Part shown: positions 1 through 64,000 of the stretch, piece by piece
Position numbering within the stretch: the stretch's first letter is position 1
Layout: each line of letters starts with the position of its first letter
Source: Rhodanobacteraceae bacterium
GTDB lineage: Bacteria; Pseudomonadota; Gammaproteobacteria; Xanthomonadales; Rhodanobacteraceae
Direction of reading: 5' to 3'
NCBI GenBank assembly: GCA_004299705.1
Contig: SCQS01000054.1
Span: 124,001-188,000, forward strand
DNA: 64,000 nt
Notes under the pieces: generated by a model
Seen by the model: only the letters and a program-made list of their open reading frames with translations
Told to the model about the DNA's origin: nothing
Database searches by the model: none
Translations under genes and position numbers: made by a program

Positions 1-1008
<1,008 letters not shown>

Positions 1009-2256
1009 TCAAATGTCGAGAAGCATCTTGTACGGATTTTCCAGCTGGTTCTTGATGTCGACCAGGAACAGCACCGCGTCCTTGCCGTCGACGATGCGGT
1101 GGTCGTAAGAGATCGCGATGTACATCATCGGCGCGGCGATCACCTGTCCGTTTTCGACGATCGCGCGTTCCTTGATGGTGTGCATGCCGAGGATGCCGCT
1201 CTGCGGTGGATTCACGATCGGCGTGGAGAACAGCGAGCCGAAGGTGCCGCCGTTGGTGATCGTGAAGGTGCCGCCCTGCAGGTCGTCGAGCGTCAGCTTG
1301 CCGGCGCGCGCTCGCTCGGCGAAATCCGCGATGGCCTTCTCGATGTCGGCGAAGCCCATGTCCTGCGCGTCGCGCAGCACCGGCGTCACCAGCCCGCGGT
1401 CGGTCGCGACCGCGACCGAGATGTCCTGGTAGCCGTGGTAGATGATGTCGTTGCCGTCCACCGAGGCATTCACCACCGGATGGCGTTTCAGCGCCTCGCA
1501 CGCGGCCTTCACGAAGAAGCTCATGAAACCGAGCTTGATGCCATGGGCCTTCTGGAACTGCTCACCCAGTTGCTTGCGCATCGCAACCACATTCGCGAGG
1601 TTGACTTCGTTGGAGGAAGTCAGCATCGCGATCGAGTTCTTCGACTGCATCAGGCGCTCGGCAATGCGCGCGCGCATGCGCGTCATGGGGACGCGTTCTT
1701 CGGGACGGGAGCCTGCAAAAGCGGGACCGGGGACCGCGGACCGGGGACCGGTGGATGCGGACGTGGCCGGCTGTTGACTGCCTTTGGAATAGTTGACCAG
1801 ATCTTCCTTGGTGACTTGGCCGCTGCGGCCGGTGCCGGGCACCTTGGATACGTCGATGTTCTGTTCGGCGGCGACGCGGCGTGCTGCCGGCGACAAATCT
1901 TCGGTCGCGGCAGGTGCTTTTGCCGATCCCCGGTCCCTGGTCCCCGGCCCCGGCTGGCCCTCCGTCTTCGCTGGCGCTGCCGGCTTGTCCGGCTCGGCCT
2001 TCGGTGCAGCGGCTACCGCACCCTCTTCGAGGATCGCGATCACGTCCTGACTGTTGACGGTGTCGCCGGCCTGGTGGCGGATTTCCTTGAGCACGCCGTC
2101 GGCGGGCGCCGGCACTTCCAGCACCACCTTGTCGGTTTCGAGGTCAACCAGGTTTTCATCGCGCTTGACGGCATCGCCCGGCTGCTTGTGCCAGGTGGCG
2201 ATGGTGGCGTCGCTGACGGATTCGGGCAGTACCGGCACCTTGACTTCGATCGACAT
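1009..2256 (-). CDS. sucB: Dihydrolipoyllysine succinyltransferase, E2 of 2-oxoglutarate dehydrogenase
   Basis: Core E2 enzyme, 415 residues: transfers the succinyl group from the lipoyl arm to CoA. An N-terminal lipoyl domain (about 1-80) carries the lipoylation motif ETDKVVLE at Lys43. A peripheral subunit-binding domain lies near 119-155 ([19 protein letters not shown]), and the C-terminal catalytic domain ends with the HRIVDG active-site motif. [19 protein letters not shown] is a standard SucB start. The linkers are odd: around 90-110 and 160-180 they are encoded by GGGACC-type short repeats, giving Gly/Pro/Arg-rich segments (for example GPGTRDRGS). It lies 124 bases downstream of sucA with a dRS3-like repeat between, and upstream of lpdA, so a sucA-sucB-lpdA operon is likely. 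Confidence 0.96.
1718..1955. repeat. GGGACC-type short repeats in the sucB linker
   Basis: Two clusters of the same G-rich word lie inside sucB. Around 1723-1749 the plus strand reads GGGACCGGGGACC and then GGACCGGGGACC. Around 1926-1955 it reads the complementary GGTCCCTGGTCCCCGG type. They encode the flexible linkers on each side of the subunit-binding domain, where length and sequence are tolerant. Confidence 0.6.
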
Positions 2257-2287
2257 GGGTTGTCCTTGGTTTTGTAGGCTGTTTTGT

Positions 2288-2374
2288 CGTCATTCCCGCG
2301 AAAGCGGGAATCCAGTGGCTTTGGCGATCACCATCCATGGCACTGGGTCCCGGCCAGTCCATGGCCGGGATGAC
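2288..2374. repeat. Family B (dRS3-like) element, copy 1
   Basis: It starts with CGTCATTCCCGCGAAAGCGG and ends with the complementary GGCCGGGATGAC, and has an inner CCCGCG/CGCGGG-type hairpin. It fills most of the sucA-sucB gap. The same ends recur at 7363-7440 (inside roxA) and 27770-27837; a longer relative is at 10609-10731. In transcripts it would fold into paired stem-loops between two operon genes. Confidence 0.8.
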
Positions 2375-2380
2375 CGAGGG

Positions 2381-5221
2381 TTATTCGAGTGAATGATCGT
2401 CGCCCACGGGCTCGACCAGCGCCTGTTGCACCAGCGCGTGCTGTTCGGCGACGTGGGTGTTGTAGTAGCCGCAGGCCGGCGCCGGCGAACGCACGCGCCC
2501 GGCGTAGTGCAGGCTGTGGTGGCCGTCCGCGCAGGCCTGCAGGTGGTGGCGAATCTGGAACCACGCACCCTGGTTCTGCGGCTCTTCCTGGCACCAGATC
2601 ACTTCCTTGGCGGCCGGATACTTGTCGAGTTCCGCGTTCACCTCGATGCGCGGGAACGGATACAACTGCTCGACGCGGACGATCGCGACGTCGTCGATCT
2701 TCTGTTTCCCGGCCTCCTCGAACAGGTCGTAGTAAACCTTGCCCGAGCACAGCACCACGCGCCTGACCTGCTTGTCGTTCTTGATGCGCGAGTCGGGAAT
2801 CACGAGATGGAAGTGGCCGTCCGACAGGTCTTCCAGCGACGACACCGCGAGCTTGTGGCGCAGCAGCGATTTCGGCGTCATCACCACCAGCGGCTTGCGG
2901 CAGTCGCGCAGCATCTGCCGGCGCAGCATGTGGAACATCTGCGCGGGCGTGGTCGGCACGCATACCTGCATGTTGTCCAGCGCGCACAATTGCAGATAGC
3001 GTTCCAGGCGCGCTGAGGAATGTTCGGGGCCTTGGCCTTCGTAGCCATGCGGCAGCAGCAGCACCAGCCCGCACAGGCGGTTCCACTTGGCTTCGCCGGA
3101 CGACAGGAACTGGTCGACCACGACCTGTGCGCCGTTGGCGAAATCGCCGAACTGCGCTTCCCACAGCACCAGCGTGCCGGGGTCGGCGGTGGCGAAGCCG
3201 TATTCGTAGGCCATCACCGCTTCTTCCGACAGCAACGAGTCGATGACTTCGACCGATACGCCTTCGCGCACATGCGCGAGCGGGGTGTAGATGTCGCCGG
3301 TCTTCTGGTCGTGCAGCTCGGCGTGGCGGTGGAAGAAGGTGCCGCGTCCGGTATCCTGCCCGACCAGGCGCAGCGCGTTGCCCTCGGCGACCAGGGTCGC
3401 GTAGGCCATGTTCTCGGCATAGCCCCAATCCAGCGACTGCGCGCCCTCGGCCATCTTGCGGCGGTCGGCGTAGATCTTGCCGACGCGCGATTGCAGCACC
3501 ATGCCTTGCGGCCAGGTCAGGATGCGGCTGGCCAGGTCGTCCAGCGCCTTGCGTGCGACGCCGGTCTTGACCGGCTGCGAGAGCTTGCCGCCGATGAAGC
3601 GCGTCCAGTCCACCGCGAACTTCTGCGAACCGGCCGGTGCCAGTTCGGTGACCGGCTTGCCGGCATCGAGCTGGCCGCGGTAATCGTCGAACAGTTTTTG
3701 CGAATCGCCTTCGGCGATGAGGCCGCGCCCGACCAGTTTCTTCGCGTACAACTCGCGTGTGGGCGGCAGCTGCTTGATCACGTCATACATGATCGGCTGC
3801 GTCGCGGATGGCTCGTCGGCCTCGTTGTGGCCGTGGCGACGATAGCACACCAGATCCACCACCACGTCCTTGTGGAATTGCTGGCGGAAATCGAAGGCGA
3901 GGCGCACGCATTGCAGCACGGACTCCGGATCATCGCCGTTCACGTGCAGCACCGGCGCGTTGACCATCTTGGCGACGTCGGTGCAGTACAGCGTGCTGCG
4001 GCTGTCATCGGCGTCGGTGGTGAAACCGATCTGGTTGTTGATCACCACGTGCACGGTGCCGCCGACGCCGAAGCCGCGGGTCTGCGACATGTTGAACAGT
4101 TCCATGTTCACGCCTTGGCCCGACAGCGCCGCGTCGCCATGGATCAGCACGGGCAGCACGTGTTCGCGCACGCCATCGTGGGCGCGGATCTGGCGCGCGC
4201 GCACCGAACCCGACACCACAGGGTTGACGATTTCGAGATGCGACGGGTTGAACGCCAGCGCGACATGGATGTTCCCTGTCGGGGCCGCGATGTCGGCGGA
4301 GAAACCCATGTGGTACTTCACGTCGCCGGAGTGCGCGGGATCGTCAGGACCCTCGTGCTTGCCCTCGAATTCGGCGAACAGTTGTTGCGGCGGCTTGCCG
4401 AGGATATTCACCAGCACGTTGAGGCGCCCGCGGTGCGCCATGCCGATCACCAGTTCGTGCACGCCCTGATCGGCACTGCGACGGATCAGGTCGTCCAGCA
4501 GCGGGATCAGCGAATCGCCGCCTTCCAGCGAGAAGCGCTTCTGGCCGACGTATTTCGTGTGCAGGTAACGCTCCAGCCCGTCGGCCGCGGTCAGCTTGGC
4601 CAGCATGCGCTTGCGGGTGGCGTCGTCGAGTCCGGCATCGCCGCTGGCCTTTTCCAGGCGGTCGTAGATCCAGCGCCGCTGGGTGTGGTCGCTGATGTGC
4701 ATGAACTCGGCGCCGATCGAGGCGACGTAGGTGCGGCGCAGGCGTTCGCGCAGCTCGCGCAGTTTCATGCGCTGGCCGCCGCCGGCGAAGGTGCCGCAAT
4801 CGAATTCGGTGTCGAGGTCGGCGTCGGACAGGCCGTGGAAGGGCAGGTCGAGGTCGGGTGCGGGGCGCTTGGGCGCGATCGCGAGCGGATCGAGGTCGGC
4901 GGCCAGGTGCCCGCGTGAACGGTAAGCGGTCAGGAAACGCAGCACGCCGGCCTGTTTGCGGGCGTGGGTGTCATCGATCGATCCGGCCACCGCGGTCGCG
5001 CGGTGGCCTTGCGCTTGCGCCGCAACGATGCGCGCGATGGCGTCGGTGTGTGAAACGTCGTTCGAACCGTGCAGGCTCTGGAACCAGCTGCGCCAGGATG
5101 GCGCGACCGATTGCGGATCGCGCAGCCAGTCCTCGTACAACTGGTCGAGCCAGGCCGCGTTGCCGCCGCCGAACTGGGAAGTTTCCGCCAATTGCTGCAA
5201 CAAGCTGCCGCCGTCACTCAC
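2381..5221 (-). CDS. sucA: 2-oxoglutarate dehydrogenase E1 component
   Basis: Thiamine-diphosphate-dependent E1 that decarboxylates 2-oxoglutarate and succinylates the lipoyl arm of SucB. The protein (about 946 residues) shows the E1o N-terminus (LLQQLAETSQFGGGNAAWLDQLYEDWLRDP), the ThDP/Mg region (HGDAALSGQGVNMELFNMSQ, VINNQIGFTT) and the E1o C-terminus (ELDKYPAAKEVIWCQEEPQN). The frame is open to a GTG at 5275. I prefer the GTG at 5221 because a GGTGA ribosome site sits five bases upstream and because a TATAAT -10 at 5287-5292 would put the transcript start almost on top of 5275. GTG at 5230 and 5233 are other options. It is the first gene of the sucA-sucB-lpdA set. Confidence 0.96.
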   Translation of the reverse strand: MSDGGSLLQQLAETSQFGGGNAAWLDQLYEDWLRDPQSVAPSWRSWFQSLHGSNDVSHTDAIARIVAAQAQGHRATAVAGSIDDTHARKQAGVLRFLTAYRSRGHLAADLDPLAIAPKRPAPDLDLPFHGLSDADLDTEFDCGTFAGGGQRMKLRELRERLRRTYVASIGAEFMHISDHTQRRWIYDRLEKASGDAGLDDATRKRMLAKLTAADGLERYLHTKYVGQKRFSLEGGDSLIPLLDDLIRRSADQGVHELVIGMAHRGRLNVLVNILGKPPQQLFAEFEGKHEGPDDPAHSGDVKYHMGFSADIAAPTGNIHVALAFNPSHLEIVNPVVSGSVRARQIRAHDGVREHVLPVLIHGDAALSGQGVNMELFNMSQTRGFGVGGTVHVVINNQIGFTTDADDSRSTLYCTDVAKMVNAPVLHVNGDDPESVLQCVRLAFDFRQQFHKDVVVDLVCYRRHGHNEADEPSATQPIMYDVIKQLPPTRELYAKKLVGRGLIAEGDSQKLFDDYRGQLDAGKPVTELAPAGSQKFAVDWTRFIGGKLSQPVKTGVARKALDDLASRILTWPQGMVLQSRVGKIYADRRKMAEGAQSLDWGYAENMAYATLVAEGNALRLVGQDTGRGTFFHRHAELHDQKTGDIYTPLAHVREGVSVEVIDSLLSEEAVMAYEYGFATADPGTLVLWEAQFGDFANGAQVVVDQFLSSGEAKWNRLCGLVLLLPHGYEGQGPEHSSARLERYLQLCALDNMQVCVPTTPAQMFHMLRRQMLRDCRKPLVVMTPKSLLRHKLAVSSLEDLSDGHFHLVIPDSRIKNDKQVRRVVLCSGKVYYDLFEEAGKQKIDDVAIVRVEQLYPFPRIEVNAELDKYPAAKEVIWCQEEPQNQGAWFQIRHHLQACADGHHSLHYAGRVRSPAPACGYYNTHVAEQHALVQQALVEPVGDDHSLE

Positions 5222-5286
5222 GATGGTCACCACGGAAAGATTTGGATTGCGCGCGATGCACGGTCCGAGCCGCACCGCGACTCGAA

Positions 5287-5292
5287 ATTATA
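5287..5292 (-). promoter_or_regulatory. -10 box of the probable sucA promoter
   Basis: On the minus strand the sequence CCGCTATAATTTCG contains a perfect TATAAT about 65 bases upstream of the preferred sucA start. No good -35 is visible at the usual distance (the hexamer there reads ACCGCA), so the promoter may need an activator. The rest of 5222-5367 holds nothing else I recognise. Confidence 0.45.
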
Positions 5293-5367
5293 GCGGTTTA
5301 ATGCTGCAGTGCGGTATTCCAGGAGGCCTTGGTTAGCTGCCGGTAATGCCGCGCGGCGCCTCGCCTG

Positions 5368-6333
5368 TCAGATGTCCAGCGCGCGCAATTCCGCCCACGG
5401 TTCCGAGCGCGCCCAGACTTCCTCGAACAGGCGCATCAGCTCGGCGTGCCGGCCCGGCGCGTAGGTCGAGCCTACCGTGGTCATTTCGCTTTCCAGCGGA
5501 CGGAACAGGTAGCCGCAGGAGTCCACGCACATGAAGGCCGAGTTGTAAGCAAGGTCGGCGGGTTCGACCACGCGGCGGATTTCGATCACGCTGGAAAGCC
5601 GCTGCGCCAGCTCCAGCAGGCGCGAGCCTTCCTGCATGGCGCGCGAAAGATCCTGGGCGATGATGCGGATCGATGCGCCGCGTCCGGAAATCGCCAACCG
5701 CCGCAGTTCGACCATGCAGGCGGTGTCGTTGAGCAGCAGCGGATGCAACTCGCGCACCAGCACGCACATGCTGTGTTGAGCGCCTTCCAGCAGCGTGAGG
5801 GTGACTGCGATCAGTTCCTCGCGCGTGGTGGAGCGCAGGATTCGTGGGTCGGGTGGCAACGCCGGTGGCGGACGTTCGGGTTCAGGGGGCGGGTCGAGGA
5901 CACGCTGCATGTTCACGTGCGGGATGCCGGCTTCCTCGAATTCCCCGCCTGCAGTCGCGAAGCCGTGGTGCAACCAGAACGGCAGCGCGCTGCGCTGCGC
6001 GTGCAACGACACTTCGGGCAGCTTGCGTGCGCGCGCCTGCTCGAGCAGCGTGTCGAGAAGCGTCGTGCCCACACCGCGATCGCGCCAGTCACGCAGCACC
6101 GCCACGCGCCCGATCCTGCCTGCCAGCGTGAGGCGACCTGCGCCGATCGGCGTGCCGTCGAAGGCGCGCGCCAGCACGTGCACGCTGCGCGGGTCGTCGT
6201 CATCGATTTCCATGTCGAGAGGCACGTGCTGTTCGAGCACGAACACGGTTTCGCGCACGCCCTGCAGCGCCTCGCGATCGGCCGCGTTTGCCCAGTCGCA
6301 AACTTCGACATGAAAGTCGCCCAGGATAGGCAT
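5368..6333 (-). CDS. GNAT family acetyltransferase with extra C-terminal domain
   Basis: 321 residues. The first ~145 form an ElaA-like GNAT acetyltransferase: REALQGVRETVFVLEQHVPLDMEID at the start, then the acetyl-CoA binding loop RDWRDRGVGTTLLDTLLEQA (about 79-98) and HAQRSALPFWLHHGF. A Pro-rich linker (about 147-160) leads to a second domain (about 165-321) that I know only as a conserved partner of such GNATs in Xanthomonadales. Its fold (RILRSTTREELIAVTLTLLE) hints at a phospholipase-D-like alpha/beta unit, but no HKD motif is seen. The substrate is unknown. It lies 55 bases downstream of roxA in the same direction, so it may be the last gene of a purB-roxA-GNAT transcript. Confidence 0.8.
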   Translation of the reverse strand: MPILGDFHVEVCDWANAADREALQGVRETVFVLEQHVPLDMEIDDDDPRSVHVLARAFDGTPIGAGRLTLAGRIGRVAVLRDWRDRGVGTTLLDTLLEQARARKLPEVSLHAQRSALPFWLHHGFATAGGEFEEAGIPHVNMQRVLDPPPEPERPPPALPPDPRILRSTTREELIAVTLTLLEGAQHSMCVLVRELHPLLLNDTACMVELRRLAISGRGASIRIIAQDLSRAMQEGSRLLELAQRLSSVIEIRRVVEPADLAYNSAFMCVDSCGYLFRPLESEMTTVGSTYAPGRHAELMRLFEEVWARSEPWAELRALDI

Positions 6334-6388
6334 TGCGGTCGAACCCCCTCTGGGTGGCCGGGTGCTTAGCGGCCGATTGTATGCCGGT

Positions 6389-7651
6389 TCAGCGCCGGCG
6401 CAATGTGACGCAACCCGCGTCGATCAAAAGCGCAAGCAGGGCCATGCCGCGCGCACGCTGCGGCAATTTCGCAAGGCGCGCGCCATCGAACGCGCGCGTC
6501 CCGGATCCCAGTTCACGTGCCCATGCAACGGGCGCGTCGAACGCGTTGCCGGCGACATATAGACGGGCGTCGCGACCGTGCGGGCGCCATGCGAAACGGT
6601 TCCACGGGTCACGTTCCAGGATGGAATGTGGGAGACGTTGCGCGAGTTTGTTGCGATCGATCGGGCGTTTGCGCGGCGCGGGCACCTGCGCAACCCGGTA
6701 GCGGGTAATGAAACGGCCGAACCAGTCGGCGAACGCGCCGTCGTCGAGCATGCCGGCGGCGGGGCCGAGCGCGTGGCGGGCGCGGCGCAGCGCGTTGTCG
6801 TCGATTTCCCCGGTGTGTGTGACGGGCTTCAGGTCGGGATCGGCAAGGCGCCGCGATTCCGGCAACGCTTCCGCGACCCGCGCCGCGAAGTCGAACAGCA
6901 ACTCGCCGGCGGCCGGCGCGCGCATGCCGATGGAATACGTGGTGCACTCGCCGACGGCCACGCCGTCGTGCGGGACGCCGGGCGGCAGGTACAGCATGTC
7001 GCCCGGTTCCAGCGTCCACGTGTGGGTGGGTCGGAAGCTGCGCAGCAGTTTCAGTTCCACGTCGTCGCGAAACGCGGTGGACGGGTTGGGACGCGCGTCG
7101 ATGGACCAGCGGCGCTGCCCCGAGCCTTGCAGCAGGAACACGTCGTACTGGTCGACGTGCGCCCCGACGCCACCGTTGTCAGTGGCATAGCTGATCATCA
7201 CGTCGTCGATGCGCCAGCTCGGGATAAATGTGAAATGATCCAGCAGCGCCGCGGTGTCGGCGTCCCACTTGTCGACGTCCTGTACCAGCAGGGTCCAATG
7301 TGATTTCGGAAGTTTCGCGAAGGCCGCGTCGTCGAAGGGGCCGTTCAGAACCTGCCACCTGCCGTCATTCCCGCGAAAGCGGGAATCCATTTTCCCCGTC
7401 CCTGGCACTGGATCCCGGCCATTCCCTGGCCGGGATGACGGTGCGCGCATGCGGATGACGATTCGCGCCAGCGCGCCTTCCATGCACGCGAGTCCGGCCA
7501 ATTCATCGGGCGACAGCGGTGGCGTGAAATCGGGCAACGCGCCGCGAATCAGCAGCGGACGTTTTTGCCAGTAATCGCGCAGAAAGCGCGCCGGCGGCAT
7601 GCCCAGTGGCTGGCCATTGCGGGCGCGGACCTGGATCGACGGCGCAGCCAT
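6389..7651 (-). CDS. roxA: Ribosomal protein L16 arginine hydroxylase (cupin, YcfD/RoxA type)
   Basis: 2-oxoglutarate/Fe(II) oxygenase with a JmjC-type cupin, 420 residues; the E. coli homologue YcfD hydroxylates an arginine of ribosomal protein L16. The iron triad is seen as His165, Asp167 (GAHVDQYDVF) and His228 (PPGVPHDG), and the substrate-side motif WRIDDVMISY is present. Compared with my recollection of E. coli YcfD, about 30 residues (about 67-96, ending DSRFRGN) are extra. They coincide exactly with an in-frame dRS3-like repeat at 7363-7440 and lie between a LARIV and a DGRWQVLNGPF segment matching ESRLV and DGKWQVSHGPF of YcfD. The reading frame stays open, so the protein may tolerate the insert. 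It starts one base after the purB stop; in E. coli ycfD also lies near purB. Confidence 0.9.
   Translation of the reverse strand: MAAPSIQVRARNGQPLGMPPARFLRDYWQKRPLLIRGALPDFTPPLSPDELAGLACMEGALARIVIRMRAPSSRPGNGRDPVPGTGKMDSRFRGNDGRWQVLNGPFDDAAFAKLPKSHWTLLVQDVDKWDADTAALLDHFTFIPSWRIDDVMISYATDNGGVGAHVDQYDVFLLQGSGQRRWSIDARPNPSTAFRDDVELKLLRSFRPTHTWTLEPGDMLYLPPGVPHDGVAVGECTTYSIGMRAPAAGELLFDFAARVAEALPESRRLADPDLKPVTHTGEIDDNALRRARHALGPAAGMLDDGAFADWFGRFITRYRVAQVPAPRKRPIDRNKLAQRLPHSILERDPWNRFAWRPHGRDARLYVAGNAFDAPVAWARELGSGTRAFDGARLAKLPQRARGMALLALLIDAGCVTLRRR
7363..7440. repeat. Family B element inside roxA
   Basis: Copy 2 of the dRS3-like family: it begins CGTCATTCCCGCGAAAGCGG and ends GGCCGGGATGACG. It is translated in frame as part of roxA, giving the tell-tale peptide DSRFRGND. 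The ends match the copy between sucA and sucB nearly base for base, which shows that the segment is an insertion and not native roxA sequence. Confidence 0.85.
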
Positions 7652-7652
7652 C

Positions 7653-9134
<1,482 letters not shown>

Positions 9135-9141
9135 GGCTCGT

Positions 9142-9147
9142 TATACT
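9142..9147 (+). promoter_or_regulatory. Candidate fumC -10 box
   Basis: TATACT lies 30 bases upstream of the fumC ATG. The position where a -35 box would be falls in the right arm of the family A repeat and does not look like TTGACA. Confidence 0.4.
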
Positions 9148-9177
9148 TTGCGGTTTCAATACGGTGGAATCCCTTCA

Positions 9178-10563
9178 ATGCCAACCTTCAGAACCGAGCA
9201 CGACAGCATGGGCGAACTCAAGGTGCCTGCAGACGCACTGTGGGGCGCGCAGACCCAGCGCGCGGTCGACAACTTTCCGATTTCGGGCCTGACATTGCCG
9301 CGCGAATTCATCCGCGCACTGGGCCTCATCAAGGTCGCCGCCGCCGATGCGAACCTCAAGCTCAAGCACCTCAAGCCCGCACAAGCCGCGGCGATCCGCA
9401 AGGCCGCGCAACGCGTGGCGGCGGGCGAGTTCGATGCGCATTTCCCTATCGACATCTTCCAGACCGGCTCGGGCACGTCTTCAAACATGAACGCCAACGA
9501 GGTGATCGCGCACATCGCGACGCGCGACTCGAAGGCGAAGATCCATCCCAACGACCACGTCAATTACGGACAGAGCTCCAACGACGTGATTCCCACCGCG
9601 ATCCACGTCAGCGCGGCGCTGGCCGCGCACGAACAGTTGCTGCCGGCGCTAAAGCATCTGCAGAAAACCATCGACAAGCGCGCGCGCGAATTGAAGAACG
9701 TCGCCAAGACCGGCCGCACGCACTTGATGGATGCGATGCCGGTGACCTTCGGACAGGAACTTTCGGGCTGGTCGGCGCAGATCGCGTCCGGCATCGCGCG
9801 TATCGAGGATGCTGGCAAACGCATGCGCCAGTTGCCACAGGGCGGCACCGCGGTCGGCACCGGCATCAATGCCGATCCGAAATTCGCCAAGGCCTTCTGC
9901 ACGGAGCTTTCGAAGGCGAGTGGGGTGAAGTTCTCGTCCATGGACAATTTCTTCGAAGGCATGGCCTCGCAGGACGCCGCGGTGGAACTGTCCGGCCAGT
10001 TGAAGACGTTGGCGTGCTCGCTGATGAAGATTTCCAACGACCTGCGCTGGATGAACTCGGGCCCGCTGGCGGGCCTGGGCGAAATCGAACTGGTCGCGCT
10101 GCAGCCGGGTTCCTCGATCATGCCCGGCAAGGTCAATCCGGTGATTCCGGAAGCCATGACCATGGTCTGCGCGCAGGTGATCGGCAACGACGCCGCGATC
10201 ACGGTCGGCGGCCAGGCCGGCAATTTCCAGTTGAACGTGATGCTGCCGATGATCGCGTACAACCTGCTGCAGTCGATCGTGATTCTCGCCAACGCCTCGC
10301 GGCTGCTTGCTGACAAGGCGATTGCCGGATTCAAGGTCAACAAGGCGCGCGTTGATGAAGCGCTGGCGCTGAACCCGATCCTGGTCACCGCGCTGAACCC
10401 GGTGATCGGCTACGAAAAGGGCGCCGCGACCGCGAAGAAGGCCTACAAGGAAAAACGTCCGATCATGGACGTGGCGCTGGAAACCACGGGGCTGTCGAAG
10501 GTCGAATTGAAGAAGCTGCTGGATCCGGTGGCGTTGACCAAGGGCGGCATCCACGGCCATTGA
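9178..10563 (+). CDS. fumC: Fumarate hydratase, class II
   Basis: Iron-independent fumarase of the TCA cycle, interconverting fumarate and malate; about 461 residues. It shows the class II motifs TGSGTSSNMNANEVIA, VNYGQSSNDVIPTAIH, KTGRTHLMDAMP and the signature GSSIMPGKVNPVIPEA. ATG at 9178 gives MPTFRTEHDSMGELKVP, the normal N-terminus. The frame is open further upstream, but that part translates the neighbouring repeat. A G-rich hairpin at 10745-10763 may end the transcript. A purB-fumC divergent pair places two fumarate-handling enzymes side by side. Confidence 0.97.
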   Translation: MPTFRTEHDSMGELKVPADALWGAQTQRAVDNFPISGLTLPREFIRALGLIKVAAADANLKLKHLKPAQAAAIRKAAQRVAAGEFDAHFPIDIFQTGSGTSSNMNANEVIAHIATRDSKAKIHPNDHVNYGQSSNDVIPTAIHVSAALAAHEQLLPALKHLQKTIDKRARELKNVAKTGRTHLMDAMPVTFGQELSGWSAQIASGIARIEDAGKRMRQLPQGGTAVGTGINADPKFAKAFCTELSKASGVKFSSMDNFFEGMASQDAAVELSGQLKTLACSLMKISNDLRWMNSGPLAGLGEIELVALQPGSSIMPGKVNPVIPEAMTMVCAQVIGNDAAITVGGQAGNFQLNVMLPMIAYNLLQSIVILANASRLLADKAIAGFKVNKARVDEALALNPILVTALNPVIGYEKGAATAKKAYKEKRPIMDVALETTGLSKVELKKLLDPVALTKGGIHGH

Positions 10564-10608
10564 TCCGGCAAAGTCAGTTTCTGCTGAACGGTGCCACCTC
10601 GCCAACGC

Positions 10609-10731
10609 CGTCATTCCGGGGCATCGCCGGCATCATCGGCGATGAACCCGGAACCCATTTTTGCATCTGGGAAAGCAGGAAATAGATTCCGGGTTCCGTC
10701 CGCAAACAGCGCGGGCGGCCCCGGAATGACG
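10609..10731. repeat. Long relative of the family B element
   Basis: It begins CGTCATTCCGGGGC and ends GCCCCGGAATGACG, complementary to each other. Inside is a second pair of arms, GAACCCGGAACCCA and TTCCGGGTTCCG. It fills the gap between fumC and the lipoprotein cluster. It shares the CGTCATTCC end with the shorter dRS3-like copies but differs in the interior. Confidence 0.65.
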
Positions 10732-10744
10732 ATGAAGATGTATA

Positions 10745-10763
10745 GGCCGCCCAATGGGCGGCC
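10745..10763. terminator. Hairpin between convergent fumC and the lipoprotein operon
   Basis: GGCCGCCC-AAT-GGGCGGCC is an 8-bp perfect stem with a 3-base loop. The following plus-strand bases are only moderately T-rich (TTGTCGTT), so it is a plausible but not classic terminator, usable from both sides. Confidence 0.5.
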
Positions 10764-10794
10764 TTGTCGTTGCTGCGGGGTGTCGTGGAATCTT

Positions 10795-11373
10795 TCAGTC
10801 GTCGGCAACGCTGGTGTCGAGAAGCGCGTCCTGTCGGCAATCGTCGACTTTCTTTTGCGTCAGCGTGGCGTATGGCTTGAACGCGGGCAGGTCGGCGGCC
10901 AGTTGCTGCTGGGCCGTCATCAGCGCCGGCAAGCGGTCGCAGAGTTTGGCGGTGTCGGCGCGGACTCCGGCAAGTCGTTTGTCCATGCGGGCGTCGATGG
11001 TCTTGTCCGAGGCGCCGAACAGCGACGCAAAAATCATCGGCAGCATGGCGCGCCTGCCGACATCGACGCCTTCGTGGCCGATGGCGATGCCCTGTTGCGC
11101 GATTTCGATATATTGGGTGCGGTAGTCCAGCACGTCGTTGCGTTGCTGCGCGGTGAGGGCGAGGGGTTTTCCAGCGATCAGGAAATCGCCTTGCGGCGTA
11201 ATGGCCGCCTTGGGAGCGCGTGAACTGTCGGTGGTCAGCCTCAGGTTGCTGGTGACGATTTGCCGCGAGGCCGTGTCGAGGTCATTGTCCGCGGTGCGAA
11301 ACGCGGCGCAGGACGAGAGCAAAACAAGGCCACAGGACAGGGCCGCAAGACGCGCTGCATGCGAGATGTTCAT
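10795..11373 (-). CDS. YggN/DUF2884-like lipoprotein, fourth of four tandem paralogues
   Basis: 192 residues. ATG at 11373 gives MNISHAARLAALSCGLVLLSSC, a lipoprotein signal peptide with lipobox LLSSC. The mature part shows the motif shared by the whole cluster: AAITPQGDFLIAGKPLALTA, then QQR..VLDYR, the Gly-rich GIAIGHEGVDVG, the KLCDRLPALM region with a conserved Cys, PAFKPYATLT, and a second conserved Cys near the C-terminus (VDDC). The TPQGDFLIAGKPLALTAQQR segment resembles E. coli YggN (DUF2884) from memory. No function is known. It is the distal gene of the ABC-transporter operon. The two conserved cysteines suggest a disulfide in the periplasm. Confidence 0.75.
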   Translation of the reverse strand: MNISHAARLAALSCGLVLLSSCAAFRTADNDLDTASRQIVTSNLRLTTDSSRAPKAAITPQGDFLIAGKPLALTAQQRNDVLDYRTQYIEIAQQGIAIGHEGVDVGRRAMLPMIFASLFGASDKTIDARMDKRLAGVRADTAKLCDRLPALMTAQQQLAADLPAFKPYATLTQKKVDDCRQDALLDTSVADD

Positions 11374-11413
11374 TCCGGGGTTCCGTTGCAATCGGGTCGG
11401 TGTGTCGCAGCGG

Positions 11414-12040
11414 TCAATCGTCGTCGTTGTCATCGTCGTGGAGCGCGTGGTTGCGGCACTCCGCGATCTTCGCCGGCGTCAAATCCGCGTATGGCTTGAA
11501 TGCCGGAACCTCGGCCGCAAGTTTCTGTTGGCTTGCCATCATGGCGGGCAAGCGGTCGCAAATCTTTGCTGCGGCCTGGCGGATGCCCGATGCCTGTGCT
11601 TCAACACGCTGGCGAATTTGCTGTCCGGACTGGCCCGAGAAAGCACCCGCGATAGCTTGGCTTGCTGCGTTGAGGCCGAGCGTCGCGCCCTGCTTGCCGA
11701 TGGCAATGCCGGCATGCCCGATCTTGATGACCTGGCTGCGATAGGCCAGCACCTCGTCGCGCTGCGCGGGCGTGAGCGACACGGGTTTGCCTGCGATCAG
11801 GAGATCGCCCTGCGGGGTGATTTCGGCTTTCGGTTCGCTGTCGTTGCTGGAGAGGGTGATGTCTTGGGTTGTCAGCTCGACATTGGCCTTGTCCAGCTCG
11901 TGGTCGATCATGCGGGCGAGCGGCGAGTTCGATGACGAAGCTGATGCCGCCGTGGTCGATGACGAGGATGGTTGACCCGCACTGCACGCGGTCAGTGCCA
12001 GAAAGCCACACGCGGTCAACAAACTTGTGTATTTGTGCAT
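11414..12040 (-). CDS. YggN/DUF2884-like lipoprotein, third of four tandem paralogues
   Basis: 208 residues from ATG at 12040: MHKYTSLLTACGFLALTACSAG, signal peptide with lipobox LTAC. A Ser/Thr-rich stretch (about 23-42, QPSSSSTTAASASSS) forms a flexible tether. The conserved core follows: AEITPQGDLLIAGKPVSLTP, AQRDEVLAYRSQVIKIGHAG, KQGATLGLNAASQAIAG, KICDRLPAMM, PAFKPYADLTPAKIAEC, then an acidic tail DDDNDDD. It is the closest relative of the next gene downstream, suggesting a recent duplication. The acidic tail is unique to this copy. It is separated from the previous gene by only 8 bases. Function unknown. Confidence 0.75.
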   Translation of the reverse strand: MHKYTSLLTACGFLALTACSAGQPSSSSTTAASASSSNSPLARMIDHELDKANVELTTQDITLSSNDSEPKAEITPQGDLLIAGKPVSLTPAQRDEVLAYRSQVIKIGHAGIAIGKQGATLGLNAASQAIAGAFSGQSGQQIRQRVEAQASGIRQAAAKICDRLPAMMASQQKLAAEVPAFKPYADLTPAKIAECRNHALHDDDNDDD

Positions 12041-12048
12041 GACAGGCC

Positions 12049-12585
12049 TCAGTGGGTTTGGCAGTCTGAAATTTCTTGTGGTGCGATGGTGGCGTAGGGC
12101 TTGAATGCGGGGATCGCGGCTGCCACCCGTCCTTGTGCGGCGTAAAGCTGCGCCAGGTCCGTGCACACGTTCTCGGCCAGCGCGCTGACCTTGTCGGCGC
12201 GGGCGTTCACCTTGGCATCGATGGAGTCGGGGTTGCCACTGGCCAGGCCACTGACGACCGCGCCGATTGCATGCATGCCGGTACTGAGGCCGGCCTTGCC
12301 CGTGGCGATGCCGTCGTCGAGCAATTTGATGGCCGCGGCGTGGTAGTTTTCCAGCGCCTGCCGTTGTGTGGGCGTGACGGCAATGGACTTGGTGTTGATC
12401 GCGAGTGCGCCCGCCGCCGTTACCGTTGCCTTGCTGCCGTCATGGGCAAGCGCGATGACGTTGCCGTTGCTGTCGATCGACAAATGTTGAAACGCGCTGG
12501 AATACGTGCCACCCTGGTTGCCTGTGCTGCAAGCTGCCAGCAGGCCCAGTGCCAGTGCCAGGATGGGTGTGTGCAGCTTGAGCAT
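12049..12585 (-). CDS. YggN/DUF2884-like lipoprotein, second of four tandem paralogues
   Basis: 178 residues, the shortest copy. MLKLHTPILALALGLLAAC is a lipoprotein signal (lipobox LLAAC). The core motifs are recognisable but diverged: ATVTAAGALAINTKSIAVTP, TQRQALENYHAAAIKLLDDG, GKAGLSTGMHAIG, ENVCTDLAQLY and PAFKPYATIAPQEISDC. Both conserved cysteines are kept. Same operon and orientation as the ABC genes. Function unknown; a role as an envelope partner of the transporter is inference from position only. Confidence 0.75.
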   Translation of the reverse strand: MLKLHTPILALALGLLAACSTGNQGGTYSSAFQHLSIDSNGNVIALAHDGSKATVTAAGALAINTKSIAVTPTQRQALENYHAAAIKLLDDGIATGKAGLSTGMHAIGAVVSGLASGNPDSIDAKVNARADKVSALAENVCTDLAQLYAAQGRVAAAIPAFKPYATIAPQEISDCQTH

Positions 12586-12672
12586 GTTGGGTCTCCTCGG
12601 GGTTTCATCGCCCGGCTTTGGCGCCGGGTCGCGTCGCCGCCGTTTGGAAAAGCGCGCCGTGGGTCTCGACAG

Positions 12673-13257
12673 TCACTGGATGGTGACGTTGATCGTCGTG
12701 CTGGCACTTGCAGGAGCGCCGGAGCTGCGCGCCGTGGTCGTGCCGCCGGTGATGGTGCACTTCATCTGGTCGCCGTCCGCATAGGGCGCGAACGCGGGTA
12801 TCTGCGCGGCGATGGCTTTCTGGGTGGCGCCGAGCGCATGGATGTCGGCGCACATTGCGGTGGCAGCGAGCTCGACTTGCTTCGATTGGGCCTCGACCTG
12901 CTTGTCGTCCGCGGATGAATCCTTGCGGAAGAGGGAGGCGATCGAGTGACCGATGCCGCGTTCGGCCATGGCGATGCCCTGCTTGCCCGCTGCTTCGCCT
13001 GAGGCCATGGTGGTGCGGGCCTGCACGTAATAGTGCTGCAGCAATTGGCGTTGCGCCGGTGTCACGGCGATCGTTTTGCCGTCGATGGTCAAGCCACCGT
13101 CGCGGGTGATGTGTGCATTCGGATGGCCGGCCGCGTGCACCACCATGCCGGTGCTGTCGAAGGTGATCCGGTGGCCGATCATGTTGATGCCCGGCGAGCA
13201 GCCGGCCAGCGTTGCGGAAATCAGAACGGCACCTGCGAGGGTCAGGATCCTGTTCAT
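12673..13257 (-). CDS. YggN/DUF2884-like lipoprotein, first of four tandem paralogues
   Basis: 194 residues. ATG at 13257 gives MNRILTLAGAVLISATLAGC, signal peptide with lipobox TLAGC. The core reads AHITRDGGLTIDGKTIAVTP, AQRQLLQHYYVQARTTMASG, GKQGIAMAERGIGHSIASL, TAMCADIHAL, PAFAPYADGDQMKC, with the two conserved cysteines. A Ser/Thr/Ala-rich tail of about 25 residues extends past the last cysteine and is absent from the other copies. The same frame stays open far upstream, but that part is a shadow of the permease gene. It starts 35 bases after the permease stop. Confidence 0.75.
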   Translation of the reverse strand: MNRILTLAGAVLISATLAGCSPGINMIGHRITFDSTGMVVHAAGHPNAHITRDGGLTIDGKTIAVTPAQRQLLQHYYVQARTTMASGEAAGKQGIAMAERGIGHSIASLFRKDSSADDKQVEAQSKQVELAATAMCADIHALGATQKAIAAQIPAFAPYADGDQMKCTITGGTTTARSSGAPASASTTINVTIQ

Positions 13258-13292
13258 GGTTGTCTCCAGGGAAGGTCGGACTTCGGGGAAGG

Positions 13293-14288
13293 TCAGACTT
13301 CGTCGCGCCAGCGGCGGAACCAGATCGCGGCGGCGATCAGGGCAATGCCGACGGCCGCACCGATCCACATGTCGGGCGTCAGGAAGGTGTGGTACATCAT
13401 TCCGTAGGTACCGACGTGTTCGCCAGCGCTCATGTTGGTAAGCTGATTGAGCATCGACGGGTCGTTGCGATAGACAGCCATCCAGCTTCCCGGGAACACA
13501 CTCAGTAGGGCACGGCCGACAAGGTCCCCCCAGAAGAATCCGATGTTCACGTGCGGCAGGCCGATCAGGCCGACCCAGAAGTTGAGAACCCCGGCGATGA
13601 TCGGGATGAACACCGCCCACAGGAAGGGTTTGCTGCGCACCGCCGCCGACCAGAACAACAGCCAACCCACCGTGGGCAGCGCCCACACTGCGTCCACAGG
13701 AATGGCAGCGACCAGATGCAACCATGTCGAGAACGGGCCGACGTGCGCCCAGATCAGCGTGAACGGGTTCAGGCCGTGGGCGCCGAACCAGATGCTCATG
13801 ACGATCTGCTGGACGATATAAGCGGCAAGCACCACGATGACCGCAATGATCGGTGCGACCACGGTCGCCGAGACCACCTTCGCGATCACCGTGGCGGTGT
13901 CCGAAACTGGTAGCGACTTCCAGAACAGGATGCTGCGGTCCCGACGATCGTCGTACAGCGCGCCAAGCAGGTAGAAGAACACCACGAAGAACAGCACGAT
14001 CGAGGCGATCAGCCCGAAGGAAAGCAGCATGCTGTCGAGGCCGCGCACCAGTGCGTCCGTGTTCTGGCTCAGCCCGTTCTGCAGCGCGTCGTTCAGCGAG
14101 CCACTGAAACCGATCTGGATATTGTTGCCGGTGCGTGCGCCCCATACCTCGGCGGCGATGATGCCGAGTATCGTCAGTGCAATCACCACGGCCGCCACGA
14201 CCCATTGAGTGCGCAGGAAGCTGCGGCGGTGTTCCCAATACTCGCGCTTCAGCAACCAGGCAAACGGCGATTTCAGCATCGCGTTCAT
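13293..14288 (-). CDS. ABC-2 type transporter permease
   Basis: 331 residues, an integral membrane protein with about six hydrophobic segments: roughly 27-47, 92-112, 137-160, 195-212, 225-245 and 305-325. The N-terminus LLKREYWEHRRSFLRTQWVV and the DRRDRSILFWKSLPVSD loop are typical of ABC-2 permeases encoded with YtrA-type regulators. Its start overlaps the stop of the ATPase gene by four bases, so the pair is translationally coupled and one transporter is expected. The substrate is unknown. Four lipoprotein genes follow directly. Confidence 0.88.
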   Translation of the reverse strand: MNAMLKSPFAWLLKREYWEHRRSFLRTQWVVAAVVIALTILGIIAAEVWGARTGNNIQIGFSGSLNDALQNGLSQNTDALVRGLDSMLLSFGLIASIVLFFVVFFYLLGALYDDRRDRSILFWKSLPVSDTATVIAKVVSATVVAPIIAVIVVLAAYIVQQIVMSIWFGAHGLNPFTLIWAHVGPFSTWLHLVAAIPVDAVWALPTVGWLLFWSAAVRSKPFLWAVFIPIIAGVLNFWVGLIGLPHVNIGFFWGDLVGRALLSVFPGSWMAVYRNDPSMLNQLTNMSAGEHVGTYGMMYHTFLTPDMWIGAAVGIALIAAAIWFRRWRDEV

Positions 14289-15199
14289 GCGTAGGTCCCT
14301 TTCATGGTGGCGACGAACAGGTCGGAAACCGACGGCCGCTTGATCTCGCCCAGTCGCGCCAGTTGTTCCGGGTCGGCGCTGTCATACAGGAAGACGCTCT
14401 TGCCGAACACCGCGGCGCGTTCGTCGAGTGGTTTCAGCGCGCGCGCGGCTTCAACCTTGTCGGCGTTCACCAGCACTTCCGCGAAACGCGCGCCCATTTC
14501 TTCCATGGTCGTCGACAGCGTGATCTTGCCATCGCGGATGAACAGCAGGTCGGTGAGGATGTGTTCCACTTCTTCCACCTGGTGGGTGGTAATGAGGATG
14601 GTCTTGTTCTCGTCGAAGTAGTCCTCCAGCAGGCTCTGGTAGAACTGCTTGCGGTACAGGATATCCAGCCCCAGCGTGGGTTCGTCCAGTACCAGAAGTC
14701 GTGCATCGATGGCCATCACGATGGCCAGGTGCAACTGCACGATCATGCCCTTGGACATTTCGCGCACCTTCTGGTTGGCGTACAACTTGGTGCGCGCGAG
14801 GAAACGCTCGCACTTGGCGCGGTCGAAGCGCGGGTGCACGCCGGCCACGAAGTCGATGGCTTCCTGCACGCGGATCCAGCGGGGCAGGGTGGCGACGTCG
14901 GCGATGAAGCAGACCTCGCGCATCAATTGCGGGCGCTGCTTGCGCGGGTCCATCCCCAGCACCTTGAGCTCGCCCTCGAAATCGGTGAGGCCGAGGATGG
15001 CTTTCAGCGCGGTGGTCTTGCCGGCGCCGTTGGGTCCGATCAGGCCGACGATGCGGCCGGAACCGACCTCGAAATTCGCGCCGTCCAGTGCGGCCGCGTT
15101 CTTGTAACGCTTGGTAAGCCCCTGCGCATGCACGATCGTTTCCGATCCGGTCGCCGGCGGGGTGGCGGGCCGTTCGATGCTTTCGGCTGCAGCGTTCAT
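14285..15199 (-). CDS. ABC transporter ATP-binding protein
   Basis: 304 residues from ATG at 15199 (MNAAAESIERPATPP). Walker A is GLIGPNGAGKTTALKAILG, Walker B is RLLVLDEPTLGLDILYRKQF, and the H-loop is LITTHQVEEVEHIL. The signature loop VREMSKGMIVQLHLAI is a weak match to LSGGQ, as in several YtrB-like ATPases. The start codon overlaps the GntR stop (ATGA) and the stop overlaps the permease start, so GntR-ATPase-permease is one coupled unit. The substrate cannot be told from the sequence; related YtrBCDEF/YhcGH-type systems respond to cell-envelope stress. Confidence 0.92.
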   Translation of the reverse strand: MNAAAESIERPATPPATGSETIVHAQGLTKRYKNAAALDGANFEVGSGRIVGLIGPNGAGKTTALKAILGLTDFEGELKVLGMDPRKQRPQLMREVCFIADVATLPRWIRVQEAIDFVAGVHPRFDRAKCERFLARTKLYANQKVREMSKGMIVQLHLAIVMAIDARLLVLDEPTLGLDILYRKQFYQSLLEDYFDENKTILITTHQVEEVEHILTDLLFIRDGKITLSTTMEEMGARFAEVLVNADKVEAARALKPLDERAAVFGKSVFLYDSADPEQLARLGEIKRPSVSDLFVATMKGTYA

Positions 15200-15576
15200 C
15201 AGGATTCCCTCTTGTCGGAGCTTGGTGCCGGCGTGGCCAGCAGTTTCTGAAGGTCGAGGTTCATGCGCTCGATGCGCGCCCGGATGCGGGGCCACTCTTC
15301 GCGCAGGAAGTGTTCGCGTTCGCTCTTGAGCAGCGCCTCGCGGGCGCCGTCGGTGACGAACATGCCGAGGCCGCGGCGCTTCTCCACCAGTTGCTCGTCC
15401 ACCAGTTCCTGATACGCCTTGGACACGGTGAGCGGGTTGATCTGGTAGTCCGCCGCGACCTGGCGCACCGAGGGCAGGGCATCGCCCTCGTTCAGCGCAC
15501 CGTCCAGGATCATCGCCACCACGCGTTCGCGCAGTTGGCGGTAGATCGGGACGTTGTCGTTCCAGGTTACGCTCAT
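15199..15576 (-). CDS. GntR-family regulator, YtrA subfamily
   Basis: 125 residues. The winged helix-turn-helix occupies about 8-75: VPIYRQLRERVVAMILDGAL, then LPSVRQVAADYQINPLTVSK, AYQELVDEQLVEKRRGLGMFV. The C-terminal part is a short helical tail of about 50 residues, too small for the FadR or HutC effector domains, which marks the YtrA subfamily. Such regulators usually repress their own ABC-transporter operon. A 24-bp imperfect palindrome overlaps the promoter of this operon at 15938-15961. The gene is coupled to the ATPase by an ATGA overlap. Confidence 0.93.
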   Translation of the reverse strand: MSVTWNDNVPIYRQLRERVVAMILDGALNEGDALPSVRQVAADYQINPLTVSKAYQELVDEQLVEKRRGLGMFVTDGAREALLKSEREHFLREEWPRIRARIERMNLDLQKLLATPAPSSDKRES

Positions 15577-15638
15577 GACTTGGACCTTGCCGGAGATGTT
15601 TCCATCCTCGCATGACCCATGCGAGGGCCGGGATCACC

Positions 15639-15908
15639 TCAAGCGCCGGCGCTGTCGTCGCTGGCGAAGGAGTAGTACGGCATGCGCAGGTTGGCCGGGG
15701 CCGCACCAGCCTGGTTGCCCCGCAGCTCCAGCATCTGTTCCTTGGTCGGATGCACGTGGATGGTCGGCAGGGTCTTGATGACCTGGCTGCTGGCGTTGAT
15801 GCCGCGGTTGCCGCTGGCAACCATGTTGCTGTAGCTGGAGATGCCGCCCATTCCGGCGGCGGTGATCAGCATGGCAGCGAAGACTGCGACGGACTTCTGG
15901 ACGTTCAT
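15639..15908 (-). CDS. Small exported protein of unknown function, first gene of the GntR-ABC operon
   Basis: 89 residues. MNVQKSVAVFAAMLITAAGMG is a signal peptide or membrane anchor, followed by a short mature part with KTLPTIHVHPTKEQMLELRG and a polar C-terminus. I do not recognise a family. A strong ribosome site AGGAGG lies six bases upstream of ATG at 15908. It is the promoter-proximal gene of the operon, ahead of the regulator by 62 bases. Its place suggests a periplasmic sensor, substrate or accessory of the transporter, but that is inference. Confidence 0.7.
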   Translation of the reverse strand: MNVQKSVAVFAAMLITAAGMGGISSYSNMVASGNRGINASSQVIKTLPTIHVHPTKEQMLELRGNQAGAAPANLRMPYYSFASDDSAGA

Positions 15909-15937
15909 GGCGGGCCTCCTTAGTGACCTCGTTGACC

Positions 15938-15961
15938 AGTGTTGTAGTGAACTATAACACT
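15938..15961. promoter_or_regulatory. Candidate GntR operator (24-bp palindrome) on the ABC operon promoter
   Basis: AGTGTTGTAGTG and AACTATAACACT are half-sites matching at 10 of 12 positions. The palindrome lies 30-53 bases upstream of the first gene and covers the -10 box of the promoter, so binding would block RNA polymerase. No comparable palindrome is seen near other ABC or GntR genes in the window, because there are none. Confidence 0.65.
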
Positions 15962-15978
15962 AGAATTTCCCCTGTCAA
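15951..15978 (-). promoter_or_regulatory. Promoter of the ABC-lipoprotein operon
   Basis: On the minus strand TTGACA (15978-15973) is followed after 16 bases by TATAGT (15956-15951). This is the best sigma-70-type promoter in the window. The -10 lies inside the 24-bp palindrome. Confidence 0.65.
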
Positions 15979-16242
15979 CACCCCCTGCCATCAGTCATGG
16001 GTGCCTCGCGGGTTGGAAGCGTCGGGTACGTCGGTTGAGCGGCACGCGCCGCCGTGGTGCGCGTGCGACCTGGATCACGTGAACCTGCTGTTGCCACGCA
16101 TGTGAATGAACCCGGCGGCGCGTTTGCTGTCACACCCCGCACACGTTGCGATTCCGTGGTGAAACCCGCAGAATGGGCGACTTCGTGCTGTAACTTGCGC
16201 CATGGGTTGGCGTGCAGATCCCTTGACCAGAGGAAAACTTAA
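15962..16242. other. Intergenic region with no gene, upstream of the FKBP gene
   Basis: Apart from the -35 box of the minus-strand operon at 15973-15978, I see only a ribosome site, AGAGGAAAAC, just upstream of the ATG at 16243. No convincing promoter for the plus-strand gene stands out. Confidence 0.5.
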
Positions 16243-16962
16243 ATGAAGCAGATCATGCGGCCGTCCCTGGCCGCCGTTGCGGTGATCGCGGCGCTGGGCG
16301 TTGCCGGTATTTCGCAGGCGCAGACAAAGTCCACGAGTGCGACGGTCACCAAGGCCCAAGCGAGTCAGATCCTTGGCTACGAACTCGCGACGCAGTTTCC
16401 AAGCTGGGCGCATGACATGGTCGACCCACAGCAGGTTGGACAGGCAGTCACGCGCGCGCTGCAAGGCCAGAAGCCGACGATGAGCGAAGCTCAATTAAAG
16501 GTAGCCGTTCCGGCATTCCGGCAGGAACTTGCGGCGCGCGGCAAACAGGAATATGACAGAGTCTCTGCGCAGAACAAGAGCGAAGGCGCGGCCTATCTCG
16601 CCAAGAACAAATCGCAGCCGGGCGTACACGTGACGGCCGACGGTCTGCAGTACCAGGTCATCACGCAGGGCACCGGTCCGAAGCCGACGGCGACGGATAC
16701 CGTGCAGGTGAATTACACCGGCTCGTTCGTCAATGGGCAGGTGTTTGATGCCTCGGCTGCACACGGTTCCGGTCCGGCCAAGATCGACCTCAACAACGTG
16801 TTCCCCGGCTTCAAGGAAGCATTGATGATGATGCCGACGGGTAGCCACTACAAGTTCGTGATTCCGTCGGATCTCGCGTACGGCGCGGATCCGAAGAATG
16901 GGTTCCAACCGAACGCTACGCTGCGGTTCGACGTGACGCTGGTGAAGATCGGCGCGAATTGA
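16243..16962 (+). CDS. FKBP-type peptidyl-prolyl isomerase, exported
   Basis: 239 residues. Residues 1-26 (MKQIMRPSLAAVAVIAALGV...SQA) form a Sec signal peptide. An N-terminal FKBP dimerisation domain runs to about 125 (ILGYELATQF, QVGQAVTRALQGQ), and the catalytic FKBP domain follows: LQYQVITQGTGPKPTATDTV, VNYTGSFVNGQVFDAS, FPGFKEALMMMPTG, YGADP, and LRFDVTLVKI at the end. It probably acts as a periplasmic folding helper of the FkpA/Mip type. A strong terminator follows. No operon partners. Confidence 0.92.
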   Translation: MKQIMRPSLAAVAVIAALGVAGISQAQTKSTSATVTKAQASQILGYELATQFPSWAHDMVDPQQVGQAVTRALQGQKPTMSEAQLKVAVPAFRQELAARGKQEYDRVSAQNKSEGAAYLAKNKSQPGVHVTADGLQYQVITQGTGPKPTATDTVQVNYTGSFVNGQVFDASAAHGSGPAKIDLNNVFPGFKEALMMMPTGSHYKFVIPSDLAYGADPKNGFQPNATLRFDVTLVKIGAN

Positions 16963-16984
16963 TCACGGCGATACACGCTGCAAC

Positions 16985-17015
16985 AAAAAAACGCGGCCAC
17001 TGGCCGCGTTTTTTT
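16985..17015. terminator. Bidirectional intrinsic terminator
   Basis: AACGCGGCCA and TGGCCGCGTT make a 10-bp stem flanked by eight A on one side and seven or more T on the other. It ends the FKBP gene and could also stop minus-strand transcripts arriving from phhB. Confidence 0.9.
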
Positions 17016-17026
17016 GTAGTGTGTCC

Positions 17027-17120
17027 GTAGGAGCAGGCCTGCCGGCGACCGTTGCCAGGCGTCATTACGAATGCACATGCCACCCATGGGGGTAGCGGTC
17101 GCGCGCAGGCGCGCTCCTAC
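17027..17120. repeat. GTAGGAGC-type REP pair
   Basis: GTAGGAGCAGGCCTGCCGGC (from 17027) faces its complement GGTCGCGCGCAGGCGCGCTC...CTAC (17097-17120), a typical REP/BIME arrangement in pseudomonads and xanthomonads. The right arm overlaps the end of phhB and supplies its TAG stop codon. Confidence 0.75.
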
Positions 17121-17458
17121 CCGTGCGCAATCGCCTCGACCCGCGCGGCGCAGATGAAGTCGTTCATCGACAGGCCGCCGACGTCGTGCGTGGACCAGTG
17201 CACCACGCAACGGTTGTAGCCGACCTCGAGGTCGGGGTGGTGATCCTGCTTGTTGGCCATCCAGCCGATCGCGTTGACGAAGGCCAGCGTCTCGTAGAAG
17301 TTCTTGAAGCCGAAGGTCTTGGCGATCGACTTGCCGTTCAGCGCCACCTGCCACTCCGGCAGCGCAGCCAGCAACTCGCGTACCCGCGCTTCGTCCAGCG
17401 CATGCTCCTTGCCCTTGCGCGGTTCGCAGTGCAGCGCGGCGAGTTCGGCGGTGTTCAT
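17117..17458 (-). CDS. phhB: Pterin-4a-carbinolamine dehydratase
   Basis: 113 residues; dehydrates 4a-hydroxytetrahydropterin, recycling the pterin used by phenylalanine hydroxylase. The family motif is seen at QDHHPDLEVGYNRCVVHWST, followed by HDVGGLSMNDFICA. No phenylalanine hydroxylase gene is in the window. The start overlaps the stop of the upstream cytochrome gene by four bases (ATGA), so it is translated after it. The TAG stop falls in the arm of a REP repeat. The protein is the usual length, so the native C-terminus may have changed by only a few residues. Confidence 0.93.
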   Translation of the reverse strand: MNTAELAALHCEPRKGKEHALDEARVRELLAALPEWQVALNGKSIAKTFGFKNFYETLAFVNAIGWMANKQDHHPDLEVGYNRCVVHWSTHDVGGLSMNDFICAARVEAIAHG

Positions 17459-17865
17459 CCCCGCGAATGCAACCCGTCGTCGCTGCCCTGAACCTTGCCG
17501 CTGAGGTCGGAAAGCTTGCTGGGCAGGCTGGAGAAATACGCGGTGATGTCCTCGATGTCCTGTTCGGTCAACGGCGCAGCCATGGCGTTCATGATTGCGT
17601 TGTCGCGGTGGTGGATGCCACTCACGAGCGGATGCGTGCGGCCGTTGGTCTGATACTCGTGCAGCGCCTCGATGAGGTAGTCCTGGTACTGGCCGGCCAG
17701 TGCCGGGTAGTTCGGCGCGGTGCCGTTGCCATCCTTGCCGTGGCAGGCCTCGCAGGCGACGGCCTTCTTGGCGCCGGCCGCCGCATTGCCCTTGGCCGAT
17801 GCGGTGCCGAATCCGAGCGCCAGTGCCGCGGCGGCGAGGGAAACGAGAATGATGCGTTGCTGCAT
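17455..17865 (-). CDS. Class I cytochrome c, periplasmic
   Basis: 136 residues. Signal peptide MQQRIILVSLAAAALALGFG through ASA, then one haem c motif CEACH (KKAVACEACHGKDG). NYPALAGQYQDYLIEALHEY and the C-terminal axial Met region (IMNAMAAPLTEQDIEDITAYFSSL) follow, typical of cytochrome c4/c5-like single-haem proteins that carry electrons to terminal oxidases. It lies 13 bases downstream of a second, similar cytochrome, and the two are probably tandem duplicates. It overlaps phhB by four bases. No oxidase subunit is nearby. Confidence 0.92.
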   Translation of the reverse strand: MQQRIILVSLAAAALALGFGTASAKGNAAAGAKKAVACEACHGKDGNGTAPNYPALAGQYQDYLIEALHEYQTNGRTHPLVSGIHHRDNAIMNAMAAPLTEQDIEDITAYFSSLPSKLSDLSGKVQGSDDGLHSRG

Positions 17866-17878
17866 GGTGTCGGTCCCC

Positions 17879-18220
17879 TCAGTTCTTGTGCAGTTGCTTG
17901 GGCGCGAGGCTGGACAGGTAGGCCGCGATGTTCTCGATCTGCTGTTCGGTCAGGCTGTGGGCCTGCGCGTTCATCGTCGGATAGTGGCGGGCGTCGCTCT
18001 TGTATTCGTTGAGCGCGTCGATGATGTATTGCTCGTTCTGGCCGGCGATGCGCGGCACATGGTATTCGGGGTAGACCGATTCGTAGCCGGTGACGCCGTG
18101 GCAGCCGTGGCAGGAATACACCTCGAGCCTGCCCTTGGCCGGGTCGCCCTTGGCGAATGCGGTGGAAGCGAAGCACACGAATCCCGCCATCAGTGCGACG
18201 GTCAGCATCGATCGGATCAT
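17879..18220 (-). CDS. Class I cytochrome c, periplasmic, second copy
   Basis: 113 residues from ATG at 18220: signal peptide MIRSMLTVALMAGFVCFAST, haem motif CHGCH (VYSCHGCHGVTG), then RIAGQNEQYIIDALNEYKS, the axial-ligand region PTMNAQAHSLTEQQIENIAA and YLSSLAP. It resembles the next gene closely in layout (PxIAGQxxxYxIxALxEY), supporting tandem duplication. The longer open frame upstream is a shadow of the AhpD-like gene. The two cytochromes and phhB form a tight three-gene run. Confidence 0.9.
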   Translation of the reverse strand: MIRSMLTVALMAGFVCFASTAFAKGDPAKGRLEVYSCHGCHGVTGYESVYPEYHVPRIAGQNEQYIIDALNEYKSDARHYPTMNAQAHSLTEQQIENIAAYLSSLAPKQLHKN

Positions 18221-18345
18221 GTCTCTCAGGTTCCCTGCGGGCGGCTCGCGCCGCGGTAGCAAAGCCCGAAGTATAGCTCGTGCGGCCACGGCGCTGGCAA
18301 GGGCGGGGCCGGCGGAATCCCCACGGTATCGCCCGGTTTCGGGGT

Positions 18346-18684
18346 TCACGCGGCGTGCGCGTGTTGCATGGTGTCGATCGCCAGCGCCGAATGCGCGTAG
18401 GCGCCGCCGGCGCGCATTTCGGCCGCCACCCAGATGGCTTCCATGATCTGCTGTTCGGTCGCTCCGGCTTTCAACGCCGCCCGGGTGTGGCCCTTGATGC
18501 AGTAAGGGCATTGCGTGGTGTGCGCGACCGCAACGGCTATCAATTGCTTGGTCACCGATGGCAACGCGCCTTCCGCGAACACCGCGCGGCTGAAATTCTG
18601 GAAAGCTTCCAGCGGCTTGGGCGCGAGCTCCTGGCGCTTGCGCGCGATGTCGACACTGGATTCGGGATACATCGGGTGGTCCAT
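18346..18684 (-). CDS. Carboxymuconolactone decarboxylase / AhpD-like protein
   Basis: 112 residues. The AhpD-like core is clear: FSRAVFAEGALPSVTKQLIA, then TTQCPYCIKGHTRAALKAGA with the CxxC redox pair and downstream His, and EQQIMEAIWVAAEMRAGGAY. Such small proteins act as peroxidase-partner disulfide reductases or of unknown role. It has no close operon partner: the upstream gap holds a repeat, and 125 bases separate it from the cytochromes. Confidence 0.88.
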   Translation of the reverse strand: MDHPMYPESSVDIARKRQELAPKPLEAFQNFSRAVFAEGALPSVTKQLIAVAVAHTTQCPYCIKGHTRAALKAGATEQQIMEAIWVAAEMRAGGAYAHSALAIDTMQHAHAA

Positions 18685-18783
18685 GGCGCTCTCCTCGGAA
18701 TCGAAAACAGTGGCACGTCCGCCACTCTACTCTTGTCGCTGCACGCCGCGCTGATGCAGGTCAGCATCTCCAGACGATCGGTG

Positions 18784-18895
18784 CGAAGCGGCTGTTGTGA
18801 AAAGTCAGGACAAGGATGGCCGCTCTGGTGCTCGCGTGTTTCGGCCGTTTGGTTTGCTTGGAATTCCCGTGCTGCGGCGATCAGGGACGATCGCA
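18784..18895. repeat. Family C element, copy 1 (conserved ends, 46-base variable core)
   Basis: The 47-base front block (18784-18830) begins CGAAGCGGCTGTTGTGAAAA and ends CTCTGGTG. After exactly 46 bases with no similarity to the other copies comes the 19-base end block GCGATCAGGGACGATCGCA (18877-18895), itself an inverted repeat GCGATC/GATCGC. The same design recurs at 28303-28415 and 54213-54324. It lies 45 bases upstream of the nfeD start. Confidence 0.8.
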
Positions 18896-18939
18896 CGAAT
18901 TCGTTTGCCAAACGTGGCGGTTGCTGGTGTGATGGCGGC

Positions 18940-20316
18940 ATGGTGGCGTGGCGCTCCGTGTGGGTGGCACTGATCGCGTTGCTGGTGACGGCGGCGGCTT
19001 TCGCGGGCGCAACCGATTCGCCGATGGCGCATCCCGTCGTCGTGGTACTGCGCGTGGATGGCGCGATCAGCCCGGCCAGCGCGGCTTACGTGGTGCGCGG
19101 CATCGGGCAGGCCGATGCGAGGCACGCCGCGGCGATCGTGCTGGAACTGGACACGCCGGGTGGACTTTCCAGTTCCATGCGCGAGATCATCAAGGCGATC
19201 CTGGCATCACCGGTACCGGTGATCGGTTATGTCGCACCATCCGGTGCACGCGCCGCCAGTGCCGGTACTTACATCATGTACGCCTGCCACGTCGCGGTGA
19301 TGGCGCCGGCAACGAACATTGGCGCGGCGACACCGGTTTCTCTGACCGGCGGCGGTGGCGCGCCGCTGCCTTCTTCCAGCAGCGGCAAGGCCGCGTCCGC
19401 GCCCACCGAAAGCACCGAGATGCGCAAGGTCACCAACGATGCGGTGGCCTATATCCGCGCGCTGGCGGAACGCCGGGGGCGCAACGCCGACTGGGCCGAG
19501 CAGGCCGTGCGCAACGCGGCCAGCGTGTCCGCCGACGAAGCCTTGAAGCTGCACGTGATCGACCTGATCGTACCGGACATCCCGACGCTGCTTGCGGATG
19601 TCGATGGCCGCAGCGTGCAAACCGTCGATGGGGCGCGCGTATTGCACACCCGCGGTGCCGCCATCGAAACCGTCACGCCGGGTCTGCGCAGCCAGTTCCT
19701 CGGCGTGATTGCCAATCCGGAAGTCGCTTACATTTTGCTTTTGATCGGCATCGGCGGGCTGGTGCTGGAAGGCATGCACCCGGGCGGGGTGCTGCCGGGC
19801 GTGGTAGGCGCGATCTGCCTGTTGCTGGCGTTGTATGCGTTCCAGTTGCTGCCGGTGAACTTCGCGGGCCTCGGGCTTATCCTGCTGGGCGTGATCCTGA
19901 TCGTTTCCGAAGCCTTCGTGCCGGCCTACGGCGTACTCGGCACCGGCGGGGTGATTTCCTTCGTGATCGGTTCGGTGATCCTGATGCATACGGGCGTACC
20001 CGGTTACGGCGTCGCGATTCCGGTGGTGGTCGGCGTTGCGATCGCGGCTGCCGGGATCCTGGCCGGGATCGTGTGGATGGCGATGCGCTCGCACCGAAGG
20101 CCTGTGGTGAGTGGCCGCGAGCAGATGGTCGGTGCCAGTGCCGAGGTCGTCACCGATTTCGACGGCGGGCGTGGATTCGTGCACCTGCACGGTGAACGCT
20201 GGCAGGCGCAGTCGGACGTTCCGTTGCAACGTGGCCAACGCGTGGTCGTGGCCGGCATGCACGGGTTGGTGCTGGACGTACAACCCGCGCCTGAATCAAA
20301 GGAGACATTGCCGTGA
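18940..20316 (+). CDS. NfeD-family membrane serine protease
   Basis: 458 residues from ATG at 18940. Signal or anchor segment 1-24, then a ClpP-like protease domain (about 31-215): [26 protein letters not shown] (oxyanion region), and [12 protein letters not shown] with the nucleophile Ser107. The family segment [20 protein letters not shown] follows. About five membrane helices lie at roughly 245-400 ([19 protein letters not shown] is diagnostic), and a C-terminal OB-fold NfeD domain ends the protein. Archaeal relatives cleave the partner stomatin. The stomatin-like gene follows with a four-base overlap, the classic NfeD-slipin operon. It was once called a nodulation efficiency protein. Confidence 0.93.
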
Positions 20317-21098
20317 GCGTTTATCCCATCATCGTCGTGATCGTGGTGATCGTGCTGATCATCCTGTTTTCGTCGTTGAAGATCCTGCGCGAATACCAAC
20401 GCGGCGTGATCTTCCTGTTCGGGCATTTCCAGGCCGTGAAGGGGCCGGGCATCATCGTGCTGATCCCGATCATGCAGCAGATGGTGCGGATCGACCTGCG
20501 CACCATCGTGATGCCGGTGCCGCCGCAGGACGTGATCTCGCGCGACAACGTGCCGGTGAAAGTCGATGCGATGATCCTGTTCCGGGTGATCGATCCCGAG
20601 AAGGCCGTGATCCAGGTCGAGGATGCGCGCGAGGCCACCAGCCAGTTGGCTCAGACCACGCTGCGTTCGGTGCTGGGCCAGCACGAATTGGACGAGATGC
20701 TGAGCGCCCGCGACAAGCTCAACCACGACATCCAGATGATCCTGGACCAGCACACCGACGCCTGGGGCATCAAGGTATCCAACGTCGAGATCAAGCAGGT
20801 CGATCTCGACGACAACATGGTGCGCGCGATCGCACGCCAGGCCGAGGCCGAGCGCCAGCGACGGGCCAAGGTCATCAACGCCGAAGGCGAGCTGCAGGCG
20901 TCGGAGAAACTGATGCAGGCCGCGCAGACGCTGATGCAACAGCCGCAGTCGATCCAGTTGCGCTACCTGCAGACGCTGGTGGAGGTGGCCGGCGACAAGA
21001 CCACCACCATCGCCTTCCCGCTGCCGCTGGATCTGTTGGAACCCCTGCTGGGCAGGGGGCGCAAGGCTGCAGGTGGCGATAAACCCGTGGACGCCTAG
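20313..21098 (+). CDS. Slipin (stomatin/prohibitin family)
   Basis: 261 residues, start GTG overlapping the NfeD stop (GTGA). One N-terminal membrane hairpin (about 3-22, [17 protein letters not shown]), then the SPFH/band-7 domain: [81 protein letters not shown] charged helix rich in Glu, Ala and Arg ([20 protein letters not shown]) forms the oligomerisation coil. It probably organises membrane microdomains as a ring with NfeD, stabilising membrane proteins under stress. The pair is followed by a hairpin. Confidence 0.93.
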
Positions 21099-21104
21099 AA
21101 ACGG

Positions 21105-21126
21105 CAGGGCGGGTGATAACCCGCCG
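21105..21126. terminator. GGCGGGT hairpin between convergent slipin and sensor genes
   Basis: GGGCGGGTGATAACCCGCC forms a stem of about 7 bp with a short loop. It is also a member of the GGCGGGTGACAACCCGCC-type repeat found again near 36365. There is no T-run, so its role as a terminator is uncertain. Confidence 0.4.
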
Positions 21127-21141
21127 CGTGTCAATCCAAGA

Positions 21142-22065
21142 TCAAACCCGCGCGGACTTCACCAGCAGGTGTTTGGCCAGCGCGCCGTGCGCGTGACCGA
21201 TGGCGCGCACCGTGTGCAGCGTCGCGAACAACAGGAAGAATCCGACGATGAACATGCCGATCGCATCGCCCCAGCCCGGTACGTGCGGCCCGAAGCCCCA
21301 ATTGATCGTCACCTGGCCACCCGCGAAATCGCTGCCCAGCCCGAAGAAGTCGAAGGCCATCGCGATGGGCGTGAACATCAACACCAGCGAAATGCAGGGC
21401 AACACCACGGCGATGATGAAATAGGCAATCCCGAGCGGCAGCATCAGCAGCATGTACAGCAGCATCGACCAGGTGCGCGGGTCGCGCAGCATGTCGCCGA
21501 TCCGCTTCAGCCACGGCCAGTCGCGCTCGACGTAGGGCGGACGGCGCGGCATGCGTACGCCCAGCATGCCTTCGACGATGCGGCTTTCCAGCAGCGACAG
21601 GCCACGCACCGAAGCCATGAACAGCAGGAAGAACGGGATGCCGATCAGTGTGAAAGCGAAGCCCGTGGACAGCGACAGCCCGAGCACTGCCCAGGTGAAA
21701 TAGAAGATGCCGGTGGCCAACGCCAGCAGCATGTAGAACAGCGCGCCATACGTGTGTGGATCGGCGATCACGCCGAAGAACCGCCCGAGTGCGGATTGAC
21801 GTGGACGCGGGCGTGGTGTGCGCAGCGCGCGTGCCACGGTCTGCTCGGTGGTGCGATAAATGTCCGCGACTTCTTCGGGCGCACCGTAGCTGGTCGAGAT
21901 TTTCGCCAGCAACTCGGCTTCGCTCATGCCGGGGTTTTCCGCGAGTTCCGAGCGCAGGTGCTCCTCGGCGTCGTACAGCGCGTCCTGGATCATCGCTGGA
22001 TCGGCGCCGGCCAGCGCGGTGCGCAGTTGCACCAGGTATTCCTTGATGGTTTGCGGCGTGCTCAT
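21142..22065 (-). CDS. Membrane 'sensor' protein with HAAS-like N-terminus
   Basis: 307 residues. The N-terminus (about 1-75: YLVQLRTALAGADPAMIQDA, YDAEEHLRSEL, then SYGAPEEVADIYR) is the HAAS/DUF1700-type helical domain found with PadR regulators. The rest holds two pairs of membrane helices (about 108-128, 132-155, 200-225, 228-250) and a last one near 275-292, the layout of the 'sensor' membrane domain. No kinase part is seen. It lies 4 bases after a PadR gene, the usual pairing. It probably senses or is regulated by membrane signals; the target is unknown. Confidence 0.8.
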   Translation of the reverse strand: MSTPQTIKEYLVQLRTALAGADPAMIQDALYDAEEHLRSELAENPGMSEAELLAKISTSYGAPEEVADIYRTTEQTVARALRTPRPRPRQSALGRFFGVIADPHTYGALFYMLLALATGIFYFTWAVLGLSLSTGFAFTLIGIPFFLLFMASVRGLSLLESRIVEGMLGVRMPRRPPYVERDWPWLKRIGDMLRDPRTWSMLLYMLLMLPLGIAYFIIAVVLPCISLVLMFTPIAMAFDFFGLGSDFAGGQVTINWGFGPHVPGWGDAIGMFIVGFFLLFATLHTVRAIGHAHGALAKHLLVKSARV

Positions 22066-22069
22066 GGCG

Positions 22070-22426
22070 TCAGTCCTTCAGGATCGAATCGACAAAGCTG
22101 CGGGTGGAGTTCCATGCGCCAGTCCATTCGCGCAACACTTTTCTTCCGAGCGGGGTGATGCGGTAGTAGCGGCGTGGTGGCCCGGCTTCGGATGGCTCGA
22201 CGAACGTGTCCAGCAGTTCCGCCGCACTGAGGTTCCGCAACACCGGGTACAGCGCGCTTTGCTTGCCGACCAGCACGCCGCCGGCGTCGTGTTCGAGACG
22301 CTTGGCGATCTGGTAGCCGTACAACGGCTCGCGCGCCGCCGCCAGGACCGCCAGCAGCACCAACGACACCGTCCCGGCGGCCAGCTCCTTCTCGAACTTC
22401 TTCAGGTGTGCGTCCGTGTCGGTCAT
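22070..22426 (-). CDS. PadR-family transcriptional regulator
   Basis: 118 residues. Winged helix-turn-helix with the PadR hallmarks: LVLLAVLAAAREPLYGYQIA, KRLEHDAGGVLVGKQSALYP, VLRNLSAAELLDTFV, and the wing PPRRYYRITPLGRKVLREWT. The short C-terminus dimerises. It is co-transcribed with the membrane protein downstream (4-base gap) and probably represses that pair. A perfect 14-bp palindrome at 22459-22472, 33 bases upstream of the start, is the best operator candidate. Confidence 0.93.
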   Translation of the reverse strand: MTDTDAHLKKFEKELAAGTVSLVLLAVLAAAREPLYGYQIAKRLEHDAGGVLVGKQSALYPVLRNLSAAELLDTFVEPSEAGPPRRYYRITPLGRKVLREWTGAWNSTRSFVDSILKD

Positions 22427-22458
22427 TGCAACGCGCTTGCATGCTTCATAGTCACGAC

Positions 22459-22472
22459 TGCACTATAGTGCA
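22459..22472. promoter_or_regulatory. Candidate PadR operator, perfect 14-bp palindrome
   Basis: TGCACTATAGTGCA reads the same on both strands and contains CTATAG, which could serve as a -10 on either strand. PadR proteins typically bind such palindromes over their own promoters. No good -35 is seen. Confidence 0.55.
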
Positions 22473-22612
22473 CTTGATAATAGATGCATGGGCCTGAAGT
22501 CATGGGTCCGACGTCATGGGTCGTCAGTCATGCTTCCCATGGCGTGCGGAGGGCGCATACTGCAAGCGTGGCTGCATGGCAACGGCCGTCAAGGGACGGC
22601 GAGGAGACACAG

Positions 22613-22891
22613 ATGCTCGAACTCGGGATAGTGGCGTTCTTCGTGTTCGGCGCGTGCTGGCTGTTCGGCGCGCTGCTCGCTGGCCTGCTCAAACTGACGT
22701 TCGGATTTTTCGGCGTGTTGTTCGGCGGCCTGTTCGGGCTGTTCACCTTCGGCCTGGTTGCATTGCTGGTGGTGCCGATCGTGCTGCTCGCGCTGCTGCC
22801 GTTGCTGATGCCCGCGTTGTGCGTCGCGGTGGTGGTGTGGTTGATCGTGCACGCGTCGCGTTCGAACCCGGCGACGCCGACCACGCACTGA
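22613..22891 (+). CDS. Small integral membrane protein, unknown
   Basis: 92 residues from ATG at 22613, preceded by a good ribosome site (GAGGAGA). About 80% hydrophobic: MLELGIVAFFVFGACWLFGA, LLKLTFGFFGVLFGGLFGLF, TFGLVALLVVPIVLLALLPL, LCVAVVVWLIVHASR, giving three to four membrane segments rich in Gly, Phe and Leu, then a short polar tail. I do not recognise a family. The longer frame upstream is not supported. It is divergent from padR and ends 29 bases before the convergent DUF488 gene. Confidence 0.65.
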   Translation: MLELGIVAFFVFGACWLFGALLAGLLKLTFGFFGVLFGGLFGLFTFGLVALLVVPIVLLALLPLLMPALCVAVVVWLIVHASRSNPATPTTH

Positions 22892-22920
22892 TTGCATGAC
22901 GCGCGTCTGCCGATGATGCA

Positions 22921-23508
22921 TCAGGCGTTCGGGTCGATCGGCAGTTCCTGCTGATCACCCGAATAGTCCAGCCGGCCATCCACGACCCGTGCGGCCGAGG
23001 TGTACGGATGCTCGCCGGGGTTCCCCGGCCCGGTGATGTGCAGCACGCGGGTGCCATGCAGCTTGAACACGTCCGAGATCAACCCGCGGTGGCAGCGCCA
23101 CCACACCGCTTCGGCGCACATGATCGCGGTGCGTTTGCGCGTTGCGAGCGCCTTCAAGCGTTCGATGCCTGCATGGAACGCCTCGGTCTGCATGTAGTCG
23201 GCGTAGCCGCGGAATGCGGGGTGCCGCCACGCGGTGCTGGGCGAGTCCGGTTGCACCTTGCGACGTCCGCCGAGTTCGGTGAAGGGCTGGTAATCAATAC
23301 CAGCAGCACGCAATGCCTGTCGCAACGGTTCGACGTTGAAATGCGGATATTTGCGTGAGCCCGGGAAGTGGCGCACATCGGCCAGCACTTCGATCTTGTT
23401 TGCTTGCAACAGTGCAAGGTATTCATCGAGGCTGCGGGTCGAGTGGCCGATGGTCCACAGAGTTTCCGGCCAGGTTGCGTCAGGTGATGTATGCGTTGCG
23501 TGTTGCAT
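22921..23508 (-). CDS. DUF488 family protein
   Basis: 195 residues. The DUF488 motifs are seen: LWTIGHSTRSLDEYLALLQA, VLADVRHFPGSRKYPHFN, and the Cys-rich AIMCAEAVWWRCHRGLISDV. Function unproved; the CAE...WWRCHR region looks like an active or metal site. It is divergent from yggS, with about 60 bases between. I cannot name a pathway. Confidence 0.85.
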   Translation of the reverse strand: MQHATHTSPDATWPETLWTIGHSTRSLDEYLALLQANKIEVLADVRHFPGSRKYPHFNVEPLRQALRAAGIDYQPFTELGGRRKVQPDSPSTAWRHPAFRGYADYMQTEAFHAGIERLKALATRKRTAIMCAEAVWWRCHRGLISDVFKLHGTRVLHITGPGNPGEHPYTSAARVVDGRLDYSGDQQELPIDPNA

Positions 23509-23555
23509 CGGGCCAGCATACGCGGTTGCGCGGGAGGCGCGCGCGCGATGTTGTC

Positions 23556-23561
23556 TATACT
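23556..23561 (+). promoter_or_regulatory. -10 box placing the yggS transcript start at its ATG
   Basis: TATACT ends six bases before the start codon; no ribosome site is present between. A typical initiation 6-7 bases after the -10 falls on the ATG itself. Confidence 0.45.
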
Positions 23562-23567
23562 GGACGG

Positions 23568-24335
23568 ATGACGACTTACACCACCGCCAACACCGTCGAT
23601 GAGTTCCGGCAGCACCTTGCCGACGTGCAGGCGCGCATCGCCGCGGCGTGTGCGAAGGCCAGGCGCGATCCCGCTGGCGTGCGCCTGCTGCCGGTCAGCA
23701 AGACCGTTCCGGAAACGCGCATCCGCAACGCTTACGCCGCGGGTTGCCGCTCGCTGGGAGAAAACAAGGTGCAGGAAGCGCACCGCAAGTGGCAGGCATT
23801 GTCGTCCGAGTTGCCCGGTCTGCGCTGGGCAATCATCGGGCACCTGCAGACCAACAAGACCAAGCTGGTCGCGGAGTTCGCATCCGAGTTCCAGGCGCTG
23901 GACAGCCTGCGCGTGGCCGAGGCCTTGGACAAGCGACTGCAGGCACTGGGCCGCTCATTGGATGTATTGGTACAAGTCAACACCTCGAACGAGGCAAGCA
24001 AGTTCGGCTTGCCGCCGGACGAAGTGGCGGGGTTCGTGAAACAGCTTCCGGCATTTTCGTCGTTGCGCGTGCGCGGCTTGATGACACTCGCGCTGTTTTC
24101 CGACGATGCGGCGAAGGTGCGTCCCTGCTTCGTGCGCCTGCGGAACCTGCGCGATCGTTTGCGCCAGTCCGCACCGGACGGTATTGCGATGGACGAACTC
24201 TCGATGGGCATGTCCGGCGATTACGCACTCGCGATCGAGGAAGGCTCGACGATCGTGCGCGTGGGCCAGGCAATCTTCGGCGCACGGGCGACGCCCGACA
24301 GCGCCTATTGGCCGGCGTCCGGCGAGCACGGGTGA
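23568..24335 (+). CDS. yggS: PLP homeostasis protein (YggS/PLPBP family)
   Basis: 255 residues. Binds pyridoxal 5'-phosphate and buffers PLP and amino acid pools. The PLP lysine is Lys45 in RLLPVSKTVP. Other family motifs: GCRSLGENKVQEA, WAIIGHLQTNKTK, VLVQVNTSNEASKFGL, VRGLMTLALFSDD, LSMGMSGDYALAIEEGSTIV and RVGQAIFG. The longer open frame upstream overlaps DUF488 and is a shadow. TATACT (23556-23561) ends only six bases before the ATG at 23568, so the message would start at or near the start codon and may be leaderless. Its stop abuts the stop of the convergent TraB gene. Confidence 0.95.
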   Translation: MTTYTTANTVDEFRQHLADVQARIAAACAKARRDPAGVRLLPVSKTVPETRIRNAYAAGCRSLGENKVQEAHRKWQALSSELPGLRWAIIGHLQTNKTKLVAEFASEFQALDSLRVAEALDKRLQALGRSLDVLVQVNTSNEASKFGLPPDEVAGFVKQLPAFSSLRVRGLMTLALFSDDAAKVRPCFVRLRNLRDRLRQSAPDGIAMDELSMGMSGDYALAIEEGSTIVRVGQAIFGARATPDSAYWPASGEHG

Positions 24336-25562
24336 CTACAGCAAGCGGGTGAATATGGTGACGCCGGCGAGGTATTCGCCGGCGATGGTGCCGAGGTTGG
24401 TGAGCATGAACACCAGCAGGGTGCGCGCGACGCGGTTGCGCCACCAGCCAGAGACGTGTAGCAGGTCGTGGCGCAGCGACTGGAAATCCGCGACGCGCGG
24501 CTTGCGCAGCCACGCCTCGACCATGCCGGAGAATACGCCGGACGACAGCCCCGGCGGCCGCAGCGGTTTCAGCGGACCCATGACCGCCGCGGTCAACACC
24601 GACAAGGGGTGTCCGCCCGCGACCGCTGCGCCGATCGCGCTCAATACCGCGGTGTAAATCACCCAGTCGCGCAGCGCGTGCCAGCCCATCGCGGCGTTGC
24701 GCCAGAACAGGAAGCCGATCGCGATGGCGATTGCGAGCATCACCGCGATCCCGAAGTATTTCGGCCACTTCGGTGCCGGCAGTTTCTCGGCCAGCGGTTC
24801 GATTACCGAGCGCGGCGGTTGCTGTTGCGCGCCAAGCTCGCGTTGGATCCCGGCCAGGTGCCCCGCGCCAATCACCACCAGCACGCGTTTGGCTGCGGGG
24901 TTCTGCGACGATTCCTCGCGCAGGCGCGCGGCCATGAAACGATCGCGCTCGCCGATCAACGCTTCGTAGAGCGGCTTGGATTCGCGGGCGAATTCGCCGA
25001 ACGCGCCTTCCAGGATGTCGCCTTGTTTCAGTTTCTCGATCTCGGCCTCGTCGATGTCTTCGCGCGAGAATACGCTGGCGATCAGGCTGCCGATGATGCC
25101 GATGCGATCCCGAAAGCGAACGCCGCGATAGGCGTGGTTGAGGGTGATGCCGATTTCGCGATCGACCAGCCACAGCGGCAGGCCGCGCGCGTCGGCAGCA
25201 GCCATCGCGGCTTTCATCTCGGCGCCGGGTTCGATCCCGTACTGCTCGGCGATGCGTTGCTGGAACGACGACAGCGCCAACGACGCGAACACCATCCCGG
25301 CCTTGCCGGTGCGGATCACGGAAAACAGGTCCATCTTCGCGAACGCCTCGGGATCGCGCATGCCGCGCGCACGGCTTTCGCACAATTCAATCGCGATCGC
25401 GTCGAACGATTCGCGTTCGACCGCGGCTTTCACGGCCTCGACCGAGGCGCGCGACACGTGCGCAGTGCCGAGCAGGACGTATTCGATGCCATCCCGTTCG
25501 ACGCGGGCGATTGGCTGGTCGTGTAATGGGTTGTCGTGTCCGGATTGAACTTCGGCGTTCAA
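24336..25562 (-). CDS. TraB/PrgY family membrane protein
   Basis: 408 residues. The N-terminal TraB domain shows YVLLGTAHVSRASVEAVKAA, AIELCESRARGMRDPEAF, LVDREIGITLNHAYR and VLVVIGAGHLAGIQREL, with the conserved His residues of the GTAHVS and GAGH motifs. The C-terminus has four or five hydrophobic segments (about 265-282, 300-320, 322-340, 375-400). Relatives (Enterococcus TraB/PrgY, archaeal homologues) block or degrade peptide pheromones or may be metal-dependent proteases; here the role is unknown. It lies back to back with yggS: the stop codons are adjacent with no space for a terminator. Confidence 0.88.
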   Translation of the reverse strand: MNAEVQSGHDNPLHDQPIARVERDGIEYVLLGTAHVSRASVEAVKAAVERESFDAIAIELCESRARGMRDPEAFAKMDLFSVIRTGKAGMVFASLALSSFQQRIAEQYGIEPGAEMKAAMAAADARGLPLWLVDREIGITLNHAYRGVRFRDRIGIIGSLIASVFSREDIDEAEIEKLKQGDILEGAFGEFARESKPLYEALIGERDRFMAARLREESSQNPAAKRVLVVIGAGHLAGIQRELGAQQQPPRSVIEPLAEKLPAPKWPKYFGIAVMLAIAIAIGFLFWRNAAMGWHALRDWVIYTAVLSAIGAAVAGGHPLSVLTAAVMGPLKPLRPPGLSSGVFSGMVEAWLRKPRVADFQSLRHDLLHVSGWWRNRVARTLLVFMLTNLGTIAGEYLAGVTIFTRLL

Positions 25563-25583
25563 GGCAAACTCTGCAGGTCTTGC

Positions 25584-25660
25584 CGTTCGCCCTTCGATAC
25601 CTCAGGGCGAACGACCGGTTTTCAGCACCCGTTCGTGGCGAGGCATCGAACCACGAACGG
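25584..25660. repeat. Two GTTCG-type inverted repeats downstream of aguB
   Basis: CGTTCGCCCT...AGGGCGAACG (25584-25613) and CCGTTCGTGG...CCACGAACGG (25629-25660) are two adjacent perfect 10-bp stems with loops of 10-12 bases. They lie between aguB and traB and could act as RNA processing or termination hairpins. This style of repeat is common in xanthomonads. Confidence 0.65.
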
Positions 25661-25695
25661 ACATCGGGGAATGTGGACTCCGGGAGTATGCGGGA

Positions 25696-26586
25696 TCAAT
25701 CCCGAAACCGCTTGGTCAGATCGCCATACGCATCGATGCGGCGATCGCGCAGGAATGGCCAGATGCGGCGCACGGCTTCGCTGCGTGCCATGTCGATGTC
25801 GGCGATCAGCAGTTCGCGCGAGTCGTCGTTCGCGCGCGCGAGGATTTCGCCCTGCGGTCCGGCGACGAAGCTGGAGCCCCAGAACTGTGCGCCGCGGCCT
25901 TCGCCGTCGGGTGCCGGCTCGAAACCGACCCGGTTGCAAGCGAGCAGCGGCAGGCCATTGGCTACGGCGTGGCCGCGCTGCACGGTGATCCAGGCTTCGC
26001 GTTGGCGATCCTTCTCATCCTGCGGGTCGGCGGGATCCCAGCCGATCGCGGTCGGATACAACAACAGTTCCGCGCTGGCCAACGCCATCAGGCGCGCGGC
26101 TTCGGGGTACCACTGGTCCCAGCACACCAGCACGCCGAGTTTTCCGACGGAAGTCTCGATGGGGTGAAAACCGAGGTCGCCAGGCGTGAAGTAGAACTTC
26201 TCGTAGTAGGCCGGGTCGTCCGGAATGTGCATCTTGCGGTACGTGCCCGCGATCGCATCCGAACGATCGAACACCACCGCGGTGTTGTGGTACAGCCCGG
26301 CGGCGCGGCGTTCGAACAGCGAGGCCACGACAACGAGTTTCAATTCCGCCGCGAGCTTGCCGATCCGTTCGGTGGACGGGCCGGGAATCGATTCCGCGCG
26401 GTCGAACTCATCCGCAGACTCGTGCTGGCAAAAATACGGGCCGTTGTGGATTTCCTGCAGCAACACCAGTTGCGCGCCGGCCTTCGCGGCTTCGCGCAGG
26501 CCCGCCTCGATGGCTTCGAGGTTCGCGGCGACGCTGCCGCGATCGCGTTCCTGCAGCAAGGCAACTTTGAGAAATTTAGAGGTCAT
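25696..26586 (-). CDS. aguB: N-carbamoylputrescine amidohydrolase
   Basis: 296 residues, nitrilase superfamily. Converts N-carbamoylputrescine to putrescine, CO2 and ammonia. The Glu-Lys-Cys triad is seen as Glu45 (VLLQEIHNGPYFCQ), Lys118 (GTYRKMHIPDD) and Cys155 (LVCWDQWYPEAARLMA). Substrate-side motifs KFYFTPGDLGF and NRVGFEP are typical of AguB. It follows aguA in the same direction, separated by a repeat of about 87 bases, so the two form the agmatine-to-putrescine route. Confidence 0.95.
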   Translation of the reverse strand: MTSKFLKVALLQERDRGSVAANLEAIEAGLREAAKAGAQLVLLQEIHNGPYFCQHESADEFDRAESIPGPSTERIGKLAAELKLVVVASLFERRAAGLYHNTAVVFDRSDAIAGTYRKMHIPDDPAYYEKFYFTPGDLGFHPIETSVGKLGVLVCWDQWYPEAARLMALASAELLLYPTAIGWDPADPQDEKDRQREAWITVQRGHAVANGLPLLACNRVGFEPAPDGEGRGAQFWGSSFVAGPQGEILARANDDSRELLIADIDMARSEAVRRIWPFLRDRRIDAYGDLTKRFRD

Positions 26587-26601
26587 GCAGAAAGGCTTTC
26601 A

Positions 26602-26688
26602 GTCCGCGAATGAACGCAAACAACGTAAATGAAGAGCAATGGTAAAGCAGTCTGCTCTATTGGCGTTCATTTGCGTTCATTTGCGGAC
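26602..26688. repeat. Family D inverted-repeat element, copy 1
   Basis: GTCCGCGAATGAACGCAAAC at one end faces CATTTGCGTTCATTTGCGGAC at the other. Each arm repeats a GAACGCAAA-type word, so it has direct and inverted repeats. It fills the aguA-aguB gap. A second copy is at 59730-59808. Confidence 0.8.
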
Positions 26689-26702
26689 AACGTAGCTGTT
26701 GT

Positions 26703-27743
26703 TCAAGCCAGAACGCCGTCGGGCAGCTGCATCGTCATGCAATGCAGGCTGCCGTTCTGCCAGATCAGCGGGCGGCAGGGGATCTGCACAACTTTTCGAC
26801 CCGGGTGCGCAAGCTCGATGGTCCTGGCGGCGGCGGCGTCAACCACGTCGCCGTAGGCCGGCACCAGTACCGCGCCGTTGACGATCAGGTAGTTCGCGTA
26901 GGACGCCGCAAGCCGGCGGCCCTCGTCGAGGATGGGTTTGGGCCAGGGCAGGTCGAACAGGCGATAAGGCTTGCCCTCGATCGTGCGCAGAGTCTCCAAT
27001 TCGCGGCGCATGGCGGCAAGTTCCGCGTAATGCGGGTCGTCGGGATCGCTGCAGGCCTGGAACACGATCGCGTCGTCGGGCGCGAAGCGGGCGAGGGTGT
27101 CGATGTGCGCGTCGGTGTCGTCGCCTTGCAGGTAGCCGTGGTCCAGCCACAGCACGCGCCCGGCCGACAGCGAATCGCGCAGGGTTTGTTCGATCCGTGC
27201 ACGCGATTGGTCCGGATGACGCTGGTGCAGGCAACGCCAGGTGGTCAGGATCGTGCCGCGTCCATCCGATTCGATCGCGCCGCCTTCCAGTGCCCAGTCG
27301 ATGCGCTGGTGTTCCGCATCGCGGCGGAACACGCCGCGTTCGATCAGCCCAGCAACCAGTGCGTCGTCCAGCGATGCCTCGAACTTGCCGCCCCAGCCCG
27401 TGAAACGGAAATCCAGCAACACGGGCCGTCCATTGCCATCAAGCAAAATGATCGGGCCCGAATCGCGCAGCCAGGTATCGTCGTAGGGAATCCCGACGAA
27501 GCGCACGCGCGCGAGATCGGCGCCCGCATCGCGCAGGCATTCGGCCGCGTGCGCGCCGATTTCGGCATCGGGCGCGCACACGATGGCGGTTTCGAAGTGG
27601 GAGATCGCGGCGATCAGCGTGGCGCAGGTGTCTTCGACGGCATCCAGCCGCGCGGCCCAGTCGGTGCCGGCATGCGGCCACGCCAGCAGCACCGCGGATT
27701 GCGGCTCCCATTCGGCAGGCAGTCGCAAGGGTGTTGTGGTCAT
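26703..27743 (-). CDS. aguA: Agmatine deiminase
   Basis: 346 residues from ATG at 27743 (MTTTPLRLPAEWEPQSAVLL); hydrolyses agmatine to N-carbamoylputrescine and ammonia. Peptidyl-arginine deiminase fold with catalytic Asp94 (WLRDSGPI), His213 (DAHIDTLARF) and the nucleophile Cys335 (GSLHCMTMQLP). ALEGGAIESDGRGTILTTWR is family-specific. The open frame continues about 39 residues upstream, but that part translates a dRS3-like repeat (VIPAQAGIQ...RLRGHDG) and is not the true start. First gene of the aguA-aguB pair. Confidence 0.95.
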   Translation of the reverse strand: MTTTPLRLPAEWEPQSAVLLAWPHAGTDWAARLDAVEDTCATLIAAISHFETAIVCAPDAEIGAHAAECLRDAGADLARVRFVGIPYDDTWLRDSGPIILLDGNGRPVLLDFRFTGWGGKFEASLDDALVAGLIERGVFRRDAEHQRIDWALEGGAIESDGRGTILTTWRCLHQRHPDQSRARIEQTLRDSLSAGRVLWLDHGYLQGDDTDAHIDTLARFAPDDAIVFQACSDPDDPHYAELAAMRRELETLRTIEGKPYRLFDLPWPKPILDEGRRLAASYANYLIVNGAVLVPAYGDVVDAAAARTIELAHPGRKVVQIPCRPLIWQNGSLHCMTMQLPDGVLA

Positions 27744-27769
27744 GATGAATTCGGGGATTTCTGATTTGC

Positions 27770-27837
27770 CGTCATGCCCGCGAAGGCGGGCATCCATTGA
27801 AACGGACATTTGGATTCCCGCTTGCGCGGGAATGACG
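27770..27837. repeat. Family B (dRS3-like) element, copy 3
   Basis: It begins CGTCATGCCCGCGAAGGCGGG and ends CGCGGGAATGACG. It lies directly upstream of aguA and creates a false N-terminal extension of the aguA frame. Confidence 0.75.
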
Positions 27838-27860
27838 CCGCTGAGGTTGTTCAGACGCAC

Positions 27861-28184
27861 TCAAAGCGCGTGGGGCCCTGGTGTGCGCAGCACAGAATGG
27901 ATCACGTGGCTGTATTCGAAATACACGATGTACTTCGCGTACTCCCAACGGTGGATCGGCGGCTGGTACTTGGAACTGCCGCCGCGGGTGGCCAGCACCT
28001 TCAGCGGTGCGCCGTACTCGTGGCGCACTTCGGCCATGGTCATGCCACGCTTGGGCATGTTGTAGTGCTGCTCCTGCTTCACTTTCATGCGCAGGGTTTC
28101 GGCGTGCGCGGGCGTCGGCAGCAGCAGCGGCGCGGCGGTGAGTGCAAGGGTGGTGGCGATCAAGCTGGCAGCGATGCGTTTCAT
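27861..28184 (-). CDS. Small exported protein, unknown (possibly BamE/SmpA-like)
   Basis: 107 residues from ATG at 28184: signal peptide MKRIAASLIATTLALTAAPL through AHA, then QEQHYNMPKRGMTMAEVRHE, YGAPLKVLATRGGSSKYQPP and IHRWEYAKYIVYFEYSHVIH. The GMTMAEVRHEYGAP segment resembles the 'GMTxxEVxxxxGxP' motif of SmpA/OmlA (BamE-like) folds. That likeness is weak and I would not assign a function. The longer upstream frame is not needed. Confidence 0.7.
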   Translation of the reverse strand: MKRIAASLIATTLALTAAPLLLPTPAHAETLRMKVKQEQHYNMPKRGMTMAEVRHEYGAPLKVLATRGGSSKYQPPIHRWEYAKYIVYFEYSHVIHSVLRTPGPHAL

Positions 28185-28266
28185 GGCGATGCTTCCCCGG
28201 GCGCCCCGTGCGCCGATGCGCATTTGTAGCAAAAACGCCTTGCGTCCGCCAGCGTACGGGGTCACG

Positions 28267-28289
28267 AAAAAGGCCGCTCTCGCGGCCTT
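28267..28289 (-). terminator. Intrinsic terminator downstream of rpmJ
   Basis: On the minus strand AAGGCCGC-GAGA-GCGGCCTT is followed by TTT. The stem is 8 bp with a 4-base loop. It lies beyond the family C repeat that separates it from rpmJ. Confidence 0.75.
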
Positions 28290-28302
28290 GAGGCGTTCTT
28301 TT

Positions 28303-28415
28303 CGAAGCGGCTGTTGGTGAGAAGTCAGGGCAAGGATGCCCGTTCTGGTGCCAACAACGTTGCAACCATCATTCTCGCGGAAACATCAGTGACGCCGCGA
28401 TCAGGGATGATCGCA
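28303..28415. repeat. Family C element, copy 2
   Basis: Front block 28303-28350 (CGAAGCGGCTGTTGGTGAGA ... TTCTGGTG), then exactly 46 variable bases (28351-28396), then end block GCGATCAGGGATGATCGCA (28397-28415). It lies between the rpmJ stop (28418) and the terminator at 28267-28289, so it is transcribed with rpmJ. Confidence 0.8.
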
Positions 28416-28417
28416 GA

Positions 28418-28543
28418 CTAACGCTGGCGAGCCTTGAAGCGCGGGTTGCTCTTGCAAATCACGAATACCTTGCCGCGCCGGCGCACGACCTTGCAGTCGC
28501 GGTGCCGCTGTTTGGCGGACTTCAGGGACGAAAGCACCTTCAC
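28418..28543 (-). CDS. rpmJ: 50S ribosomal protein L36, zinc-free type (YkgO-like)
   Basis: 41 residues, start GTG at 28543 with ribosome site AAGGAG seven bases upstream. The protein [20 protein letters not shown] / [20 protein letters not shown] lacks the full CxxC...CxH zinc ribbon of the standard L36; only two Cys remain. It matches the alternative L36 that many bacteria use when zinc is scarce. The rest of the open frame upstream is noise. It stands alone, outside a ribosomal operon, and is transcribed divergently from tkt. Confidence 0.93.
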
Positions 28544-28685
28544 GGCGGACTCCTTGGGGTCAAACCAGCCGAAACAAAGCGGGAAAGTGTAGCGTGCGCA
28601 GGCACTTGCTGCAAGCCTCGGGACAGGCCTGAACCGGCCGGTTATTCTAGACGGATTCGCGTCCAGACCTTCCGGGAGTACCGCC

Positions 28686-30728
28686 GTGGCAGCCGATCTC
28701 GACCAGACTTGCGTCAACACCATCCGCTTTCTTTCGGTGGACATGGTGCAGAAGGCCAACAGCGGCCATCCCGGCCTGCCGCTGGGCGCGGCGCCGATGG
28801 CTTACGCGCTGTGGACGAAATTCCTGAAGTTCAATCCGGCCGACCCGAACTGGGCCGATCGCGACCGCTTCGTGCTGTCCGCCGGCCACGGTTCGGCACT
28901 GCTGTACAGCCTGCTGTACCTGACCGGCTATGACCTGTCGCTGGATGACATCAAGCAGTTCCGACAGTGGGGCAGCAAGACGCCGGGCCATCCGGAGCGC
29001 GGCCATACCGCGGGCGTCGAAACCACCACCGGCCCCTTGGGGCAGGGCATGGCGAATGCGGTCGGCATGGCGATGGCCGAGGCGCAACTGGCGGCGCGCT
29101 ACAACCGCGACGGCCACAAGGTAGTCGATCACCACACCTACGCGATCGTCAGCGACGGTGACCTGATGGAAGGCGTGGCGTCGGAAGCGGCTTCGCTGGC
29201 CGGTCACCTCAAACTCGGCAAGCTGATATGCCTGTACGACGACAACTACGTCACGCTGGCTGCCGGCACCGACATCACCTTCACCGAGAACCGCGCCGCG
29301 CGTTTCAAGGCCTACGGCTGGCACGTGCAGACGGTCGAGAACGGCAACGATCTGGAGGCCATCGAAAAAGCCATCAAGCGGGCCAGAGGCAAGAAAGACC
29401 AGCCTTCGCTGATCCTGGTGCGCACCCACATCGGCTACGGCTCGCCGTTGCAGGACAGCTTCAAGGCGCACGGTTCGCCGCTGGGCGCCGACAACGTCAC
29501 CAAGACCAAGCAGAAGCTCGGCTGGCCGGTCGAACCGGCGTTCCTCGTGCCGGAAGCAGCGCTCGCGCATTTCCGCGAGGCACTGAAAAAGGGCAAGGGT
29601 GCCGAGGCCGGCTGGAAGCGCCGCTGGAACAAATATGCCAAGGCTTTTCCGGAGCTTGCAGCGGAATTGCAAGGCTCGCTCGATGGCAAGCTGCCGACCG
29701 GTTGGGATGCCGATATCCCGGTGTTTCCGGCCGATGCCAAGGGCATCGCGACCCGCGTGGCGGGTGGCAAGGTGTTGTCGGCGATCGCGCCGAAGCTGCC
29801 GGCGATCAGCGGCGGTTCGGCCGATCTCGATCCGTCCACGCATACGGCCGTGAAGGGGCTGGGCGTGTTCTCGCCCGGCAAGGAACGCGACGAGCAGGGC
29901 GATACCGATGAGGTATGGAGCTACGCCGGCCGGAACCTTCATTTCGGCGTGCGCGAACACGCGATGGGCGCGATCGCCAACGGCATGGCGGCTCACGGCG
30001 GATTCATCCCGTACACCGCGACCTTCATGGTGTTCTCCGATTACATGCGCCCGCCGATGCGCCTCGCCGCGATCATGGGCCTGCGCGTCGTCAATGTGTT
30101 CACCCACGACTCGATCGCGGTGGGCGAGGACGGCCCGACCCACGAGCCGGTCGAACAACTGGCGGCGCTGCGCGCGATCCCGAATCTCGACGTGATCCGT
30201 CCGGGCGACGCCAACGAAACCGCGGTGGCGTGGAAGGTCGCGATCGAAAGCGCGAAGAATCCGACCGCGATCATCCTGTCGCGCCAGAACGTGCCGACGC
30301 TGGATCGCACGAAGTTCGCCAGCGCGGAAGGCGTGCGCAAGGGTGCGTACGTGTTGCTGGACGCGCCCGGCGGTTCGCCGGAACTGATCCTGATCGGCAC
30401 CGGCGCCGAAACGGATCTGGTCGCGAAGGCGGTCGAAAAGCTGCAGGGCGAAGGCATCAAGGCTCGCGCGGTATCGATGCCGAGCTGGGAATTGTTCGAG
30501 GCGCAGGATCAGGCCTACCGCGATGCCGTGCTGCCGCCCAACGTGCACGCGCGCCTCGCGGTGGAGGCTGGCGTGCGCGAAGGCTGGGAACGCTGGGTCG
30601 GCGACCACGGTTCGGGCGTCGGCGTGAACCGTTACGGCGCTTCCGCGCCCGGTGAACTGGTGCTGGAGAAATACGGCTTCACCGTCGACAACGTGATTGC
30701 GAAGGCGAAGGCCTTGTTGGGGCGGTGA
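28686..30728 (+). CDS. tkt: Transketolase
   Basis: 680 residues, start GTG at 28686. Thiamine-diphosphate enzyme of the non-oxidative pentose phosphate pathway. N-terminal motifs: [40 protein letters not shown] and the ThDP site [20 protein letters not shown]. The C-terminal part has the [12 protein letters not shown] and [20 protein letters not shown] segments, then [20 protein letters not shown]. Length and motifs are standard. Divergent from rpmJ; the gap holds a weak TATTCT -10 near 28643. Followed by two small inverted repeats. Confidence 0.97.
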
Positions 30729-30883
30729 TGCTTTTTCCCCTCTCCCCCGAACGCTCTTGTTCGAGGGAGAGGGCAGGGTGAGGGGGTGGGAGCTTCATGT
30801 TGCGAGACGGTTTCATGCGTCCGCGTGCTTCGCCCCTCTCCCCCAAGCGATGAAGCTGCTTGGTGGAGAGGGAGATTGGAGCG
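30729..30883. repeat. Two CCCCTCTCCC inverted repeats between tkt and the protease gene
   Basis: CCCCTCTCCCCCGAACGCTC with its partner GAGCGAACA-type arm GAGGGAGAGGG (30737-30770), and a second unit CCCCTCTCCCCCAAGCG...GGTGGAGAGGGA (30834-30874). They are tandem G/C-rich palindromes between convergent genes, possibly terminators. Confidence 0.5.
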
Positions 30884-32908
30884 CTATTGTTCTTTCACCT
30901 GCACGCCTTTCAGCAGCAGATCGAGCTTCTGCTTCATCTCCGCCTGCGGCTGGGTGCCAGGTTGGTACACGTAGGCGGTGTAGAGCACCGACGGCTTGTC
31001 GTCGCGCGGCGCCGGCACCACTGCGTTGATCTTGGTCATGTCGCTTTCGTTGTAGGCCAGAGCGTCGTAGGGATGCTGGCGATCCACGATCTTCTTCCAG
31101 AAACTCTGGTAGCTGTCGTCGAGATCGGCCGGCGGCGCCTGATTGCGCAGCAGGCTGAGCCAGTGGTGGTCGTGGTTGTCCTCGGCCAGCCACACTTGGC
31201 CCACGCCCCACGTCACCTTGCCGCTGGCGTCGGGGAAGAACGTGAAGCCCAGCGTCAGCATGCTGTCGGCATTGATCTTCTGCAGCGTGGGCGTGAACGA
31301 GAACGCCAGCCGCGCGGAGTCGTAGCGAAAATCCTTGCCGTAGTCGAAGCTGATCTGAATGTCCTTGAAGGCATCGGGCAGCAACTTGGGTTCTGCGAGA
31401 AACGCCTTCCACTGCTTGAGCGTGCCGTCATACGGCAGGCTCACGAAATCGGTGAGCGCCTGCATGTTGATCGCGGTGTCGTGCTTCGACGTTGCGGGTT
31501 CAATGCGCATCAGGATCGCGTAGCCGTCGGGCGTCGGCAGTGCGAACAGGCTGACGTAGCCGTCGGCGTACGGCACCGGCCAGCGCCAGGTTTGCCAATG
31601 CCGGCCCCAGCGGTCGGTCCAGGTGCCGGTTTCGCCCGGATTGCCGAGCGAGGTGACGAGGATTTTTTCGGGCCCGATCGCGCGCTTCAGGAAGCCGGTC
31701 TTCAGCAGCAGGTCCATCACGCCTTGCGGATCGTTGTGGAACGTGGCCTCGGGGATGTTGTCGGGCTTGCGCAGGTGGAACAGGATGTTGCCGCCGACCA
31801 CGCCGCCCGCGATGTAGCCGTTGGCGGGCAGGGTGATCTTGAGGGTCGAGCGTCCGCTCGCGGCCCACACGCCATCGCTGTTGCGGGTGACGAGTTGCGG
31901 GAAATCACCCATCGACGGCCCGCTGTAAAGCAACTGATGCGCGCCATTGCCGTTGGGAAACAGGTTGGCTGCCTGCTGGTCCAGCAACGTTTTCAGCTGC
32001 GAATCCAGATACGGGTGGAACGCCTTGGCGTAGGCCGCGAAGAAATCGGAAACCGAAAGCGGCAGCTTGAACTGGCCCTTGAAGGTGCCGGTGATCGTGG
32101 AATTGAACACGTCGAACTGGTAGGCCATGCGCTTGTCGAAACGTGCGAGATCCTTGGGGGCATCCAGCACTTCGCTCATCGGCAGCGCGTAGTTGAGGTT
32201 TTCGTTGGGCGACTTCATCAGCACCACGCCGATCACCTTGCCGTTCTGGTCCAGCAGCGGGCCACCGCTGTTTCCGGGCGAGGCCGCGGCCGAAAAACGT
32301 ATCCACTTCCACTTGCCGTCCTGGTCCTCGGGCGTGTTGGAGGTGTACAGGCCGTTGCGGATCACGACCCCGGTGCCGAGTGCGTTGCCGACCGAATACA
32401 CCACTTGATTGAGCGCCGGCCTGGTGTCGACCGCGAGCGGCTTGATCCTGGGCGGGTCTTTCAACGAGAACACCACGAAGTCGCGGCGCAGCGCGAACTT
32501 CTCGATCTTGTCGATCGCGTACACCTTGCCCGAGGCGTCGCGCAGTTCCGGCGGTCCCCACAGGCTCTGGTAGCCGACCATCAACACGTGCCCGGCGGTG
32601 ACGTAACGGTCGGGGCCGATCGCGAAAGCGGTGCCGATGGAGTAGTACTTGTCGGTGCGTTCCTGGTACGGCAACAGGTCCATCGGCAACGGTTTCTCGT
32701 AGGTGAGCGTGTCCTTGGGCTTGGCCGCGACCACCTCGAACGTGGCCGACTGGATCTCGGGCAGCAGCGCTGGATTCAGTGTCGAATCCGCGCGCGCGTT
32801 GCCGACCACCAGCCACGCGAGGCTCGCCAGCAGGCAGCCGGTGGCGAGGCGTGCCAGTCCACGCGCGCTTGCACTCCACACTTGCGTGGAACCGGTCGAT
32901 GCAGTCAT
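30884..32908 (-). CDS. Exported trypsin-like serine protease with long C-terminal part
   Basis: 674 residues from ATG at 32908. Residues 1-41 form an extended signal peptide (RLATGCLLASLAWLVVGNARA). The chymotrypsin-type catalytic triad is complete: His107 (YVTAGHVL), Asp143 (RRDFVVFSLKD) and Ser214 (PGNSGGPLLDQNGKVIG). A C-terminal half of about 420 residues, with a PVPYADGYVSLFALPTPDGY stretch, has no family I recognise; no PDZ is seen. A DegP/HtrA trimer is therefore not indicated. It is far from S46 dipeptidyl-peptidases, whose motifs I do not find. Probably acts in the periplasm or outside the cell; target unknown. Stands alone. Confidence 0.85.
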   Translation of the reverse strand: MTASTGSTQVWSASARGLARLATGCLLASLAWLVVGNARADSTLNPALLPEIQSATFEVVAAKPKDTLTYEKPLPMDLLPYQERTDKYYSIGTAFAIGPDRYVTAGHVLMVGYQSLWGPPELRDASGKVYAIDKIEKFALRRDFVVFSLKDPPRIKPLAVDTRPALNQVVYSVGNALGTGVVIRNGLYTSNTPEDQDGKWKWIRFSAAASPGNSGGPLLDQNGKVIGVVLMKSPNENLNYALPMSEVLDAPKDLARFDKRMAYQFDVFNSTITGTFKGQFKLPLSVSDFFAAYAKAFHPYLDSQLKTLLDQQAANLFPNGNGAHQLLYSGPSMGDFPQLVTRNSDGVWAASGRSTLKITLPANGYIAGGVVGGNILFHLRKPDNIPEATFHNDPQGVMDLLLKTGFLKRAIGPEKILVTSLGNPGETGTWTDRWGRHWQTWRWPVPYADGYVSLFALPTPDGYAILMRIEPATSKHDTAINMQALTDFVSLPYDGTLKQWKAFLAEPKLLPDAFKDIQISFDYGKDFRYDSARLAFSFTPTLQKINADSMLTLGFTFFPDASGKVTWGVGQVWLAEDNHDHHWLSLLRNQAPPADLDDSYQSFWKKIVDRQHPYDALAYNESDMTKINAVVPAPRDDKPSVLYTAYVYQPGTQPQAEMKQKLDLLLKGVQVKEQ

Positions 32909-33057
32909 GGGAACTCCGGGGAAAGATGGTGCCGAAACGTTGCGGATGTTTGCACAACCGGGGTGAGCTTGCACGCGAGGCATCCCCCATGCACGCGCTG
33001 CGCGCGACGACATCCCCCCGCGCCTCCGGCGCGACCCACTTCCTCTGGAAGGGGGTG

Positions 33058-33104
33058 AAGCTTTTCTCCCCCTTCGCTTGCGAAGGGGGATCGAGGGGGA
33101 TGGT
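33058..33104. repeat. Family F element, copy 1
   Basis: CTCCCCCTTCGCTTGCGAAG...GGGATCGAGGGGGATGG, a short palindrome followed by a G-rich run. The same unit is at 38706-38746 downstream of rplS, differing at a few positions. Confidence 0.6.
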
Positions 33105-33109
33105 TTTTC

Positions 33110-33925
33110 TCACATCCCGCGTCGATGCAGGATCATCTCCAGCACGAACTTGGAGCCGAAGAACGCCAGCAGCAGGATCGCCATGCCGAGCAGTGTGAGG
33201 TAGATCGCGCGGCGTCCGCGCCAGCCCCAGCGCCAGCGTCCGATCAGCAACACGCCGAAGATGATCCACGCGACCAGTGACAGGATCGCGGTGTGGGCCT
33301 GGTGCTGCGCGCGCAGGTTGTGCACGAACAGCACGCCCGAGAGCAGGGTCAAGGTCAGCAGCGCGAACCCCGCGCCGATCAGCTTGAACATCAGCGATTC
33401 GGTCTGCGTCAGCGGCGGCAGCGCGCCGGCCCAGGCGTTGAGGCGGCGCGTGCGCAGGGCTTTTTCCTGGGTGGCCAGCAGCAACGCCAGCACTGCCGCG
33501 ATCGCGAGCAGGCTGTAACCCAGCAACGCGATGACCACGTGCAGGCCGATTTGCCAGTCGAGCGGGAACGGCGCGGTCGCCGGTGCCAGGAACTCGTCGA
33601 TGGCGAGGAACAGCGCCGCCAGCGGAAACAGGATGATGCCCAGCGCCGCCACCGGGCGCGCAACGTTCACGATCAGGGTCAACGCCGCGATGACCGCCGA
33701 CACCAGCGACAGCGCCGCGTAGAAATGCAGGTCCACGGCGCCCCGGTGGATGCCGAACAGTACCGCGAAATGCAGCAGCACCGCGATCGCGCCGGTCACC
33801 AACGCGGCACGACGCGGAATCGTCTGCTGGTTCAGCAGCGGACGCGCGAGCGCGGCAGCCGCCGCGAAGTACAGGGCGATCGCCAGTACCGCCAGCAATT
33901 CCATGGTGGTCGAGTGCATCGGCAT
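33110..33925 (-). CDS. CcsA/YpjD-type cytochrome c assembly membrane protein
   Basis: 271 residues with seven to eight hydrophobic segments: about 8-28, 42-60, 67-85, 90-108, 127-148, 180-200, 217-235 and 245-262. The CcsA-domain motifs are DWQIGLHVVIALLGYSLLAI with the conserved His, QTESLMFKLIGAGFALLTLT and HNLRAQHQAHTAILSLVAW with the His pair. E. coli YpjD sits beside ffh, as here. Haem handling is the family's role, but this stand-alone type is poorly characterised. The start could be ATG at 33904 (MELLAVL), which gives a more usual short N-terminus; no ribosome site decides. Confidence 0.85.
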   Translation of the reverse strand: MPMHSTTMELLAVLAIALYFAAAAALARPLLNQQTIPRRAALVTGAIAVLLHFAVLFGIHRGAVDLHFYAALSLVSAVIAALTLIVNVARPVAALGIILFPLAALFLAIDEFLAPATAPFPLDWQIGLHVVIALLGYSLLAIAAVLALLLATQEKALRTRRLNAWAGALPPLTQTESLMFKLIGAGFALLTLTLLSGVLFVHNLRAQHQAHTAILSLVAWIIFGVLLIGRWRWGWRGRRAIYLTLLGMAILLLAFFGSKFVLEMILHRRGM

Positions 33926-34027
33926 GCGCGGAGTGTCGCATAAGCTGCAGGGAGACGGGAGACGCTACCCCGAACACCTGGCCGAAACGGCCCCTGCGCA
34001 GATGGTGCATTGCAGGATGACAGTTAT

Positions 34028-34041
34028 CTGACTAAAGTCAG
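34028..34041. promoter_or_regulatory. Candidate MarR operator upstream of the MarR-GNAT gene
   Basis: CTGACT-AA-AGTCAG is a perfect 6+2+6 palindrome ending three bases before the ATG at 34045. A MarR-type protein bound here would block its own translation start and RNA polymerase exit. Confidence 0.6.
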
Positions 34042-34044
34042 TAA

Positions 34045-34923
34045 ATGGTTACCGAGGTACGACGTATCCGTGCATTCAACCGCACCGTCACACGACGGCT
34101 GGGCGTGTTGAATGAAAAATATCTGGGACGGGACCGCCCCTACGTCGAATCACGCCTGCTGTTCGAGATCGGTACGAAAGGCGCCGATGTGCGGGCACTG
34201 CGCGGGCGGCTGGGGATGGATTCCGGATTCATGAGCCGGCTGCTGCGCTCGCTCGAACGGAAGGGGCTAATCACCATTCGGCCTTCTCCCGAGGATGGGC
34301 GCGTGAGGGTGGTTCGGCTTTCGCGGCAGGGGCTTGCCGAACTGCGCCGGATCGACGCGCTTTCGGACAGGCTTGCGCAATCCATGTTGGCATCCTTGAC
34401 CCGAGTCCAGACACAGCGCTTCATGGCGGCGATGTCGGAAGTTGAAACCCTACTGCGGGCATCCAGTGTCGAAATCGCCATGGCGGATCCGGCCAGCCGG
34501 GATGCGCGACATTGCCTCGATCGATATTTCAGCGAAATCGATGCGCGGTTTTCCAGCGGGTTCAGTCGCAGTCAGAGCGGATCGGAACATGCGGATTTCA
34601 TTCCGCCACGCGGCTGCATGCTGGTCGCGCGCCTGTTCGGGGAACCGATGGGTTGCGGTGCGCTGCGGACGTTGGGTACCGGCCTTGGCGAGATCAAGCA
34701 TATGTGGATTTCGCCGGAGGCCCGCGGGCTAGGAATCGGCCGCCGGCTGCTGGCCGAATTGGAGCGGGTTGCGAAAAAGCACAGGGTGTGCGCGATCCGG
34801 CTCGATACCAACGCCTCGCTCATTGAGGCATTGCGCTTCTATCGATCGACCGGATATCGGGAGATAGGCCGGTACAACGACAATCCTTACGCACACCACT
34901 GGTTTGAGAAGGCATTGAAATGA
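34045..34923 (+). CDS. MarR-GNAT fusion protein
   Basis: 292 residues. Residues about 1-140 form a MarR winged helix: RRLGVLNEKYLGRDRPYVES, then LRGRLGMDSGFMSRLLRSLE, RKGLITIRPSPEDGRVRVVR, ending with a dimer helix. Residues about 150-292 form a GNAT acetyltransferase: MLVARLFGEPMGCGALRTLG, IKHMWISPEARGLGIGRRLL (acetyl-CoA loop), RLDTNASLIEALRFYRSTGY. Such two-domain proteins likely sense a small molecule that is also the acetyl acceptor, but the ligand is unknown. It sits between ccsA/ypjD and ffh, a place where gammaproteobacteria normally have nothing, so it may be an insertion. A palindrome overlies its start. Confidence 0.88.
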   Translation: MVTEVRRIRAFNRTVTRRLGVLNEKYLGRDRPYVESRLLFEIGTKGADVRALRGRLGMDSGFMSRLLRSLERKGLITIRPSPEDGRVRVVRLSRQGLAELRRIDALSDRLAQSMLASLTRVQTQRFMAAMSEVETLLRASSVEIAMADPASRDARHCLDRYFSEIDARFSSGFSRSQSGSEHADFIPPRGCMLVARLFGEPMGCGALRTLGTGLGEIKHMWISPEARGLGIGRRLLAELERVAKKHRVCAIRLDTNASLIEALRFYRSTGYREIGRYNDNPYAHHWFEKALK

Positions 34924-34934
34924 CGGGCGCCCGC

Positions 34935-34940
34935 TATAAT
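34935..34940 (+). promoter_or_regulatory. -10 box of the ffh promoter
   Basis: A perfect TATAAT (CCGCTATAATTCGG) lies 28 bases upstream of the ffh ATG, with a similar surrounding to the sucA -10. A TTGAAA 14 bases upstream is close but short-spaced. Confidence 0.5.
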
Positions 34941-34968
34941 TCGGCGTTTCGGATCTTCATCGCAGACC

Positions 34969-36339
34969 ATGTTCGACAACCTGACCCAACGCCTGTCCGC
35001 CACCGTCCAGCGCCTGACCGGGCGCGGGCGCCTGACCGAGGAAAACATCCGCGAGGCGCTGCGCGAGGTGCGCGTCGCGCTGCTGGAAGCCGATGTCGCG
35101 CTGCCGGTGGTGCAGGCGCTGATCCAGCGCATCAAGGTGCGTGCGGTCGGGCAGGAAGTGCTGAAGTCGCTGACGCCGGGCCAGGCGCTGATCAAGGTCG
35201 TGCGTGACGAGCTGACCGCGGTGATGGGCACGCAGAATGCCTCGCTGCACCTGGCCGCGACGCCACCCGCGGTGGTGCTGATGGCGGGCCTGCAGGGCGC
35301 GGGCAAGACCACCACGGTCGCAAAACTCGCGAAACACCTGATCGAGCACAAGAAGAAGGTGATGGTGGTGTCGGCCGACGTGTATCGTCCGGCCGCCATC
35401 GAGCAGTTGCAGACGCTGGCCGGGCAGGTCGGCGCGGGCTTTGTGCCGTCGCACGTCGGCGAGAAACCCATCGCGATCGCCAAGGCCGCGGTCGATGCGG
35501 CCAGACGCGAAGTCGCCGACGTGCTGATCGTCGATACCGCCGGGCGCACATCGATCGATGCGGCGATGATGGCCGAGATCAAGGATCTGCACGCGGCCCT
35601 TGATCCAGTCGAAACGTTGTTCGTGGTCGACTCGATGACCGGCCAGGACGCGGCCAATACCGCCAAGGCGTTCGCCGACGCGTTGCCGCTGACCGGCGTG
35701 ATCCTGACCAAGGTCGATGGCGACGCGCGCGGCGGCGCGGCGTTGAGCGTGCGCTACGTGACCGGCCGGCCGATCAAGTTCCTTGGCGCGGGCGAAAAAC
35801 CCGACGCGCTGGAACCATTCCATCCCGATCGCATGGCCACCCGCATCCTTGGCATGGGCGACGTGCTGTCGCTGGTCGAGGACGTGCAGCGCAAGACCGA
35901 CACCGAAAAAGCGGCCAAGCTCGCGGCGAAAGTCGCCAAGGGCAAGCGCTTCGACTTGAACGACATGAAGGACCAGCTCGACCAGATGCTCAACATGGGC
36001 GGGCTGGCCGGGCTGATGGAAAAGCTGCCGGGCGTGTCCTCGCTGCCGGACAAGGTGAAGTCGCAGGTCAACGACAAGGAAGTGAAGCGGATGATCGCCA
36101 TCATCGGCTCGATGACCAAGAAGGAACGCCGGCATCCCGACCTGTTGAACGGTTCCCGGCGCGCCCGCGTGGCGCGCGGTTCCGGCACTCAGCCGGCCGA
36201 GGTCAACCGCCTGCTGAAGCAATACACCCAGATGGAAAAGATGATGGGCAAGTTCGCCCGCGGCGGCATGAAGGGACTGATGCGGCAGATGTCCGGGGCG
36301 ATGAAGGGGATGGGCGGGCGCGGGATGCCGGGGCGCTGA
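34969..36339 (+). CDS. ffh: Signal recognition particle protein Ffh
   Basis: 456 residues. Targets nascent membrane proteins to FtsY. N domain (MFDNLTQRLSATVQRLTGRG), G domain with P-loop GLQGAGKTTTVAKLAKHL, VSADVYRPAAIEQLQTLAGQ, the DTAGR switch and TKVDGDARGGAALSVRYVTG. The M domain at the C-terminus is methionine-rich (QMEKMMGKFARGGMKGLMRQ) for 4.5S RNA and signal-peptide binding. Full length. Heads the ffh-rpsP-rimM-trmD-rplS cluster; the gap to rpsP is 241 bases and contains a repeat. Confidence 0.97.
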   Translation: MFDNLTQRLSATVQRLTGRGRLTEENIREALREVRVALLEADVALPVVQALIQRIKVRAVGQEVLKSLTPGQALIKVVRDELTAVMGTQNASLHLAATPPAVVLMAGLQGAGKTTTVAKLAKHLIEHKKKVMVVSADVYRPAAIEQLQTLAGQVGAGFVPSHVGEKPIAIAKAAVDAARREVADVLIVDTAGRTSIDAAMMAEIKDLHAALDPVETLFVVDSMTGQDAANTAKAFADALPLTGVILTKVDGDARGGAALSVRYVTGRPIKFLGAGEKPDALEPFHPDRMATRILGMGDVLSLVEDVQRKTDTEKAAKLAAKVAKGKRFDLNDMKDQLDQMLNMGGLAGLMEKLPGVSSLPDKVKSQVNDKEVKRMIAIIGSMTKKERRHPDLLNGSRRARVARGSGTQPAEVNRLLKQYTQMEKMMGKFARGGMKGLMRQMSGAMKGMGGRGMPGR

Positions 36340-36355
36340 CGCGATGGTTGCAGCT

Positions 36356-36440
36356 TGGGTAGGACGGGTGACAACCCGCCTTCGGTGCCGCACACGGCGG
36401 GATGCGCTGCACTTCTCCCGCCCTACGGTTCCGGGCTTCG
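36356..36440. repeat. GTAGGACGGG-type inverted repeat between ffh and rpsP
   Basis: GGGTAGGACGGGTGACAACCC at 36357 faces CTCCCGCCCTACGG near 36415-36428, with a second partial stem in between. The GGCGGGTGACAACCCGCC word is shared with 21105-21126. The remaining bases up to rpsP hold only a weak TACAAT-like box near 36507. Confidence 0.5.
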
Positions 36441-36580
36441 ACGGGGCGCGTGACGCCACGCCCCTGGCGACCACGGAAACCGCTCGCATTTGAACCATTT
36501 TGCATTTACAATTGCGCGTTTCCCGTGCCCGGGCGTCTGGTTGAGCGACCCGTGGCCGTTTCTCTCGGAGTCGATTGATC

Positions 36581-36841
36581 ATGGTACGTATTCGTCTTTC
36601 GCGCGCAGGCGCCAAGGGCCGGCCGTTCTACCACGTGGTGGTGACCGACCAGCGCAGCGCCCGCGACGGTCGCAACATCGAGCGTCTGGGTTACTTCAAC
36701 CCTGGTGCCGCCGGTACCAAGGACAAGCGTTTGGTGCTGGATGTCGAAAAGCTGAATGCATGGGTTGCCAAGGGTGCCCAGTGCTCGGACAAGGTCGCGG
36801 CGCTGGCTAAGGAAGCGGGCAAGCAAGCGCAGGCCGCCTGA
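36581..36841 (+). CDS. rpsP: 30S ribosomal protein S16
   Basis: 86 residues from ATG at 36581 ([20 protein letters not shown]); the frame is open two codons further, but homologues start here. [20 protein letters not shown] and NPGAAG are diagnostic. First gene of the rpsP-rimM-trmD-rplS operon conserved in bacteria. Confidence 0.97.
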
Positions 36842-36870
36842 CTGCAGGTGCGCCACAGTCCTGGTTTCCT

Positions 36871-36915
36871 GCCCCCTTGAGTCAAGGGGGCGATCAAACC
36901 TTGAAAAGGTTTGAT
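36871..36915. other. Two tandem perfect hairpins between rpsP and rimM
   Basis: GCCCCCTTGA and TCAAGGGGGC (36871-36891) form a 10-bp stem with one unpaired base, effectively 8 bp with a 5-base loop. Two bases later ATCAAACCTT and AAGGTTTGAT (36893-36915) form a second 10-bp stem with a 3-base loop. Neither is followed by a T-run, so they look like RNA stabilising, processing or regulatory structures. Confidence 0.6.
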
Positions 36916-36966
36916 GGGGTTGTGGAGGCATGATGATGTTGTGCGGGTGCGCGGTCGATCGAGTCG

Positions 36967-37500
36967 ATGGAGATGCTTGACGAACGGACGCGCACCCGGC
37001 GGGTGCTGCTCGGGCGCATCGTGGGTGTGCACGGTGTGCACGGCGCGGTGAAGCTGGAATCGTTCACCGAGCCGCGCCTGGCGATCTTCGACTACAAACC
37101 TTGGTTGCTGGAACGCGAACCGGGGCGCTTCGAGGAAATCGCGGGCGCAAAGGGACACGTGCAAGGCAAGGGCATTGCCGCGACATTGCCCGGCAGCGTT
37201 GATCGCGATGCGGCTGCAAGTTTGATTGGCACGCGCATCTGGGTTCCACGCGCGGCCCTGCCGGAACCGGAGCCCGGCGAGTTCTACCAGACGGATCTTG
37301 AAGGTTTGCAGGTAGCGAATTTGGCGGGCGACGACCTGGGTCGCGTCAGCCACCTGTTCGACAACGGCGCGCACGATGTTTTGGTTACGCGCGACAAAGC
37401 CGGACGCGAACGCCTGATTCCGTACGTGGTGGATGTATACGTGAAATCGGTCGATCTGGATGCGGGACGCATTTTGGTCGATTGGAACAAAGACGATTGA
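36967..37500 (+). CDS. rimM: 16S rRNA processing protein RimM
   Basis: 177 residues; helps 30S head maturation. N-terminal RimM domain LLGRIVGVHGVHGAVKLESF, then GEFYQTDLEGLQVANLAGDD and C-terminal PRC-barrel ERLIPYVVDVYVKSVDLDAG, ILVDW. Either ATG at 36967 or 36973 could serve; both precede the RTRRVLLGRIVGVHG start. It is separated from rpsP by 125 bases with two hairpins, and from trmD by 18 bases. Confidence 0.95.
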   Translation: MEMLDERTRTRRVLLGRIVGVHGVHGAVKLESFTEPRLAIFDYKPWLLEREPGRFEEIAGAKGHVQGKGIAATLPGSVDRDAAASLIGTRIWVPRAALPEPEPGEFYQTDLEGLQVANLAGDDLGRVSHLFDNGAHDVLVTRDKAGRERLIPYVVDVYVKSVDLDAGRILVDWNKDD

Positions 37501-37518
37501 ACCCAAGGACGACTGAAG

Positions 37519-38280
37519 GTGCGGATCGACGTCGTCACGCTGTTCCCCGAATTCGTGCGCCAGTGCGCAGGGCTCGGAGTGATCGGACGCGCCGCTGAAC
37601 GCGGGTTGCTGGAAGTGGAAGCGTGGAATCCACGCGAGCGTGCCGAGGGCGGTTACCGGCGGATCGACGACAGCGTTTGTGGCGGCGGTCCGGGCATGGT
37701 GATGTTGATCGAACCGCTACGCCGAACATTGGCCGAGGTTCGCAAGGCGGCGGCAACACCGGCGCCGGTGATCTACCTGAGCCCGCAGGGACGGCGGCTC
37801 ACGCAGGAAAAGGTGCAGGAATTGGCGAAGCTGCCACGGATGATCCTGCTGTGCGGACGTTACGAAGGCATTGACGAACGCCTGATCGAACGCGAAGTCG
37901 ACGAGGAACTGTCGATCGGCGATTACGTGTTGTCGGGCGGGGAACTGGCCGCGGCGGTGTTGATCGACGCGGTCGGCAGGTTGCAGGAAGGTGCGCTGGG
38001 TGATGCGCAATCCGCGGCGCAGGATTCGTTCTCGGACGGCCTGCTGGATTGCCCGCACTACACACGGCCGGTCAGCCATGACTATGGCGACGTGCCGGCG
38101 GTGCTGCTTTCCGGCGACCATGCGGCGATCGGCCGCTGGCGCCGCAAACAGGCGCTGGGCCGCACATGGTCGCGGCGGCCGGATTTGCTGGAAAAATTGG
38201 CGTTGGGCCAAGACGACCAACGATTGCTGGACGAATTCAAACTGGAACACAAGGGTCACACCCATGAACAAAATCATTGA
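37519..38280 (+). CDS. trmD: tRNA (guanine-N1-)-methyltransferase
   Basis: 253 residues, start GTG at 37519. Methylates G37 of tRNAs reading CNN codons. SAM-binding trefoil-knot motifs: [65 protein letters not shown] and [19 protein letters not shown]. The last 17 bases overlap the start of rplS in another frame, suggesting translational coupling of the enzyme and L19. Confidence 0.97.
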
Positions 38281-38644
38281 ACAATTCGAAGCCGCGCAGA
38301 TGGGCAAGCAGCTGCCGCCATTCGCTGCGGGCGATACCGTGGTCGTCAACGTCAAGGTCAAGGAAGGCAACCGCGAACGCGTGCAGGCCTTCGAGGGCGT
38401 GTGCATCGCGCGCCGCAACCGCGGCCTGCATTCGGCCTTCACCGTGCGCAAGATGTCGCACGGCACCGGCGTCGAGCGCGTGTTCCAGGCGTTCAGCCCG
38501 GCGATCGACTCCATCGAAGTCAAGCGCAAGGGCAAGGTGCGTGGCGCCAAGCTGTACTTCCTGCGCGGCCTCGAAGGCAAGGCCGCCCGCATCAAGGAAG
38601 ACCTGGCCGCGAACGGCAAGTCCGACGAAGCGCGCGTCAAGTAA
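38264..38644 (+). CDS. rplS: 50S ribosomal protein L19
   Basis: 126 residues from ATG at 38264 ([20 protein letters not shown]), with [20 protein letters not shown] and [20 protein letters not shown] typical of L19. It begins 17 bases before the trmD stop. Operon end, followed by a strong terminator. Confidence 0.97.
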
Positions 38645-38669
38645 GCCGATCCACACCGCAGTTCACGCA

Positions 38670-38701
38670 AAGCCGCGCGAAGCGATTCGCGCGGCTTTTT
38701 G
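38670..38701 (+). terminator. Strong intrinsic terminator after rplS
   Basis: AAGCCGCGCGAA-GCGA-TTCGCGCGGCTT is a 12-bp perfect stem capped by a GNRA-like tetraloop and followed by TTTGCTTTT. It closes the rpsP operon. Confidence 0.92.
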
Positions 38702-38705
38702 CTTT

Positions 38706-38746
38706 TCTCCTCCCCCTTCGCGTGCGAAGGGGGAATGAGGGGGATG
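38706..38746. repeat. Family F element, copy 2
   Basis: CTCCCCCTTCGCGTGCGAAG...GGGAATGAGGGGGATGG, nearly the same as 33058-33104. The rest of 38645-38945 shows nothing else. Confidence 0.6.
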
Positions 38747-38945
38747 GCTCTTGGCTCCGAGGGCATCCCACACCGCTTTGCGGCACGCGCTGCACGCGCA
38801 TTCGCTGCTGCCCGTCTTCCCGTGGAAGGAGGCGGCAAGTCTTGCAAGTTCGCTACGCCGTTTCCGAATCCCGCATCCCGGGTTGCGTGAAAAACGCATG
38901 GCTTGCGCGTATGGTGGAACGGATTCCACTGTGCGAGGTGTTGCC

Positions 38946-39824
38946 ATGAGCACTCCCAATGCCGGCCGCGCCGGCACGTTCCTGTTGGGCAGCAAGCTGC
39001 CGATCCATCGACTGGGCTACGGCGCGATGCGGGTCACGGGTGCCGGGGTGTGGGGCGAACCCGACGATCGCGCGGAGTGTCTGCGCACCTTGCGGCGCGT
39101 ACCCGAGCTCGGCATCAATTTCATAGATACCGCCGATTCGTATGGCCCCGCGGTGTCCGAGCCGATACTGCGCGAGGCGCTGTACCCGTATCCGGATGGA
39201 CTGGTGATCGCGACCAAGGGTGGGCAGGTGCGCCCCGGCCCGAGCGAGTGGATTCCGTTGGGGCGTCCGGAATACCTGATCCAGCAGGTGAAGATGAGCC
39301 TGCGCTGGCTGGGCGTCGAGCAGATCGCGTTGTGGCAGTTGCACCGGATCGATCCCAAGGTGCCGCGCGACGAACAGTTCGGCGCGATCAAGGTCATGCT
39401 GGATGAAGGCCTGATCCGCTTCGCGGGGTTGAGCGAAGTCACCGTCGAAGAGATCGAAGCAGCGCAAAAAGTGTTCCCGGTCGCGAGCGTGCAGAACCAC
39501 TACAGCGCCACATACCGCGTCTACGAAGACGTGCTCGATTACTGCGAGGCGCGCGGGATCGGTTTCATCCCGTGGTACCCGTTGTCGGGCGGAAGCCTGA
39601 CCAAACCGGATTCGCCGCTGTCCGAGATCGCACGACGCCATCAAGCCAGCCCCACGCAAATCGCGATTGCATGGTTGCTGAAACGCAGCCCCGCGATGCT
39701 GCCGATTCCCGGCACGTCGAATCGCGCGCATCTCGAGGAAAACGTCGCCGCTGCGGACATCGAATTGTCCGACGAGGAGTTCGATGTCTTGAGCGAGTTG
39801 CCGGACGCGCGCAAGCGCGTGTGA
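38946..39824 (+). CDS. Aldo/keto reductase
   Basis: 292 residues from ATG at 38946. AKR barrel motifs: [30 protein letters not shown] with the catalytic Asp and Tyr, IATKGG with the catalytic Lys, [11 protein letters not shown] with His, [11 protein letters not shown] and [20 protein letters not shown] for NADPH. It probably reduces carbonyl compounds with NADPH; substrate unknown. Its stop is three bases from the stop of the convergent beta-lactamase. Confidence 0.92.
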
Positions 39825-39827
39825 GGA

Positions 39828-40775
39828 TTACGGCAAGCCCGCGCGTTGTTTCGCCAGTTGTGCCTCGAAACGCTTGCGTGCGCTTTCGGCGTAGCTGCGA
39901 CATCCTGCCGGATCGATCAGTGCGTTCGCATTGCCTTGCTGGCGCTTGGCCACGCGTGCCCAGAAATCCACCATGCCCGGGTGCGGGGCGAGCGGGATAT
40001 CGCAAGGCAAGCTTGCGACCACCCCGAAGCTGTGTTCGAAGTCCTTGACGATATTCGGGTAGCTGGGGTTGCCGATCAGCTTGAAACCGGGCGCCGACAG
40101 GCTGCCGACATCGACCAGGTGCAGGCAGCGTTTGTTCTCGCATGACACCCACGTCCAGGTCGTGTTGCCTTTGGTATGCCCTGGCGTCGCGTGGGCGGTC
40201 AGCACCAGATCACCCAGGTGCAAACGCTCGCCATCCGTCACTGTTCGCGCCACGTGCACCGGCGGAAACGGAAACCTGTCGCCGTATTCCGGGTCATCCT
40301 CACCGCCGCGTTCCAGCAACGGGGCGTCCGCGGCACCCGCGATCACCTTCGCACCCGTGTCATGCGCGAGCCGTGCCATGCCGCCGGCATGGTCGGAATG
40401 CGCATGCGTGTTGAGAATCCATTTGATGTCGTGCAAGTTGACGCCGAGCGCCCGGATGTTCGCCTCGATCAATGGCGCATCCCCCGGCACGCCGGCGTCG
40501 ATCAGGACATCACCCGTGCGCGCGGTGACGAGGAACACGCCGAGGCCGCGGGGCCCGACGTACCAGGTATTGCCATGGATGCGGAAAGGCTTCTGCGGCG
40601 CCGTCCACGAGGGGTTGTCCGCGATGTTTTTCCGCTCCGATGCGGGCATCCGGAATGGTTCTTGCGGAGCCGTCCGGGCTGGATCGTCCGCGGCGCGTCC
40701 CGCTGCGGGCGCCTGTGCGTACGTGCCCTGCGCGATCAAACCGGTGGCGAGAACCGCGGTCATCAGCAAACGCAT
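39828..40775 (-). CDS. Metallo-beta-lactamase, subclass B3 type
   Basis: 315 residues from ATG at 40775 (MRLLMTAVLATGLIAQGTYA, signal peptide). Zinc ligands fit subclass B3: His124, His126, Asp128, His129 (NTHAHSDHAGG), His200 (TPGHTKGNTTW) and His265 (PLAPHPGMVDFW). No Cys ligand is present; DVGSLSAPG gives the B3 serine in its place. Chromosomal B3 enzymes in xanthomonads and relatives hydrolyse penicillins, cephalosporins and carbapenems. The N-terminus is unusual: about 29-43 (ADDPARTAPQEPFRM) and 52-66 (ADNPSWTAPQKPFRI) look like a duplicated segment 23 residues apart. No ampR-type regulator or other resistance gene adjoins, except an RND pump 160 bases further. Confidence 0.9.
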   Translation of the reverse strand: MRLLMTAVLATGLIAQGTYAQAPAAGRAADDPARTAPQEPFRMPASERKNIADNPSWTAPQKPFRIHGNTWYVGPRGLGVFLVTARTGDVLIDAGVPGDAPLIEANIRALGVNLHDIKWILNTHAHSDHAGGMARLAHDTGAKVIAGAADAPLLERGGEDDPEYGDRFPFPPVHVARTVTDGERLHLGDLVLTAHATPGHTKGNTTWTWVSCENKRCLHLVDVGSLSAPGFKLIGNPSYPNIVKDFEHSFGVVASLPCDIPLAPHPGMVDFWARVAKRQQGNANALIDPAGCRSYAESARKRFEAQLAKQRAGLP

Positions 40776-40933
40776 ACGCGGCTCCAATCCGGGAAGGGCG
40801 CAGGGTAAACGACCGGGATGGCTCGTCGCGGACGCGGCCGTGAAATTTTCGGGGCGATGCGGCGGGTCGCCACGACGATATCGAATGCAGCAGCGGGCGA
40901 TGTTGAGCGAGGGTTGCTGGAATACGCGCTTGA

Positions 40934-43900
40934 CTACTCGTCGAACGGCCGGATGACTTCACTTTCGCCCGTCCCGGTCGCTTCGGTGCCGTCGCTCTTG
41001 TCGCCGGTGAGGCGCTTGACCACGATGTAGAACACTGGCACCAGCATCAAGCCCAGCGCGGTCGCGCCGAGCATGCCGCCGATCACGCCGGTGCCGATGG
41101 CGTGGCGGCTGTTGGCGCCGGCGCCGGTCGAGATCGCCAGCGGCAGCACGCCGAGGATGAAGGCGATCGAGGTCATCATGATCGGGCGCAGGCGGATGCG
41201 GCAGGCTTCCAGCGTGGCCGCGATCACGCCCTTGCCCTGCTTCTGTTCGTCCACCGCGAATTGCACGATCAGGATCGCGTTCTTCACCGACAGGCCGATG
41301 ATCGCAATCAGGCCGATCTTGAAGTACACGTCGTCCTGCAGGCCGCGCAGGCTGGTCAGCACCACCGAGCCCAGCACGCCCAGCGGAATCACCAGCATCA
41401 CCGCGATCGGGATCGACCAGCTTTCGTACAGCGCGCACAGGCACAGGAACACCACGAAGATCGACAGCCCGAACAGCATCGGTGCCTGCGCGCCGGACAT
41501 GATTTCCTGCAGCGATTGGCCCGACCATTCGTAGCCAAAACTTGACGGCAGGTATTTGGCGACCAGTTCCTGCATCGCGGTGATCGCGTCGCCGGAGCTG
41601 TAACCCGGCGCCGCGGTACCGGTGATCCCGATCGAGCCGACGCCGTTGTAGCGATCCAGTTCCGGCGACGCCAGGGACCAATGGGTGCTGACCACGCTCG
41701 ACAACGGCACCATCGCGCCGGTCGTGGACTTGGTGTAGAAGTCGCCGATGTCGGCAGGATTCATCCGGAACGGTGCGTCGGCCTGCATCTGCACGCGCAG
41801 CACCCGGCCACCGTAATAGAAGTCGTTGACGAATACCGGCGAGAGCATCAACTGGATCGCGTTGTAAACATCGCTGACCGACAGGCCCATGGATTGCGCC
41901 TCGACGCGGTTGACGGTCATGTCCACCGTGGGCGCATCCTCCATGCCGTTGATGTGCACGTCCGCGAGCCGTTTGTCGTGGCGCGCTGCGTCGATCAATT
42001 TGTCCTTGGCCGCGACCAGCGCCGCGTGCCCGAGGCCGCCGCGATCCTCCAGTTCGAAGTCGAACCCGGCGAACTGGCCGAGCCCGCGAATCACCGGCCG
42101 GTTCAGCGCAAACACCTGGGCGTCGCGGATCTTCGCAAACTGTTTGTTGAATTCCTCGATGAGCTGGTTCGCGGTCTGGGAGCGGTCGCTCCAGTCCTTC
42201 AGGTGGATGAAGGCCATGCCGACATTCTCGCCGTTGCCGACGAAGCTGAAGCCGCCGATGTCGAAGATGTTCTGCACCGCGGGGCTTTTCCTGACGATGG
42301 CCTCGACCTGCTTCATCACCGCGAGCGTGCGGCTGGCCGTGGAACCGGGCGGAAGCTGGATGGTGGCCAGCACTTCGCCCTGGTCTTCCTCGGGCACGAA
42401 GCTCGACGGCAGGCGCGCCAGCAGCAGCACCGCCACCACGATCACGATCGCGTAACCGAGCATCCAGCGCGGGGTGTGGCGCACCGACTTGCCGAGGCGC
42501 GCCATGTAGTGGCGCGCCAGGCTTTCGTAGCCGTTGTTGAAGGCGCGCAGGAAGCGGTTGGCGTGCTCGTGTTCGGGGCGCAGGATGCTGGCGCACAGTG
42601 CCGGCGTGAAGGTCAACGCCATCAGCGCGGACAGCAGCATCGATACCGCGATGGTCACCGAGAACTGCCGGTAGATCGCGCCGACGCTGCCCGGCATCAA
42701 CGCGGCCGGCACGAACACCGAGGCCAGCACCGTGGTCACCGCGATCACAGCCCCGGTGATCTGCTGCATGCCCTTGCGGGTAGCTTCCTTGGCGGACAGG
42801 CCTTCCTCGCGCATGATGCGCTCGACGTTTTCGACCACCACGATGGCGTCGTCCACCACGATGCCGATCGCCAGCACCAGCCCGAACAGGCTCAGCACGT
42901 TGATGGAGAACCCGAACGCGTACAGACCAAGGAATGCGCCGGTCAGCGCGACCGGCACCACCAGGGTCGGGATCAACGTGGCGCGCAGGTTCTGCAGGAA
43001 CAACAGCATCACGAAGAACACCAGCACGATCGCTTCACCGAGCGTCTTCACCACCTCGATGATCGACACTTGGACGAAGGTGTAGCTTTCGAACGGGATG
43101 CTCCAGGTGACGCCGGGCGGCAGGTTCCTGGCCAGTTCCTTCATCTTCGCCTGGACTTCCCGTGCGACCGCCAATGCGTTCGCACCGGGAACAAGCGATA
43201 CGCTGAACGAGGCCACCGGCTGGCCGTTGAGGCGCGAAAAGTTGCCGTAGTTGTCCGAGCCCATGGCGACCCGCGCGACGTCGCCGAGTGTCACGGTGGT
43301 GCCATCGGGATTGGTGCGCAGGATGATGTTGCGGAACTGCTGCGGCGACGAAAAACTCGATTCGGCGGAAACCGTCGCGGTGATGCCTTGGCCGTTGACC
43401 GAGGGTTCGGCGCCCACCGAACCCGCGGCGAACATCACGTTCTGCGCCTTGACCGCGTTCAGCACGTCGGTCGCGGTCAGGCCGTAACCTTCCAGCTTCA
43501 GCGGGTTCAGCCAGATCCGCATGGCATACGGGGCGCCGAACTGGTTGATGCTGCCGACGCCGTTGAGGCGCGAGATCGGGTCGACCAGTTGCGCGGCGAT
43601 GATGTTGTTGAGCGCGGCGGGATCGAGATGCCCGGTCTTGTCCTGCAGCGAGATGCCCATCAGGGAACCGGAGTTGGACTTGCGCACCGTGACGCCCAGC
43701 GCGTTGACCTCGGCCGGCAGGCGCGGCTCGGCGGCGGAAACCGCGTTCTGGGTCTGCACCGCGGCGGTATCGAGGTCGGTGCCGGCCTTGAAGTACAGCG
43801 TGACGTTGGCCGAACCGGTGGAATTGGACGACGAGGTGAAATACAGCAGGTTGTCGATGCCGGACAGGTTCTGCTCGATCACCTGGGTCACGGTGCTTTG

Positions 43901-44071
43901 CACGACCTGCGCGTTCGCGCCGGGGTAGGTCGCGCGAACCTGCACGCTGGGTGGCGCGATTTCCGGGTACGCCTCGATCGGCAGGTTGAGGATCGCGATG
44001 GTGCCGCCCAACGTGATCAGGATCGCGAGCACCCACGCGAATACCGGACGGTCGATGAAAAACTGGGGCAT
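40934..44071 (-). CDS. RND efflux pump inner-membrane transporter (AcrB/MexB type)
   Basis: 1045 residues from ATG at 44071 (MPQFFIDRPVFAWVLAILIT). Twelve membrane helices and two large periplasmic loops. Proton-relay aspartates are in AIGIVVDDAIVVVENVERIM, the relay lysine in GLSVKNAILIVQFAVDEQKQ, and the C-terminal RMRPIMMTS-type motif (IRLRPIMMTSIAFILGVLPL) is present. HAE1-family exporters remove drugs, detergents or dyes. It is translated five bases after the adaptor gene. No outer-membrane factor follows within the window, so the pump must use a TolC/OprM elsewhere. Confidence 0.95.
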   Translation of the reverse strand: MPQFFIDRPVFAWVLAILITLGGTIAILNLPIEAYPEIAPPSVQVRATYPGANAQVVQSTVTQVIEQNLSGIDNLLYFTSSSNSTGSANVTLYFKAGTDLDTAAVQTQNAVSAAEPRLPAEVNALGVTVRKSNSGSLMGISLQDKTGHLDPAALNNIIAAQLVDPISRLNGVGSINQFGAPYAMRIWLNPLKLEGYGLTATDVLNAVKAQNVMFAAGSVGAEPSVNGQGITATVSAESSFSSPQQFRNIILRTNPDGTTVTLGDVARVAMGSDNYGNFSRLNGQPVASFSVSLVPGANALAVAREVQAKMKELARNLPPGVTWSIPFESYTFVQVSIIEVVKTLGEAIVLVFFVMLLFLQNLRATLIPTLVVPVALTGAFLGLYAFGFSINVLSLFGLVLAIGIVVDDAIVVVENVERIMREEGLSAKEATRKGMQQITGAVIAVTTVLASVFVPAALMPGSVGAIYRQFSVTIAVSMLLSALMALTFTPALCASILRPEHEHANRFLRAFNNGYESLARHYMARLGKSVRHTPRWMLGYAIVIVVAVLLLARLPSSFVPEEDQGEVLATIQLPPGSTASRTLAVMKQVEAIVRKSPAVQNIFDIGGFSFVGNGENVGMAFIHLKDWSDRSQTANQLIEEFNKQFAKIRDAQVFALNRPVIRGLGQFAGFDFELEDRGGLGHAALVAAKDKLIDAARHDKRLADVHINGMEDAPTVDMTVNRVEAQSMGLSVSDVYNAIQLMLSPVFVNDFYYGGRVLRVQMQADAPFRMNPADIGDFYTKSTTGAMVPLSSVVSTHWSLASPELDRYNGVGSIGITGTAAPGYSSGDAITAMQELVAKYLPSSFGYEWSGQSLQEIMSGAQAPMLFGLSIFVVFLCLCALYESWSIPIAVMLVIPLGVLGSVVLTSLRGLQDDVYFKIGLIAIIGLSVKNAILIVQFAVDEQKQGKGVIAATLEACRIRLRPIMMTSIAFILGVLPLAISTGAGANSRHAIGTGVIGGMLGATALGLMLVPVFYIVVKRLTGDKSDGTEATGTGESEVIRPFDE

Positions 44072-44076
44072 GACGA

Positions 44077-45243
44077 TCAATCAGCCGCGGTGGCGGCGGC
44101 CGCTGCGCTTCCGGCCGATCCATTGAACGGAACCGGCTTCACCTTCTCGCCGGCTTGCGCTTTCTGGATGCCGGAAACCACCACGCGTGCGCCATCGGCG
44201 AGGCCGTTCTGGACGATCCAGTCCGCGCCTTGCTGGTCGCCAAGCTCGACCCGCTTCTCGACGATCTTGTCGTCGGCCCCGACCACGTACACGTAGGCGC
44301 CGTCGTTGTCGCGCTGGATCGCGCTCTGCGGCAACAGGAAGGCGTGGTGCAGCGTGGCCAGGGTCAGGCGGATCTTGACGTACATGCCGGGCAGCAGCGT
44401 GTGGTCGGGATTCGGCACGATCGCGCGCAGGTCCACCGCGCCGGTGCTGGGGTCGACCGCGAGGTCGGTGAAGTCGAGCGTGCCCATGTGGGCATACACG
44501 CTGCCGTCGGGCAGCACGATCTCGACCTGCACCTTGTCGGGCGCGGCCAGTTTCACGTTGCCGGCCTTTTCGGCCTTGCGCAGCCGCTCCACTTCGGCCA
44601 TCGGCTCGCTGAAGTTGGCGTAGATCGGATCGATCACCTGCACCGTGGTCAGCGGGTTGGTGTCGGTGGGCGATACCAGCGCGCCCTGGGTGACGTTGGC
44701 CACGCCGGCGCGTCCGCTGATCGGCGCGGTGACGGTGGCGTAGCCGAGGTTGATCTGCGCGTTCTCGACATTGGCGCGCGCGGCCTTGACCGCGGCCTTG
44801 TCCGCCGCCGCCGCCGCCACCGCGTTGTCGACATCCTGTTTCGCGAGCACGCCTTTCGCGCCCAGCTCCTGGCTGCGCGTGGCGTTCAATTGCGCGTTGT
44901 GCGCCGTGGCCTCGGCTTGCGCCAGCTGTCCCTGGGCCTGGCGCAGGCTGGCCTCCAGCGGCGCCGGGTCGATCCTGAACAGCACGTCGCCGGCCTTGAC
45001 GTTGGTGCCTTCCTTGTAGACCCGCTTCAACACGATGCCCTCGACGCGCGCGCGCACCTGCGCGACCAGGGTCGCAGCAAGGCGGCCCGGGTAATCGCGG
45101 GTGACGGGAACGCTGGTAGGTATGGCTTTCACCACCCCGACTTCGGGCGGTGGCGGCGCGGGGGGCGCGGGGTGACTGCATGCCGCCAGCAACAGCACGG
45201 GCAGCAGCACGCCGGCACCGCGCGAAAGCAAACGTGTTGACAA
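44077..45243 (-). CDS. RND efflux periplasmic adaptor, lipoprotein (AcrA/MexA type)
   Basis: 388 residues from a proposed TTG at 45243: MSTRLLSRGAGVLLPVLLLA then AC, a lipoprotein signal (lipobox LLAAC). Adaptor motifs follow: GRLAATLVAQVRARVEGIVL, DVLFRIDPAPLEASLRQAQG (lipoyl half), a coiled hairpin (about 100-170), YATVTAPISGRAGVANVTQG and GTLDFTDLAVDPSTGAVDLR. No ATG is available at this end. AGAGAAA just upstream could serve as ribosome site, and no better GTG stands out. Operon with the pump gene downstream. Confidence 0.9.
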   Translation of the reverse strand: MSTRLLSRGAGVLLPVLLLAACSHPAPPAPPPPEVGVVKAIPTSVPVTRDYPGRLAATLVAQVRARVEGIVLKRVYKEGTNVKAGDVLFRIDPAPLEASLRQAQGQLAQAEATAHNAQLNATRSQELGAKGVLAKQDVDNAVAAAAADKAAVKAARANVENAQINLGYATVTAPISGRAGVANVTQGALVSPTDTNPLTTVQVIDPIYANFSEPMAEVERLRKAEKAGNVKLAAPDKVQVEIVLPDGSVYAHMGTLDFTDLAVDPSTGAVDLRAIVPNPDHTLLPGMYVKIRLTLATLHHAFLLPQSAIQRDNDGAYVYVVGADDKIVEKRVELGDQQGADWIVQNGLADGARVVVSGIQKAQAGEKVKPVPFNGSAGSAAAAATAAD

Positions 45244-45316
45244 GGATTTCTCTACCGACGAGGCCAGCAATTCTCCATTATTGCGTAAATCAACGGGTGC
45301 GTCCCTAGGCCAAGGG

Positions 45317-47122
45317 TCATGGATCGGGCGCGACGGCCGGTGCGTGCGCCGGTTGCGCGAGGTCGCTGGCGGAGGCGACGCGGTTGCGCCCGAGCTGCTT
45401 GGCGCGATACAGCGCCTGATCCGCCATCCGGAAAAGCACTTCGGGGGTGTCGCCGTGCTCGGGGAAGCTCGCGATGCCGATCGACACCGTCGCGGGCGGC
45501 AGGGTTCCGGCACGGTAACGCACCACCAGTTCCGAGGTCGCCTTGCGGATCGCGTCCGCGCGTTCGCGCGCCTGCACATGATCGGCATCGCTCAGCACCA
45601 GCGTGAATTCCTCGCCGCCGAAGCGGCACGGCATGTCCTCGCCACGGCAGGACTGCGCCAGCAGTGCGCCGAATGCGCCCAGCAACGCGTCGCCCGCGTC
45701 ATGTCCCTGGGTATCGTTGTAGCGCTTGAAATGGTCGAGGTCGAACATCAACACCGACAAGCCGCCCTTGCGCCGCTCGGCGCGCAGCAGTTCGCGCGGC
45801 AGCGAAGCTTCGAGGTAACGCCGGTTGAACAGGTTGGTCAACGGGTCACGGATCGACTGGGTGCGCAGGCTGGCTTGCAATTGCAGGTTGGCCAGCGCCA
45901 ACGCCAGTTGATCCGCGGCGGTGGTGGCGAGACGACGGGTTTCGGGCGTCAGGGCCTCGTGCGCGCTGATGCTGAGCACGCCCAACACCTGCCCTTGCGA
46001 GTTCAGCGGCAGGCACAGGCTGTGGTCGGTGATGACACCCGCATGCACGAGGTGCGGACAGACCGGCGCGGACGGGTCGCCGTCGCCCGGGTGCGGCTGG
46101 CTGCGGCGCAGCGCCCAGCAATCGTCGGGCGCGAACACCGCGTCACCCAGTTCCGGGCCGCGCCCGCCCCAGTGCATGCGTGCCTCGACGATGTTGCGCG
46201 AGGCATTGATCAGCGACAGCGCGCCGGACACACCAGGCAGCAAGGGCGGCAGGGCCCGTTCGATCACGTTGATCGCCTCGTCGAGGCCACGGCAGTTTTG
46301 CAGCAACTCGGCCAGCGTGGACAGGTGCCGCAGGTTGGCGCCCGCGCGCTTCGCATCGCCAAGCGCGCGTTCCAGCGTGTGGGCATTCTCCGCCAGCGCC
46401 TGCTCGCTGCGGATGCGCCGGCGTTGCTCCAGCGCAACACTGGCGAATGCGGCGACCAGCAGCGCGAGCGAGCCGGCCAGCGCGATCGCGGTGGCCAGCG
46501 TGACATGCGTGCCGGTGCGTTCGCTCGCCGCCTCGCGCGATCGCAGCAAGGCCGCTTCGCGGTCCAGCATCTGCCTGGCGACATCGCGAACGGGATGGGT
46601 TGGGCGTTCGATCAGTGCGTCCACGTCGGCGTGCGCGGCGGCTGGCCCGTGGGCGCGATAGTCGGTCAGGATGCGTTCGAAGCGTGCGCGTTGCGAGGCG
46701 ATCCCCGCGCGCAGCGTGCCCACCGCTGCGACCTGGGCAGGGTTGTCCGTGACCATGCCGGCCAAGGCATCGCCGTCGCGATCGACCGCCGCGATTTCGT
46801 GCCAGTATCTCTGGAATTCATCGGCGCGGCCGGTGTGCCCGTAGCTGCGCGCTTCCATCTCGGCCGATTGCAGATGATTGACCAATTGCAGGATCTGCTC
46901 GCGCACCTGGTAGATGTGCAGCGTCCATCGCTGGTCGGAACGATAACGCTGCCCGCTGACGAACACGCCCACCGCCAGCAGCACGATCAAGGCAACCGCC
47001 AGCGCGAACATCACCAGCACGCGCCGGCGCAGTCCGGTGGTCGACTCGACGCGTGCGCGCGGCACGCTGCCGCCGGCTTGCACCCCGGGCAGGAAGGCCC
47101 CCTGATCAGACCGCGCATTCAT
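45317..47122 (-). CDS. Membrane diguanylate cyclase (CHASE3-GAF-GGDEF)
   Basis: 601 residues. ATG at 47122 is chosen because AAGGTG lies seven bases upstream; ATG at 47155 or 47158 are alternatives without a ribosome site. Membrane segment about 33-56, a periplasmic helical CHASE3-like domain 60-200, a second membrane segment about 209-231, a GAF-like domain about 265-415 and a GGDEF domain about 425-590. The active loop is GGEEF (502-506) and the inhibitory I-site R493xxD496 is kept, so it should make c-di-GMP and be product-inhibited. Head-to-head with the giant GDH gene; 174 bases lie between. Confidence 0.9.
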   Translation of the reverse strand: MNARSDQGAFLPGVQAGGSVPRARVESTTGLRRRVLVMFALAVALIVLLAVGVFVSGQRYRSDQRWTLHIYQVREQILQLVNHLQSAEMEARSYGHTGRADEFQRYWHEIAAVDRDGDALAGMVTDNPAQVAAVGTLRAGIASQRARFERILTDYRAHGPAAAHADVDALIERPTHPVRDVARQMLDREAALLRSREAASERTGTHVTLATAIALAGSLALLVAAFASVALEQRRRIRSEQALAENAHTLERALGDAKRAGANLRHLSTLAELLQNCRGLDEAINVIERALPPLLPGVSGALSLINASRNIVEARMHWGGRGPELGDAVFAPDDCWALRRSQPHPGDGDPSAPVCPHLVHAGVITDHSLCLPLNSQGQVLGVLSISAHEALTPETRRLATTAADQLALALANLQLQASLRTQSIRDPLTNLFNRRYLEASLPRELLRAERRKGGLSVLMFDLDHFKRYNDTQGHDAGDALLGAFGALLAQSCRGEDMPCRFGGEEFTLVLSDADHVQARERADAIRKATSELVVRYRAGTLPPATVSIGIASFPEHGDTPEVLFRMADQALYRAKQLGRNRVASASDLAQPAHAPAVAPDP

Positions 47123-47296
47123 GCACGCAAGCACACCTTGCAAAGCCGCGATCATCATACGTGTGGCCGATCCGGCCACGAGTGAACGGGTTCGCGGATC
47201 GCCCATCCGGCGGCGCACGCGGCCGGGCCGTGCTGGTATGGGTGTGTGCGCCGGCGGTATCCTATGCGTTCCATTCCCCGCACTTTCTCCAACGAC
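47123..47296. other. Divergent intergenic region of DGC and GDH
   Basis: No repeat, RNA gene or clear -35/-10 pair is seen. TATCCT near 47258 is the only -10-like word for the plus strand. Confidence 0.35.
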
Positions 47297-50200
47297 ATGA
47301 ACGCACAGCGTGCCCCCGCCGGGGGCAATGAGGTGGCCGCGATCGCGGCCGAGGTCCGTGGCAAGGCCGGCTCGACCGATGCCGCGGCGGCGGAAACCTT
47401 CACGAAGCTGGCGTGCGCGGAACTGGGGCCGGACGAATTGGCCAGCCGCGGTGTGGCGGGTTGGGCCGCGCTGTGCGCGGATCTGTTCCACTGGATCCGC
47501 AAGCGCCCCGCCGGACATGCCATGGTGCGCGCGTTCAACCCGGATGCCGAACACAACGGCTGGCGCTGCCCGCATTCGGTGATCGAGGTCGTCGCCGACG
47601 ACGCGCCGTTCCTGGTCGATTCGCTGGAGATGGTCATCAACGGCGAAGGCCTGCGCCTGCACCGGCTGATCCACCCGGTGATGGACATCCGCCGCGACGG
47701 CAACGGCAACCTGCAGGCCGTATCGGCGTGCGGCGAAACGGGCCATGCCGAATCGGTGATGCACGCCGAGATCGACCGCGTCGATGAGGCCACGCTGGGC
47801 AAGTTGCAGGCGGCCGCCGAAGCGGCGCTGGCCGACGTGCATGCCGCGGTCAACGACTGGCAGGCCATGCACGACAAGATGCTGGCGATAGCGGACAGCC
47901 TGGCCAAGGACAACACCGTCCTCGGCGCGGACGAACTTGCCGAGGGCCAGGCGTTCCTGCGCTGGGCCGCGGACAACCATTTCACGTTCCTCGGCTATCG
48001 CGAGTACGACGTGGTCGCCGAGCAGGGCGACGAGTTGCTGAAGGCGCGCACGGGTTCCGGACTCGGCATCCTGCGCAACCCCGATCTCGCGACCGCGCCG
48101 CGTTCCACCAAGAGCCTGGTGGCGACGCGGCTGCCGCAATCGGGTTCGATGGACGCCATCATCCTGACCAAGACCAATGCGCGCTCGCGCGTGCACCGTC
48201 CGGGTTACATGGATTACATCGGCGTGCTGCGTTTCGACGCCAAGGGCAAGCCGGTCGCCGAGTCGCGGTTCCTGGGCCTGTACACCTCGGTTTCCTATAT
48301 GCGCCGTCCGCAGGACGTGCCGTTGGTGCGCAAGAAATTCGAGTCGGCGGAAAAACGTTCCGGCCTGCGCCCGCAATCGCATTCCGGCAAGGCGTTCCGT
48401 TCGATCCTGGAAACGCTGCCGCGCGATGAACTGCTGCAGGCGTCGAGTGATGAACTGTTTGGTCTTGCCAGCGGCATCTTCGACGTCAACGAACGTCGCC
48501 GCGCGCGGTTGTTCGTGCGCCGTGACGCCTACGGACGCTTCTTCTCGTGCCTGGTGTTCATTCCGCGCGATCATTACAGCGCCAGCGTGGGCGAACGCGT
48601 CAAGGACATGCTGCGCGAGCAACTGCACGGCGCCCACGCCGATGCGACGGTGCAGATCGGCGACGCACCGATGGCGCGCATGCACGTGGTGGTGCGTCCG
48701 CGTGCGGGCGACCAGGTCGACGTGGACATGCAGAAACTCGAGGCGCAACTCGCACCGATCGTGCGCAACTGGCACGACGAGTTGCGCGATGCGCTGGTCG
48801 GCGGCCTGGGCGAAGAACGTGGCGCGCAGTGGGCCAGCCGCTGGGGCGGCGCGCTTGGTTCGGCCTACATCGAGGATCAGACCCCGGCGCGTGCCGCCGA
48901 GGACGTCGGCATCCTCACCGAAATGACCGCGGCCGGCGAGGACATGCGCCTTGCCTTCCACGACTCGTATCGCAAACCGGGTGAACTGCACTTCAAGATC
49001 TTCCGCGCCGGCAGCGACATTCCGCTGTCGGACGCGCTGCCGTTGCTGGAGAACGCGGGGCTCAAGGTCGACACCGAACAGGTGCATGCGCTGGCGCTGC
49101 ACGGCAGCCAGGCCTGCATCCAGGATTTCGTGGTGCGGCCGGCAATGCCGTTGAGGTTCAAGCTGGATGACGTGCACGCGCGCTTCGAAGCCGCATTCGC
49201 AGCCATCTGGCACGGCCAGGCCGAGAGCGACCGTTTCAACACGCTGGTGCTGGAAGCCGGGATGGACTGGCGGCAGGTGGCGATGCTGCGCGGTTACTGC
49301 AAGTACCAGCAGCAGGTCGGCACGACGTTCTCGCAGAGTTACATGGAAGAAACCCTCGGCCGCTATCCGATGGTCGCGGGCTTGCTGGTCGAGTTGTTCG
49401 AAGCCAAGTTCGATCCGCGCCGCGAGGGCGGCGACGCCGCCGGTCGCAAGCATGCGCGCGAAGCCTTGCAACGCGAACTGCAAACGCTGACGCCCAAGGC
49501 CGTGCTCGACGCCAACCCTGATTTCGTCAAGCGCGTTGCGGCATTGCTGGAGAAACCGCGCGAGGAGCAGGTCGATGGCCTCGTCAATGCCATCAAGGCG
49601 TTGCTGGTGAACGTGTCGAGCCTCGACGACGACCGCATCCTGCGCGGCTTCATGGGGCTGATCCGCGCCACCCTGCGCACCAATTATTACCAGCGGCACG
49701 ACGGCAAGCCGGCCGAATACATCGCCTACAAGTTCGATTCGCACCAGGTGCCGGATGCGCCGAAGCCGGTGCCGTACCGCGAGATCTGGGTGTACGCGCC
49801 GCGCGTCGAAGGCGTGCACCTGCGTTTTGGTCCGGTCGCGCGCGGCGGCATCCGCTGGTCGGACCGCCGCGAGGATTTCCGCACCGAGGTGCTGGGCCTG
49901 GTGAAGGCGCAGATGGTGAAGAACACCGTGATCGTGCCGGTGGGTTCCAAGGGCGGATTCTTCGTCAAGCGGCCGCCGGCCGAGCGCGAGGCGCAGCTTG
50001 AAGAAGGCATCGCCTGCTACAAGATGTTCATGAACGGCCTGCTGGACATCACCGACAACATCGACACCAAGGCCAACAAGGTGCTGCACCCGGTCGACGT
50101 GGTGCGCCACGACGCCGACGATCCGTACCTGGTGGTTGCGGCCGACAAGGGCACCGCCAAGTTCTCGGACATCGCCAACTCCATTTCCATCGCGCACGAC

Positions 50201-52243
50201 TACTGGCTGGGTGATGCGTTCGCCTCGGGTGGTTCCGCCGGTTTCGACCACAAGGAAATGGGCATCACTTCGCGTGGTGGCTGGGAGTCGGTGAAATACC
50301 ATTTCCGCACGCTGGGCCACGATTGCCAGAGCGAGGATTTCACCTGCGTCGGCATCGGCGACATGTCGGGCGACGTGTTCGGCAACGGCCTGTTGCGTTC
50401 GCGCCACACACGTCTGCTGGCCGCGTTCGACCATCGCCACGTCTTCATCGATCCGAACCCGGATACCGAGAAGTCGTTCGTCGAACGCGAACGCATGTTC
50501 GTGCTGCCGCGTTCGTCGTGGGAAGACTACGACAAGTCGAAGATTTCGAAGGGTGGCGGCGTGTTCGCGCGCAGCCTCAAGGCCATCGCGATCACGCCGG
50601 AGACGCGCGGCGCGCTTGGCATCCCGGACAACGTTGAATCGCTGTCGCCCACCGAACTGATCAGCGCGATCCTGAAAGCGCCGGTCGACCTGTTGTGGAA
50701 CGGCGGCATCGGCACCTACGTCAAGGCGGCGTCCGAAACCAACGCCGACGTGGGCGACCGCGCCAACAACACGCTGCGCATCAATGGTGGCGACCTGCGT
50801 TGCAAGATCGTGGGCGAGGGCGGCAACCTCGGTTTCACCCAAAAGGGCCGCATCGAAGCCGCGCAGAAGGGCGTGCTGCTGAACACCGACTTCATCGACA
50901 ACTCGGCCGGCGTGGACACTTCCGACCACGAGGTCAACATCAAGATCCTGCTGAACGACGCGGTGCAGCGCGGCGAGATGGACATCGAGGCGCGCAACGA
51001 GCTGCTGCACTCGATGACCGACGAGGTCGGCGAACTGGTGCTGCGCGACAACTATCGCCAGAACGCCGCACTGGGCCTGATGGAGCACATGTCGGTCGGG
51101 CGCATCGGCTCGATGGCGCATTTCATCCGCACGCTGGAGTCGCGCGGCCAGCTCGATCGCCAGATCGAATCGCTGCCGAGCGATGCCGAACTCTCCGAGC
51201 GCCGTACCCACCACCAGGGCCTGACCCGGCCGGAGCTCGCGGTGCTGCTGTCGTACTCGAAGATCGTGCTGTACCAGCAGTTGCTGGATTCTGACGTGCC
51301 GGAGGACCCATTCCTCTCGCACGAACTGGTGCGTTATTTCCCGGAACCGCTGCACCGGAAGTATGCGGCACACATGCAGCGGCATCGCCTGAAGCGCGAG
51401 ATCATCGCCACCGCGGTCACCAACTCCATCGTCAACCGCATGGGCGCAACCTTCGTGCTGCGCAGCCAGGAAGACACTGGTGAAACCGCCGCGGCGGTGG
51501 TCAAGGCCTACAACGCCGCGCGCCAGATCCTGCACGCGCGCGAACTGTGGGCCGGCATCGATGCACTGGATGGCAAGGTCAGCCAGGCCGCGCAGATCGA
51601 CGCGCTGATGAAGCTGTGGTCGCTGCTGCGCAACGTCTCGCGCTGGATCCTCAACCTGCCCGGCACGGTACTCGGCATCACGGACCTGGTGCAGCGTTAC
51701 CAGCCGGGCATGGACGCGTTGCGCGCGGCATTGCCGGATGCGTTGACCGAAACCGGGCGCGCGGCGTGGGGCGTGGACCTGGAGAAGTGGCTGGGCATGG
51801 GTTTCCCGGATGCGCTCGCGCGCAAGCTCGCGACCCTGCCCGCGCTGGAAATCGCGATGGACGTCATCGAAACCTCGCTGGAGTCGGGGCGATCGGTCGA
51901 ACATGTCGCGCGCGTGTTCTTCGATCTTGGCGAAGCGCTGGACATCGAATGGCTGCGCGGGCAGATCGAGAAACTCACGGTGGAGAGCCGTTGGCACGCG
52001 CAGGCGCGCGGCGCCTTGCGCGACGAACTGGCCGTGCAGCAACGCGCGATGGTCAAGCAGATCCTCGCATCGGAGCAGGGCAAGCAGAGCCCCGAGGGCG
52101 CCGTGTCCGCATGGCTGCAGCGCGACAACCCGACCCTGCAGTTCACCCGCGGCATGCTGGATGAGATCCGCGGCGTGGACGTGGACTACCCGATCGCCTC
52201 GGTGGCCTTGCGCAGGTTGGCGCAGATCGCGCAGTCGGGCTGA
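47297..52243 (+). CDS. gdhB: NAD-specific glutamate dehydrogenase, large (~180 kDa) type
   Basis: About 1648 residues. Deaminates glutamate to 2-oxoglutarate, NAD-linked, as in Pseudomonas and Streptomyces L_180 enzymes. The catalytic core includes RGGIRWSDRREDFRTEVLGL followed by VKAQMVKNTVIVPVGSKGGF with the substrate lysines, and GIGDMSGDVFGNGLL in the nucleotide domain; long N- and C-terminal regulatory regions flank it. DAPFLVDSLEMVINGEGL near the N-terminus is diagnostic of this class. ATG at 47297 (MNAQRAPAGGNEVAAIAAEV) is preferred; ATG at 47264 or GTG at 47246 are possible and no ribosome site decides. A very long open frame on the opposite strand is a GC-driven shadow. A hairpin follows at 52263. 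Confidence 0.95.
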   Translation: MNAQRAPAGGNEVAAIAAEVRGKAGSTDAAAAETFTKLACAELGPDELASRGVAGWAALCADLFHWIRKRPAGHAMVRAFNPDAEHNGWRCPHSVIEVVADDAPFLVDSLEMVINGEGLRLHRLIHPVMDIRRDGNGNLQAVSACGETGHAESVMHAEIDRVDEATLGKLQAAAEAALADVHAAVNDWQAMHDKMLAIADSLAKDNTVLGADELAEGQAFLRWAADNHFTFLGYREYDVVAEQGDELLKARTGSGLGILRNPDLATAPRSTKSLVATRLPQSGSMDAIILTKTNARSRVHRPGYMDYIGVLRFDAKGKPVAESRFLGLYTSVSYMRRPQDVPLVRKKFESAEKRSGLRPQSHSGKAFRSILETLPRDELLQASSDELFGLASGIFDVNERRRARLFVRRDAYGRFFSCLVFIPRDHYSASVGERVKDMLREQLHGAHADATVQIGDAPMARMHVVVRPRAGDQVDVDMQKLEAQLAPIVRNWHDELRDALVGGLGEERGAQWASRWGGALGSAYIEDQTPARAAEDVGILTEMTAAGEDMRLAFHDSYRKPGELHFKIFRAGSDIPLSDALPLLENAGLKVDTEQVHALALHGSQACIQDFVVRPAMPLRFKLDDVHARFEAAFAAIWHGQAESDRFNTLVLEAGMDWRQVAMLRGYCKYQQQVGTTFSQSYMEETLGRYPMVAGLLVELFEAKFDPRREGGDAAGRKHAREALQRELQTLTPKAVLDANPDFVKRVAALLEKPREEQVDGLVNAIKALLVNVSSLDDDRILRGFMGLIRATLRTNYYQRHDGKPAEYIAYKFDSHQVPDAPKPVPYREIWVYAPRVEGVHLRFGPVARGGIRWSDRREDFRTEVLGLVKAQMVKNTVIVPVGSKGGFFVKRPPAEREAQLEEGIACYKMFMNGLLDITDNIDTKANKVLHPVDVVRHDADDPYLVVAADKGTAKFSDIANSISIAHDYWLGDAFASGGSAGFDHKEMGITSRGGWESVKYHFRTLGHDCQSEDFTCVGIGDMSGDVFGNGLLRSRHTRLLAAFDHRHVFIDPNPDTEKSFVERERMFVLPRSSWEDYDKSKISKGGGVFARSLKAIAITPETRGALGIPDNVESLSPTELISAILKAPVDLLWNGGIGTYVKAASETNADVGDRANNTLRINGGDLRCKIVGEGGNLGFTQKGRIEAAQKGVLLNTDFIDNSAGVDTSDHEVNIKILLNDAVQRGEMDIEARNELLHSMTDEVGELVLRDNYRQNAALGLMEHMSVGRIGSMAHFIRTLESRGQLDRQIESLPSDAELSERRTHHQGLTRPELAVLLSYSKIVLYQQLLDSDVPEDPFLSHELVRYFPEPLHRKYAAHMQRHRLKREIIATAVTNSIVNRMGATFVLRSQEDTGETAAAVVKAYNAARQILHARELWAGIDALDGKVSQAAQIDALMKLWSLLRNVSRWILNLPGTVLGITDLVQRYQPGMDALRAALPDALTETGRAAWGVDLEKWLGMGFPDALARKLATLPALEIAMDVIETSLESGRSVEHVARVFFDLGEALDIEWLRGQIEKLTVESRWHAQARGALRDELAVQQRAMVKQILASEQGKQSPEGAVSAWLQRDNPTLQFTRGMLDEIRGVDVDYPIASVALRRLAQIAQSG

Positions 52244-52262
52244 GCGCGAAAGCGTGCAAACG

Positions 52263-52289
52263 TCGTGACCGGCTAGTGACCGGTCACGA
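52263..52289. terminator. Hairpin between convergent gdhB and phzF
   Basis: TCGTGACCGG and CCGGTCACGA form a 10-bp perfect stem with a 7-base loop. No T-run follows, so termination is not certain. Confidence 0.55.
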
Positions 52290-52382
52290 CCAAGCCGGCA
52301 TGGACCGGTGCGGCGACGCGCGGGCTGCGGCAAGCGGGCGATGCATTGCCTTCCGCGCGGGCGATTCAAGCGGGCCGGGAGG

Positions 52383-53264
52383 TCAGGCGATCTTCCAGTC
52401 GAGGGTCCCGCTGACGACCGTGTAGGTGTGCCCGCCAACCCATACGCCGTCGTCGTCCATCTGCACGATCAGTTCGGCGTCGTGGCCGACTTCGCGCCCC
52501 TGGCTCACCACGTAGCCGTGCGCAAGCGGACCCGCGGGTTCGGCTTGCGCCAGATAGGCCGCGATCAAGCCATTGGCGGCGCCTGATGCGGGATCTTCGA
52601 TGATGCCCACGCCCGCGGGGAAAGCGCGCACCACCAACGCGGCTGCCGCTGTCGGCGCGCGCGCGAACGCGCACAGGCCCATGCTGTCGGTGGCGCGGGC
52701 CAGCTCAGCGATCGCCGCATGATCGGGTTGCCACGCGCGTAACCCCGCTTCGTCCGCGATTTCGGCCAGCCACCACTTGCGGCCGCCTTCGACCAGCGCG
52801 GGCGGCAACATGCCCGCCCGGGTCCCGCGCAGCGCTGGCGCCAGCAACGGGTGTGCAGCGAACCCGTTGCCCATGACGTGGGCAGGCGGAGGCCGCAGCA
52901 ACAGACGCCGCGTGGAACCTTCACCCTCGACCCGGATGGGCAATACGCCCGCGTCGCACTCCTGCCAGAGCAGGCCATCGCGAGATTGCACCGCGCCGCA
53001 CTCGAGTGCGGCGTGGGCGCTGCCGATGCTGGGGTGGCTGGCGAAAGCGATTTCCTGATGCGGCGTGAAGATGCGCACGCGGTAGCTGGCATCGCGCTGC
53101 GTCGGGGCGAGCAGGAACGTGGTTTCCACGAGGTTGTTCCAACGCGCGAAACGTTGCATGGCGGCGCCGCTCCAGTGCGCGGCGTCGAGCACCACCCCGA
53201 GGTGATTGCCGCCGCCGGGGCTGGCAGCGAAGACGTCCAGGTGCAGGTAACGTACGTGCGTCAC
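52383..53264 (-). CDS. PhzF family isomerase/epimerase-like protein
   Basis: 293 residues from GTG at 53264. PhzF fold (diaminopimelate-epimerase-like): HLDVFAASPGGGNHLGVVLD, the catalytic-Glu segment RWNNLVETTFLLAP (Glu47), VRIFTPHQEIAFASHPSIGS and the C-terminal-half counterpart GVGIIEDPASGAANGLIAAY. Members include phenazine PhzF but most have unknown substrates; there are no phenazine genes here, so that role is not implied. Convergent with gdhB, same direction as nadK with 133 bases between. A GTG at 53273 is an alternative start. Confidence 0.88.
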   Translation of the reverse strand: MTHVRYLHLDVFAASPGGGNHLGVVLDAAHWSGAAMQRFARWNNLVETTFLLAPTQRDASYRVRIFTPHQEIAFASHPSIGSAHAALECGAVQSRDGLLWQECDAGVLPIRVEGEGSTRRLLLRPPPAHVMGNGFAAHPLLAPALRGTRAGMLPPALVEGGRKWWLAEIADEAGLRAWQPDHAAIAELARATDSMGLCAFARAPTAAAALVVRAFPAGVGIIEDPASGAANGLIAAYLAQAEPAGPLAHGYVVSQGREVGHDAELIVQMDDDGVWVGGHTYTVVSGTLDWKIA

Positions 53265-53397
53265 GGTGATCACGGTCTGCGAAAATCCCGCGATGGTAAC
53301 GGCGCACGCCGCCGAAGGCTGCGTTTTCGTGCGGTTGCTATGTTTGCAGGCGCCGCACCGCGCAATCTGCCGATGGCAGCGCGGCAGGGCTTTCGAA
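53265..53397. other. Short gap between nadK and phzF
   Basis: I see no repeat or clear promoter here. Confidence 0.3.
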
Positions 53398-54189
53398 TCA
53401 AAGTTCGAACTGTTCGTCGAGGATGCGTTGCGCGAGACTGTGCTCGGGGTCGAACAGCAGGGTGATCGCGCGCTCGCGTGCTTCGCGCACGCGGATGTCG
53501 ACGGCGTCGCGTACTTCCAGGAAATCGGCGGTGGCACTGACCGGACGGTGCCCAGGTTCCAGCGTGCGCAGCCCGATGCGGGTCGCGACCGGCAACAACG
53601 CGCCGCGCCAGCGACGCGGGCGGAACGGGCTGATCGGCGTGAGTGCCAACACATTGGCGTCCAGCGGCAGGATCGGGCCGTGCGCCGACAGGTTGTACGC
53701 GGTCGAACCCGCCGGCGTTGCCACCAGCAGGCCATCGCAGATCAGGTTGGTCAGTTTCACCTGGTCGTTCAGCGCGACTTCGATGTGGGCCGCCTGGTTG
53801 GTCTGGCGCAGCAGCGAGATTTCGTTGAATGCCAGCGCGGTGACTGCGTTGCCGTCGTGCTGCGTGACGCGCATTTCCAGCGGATGCAATACCGCGGGGT
53901 GCGCCGCGGCGATGCGCGTGGGCAGGTCGTCCGGCAGGTAACGGTTCATCAGAAAGCCGACCCGGCCGAGCTTCATGCCGTACACCGGCAGGCCGCGCCC
54001 GAGTTGCGCGTGCAGCGTGCGCAGCATGAAACCGTCGCCGCCCAGCGCCACGATCACGTCGGCTGCCTCGGGTGGCACCGCGCCGTAACGATCCTGCAAT
54101 TCGCCACAGGCCGTGCGCGCCTTGTCCGAGGCGGAGGCGACGAAGGCGAGTCGCGGATTGTTCCGGGCGAGATGGGCTGCTGTGGCCAT
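53398..54189 (-). CDS. nadK: NAD kinase
   Basis: 263 residues from ATG at 54189 (MATAAHLARNNPRLAFVASA). Phosphorylates NAD+ to NADP+. The ATP-cone motif VIVALGGDGFMLRTLH is present, followed by YGMKLGRVGFLMNRYL, NEISLLRQT, CDGLLVATPAGSTAYNLSAH and PLDANVLALTPISPFRPRRW. Two upstream ATGs in the same frame (54243, 54225) lie in a repeat element (family C) and would add repeat-derived residues. Starting at 54189 gives a length close to other xanthomonad NAD kinases as I recall them. Confidence 0.93.
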   Translation of the reverse strand: MATAAHLARNNPRLAFVASASDKARTACGELQDRYGAVPPEAADVIVALGGDGFMLRTLHAQLGRGLPVYGMKLGRVGFLMNRYLPDDLPTRIAAAHPAVLHPLEMRVTQHDGNAVTALAFNEISLLRQTNQAAHIEVALNDQVKLTNLICDGLLVATPAGSTAYNLSAHGPILPLDANVLALTPISPFRPRRWRGALLPVATRIGLRTLEPGHRPVSATADFLEVRDAVDIRVREARERAITLLFDPEHSLAQRILDEQFEL

Positions 54190-54212
54190 GTCGCCAGTTT
54201 GCGCGATATTGG

Positions 54213-54324
54213 TGCGATCGTCCATGATCGCTACTTCGGCCATGCCGAGGTCGCGTGCAGTACCATTTGTTCGGAAACACCAGAACGGCCTTCCTTGGCC
54301 TGACTTTTCACAACAGCCGCTTCG
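54213..54324. repeat. Family C element, copy 3 (reversed)
   Basis: Read on the minus strand: front block CGAAGCGGCTGTTGTGAAAA ... TTCTGGTG (54324-54278), exactly 46 bases without similarity to the other copies (54277-54232), then end block GCGATCATGGACGATCGCA (54231-54213). It lies immediately upstream of nadK and contains false in-frame ATGs. Confidence 0.8.
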
Positions 54325-54390
54325 AAGCGGCATCCACATTCGTTTTGATGTGGTTCTGGTGGTTTTTCCCTCGCCCCTCGCCCCCGCTTC

Positions 54391-56460
54391 TCAAGTCACA
54401 TACCGCATCTCGGGCGACGGTTCCGCAAGGAAGTTGCCCTGCGCGAGATTGACGCCGGCCGAGAACAGCGTCGGCATGCTGGTGGCTTCCTCGATCCACT
54501 CGACCATGGTGCGCTTGCCGGCGGCGTGCGCCTGCGAGCACAGTTCGCGCACTTTCAGTTCGTTTTCCGCGTGATGGGCGAGGTCGGTGGTGAGCGCACG
54601 GTCGATCTTCAGGTAATCGGCGTCGATGTGCTTGAGCGTCTGGAACGAATTGAGGCCGGAACCGAATTGCTCCAGTTCGAATCCGCCGCCGCCCTTGCGC
54701 CAGCGCTCCACGAATTCGCGCGCGGGCTTCAGGCAGGTCATCACCTTGGCTTCGGGCACCTCGAATACCAGTTGCGACGCCTTGACGCCCGCGGCCGAGA
54801 GCTTGGCATCCACCCAGTCCGCCAGCGTTTCGTCATGCAGGGTGAGCGTGGACAACTTGATGAAAAGCGTGGTCGTGGCCGCGTGCGCGCTGCGCTTGCC
54901 GAGTGCGCCGATCGAGTGTCCGATCACCCAGCGGTCGATCGCCAACAGGCGGTCGTTGCGTTCGGCGATGGGCATGAAGTGTGCCGGCATCACTTCTTCG
55001 GTGGGGCCGCGCATGCGCAGCAGCACCTCGAAGAATTCACCATCCTCGCCCTGCAGGCTGACGATGGGCTGGTAATGCAGGACGAAACCGTCGTTGGCGA
55101 TCGCGGCATCGATCATGTCCAGCCATTGCTGCTCGCGCGCGGCTTCGGCCTTGTCGGCGGCGGCCGGGTCGTGGATGTCGATGCGGTTGCCGCCTTGTCC
55201 GGATGCCGCGCGCAGTGCATCGTCGGCTTGCGACAGCAGCACCTGCGACTTGGCGTTCTTCTCGCCCAACAGGCTGCCGCCGATGCTGATGGTGAGGCTG
55301 GTGGACTTGCCGCCGGCCTCGATGATCGCGGCCTCGATGCCGGCGCGCAGCGAGTCGGCAATCTTTTGCGTTTCCGCCAGCGGGGAATTGGACAGCAGGA
55401 TGCCGAAGGCGTGGTCGCCGATGCGGCCGGCGCTGTCGCTGGCGCGCAGGCGTTGCTTGATGGTGCCGGCCAGTTGCCGCAGCACGTCGTCTGCGCCGCT
55501 GATGCCGACGGTGTCGAGCACGTGCCGGTAGTTGTCGGGTTCCAGCAGCAACAGCGCCTGGTCGGTGCTGCCGCCGATCGCGCGCGCGACCGCCTCGTCG
55601 ATCAGTTCCAGGAAGTGCGTGCGGTTGGACAGGCCGGTGAGCGGGTCCTGCGTTTTCAGTCGACGCAATTCCTCTTCGGCTTCCGGACTGGAGGCCGGCA
55701 GGCGGAACACGATTTGCTGGCAGGGTTCGCCCTCGTATGTGGCGGGGGAAAATTCCATCACCGCGTCGAAGTTGGTGCCGTCGGCGCGCTGTGCGGTGAG
55801 GTCCAGCCGCGGCGGTGGTTTTTCGCCGCGTGCGAGGCGCTTCAGGAGATCCTTGAAATCGGCGGTGTGCTGCGGCGCGACCAAGTCGAGGATGGTCAGG
55901 CCTTCCACGTCCTCGAAGCTCCCGAAACCGAACATTTCCAGATAGGCGTTGTTGGCGCGGACGTGGGTGCCTTCGTGGATGTAGGCAATCGGATCGCGCG
56001 AGGAGTCCAGCAGCGAATCGCAGCGGCGCTCGGATTCGCGCAGGCTTGCTTCCAGCCGGCGCACGTTGCGGCGCGTGTCCAGCGCATCCAGTTCGCGTCG
56101 CACCACGGTCCGCAGCTGGTCGTGGCGGCTGCGCAGGGCGATGCCGCGTACACTGCCCTGGGTCAGGATTTCAGCCACCACGTCGTCGGTCAGCTTGTCG
56201 GCGAGGGCAAGCAAGGCGATGTCCTTGCCGGTGGCGTCCAGCGCGCGCGCGATCGTGTCGAGGGAAATTTCCCTGCACCCGGAATTGGCCAGCACCATGT
56301 CCGGCGTGAACGATTCCAGCGTGGCGGCCAGTTCCTCTTCGGTCGACACACGTTGCGGACGCAGCGCGATGCCGCTGTTGCGCAGCACGCTGATGATCTG
56401 CTCGGCGTCCTCGGCCTGATCCTCGGCGATGATCAGCTTGGTGATGGGCTCAGGCAACAT
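54391..56460 (-). CDS. fimX: FimX-like c-di-GMP receptor, twitching motility regulator
   Basis: 689 residues with REC-PAS-GGDEF-EAL order, about the length of Pseudomonas and Xanthomonas FimX. The REC-like domain (8-125) lacks the phosphoacceptor Asp (VLANSG at 56-61). PAS about 145-255. The GGDEF domain (262-425) is degenerate: IGDHAF at 347-352. The EAL domain (440-685) has EVL (478-480) in FEVLLRMRG instead of EAL, exactly the change known in FimX, so it should bind c-di-GMP without cleaving it. FimX acts at the cell pole with PilB/PilZ to promote type IV pilus assembly. No pil genes are in the window. It stands between nadK and epmB. Confidence 0.9.
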   Translation of the reverse strand: MLPEPITKLIIAEDQAEDAEQIISVLRNSGIALRPQRVSTEEELAATLESFTPDMVLANSGCREISLDTIARALDATGKDIALLALADKLTDDVVAEILTQGSVRGIALRSRHDQLRTVVRRELDALDTRRNVRRLEASLRESERRCDSLLDSSRDPIAYIHEGTHVRANNAYLEMFGFGSFEDVEGLTILDLVAPQHTADFKDLLKRLARGEKPPPRLDLTAQRADGTNFDAVMEFSPATYEGEPCQQIVFRLPASSPEAEEELRRLKTQDPLTGLSNRTHFLELIDEAVARAIGGSTDQALLLLEPDNYRHVLDTVGISGADDVLRQLAGTIKQRLRASDSAGRIGDHAFGILLSNSPLAETQKIADSLRAGIEAAIIEAGGKSTSLTISIGGSLLGEKNAKSQVLLSQADDALRAASGQGGNRIDIHDPAAADKAEAAREQQWLDMIDAAIANDGFVLHYQPIVSLQGEDGEFFEVLLRMRGPTEEVMPAHFMPIAERNDRLLAIDRWVIGHSIGALGKRSAHAATTTLFIKLSTLTLHDETLADWVDAKLSAAGVKASQLVFEVPEAKVMTCLKPAREFVERWRKGGGGFELEQFGSGLNSFQTLKHIDADYLKIDRALTTDLAHHAENELKVRELCSQAHAAGKRTMVEWIEEATSMPTLFSAGVNLAQGNFLAEPSPEMRYVT

Positions 56461-56560
56461 TGCGGTTCCGTGAGTTCTGGAACCTCGGGCTTGTCGTCGG
56501 GGGCTGGCTTTTCATGTTGGCTTTTGTACCCGATCAGGCTGGGCTGCGCCAGCGACTGCG

Positions 56561-57571
56561 TCAAAGCGGGCGCTTGGCGTTCTCGCCGGGAACCTCACGC
56601 ACCAGCCTTGGCACGAGGTACCCCGGAAGCCTTGCACGCAGCGTGCCGACCAGTTCGCGTGCCCGGGCGTCGGGTACCTCGAAGTGGGCGGCACCGCGTA
56701 CCCGGTCGAGCTGGTGCAGGTAGTAGGGCAACACCCCAAGTGCGAACAGGTGCTCGGAAAGCCCGGCCAGCGCGTCGGCGTCGTCGTTGACGCCACGCAG
56801 CAGCACCGACTGGTTGAGCAGCGTTGCACCGGCCTCGCGCAGGCGTGCGCAGGCCGCGCCCACGCTGGCGTCCAGCTCGTTCGGATGATTCGCGTGCAGC
56901 ACCACCACGCGTTGCAAGGGCAGACCGGCAAGCCATGCGCAGAACACATCGTCGATGCGTTCGGGCAGCACCACCGGCAGGCGCGAGTGGATGCGCAGGC
57001 GGATCACGTGTGGCGTGGTCCGCAATGCTTGTGTGAGCTCTGTCAACTTTTGTGTCGAGAGCACCAGCGGGTCGCCGCCGGACAGGATCACCTCGCGGAT
57101 CGAGCTATCGGCGGCCAGGCAATCCATGGCCGCGCGCCAGGCGCTGGCGGCGGCGAGTTCCTCGGCATACGGAAAGTGCCGGCGGAAACAGTAGCGGCAA
57201 TTGACCGCGCAGGAACCAGCCGCGATCAGCAGCGCGCGACCCTCGTATTTGTGCAGCACGCCGCGTGCCTGCAGCGCGTCGAGATCGCCAACCGCGTCGT
57301 CGCTGAAGCCTGGCATCTCATCGAGTTCGGCGAGTTGCGGCAGCACCTGCAGCAGCAGCGGGTCGGCCGGGTCGCCGCGGTGCATCCTGGCCACGAAGCC
57401 GCGCGGCACCTTCAATGCGAACCCGGCGTCGTCGGCCGGCAAGCGGGCGGCCAAGCGTGACAGGCCGACCAGTTCCAGCAGTTCGCGCGGATCGGTGACG
57501 GCGTCTCGCAGCGATTGGCGCCAGTCGGGCAAAGCGCCAAGCTGCGTGGATTGGCCGATTACGGTTATCAT
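56561..57571 (-). CDS. epmB: EF-P Lys34 beta-lysyl aminomutase
   Basis: 336 residues, radical SAM enzyme that turns L-alpha-lysine into (R)-beta-lysine for attachment to EF-P. The SAM cluster motif is GSCAVNCRYCFRRHFPYAEE with Cys121, Cys125 and Cys128; EVILSGGDPLVLSTQKLTEL and QSVLLRGVNDDADAL are family motifs. Divergent from efp with 111 bases between, the conserved arrangement. EpmA, the ligase, is not in the window. Confidence 0.95.
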   Translation of the reverse strand: MITVIGQSTQLGALPDWRQSLRDAVTDPRELLELVGLSRLAARLPADDAGFALKVPRGFVARMHRGDPADPLLLQVLPQLAELDEMPGFSDDAVGDLDALQARGVLHKYEGRALLIAAGSCAVNCRYCFRRHFPYAEELAAASAWRAAMDCLAADSSIREVILSGGDPLVLSTQKLTELTQALRTTPHVIRLRIHSRLPVVLPERIDDVFCAWLAGLPLQRVVVLHANHPNELDASVGAACARLREAGATLLNQSVLLRGVNDDADALAGLSEHLFALGVLPYYLHQLDRVRGAAHFEVPDARARELVGTLRARLPGYLVPRLVREVPGENAKRPL

Positions 57572-57682
57572 GATGGGCCTTTTTGCCGGTTCAAAAGCCC
57601 GGTAAACCCGTCATTTTAGGTCAGTCGCCCGGTCAGGGCCATCACGGCACGGGCGGTGCCACGCATCCACGGAGCAAGCAAC

Positions 57683-58249
57683 ATGGCCAGCTATGGTCTG
57701 AACGATGTCAAGAACGGTCTGAAGATCATCGTCGACGGCGATCCCTACGTGATCGTCGGCGCGGATTTCATCAAGCCCGGCAAGGGCCAGGCCTTCACGC
57801 GCATCAAGATCCGCAACCTCAAGAATGGCCGCACCACGGAAAAGACCATGAAGGCGACCGACACGGTCGAGGGCGCCGACGTGGTCGATACCGACATGCA
57901 GTATCTCTACAACGACGGCGAGTTCTGGCATTTCATGGATCCGGCCAGCTACGAGCAGCACACCGCCGACAAGAACGCCGTGGGCGATGCCGCGCAGTGG
58001 CTGAAGGGCGAGGAAGAATGCATCGTCACCTTCTGGAACGGCGTGCCGCTGTCGGTCGCGCCGCCCAACTTCGTGGAATTGAAGATCGTCGAAACCGACC
58101 CCGGTCTGCGCGGCGACACCTCGGGCGGCGGCGGCAAGCCGGCCAAGCTGGAAACCGGCGCCACCGTGCGCGTGCCGCTGTTCGTGAACCAGGAAGAAGT
58201 GATCCGCGTGGATACCCGCACGGGTGAATACGTGAGCCGGGTGAAATAG
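57683..58249 (+). CDS. efp: Elongation factor P
   Basis: 188 residues. Rescues ribosomes stalled at polyproline. [40 protein letters not shown] with modification site Lys34, and [20 protein letters not shown] near the end are standard. ATG at 57683 has GGAG upstream (ACGGAGCAAGCAAC). Lys34 together with divergent epmB predicts beta-lysylation. Confidence 0.97.
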
Positions 58250-58251
58250 GA

Positions 58252-58350
58252 GCGGGGACGGGGGGCGGGTAGCGGGGGCGTTCTCTCGGACATCACGGCC
58301 CTCGAAACGGCTGCGGTCGGAGCGCCCCCACCACCCATCCCCAATCCCCA
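58252..58350. repeat. Family A inverted-repeat element, copy 3
   Basis: Left arm 58252-58280 (GCGGGGACGGGGGGCGGGTA...) and right arm 58321-58350 (AGCGCCCCCACCACCCATCC...) flank about 40 bases with no similarity to the other copies. It lies between efp and mtaD. Confidence 0.75.
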
Positions 58351-58373
58351 GAGCGCGATCAACCGGTGTGGCA

Positions 58374-59711
58374 ATGACAAGCGACGCTTCGCTGCAACCC
58401 ATCGACCTCCTCATCTCCGCCCGCTGGATCGTGCCGGTGGAGCCCGATCGTGTGGTGCTCGAAGATCACGCCGTCGCAATTGACGGCGGCGCGATCGTCG
58501 AAGTGCTGCCGCACGATGACGCCGCGAAGAAGTACGCGCCGCGCGAGCGCGTGGATCTGCCAGGGCATGCGCTGGTTCCGGGCCTGGTCAACGCGCACAC
58601 CCACAATCCGATGACGCTGCTGCGCGGCCTGGCCGACGACCTGCCACTGATGACGTGGCTGCAGGAACACATCTGGCCGGTGGAAGCCAAGGTGATCGGC
58701 GCCGAGTTCGTGCGCGATGGCGTGGAACTCGCGATCGCGGAAATGCTGCGCGGTGGGACCACCTGCTGCAACGAGAACTATTTCTTCCCCGACGCCCAGG
58801 CCCATGCGTACAAGGCGCACGGTTTTCGCGCGATGGTGGGCTTGCCGATCATCGAGTTCCCGAGCGCGTGGGCCAAGGACCGCGACGAATATTTCGAACG
58901 TGCATTGGCCGTGCACGATCACTATCGCGGCGACGCACTGGTCGGCACGGCCTTCGCGCCGCACGCGCCGTACACCGTGGCCGACGCCTCGTTCGAGCGT
59001 ATCCGCACGCTGTCCGACCAGCTCGACCTGCCGGTGCACCTGCACCTGATGGAAACCGCGCGGGAAGTCGAGGACAGCAAGCGCGAGCACGACCTGCGTC
59101 CGATGCAGCGTCTGCAGAAACTGGGCCTCGTCAACGACCGCCTGATCGCGGTGCACATGACCCAGGTGAGCGACGCGGAAATCGTATTGTGCGCGGAAGC
59201 CGGCGTGTCGGTGGTGCATTGCCCGGAGTCCAACCTGAAGCTCGCATCGGGTTTTTGCCCTGCGGAAAAGCTGCGCCGTGGCGGCGTCAATCTCGCGCTC
59301 GGCACCGACGGTTGCGCCTCCAACAACGACCTCGACATGTTCGGCGAACTGCGTACCGCCGCGCTGCTGGCCAAGGGTGTGGCGAACGACGCGGCCGCCT
59401 TCGACGACGCGTTTGCGTTGCGTGCGGCCACGCTGAATGGCGCCAAGGCGCTGCAGCTGGACGCGAAGATCGGTTCCATCGAACCGGGCAAGCGCGCCGA
59501 TCTTGCGGCGGTACGGCTCGACGAAGTCGAAACCCAGCCGCTCTACAATGTGATTTCGCACCTGGCCTACGCGGTGTCGCGGCGGCAGGTCAGCGACGTG
59601 TGGATCGACGGCCGCCGCAAGCTCGCGGATGGCGCGTTGGTCGATTTCGATCTGGCAGGCGTGCTGGAAAAGGCCCGCCGCTGGCGCGAGCGAATCGCGG
59701 CGATTCGGTAG
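58374..59711 (+). CDS. mtaD: 5-methylthioadenosine/S-adenosylhomocysteine deaminase (TRZ/ATZ family)
   Basis: 445 residues from ATG at 58374. Amidohydrolase with metal ligands in VNAHTHNPMTLLRGLADDLP, HLHLMETAREVEDSK and LGTDGCASNNDLDMFGELRT; the last is diagnostic of the MTA/SAH deaminase group. It deaminates methylthioadenosine or SAH in purine/methionine salvage; related enzymes act on guanine or triazines, so the substrate is not certain. The order mtaD-ubiG-HAD phosphatase also occurs in Pseudomonas (PA3170-PA3172, from memory). Confidence 0.9.
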   Translation: MTSDASLQPIDLLISARWIVPVEPDRVVLEDHAVAIDGGAIVEVLPHDDAAKKYAPRERVDLPGHALVPGLVNAHTHNPMTLLRGLADDLPLMTWLQEHIWPVEAKVIGAEFVRDGVELAIAEMLRGGTTCCNENYFFPDAQAHAYKAHGFRAMVGLPIIEFPSAWAKDRDEYFERALAVHDHYRGDALVGTAFAPHAPYTVADASFERIRTLSDQLDLPVHLHLMETAREVEDSKREHDLRPMQRLQKLGLVNDRLIAVHMTQVSDAEIVLCAEAGVSVVHCPESNLKLASGFCPAEKLRRGGVNLALGTDGCASNNDLDMFGELRTAALLAKGVANDAAAFDDAFALRAATLNGAKALQLDAKIGSIEPGKRADLAAVRLDEVETQPLYNVISHLAYAVSRRQVSDVWIDGRRKLADGALVDFDLAGVLEKARRWRERIAAIR

Positions 59712-59729
59712 AACTGTAAAAGCAACAAC

Positions 59730-59808
59730 AGTCCGCAAATGAACGCAAAGAACGCAAATAGAGCAAAAGCCGATCCTTTATTCGCGTTTATTTGCGTTCA
59801 TTCGCGGA
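59730..59808. repeat. Family D inverted-repeat element, copy 2
   Basis: GTCCGCAAATGAACGCAAAG facing TTGCGTTCATTCGCGGAC, with an inner GAACGCAAATAGAGC. It lies between mtaD and ubiG. Same design as 26602-26688. Confidence 0.8.
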
Positions 59809-59836
59809 CAGCATGCTTTTTGTCGACTGCGGATTG

Positions 59837-60565
59837 ATGATGACAACTTCGACGCATAATGCCGATCCGGAAGAACTGGCGCGCTTCGGCAAACTGGCGC
59901 ATCGCTGGTGGGATCCCGACGGCGAATCCCGCCCGCTGCATGACCTGAATCCGGTCCGCCTTCGCTTCGTGGCCGAGCGCGTGGTGCTGCGCGGTGCACG
60001 CGTGGCCGACGTCGGCTGTGGCGGCGGGTTGCTCAGCGAGGCTCTGGCGAAGGCCGGCGCGAACGTCACCGCCATCGATCTTGCGCCCGAGGTCATCGAA
60101 GTCGCGAAGCTGCACCTGCACGAAACCAACGCCGCGTTGCCCGCGCCGCTTGCGATCGACTACCGGTTGTGCTCCTCGCGCGATCTTGCCACGGCGGAAC
60201 CCGGTACTTTCGATGCGGTGTGCTGCATGGAATTGATCGAGCACGTGCCCGATCCGGCGGCGCTGGTGGGCGACCTGGCCGCGTTGCTGAAACCCGGCGG
60301 CAAGCTGTTCCTGTCGACCTTGAACCGCACGCCCGTGAGCTTCGCGACCGCCATCATCGGCGCCGAATACGTGGCGCGCCTGCTGCCGCGCGGCACCCAC
60401 GACTACCGGCAATTTCTCAAGCCGTCAGAACTGGCCGCGCTGTTGCGTCGGGCTGGCCTATCGCTCGATACGTTGTCCGGAATGGCTTACAACCCATTGA
60501 ATCGGAAGGCATGGCTGACGCGCCACACGGCCGTCAATTACCTGGTCTGCGCCAGCAAATCCTGA
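59837..60565 (+). CDS. ubiG: Ubiquinone biosynthesis O-methyltransferase
   Basis: 242 residues from ATG at 59837 (or 59840). Methylates 2-polyprenyl-6-hydroxyphenol and 3-demethylubiquinol. KLAHRWWDPDGESRPLHDLN and NPVRLRFVAER mark UbiG; the SAM motif is VADVGCGGGLLSEALAKAGA, and ELIEHVPDPAALVGDLAALL and STLNRTPVSFA follow. The frame stays open upstream into a repeat; the ATG at 59837 gives the usual short N-terminus. One base separates it from the next gene. Confidence 0.95.
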   Translation: MMTTSTHNADPEELARFGKLAHRWWDPDGESRPLHDLNPVRLRFVAERVVLRGARVADVGCGGGLLSEALAKAGANVTAIDLAPEVIEVAKLHLHETNAALPAPLAIDYRLCSSRDLATAEPGTFDAVCCMELIEHVPDPAALVGDLAALLKPGGKLFLSTLNRTPVSFATAIIGAEYVARLLPRGTHDYRQFLKPSELAALLRRAGLSLDTLSGMAYNPLNRKAWLTRHTAVNYLVCASKS

Positions 60566-60566
60566 C

Positions 60567-61232
60567 ATGAAACCGCTGCCGCGACCCTTGGCCGGGGTGT
60601 TCTTCGACCTCGATGGCACGCTCGCGGATTCAGCGCGCGACCTGCACGATGCGCTCTCCGCGTTGTGCCACGAGCGCGACATTCCGGTGCCGCCGTTCGA
60701 GCGCGTGCGTGAAACCGTTTCGCGCGGCGCCCGCGCGGTGTTGCGCTGTGCGTTCGGCGACGACGAAGCCTTGGTCGATGCCGTGTTGCCGCGTTTCCTG
60801 GAGCTGTATGTGGAGACCGGGATGGTCAACACGCACGCCTTCGCAGGCGTGGACGCCCTGCTTGAAAATCTCGAGGCGCGGCGCGTCCCGTGGGGAGTGG
60901 TCAGCAACAAGGCTGCGGCATTGGTTGCGCTGGTGCTGGAAAAGCTCGGCTACGACAGCCGTGCTGCGGCGGTCGTGGGTGGCGATTCCCTGCCGCAACG
61001 CAAACCCGACCCCGCGCCGGTACGGCATGCCTGCGCGTTGGCCGGTGTCGAGCCCGCGGGTTGCGTGTTCGTGGGCGACGATCCGCGCGACATCCTGGCC
61101 GGCCACGCGGCCGGCCTGTATACCGTCGCCGCGGGTTGGGGTTATCTCGATGGTGCCGATCCGCACGATTGGCGACCCGACGCGGTCAGCGCGGATGCGG
61201 CTCAACTTTCTGCAATGCTGGATGGCGCGTGA
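60567..61232 (+). CDS. HAD phosphatase: MupP (MurNAc-6-P phosphatase) or phosphoglycolate phosphatase
   Basis: 221 residues. HAD motifs I-IV: GVFFDLDGTLADSARDLHDA, VVSNKAAALVALVLEKLG, RKPDPAPVRHACALAGV and VFVGDDPRDILAGHAAGLYT. Usually annotated Gph. However, in Pseudomonas the HAD phosphatase directly after ubiG is MupP, which dephosphorylates MurNAc-6-phosphate in cell-wall recycling, so MupP is an equally good name. The Gph/MupP substrate residues are not distinguishable by eye. Overlaps the next gene by four bases (GTGA). Confidence 0.85.
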   Translation: MKPLPRPLAGVFFDLDGTLADSARDLHDALSALCHERDIPVPPFERVRETVSRGARAVLRCAFGDDEALVDAVLPRFLELYVETGMVNTHAFAGVDALLENLEARRVPWGVVSNKAAALVALVLEKLGYDSRAAAVVGGDSLPQRKPDPAPVRHACALAGVEPAGCVFVGDDPRDILAGHAAGLYTVAAGWGYLDGADPHDWRPDAVSADAAQLSAMLDGA

Positions 61233-62074
61233 GCGAAACCGCCTTCGACGATTACCTGGCCCAATGGCGCGCGGCGAGTCCGCAGCGCGCGGTCGCGTGG
61301 CTGTTCCTGCGCCATGACGAGCGCAACTGCTTTGGTGCACTCGCGGCGCTGCAACACGAGTGGTTGAAAGCCGTGCAGGAAGTACGCGAGCCGCAGGTGG
61401 CTGCGGCCAAGTTGGGCTGGTGGCGCGAGGAATTGCAGCGCACGGTGCAGGGCGAGGCACGGCACCCTTTGACCCAGCGGTTGTTCACGGACGCGCGCGC
61501 GTCCACGGTGCCGTTGGCGACTTGGGTCGCGCCCTTGGAAGCGGCGACCCTCGCACTCACGGCATCGCCCCCGGCCGATTTCACGGCGCAATGCGCCGCC
61601 GCCGCACCCTTGGCGACTGCGCTGGCGGCACTCGAAACGCGGGTCTGGTTCGGCGGAGGTGTCGAAAGCCCGCGCGCCGGCAGTGTGACCATGTACGCCC
61701 GGCTTGCCGCGAATACCCGCGCACTGGCGGCCGAGGTCGAGCGTGGTCGCTCGCCGCTGCCGATGAACCTGCTGGCGCGTCATGGACTTACCATCGAAGG
61801 GCTGGCGACGGACAGCCCGGCCCGGCGTGCCGCCCTGCACGACCATCTGGCCGGCATCGAATCCGGTCTGGCCGACGCCGCTACAATGCCGGGTCCGCTG
61901 AGCCTGTTCCGGGCGGTTGACCTCTACCACGACCTGGCCGCACTGCGCCGCGCCGGGCCGGCCGACGATCCGTTGACGGTTCTGGCTTCACCCGCGCACG
62001 GGTTCGCCGGCGTGTTGAAAACCTGGCGCGCGGCCCGCACGTGGCGGGGAAGCATGCGCAACGAGATCCGCTGA
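61229..62074 (+). CDS. Squalene/phytoene synthase-like protein, catalytic motifs missing
   Basis: 281 residues, start GTG overlapping the phosphatase stop. The fold is that of the squalene/phytoene synthase superfamily by the all-helical layout: LFLRHDERNCFGALAALQHE, WLKAVQEVREPQVAAAKLGW, WWREELQRTVQGEARHPLTQ. The two Asp-rich DxxxD motifs needed for prenyl diphosphate are not seen (EVREPQ stands where the first would be). Similar degenerate proteins are related to mitochondrial NDUFAF6. A role in ubiquinone or respiratory assembly is suggested by ubiG nearby but is inference. Its stop overlaps the folE2 start by one base (TGATG). Confidence 0.7.
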   Translation: MSETAFDDYLAQWRAASPQRAVAWLFLRHDERNCFGALAALQHEWLKAVQEVREPQVAAAKLGWWREELQRTVQGEARHPLTQRLFTDARASTVPLATWVAPLEAATLALTASPPADFTAQCAAAAPLATALAALETRVWFGGGVESPRAGSVTMYARLAANTRALAAEVERGRSPLPMNLLARHGLTIEGLATDSPARRAALHDHLAGIESGLADAATMPGPLSLFRAVDLYHDLAALRRAGPADDPLTVLASPAHGFAGVLKTWRAARTWRGSMRNEIR

Positions 62075-63012
62075 TGAGTACCGCCCCCGATCCCAAACCT
62101 TTGCCTGATGTCGCCACTGGCGCGGAGCCCGTTGCCGGCGGCGCGCTGGATTGGGTGGGCATGGATGGCATCGATCTGCCGGTACGCTGGGCGGATGGAC
62201 TAGGCGAAATGTTCATGGTGCCGGCGCGGGTGTCGGTGCAGGTGAACCTGGCCGATCCGGCCACGCGCGGCATCCACATGTCGCGGCTGTATCTCGCACT
62301 GGAGAAATCGCTCGGCGAGCAGCCGTTGACGCCTTCCGGCCTGCGCAACCTCATGCATGCACTGGTTGCATCGCATGCCGGGCTGTCCAGTCGTGCGCGT
62401 TTGCGCATCGAGTACGCGCAGCTGCTGAAACGCCGCGCGCTGGTCAGCGACAACGCCGGCTGGCGGTCGTATCCGGTGACGGTCGAGGCGCAGTTGCTGG
62501 ACGACCACTTCAGCGTGCAACTGGGCTGCGAGGTCACGTACTCGTCGACCTGTCCGGCTTCGGCGGCGCTGTCGCGCCAACTCAACCAGCAGCGCTTCGA
62601 CGAGGATTTCTCGGGCGCGGTGCCGTCACAACGCGCGGTGCATGACTGGCTCGGCAGCGAACGCGGCATGGCCGCGACCCCGCACGCGCAACGCAGCACC
62701 GCAAGCGTGACGGTCCGTCTGGCGCCGGGGTTCGATCTTCCTGTATCGGAATTGATCGATACGGTCGAGCACGCATTGGCGACGCCGGTGCAGACTGCGG
62801 TCAAGCGCGAAGACGAGCAGGCCTTCGCGAAGTTGAATGCCGAGAACCTGATGTTTTGCGAGGATGCCGCGCGCCGCATCCGCGCCGCGCTGGATGCGGA
62901 TACACGCATCGCCGGCTATCGCATCCGCGCCGCGCACCACGAGAGCCTGCATCCGCACGATGCGGTGGCTGAAGTCAGTCGGGGCATGGCTACGGATCAG
63001 GAGCGCTTTTGA
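62074..63012 (+). CDS. folE2: GTP cyclohydrolase FolE2 (type IB)
   Basis: 312 residues. Makes dihydroneopterin triphosphate for folate in place of zinc-dependent FolE; type IB enzymes use other metals and often serve when zinc is low. RVSVQVNLADPATRGIHMSR and CEVTYSSTCPASAALSRQL with Cys160 as catalytic residue, plus NAENLMFCEDAARRI and HHESLHPHDAVAEV are diagnostic. Overlaps the preceding gene by one base, so ubiG through folE2 is probably one transcript. The zinc-free L36 at 28.4 kb fits the same low-zinc theme. Confidence 0.95.
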   Translation: MSTAPDPKPLPDVATGAEPVAGGALDWVGMDGIDLPVRWADGLGEMFMVPARVSVQVNLADPATRGIHMSRLYLALEKSLGEQPLTPSGLRNLMHALVASHAGLSSRARLRIEYAQLLKRRALVSDNAGWRSYPVTVEAQLLDDHFSVQLGCEVTYSSTCPASAALSRQLNQQRFDEDFSGAVPSQRAVHDWLGSERGMAATPHAQRSTASVTVRLAPGFDLPVSELIDTVEHALATPVQTAVKREDEQAFAKLNAENLMFCEDAARRIRAALDADTRIAGYRIRAAHHESLHPHDAVAEVSRGMATDQERF

Positions 63013-63186
63013 CGCGGATCGACACGGATCCAAACCGATGCGGATGAGTGGATCAAAAGCATTTTGACGCGGATGAACGCGGATCAAAGCCGATAGAGCT
63101 TTTTGAACGGATGGAGCTTTTGCTTGATCCGCTTTTTCCGCGTTGATCCGTGTCGAATGCTTTTGATGTTGGTCGGTTCGAATGCC
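63013..63186. repeat. Family E repeat region (GCGGATnnACGCGGATC words)
   Basis: The words GACGCGGATCGACACGGATC and GACGCGGATGAACGCGGATC appear as direct repeats, and the right half (CTTGATCCGCTTTTTCCGCG, GATCCGTGTCGAATGC) is complementary to the left. It is the gap between convergent folE2 and pyrC and could form a long hairpin of about 150 bases. No gene is supported here. Confidence 0.65.
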
Positions 63187-64000
63187 TCAGCGGTCGAATT
63201 CAAGGCGCATACCTTGGGATGCGCCCAACACTTTGCCATTGCGTGCAACCAGATTGCCGTTGACGAAGGTCGCGGCGATGCTGGCGCGGAAGGTGTCGCC
63301 TTCGAACGGTGACCAGCCGCACTTGGAGGCGATGCCTTCGCGCCGCACGGTTTGTGGCGTGGTCGGATCGACCAGCGTCAGGTCGGCGCAATAGCCTTCA
63401 CGTAAATAGCCGCGCCCCTCGATCGCGAACAGCGTGGCAGGTGCGTGCGCGTAGGTCTCGACCAGTCGTTCCAGCGTGAAGTCGCCGCGAAACACCGATT
63501 CCAGCGCCGACTGCAACGCAAACTGGATCAGCGGGATGCCGGATGGGCAGCTGGTGTAGGGGTGGGCCTTTTCCGATTCCAGGTGCGGCGCATGATCGGT
63601 CGCAAGCACGTCGATGCGGGTATCGGCCAGCGCGTGCGTCAAGGCTTCGCGGTCGGACGCCGCCTTGATCGCGGGGTTGCATTTGATCTTGCCGCCAAGC
63701 CTGGCGTAGTCGGCGTCGCTGTAGCGCAGGAAATGCACGCAGGTTTCCGCGGTGATTTTTTTTCCGGTGATCGGGCCGGGCTCGAACAGTGCCAGTTCGT
63801 CGGCGGTTGATACGTGCAGCAGGTGCAAGCGGGTGCCGTGGCGGCGCGCGGTGGCCACCGCCCACTTGGTCGATTCGAAGCACGCTTCGCGCGAACGGAT
63901 TGCCGGGTGCAGCCGCATCGGGATGTCGTCGCCGTACTCGGCCTTGGCGCGGTCGAGATTGGCGTGGATGATGTGGCTGTCTTCCGCGTGCACCAGCACC
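63187..64000 (-). CDS. pyrC: Dihydroorotase (type I), 5' end beyond window edge
   Basis: Cyclises N-carbamoylaspartate to dihydroorotate in pyrimidine synthesis. The window holds about the C-terminal 270 residues. Conserved histidine and metal motifs: LVHAEDSHIIHANLDRA, RHGTRLHLLHVSTADELALF, HFLRYSDADYARLGGKIKCN and VLATDHAPHLESEK; GIPLIQFALQSALESVFRGD follows. The C-terminal beta region DLTLVDPTTPQTVRREGIAS closes the amidohydrolase. No partner genes are visible because the window ends. Convergent with folE2. An allantoinase or hydantoinase is less likely given ATDHAPH. Confidence 0.9.
   Translation of the reverse strand, partial: VLVHAEDSHIIHANLDRAKAEYGDDIPMRLHPAIRSREACFESTKWAVATARRHGTRLHLLHVSTADELALFEPGPITGKKITAETCVHFLRYSDADYARLGGKIKCNPAIKAASDREALTHALADTRIDVLATDHAPHLESEKAHPYTSCPSGIPLIQFALQSALESVFRGDFTLERLVETYAHAPATLFAIEGRGYLREGYCADLTLVDPTTPQTVRREGIASKCGWSPFEGDTFRASIAATFVNGNLVARNGKVLGASQGMRLEFDR

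What the first reader, a model, noticed from the sequence alone, without database searches (positions are those of the whole stretch)
7363..7453. A mobile-type repeat translated in frame inside an L16 hydroxylase gene
About 30 extra residues in RoxA (67-96) are exactly a dRS3-like repeat with CGTCATTCCCGCGAAAGCGG and GGCCGGGATGACG ends, copies of which also lie in intergenic gaps. The catalytic His165-Asp167-His228 triad is intact and the frame is open, so the insertion is tolerated or was selected. Repeats encoding peptide inserts are known in Rickettsia (RPE), but I know of no RoxA case.
Basis: partly seen in the sequence, partly recalled or inferred. Interest (0 to 1): 0.7.

Follow-up and report, generated by a model that had tools for sequence, protein, structure and literature searches.

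The report
Mobile repeat translated inside RoxA hairpin
A short mobile DNA palindrome has landed in frame inside the gene for a ribosome-modifying enzyme and is predicted to be translated as a floppy loop; such insertions are a known oddity, but here related bacteria have repeatedly filled the very same hairpin with different copies.

Summary
The 78 bp at 7363-7440 form a head-to-head pair of CGTC-tagged REP palindromes (superfamily of Neisseria dRS3 and Rickettsia RPE-6/RPE-4). They lie in frame in roxA (6389-7651, minus strand) and encode residues 71-97. About 40 related copies occur in the genome. The HxD...H triad (165/167/228) is intact, the core evolves under purifying selection, and AlphaFold2 shows the insert as a low-confidence loop between two well-modelled strands.

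Beyond the finding: the same hairpin is empty, at one fixed length, in 6 of 16 sampled species of the genus and in 10 of 12 distinct genes of a sister genus. In the others it is filled with differently built material, seven times clearly REP, in at least two reading frames and at slightly different points. One origin for all is rejected. HrpA, Mfd, a methylmalonyl-CoA-mutase-type protein and a PxpB-like protein also carry in-frame REPs. The RoxA insert changes as fast at replacement as at silent sites, so I read it as tolerated, not selected.

In-frame REPs are a known kind. The RoxA case and its clear same-site recurrence are new instances, not a new category.

The parts
6389..7651 (-). roxA (ycfD), 50S ribosomal protein L16 arginine hydroxylase, JmjC_2 plus RoxA-like winged helix, 420 aa
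   Evidence: Pfam JmjC_2 5e-39 and ROXA-like_wH 4e-11; solved homologues 4csw, 4ccl, 4lit
7363..7440 (-). in-frame head-to-head CGTC REP dimer, codons 71-97
   Evidence: absent from insert-free relatives; single-strand fold z = -3.3
7363..7389 (+). REP unit A: CGTC, 8-bp stem ATTCCCGC/GCGGGAAT, loop GAAA, tail CCA (CGTC-1 type)
   Evidence: Read from sequence; definition in PMC3733652
7409..7440 (-). REP unit B: CGTC, 10-bp stem, 5-nt loop, tail CCA (variant unit)
   Evidence: Read from sequence; fold
2288..2374 (+). related REP dimer in the gap between the 2-oxoglutarate dehydrogenase E1 gene and the next gene
   Evidence: 82% identity over 1-77 of the element; sequence
27770..27837 (.). related head-to-head REP pair in an intergenic gap

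Best explanation
A CGTC-type REP dimer, a non-autonomous mobile palindrome with about 40 relatives in this genome, inserted into the turn of an N-terminal beta-hairpin of roxA in a phase that kept the frame open. It is translated as a roughly 27-residue flexible surface loop. The enzyme core folds around it and is maintained, while the insert drifts neutrally. Recurrence at this hairpin comes mainly from tolerance: REPs insert widely, most coding insertions are removed by selection, and this turn is one of few places where such an insert does little harm. Shown: element identity, frame, empty sites, recurrence, low-confidence-loop model, neutral-like insert against constrained core. Inferred: that the protein is made and active, and the insertion mechanism itself.
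For: Element identity and copies. Insert-free relatives of fixed hairpin length. At least 6 state changes on the tree; one clade rejected, p-AU 8e-38 for all filled rows and 1e-4 for the seven clear REPs. Loop of low pLDDT between strands 62-68 and 98-103 in a model of mean pLDDT 91.8. Core pN 0.11-0.19 vs pS 0.44-0.56; insert 0.29 vs 0.28. REP units depleted in coding sequence, 4 seen vs about 20 expected, yet present in frame in other proteins.
Against: Expression and activity are untested. The insert comparison rests on one pair of 31 codons, which may or may not share one insertion. The concentration on one hairpin is higher than a uniform rate predicts, so tolerance alone may not be the whole story. 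The tree backbone of the genus is poorly resolved.
Confidence: 0.8

Rival explanations
1. Target preference: the hairpin DNA attracts REP insertion. Several empty sites read GCGAAACGC or GCGAAGCG, resembling the REP core GCGAAAGC, so a hairpin-recognising enzyme or homology-directed copying may hit it repeatedly.
For: Five or more insertions in one gene among 16 lineages has P about 8e-8 under a uniform rate; GCGAAACGC in the empty sites of G014 and G012.
Against: The motif follows from the conserved AKR codons; not all empty sites have it; insertion points differ by several codons; the three insert-free HrpA linkers printed show no such motif. Tolerance varying among loops explains the same concentration.
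Confidence: 0.12
2. Selection: a longer or variable loop on RoxA is useful, for instance by changing L16 access or ribosome hydroxylation, and repeats are merely a source of loop sequence.
For: Repeated filling; some relatives in other genera have lengthened the same hairpin with non-REP sequence.
Against: Insert pN about equals pS; inserts differ in frame, composition and length; most relatives keep the short hairpin at fixed length.
Confidence: 0.05
3. One ancestral insertion followed by repeated loss and by conversion among repeat copies, rather than repeated gain.
For: G000 and G011 share offset and element type, and may be one event; G003, G004, G005 and G008 share a similar left part.
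Against: Empty sites keep the ancestral HD(A/P)KRD codons, which excision from replaced sequence would not restore; filled copies differ in boundary and frame; one clade rejected; two unrelated fillings in the sister genus. Recombination with empty alleles is not excluded.
Confidence: 0.1
4. roxA is a pseudogene here, or the insert is an assembly artefact.
For: None found.
Against: Open frame, intact triad, constrained core. Filled copies exist in independent assemblies, including the single-contig genome G004.
Confidence: 0.02

Closest known systems
CGTC REP dimers inside ORFs (Di Nocera et al. 2013, PMC3733652)
   Same: Tag, stem, loop, tail, head-to-head pairing, mostly intergenic with some in-frame copies encoding 20-30 residues; no linked transposase.
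   Different: That survey names neither RoxA nor this lineage in the text I read; same-site recurrence was noted there only for recB of two Xanthomonas species.
Rickettsia palindromic elements (RPE-4, RPE-6)
   Same: Same superfamily (CGTC-4 and CGTC-1 in PMC3733652); in-frame palindromes translated inside conserved proteins.
   Different: Rickettsia is obligate intracellular; here the hosts are Rhodanobacteraceae-like genomes mostly known from metagenomes, with element copies mainly intergenic.
Neisseria dRS3
   Same: CGTC-1 REP units of the ATTCCC...GGGAAT type.
   Different: dRS3 units lie mostly in large clusters (PMC3733652); here they are dispersed singles and dimers, some inside genes.

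Membership tests
CGTC-1 REP | CGTC tag, 8-bp stem with AT first, 4-nt loop, CCA tail | tested here: met
   Unit A 7363-7389 fits exactly.
CGTC-1 REP | Same stem and loop sizes in the partner unit | tested here: not met
   Unit B has a 10-bp stem and 5-nt loop, so the pair is a heterodimer and unit B is only CGTC-like.
CGTC REP superfamily | Head-to-head dimers, many copies, mainly intergenic | tested here: met
   52 pairs in the sampled stretches; about 40 copies in the genome; 4 units in coding sequence vs about 20 expected.
REP mobilised by RAYT | RAYT gene flanked by the repeat | tested here: not met
   Three Y1_Tnp genes found, none with the repeat within about 1.5 kb.
Classical MITE | Target-site duplication | tested here: not met
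   0 of 52 dimers share 3 or more flanking bases as a direct repeat.
RPE-like protein-coding palindrome | In-frame insertion in a conserved gene, absent from relatives, frame kept | tested here: met
RPE-like protein-coding palindrome | Insert present in the mature protein | not testable with these tools
   Needs proteomics.
RoxA/YcfD L16 arginine hydroxylase | JmjC_2 domain, HxD...H triad, RoxA-like winged helix | tested here: met
RoxA/YcfD L16 arginine hydroxylase | L16 hydroxylation activity | not testable with these tools
   Needs assay or mass spectrometry.

The most novel reading that the evidence does not exclude
The RoxA hairpin is a true target or a selected site for REP insertion: either REPs preferentially enter hairpin-like DNA resembling their own loop, or a variable loop on an L16 hydroxylase is favoured, making this a natural insertional hot spot in a ribosome-modifying enzyme.
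Probability: 0.17. Interest if true: 0.7.

Novelty: new member of a known kind. Interest (0 to 1): 0.45.

Why it matters
It extends RPE-like protein decoration to another lineage, a Rhodanobacteraceae-like genus known mostly from environmental genomes. It also gives a natural replicated experiment: related species with the same hairpin empty or filled by different palindromes. That allows tests of how REPs move, whether they favour certain sites, and how much foreign peptide an enzyme loop accepts.

Tried and rejected
RAYT link: three Y1_Tnp genes are present but not flanked by the repeat. Target-site duplications: none. A degenerate DNA pattern for filled roxA sites across the family was badly designed and matched nothing, not even the known filled genomes, so it says nothing. 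Most apparent long ORFs across the 30 fetched genomic copies look like intergenic read-through; only RoxA and HrpA were clearly genic. In the gamma-glutamyltransferase-like ORF of L117 the repeat lies upstream of the likely start, not inside. The original RPE paper (PMC186582) is not held.

Full report
OBSERVATION. The window holds roxA on the minus strand, 6389-7651, 420 codons. CGTCATTCCCGCGAAAGCGG at 7363 is also found exactly at 2288, and with 1-2 mismatches at 27770 and 27818; chance gives 0.05. The element with both CGTC heads spans 7363-7440, 78 bp, codons 71-97. About 40 related copies lie elsewhere in the genome.

ANATOMY. Unit A (7363-7389) is CGTC-ATTCCCGC-GAAA-GCGGGAAT-CCA. Unit B (7409-7440, opposite strand) is CGTC, a 10-bp stem with 5-nt loop, CCA. 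The two are arranged head to head around a 19-nt spacer. The single strand folds better than shuffles (z = -3.3). This is the layout given for CGTC REPs: CGTC tag, 8-9-bp stem, 4-5-nt loop, CCA tail, head-to-head dimers, no known transposase (PMC3733652). That paper equates CGTC-1 with Neisseria dRS3 and R. conorii RPE-6, and reports intragenic dimers encoding 20-30 residues.

EMPTY AND FILLED SITES. In insert-free relatives the hairpin reads ARIV-LHDAKRD-RW or close to it, at one fixed length. Six of 16 sampled genomes of the genus are empty (G002, G006, G012, G013, G014, G015). Seven have clear REP-derived inserts (G000, G011, G008, G003, G005, G007, G004), G010 keeps a REP end, and G001 and G009 have unrecognised inserts. 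This sorting into clear and unclear is my own reading of the DNA. In the sister genus 10 of 12 distinct genes with a readable hairpin are empty and two are filled, in separate clades with different elements.

INDEPENDENCE. On a 2,281-column tree of SucA, HrpA and RoxA (hairpin left out) the filled/empty state needs at least 6 changes; the count does not tell gain from loss. Holding all filled rows as one clade is rejected, p-AU 8e-38, and the seven clear REPs at 1e-4. The backbone is weak, so I rely most on supported sister pairs (G010/G015 100/100, G004/G006 99/95, G011/G002 92/88) and on DNA boundaries: G008 keeps AKRD after its insert, the sister-genus L037 keeps DRW right after its insert, and a G004 REP is read in another frame (PGMT against GND). 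G000 and G011 share the offset and may be one event. I count about five to six independent insertions over the two genera; that number is my reading of these results, not a computed value.

STRUCTURE AND SELECTION. AlphaFold2 on 41 homologues gives mean pLDDT 91.8; the insert falls to about 49-68 between strands 62-68 and 98-103. Low pLDDT is consistent with disorder but is not proof of it. Nearest solved structures are YcfD of R. marinus and E. coli. H165, D167 and H228 are kept. Core pN is 0.11-0.19 against pS of 0.44-0.56; the insert between G000 and G011 is 0.29 against 0.28. So the enzyme is constrained and the insert is not, within the limits of one short comparison.

NOT ONLY ROXA. HrpA of the same genome carries FPRKRESSV...LDSGSPLHGVRND in a linker where relatives have other repeat-like inserts or shorter linkers. 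In a 2-Mb sample from three genomes, 315 orthologue pairs of G004 and G014 gave four genes with CGTC-REP-derived inserts: RoxA and, by my naming from sequence, Mfd and a PxpB-like protein in G004 and a methylmalonyl-CoA-mutase-type protein in G014. REP units inside orthologue-supported coding sequence are 4 against about 20 expected, and one of these four lies near an ORF end and is probably intergenic. Under a uniform rate, five hits on one gene in 16 lineages has P of about 8e-8, or 2e-4 over 2,700 genes (the gene number is assumed, and two of the five to six events are in the sister genus, so the figure is rough). Rates surely differ among loops, so this shows concentration, not its cause.

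INTERPRETATION. REPs spread, most coding hits are purged, and a few loops absorb them. RoxA's hairpin is such a loop. Target preference is possible: some empty sites resemble the REP loop, but the insert-free HrpA linkers printed do not and insertion points wander. The mobilising enzyme is unknown; Y1_Tnp genes exist but are unlinked, and dimers leave no target duplication.

NOVELTY. In-frame REPs are known; same-site REPs were noted for recB in two Xanthomonas species. My searches found no report of RoxA or of this lineage, but the library is partial and supplements were not read. I file this as a new member of a known kind, with unusually clear recurrence.

Noticed in passing
L119:1-3035 (G000:C43:20268-23300), hrpA: HrpA of the window's genome carries a full REP dimer in frame in a linker (about residues 490-533 of the fragment); congeners have other repeat-like inserts there and at a second site near residue 155.
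   Followed up: partly
G004 and G014 stretches L170-L249: In-frame REP-derived segments in proteins I read as Mfd and PxpB-like (G004) and a methylmalonyl-CoA-mutase-type protein (G014).
   Followed up: partly
G004 and G014 stretches L170-L249; hrpA loci L145-L154: Two other repeat families look translated in frame: SPESRVPSP / GTRDSGLGTR type and LPPLAGEGARRADGG type, in HrpA, MetG-like and mutase-type proteins.
   Followed up: partly
L141, L142, L143: Three Y1_Tnp (RAYT-like) genes in the window's genome, none flanked by the CGTC repeat within about 1.5 kb.
   Followed up: partly
52 REP dimers in the sampled stretches and L111-L140: No target-site duplications; flanks often read GCT before CGTC and AGC after GACG, as if the inverted ends extend outward.
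   Followed up: partly
L014 (G004 roxA): Besides the long hairpin insert, G004 RoxA has a second extra segment (PWLRVDAESNRQKREGDH) in the C-terminal half, origin unknown.
   Followed up: no
L041, L043, L062, L093: A few RoxA proteins outside the two genera (UBA703, Dokdonella fugitiva, Lysobacter sp. Root494, a Lysobacterales MAG) have the same hairpin lengthened by sequence in which I recognised no REP.
   Followed up: no
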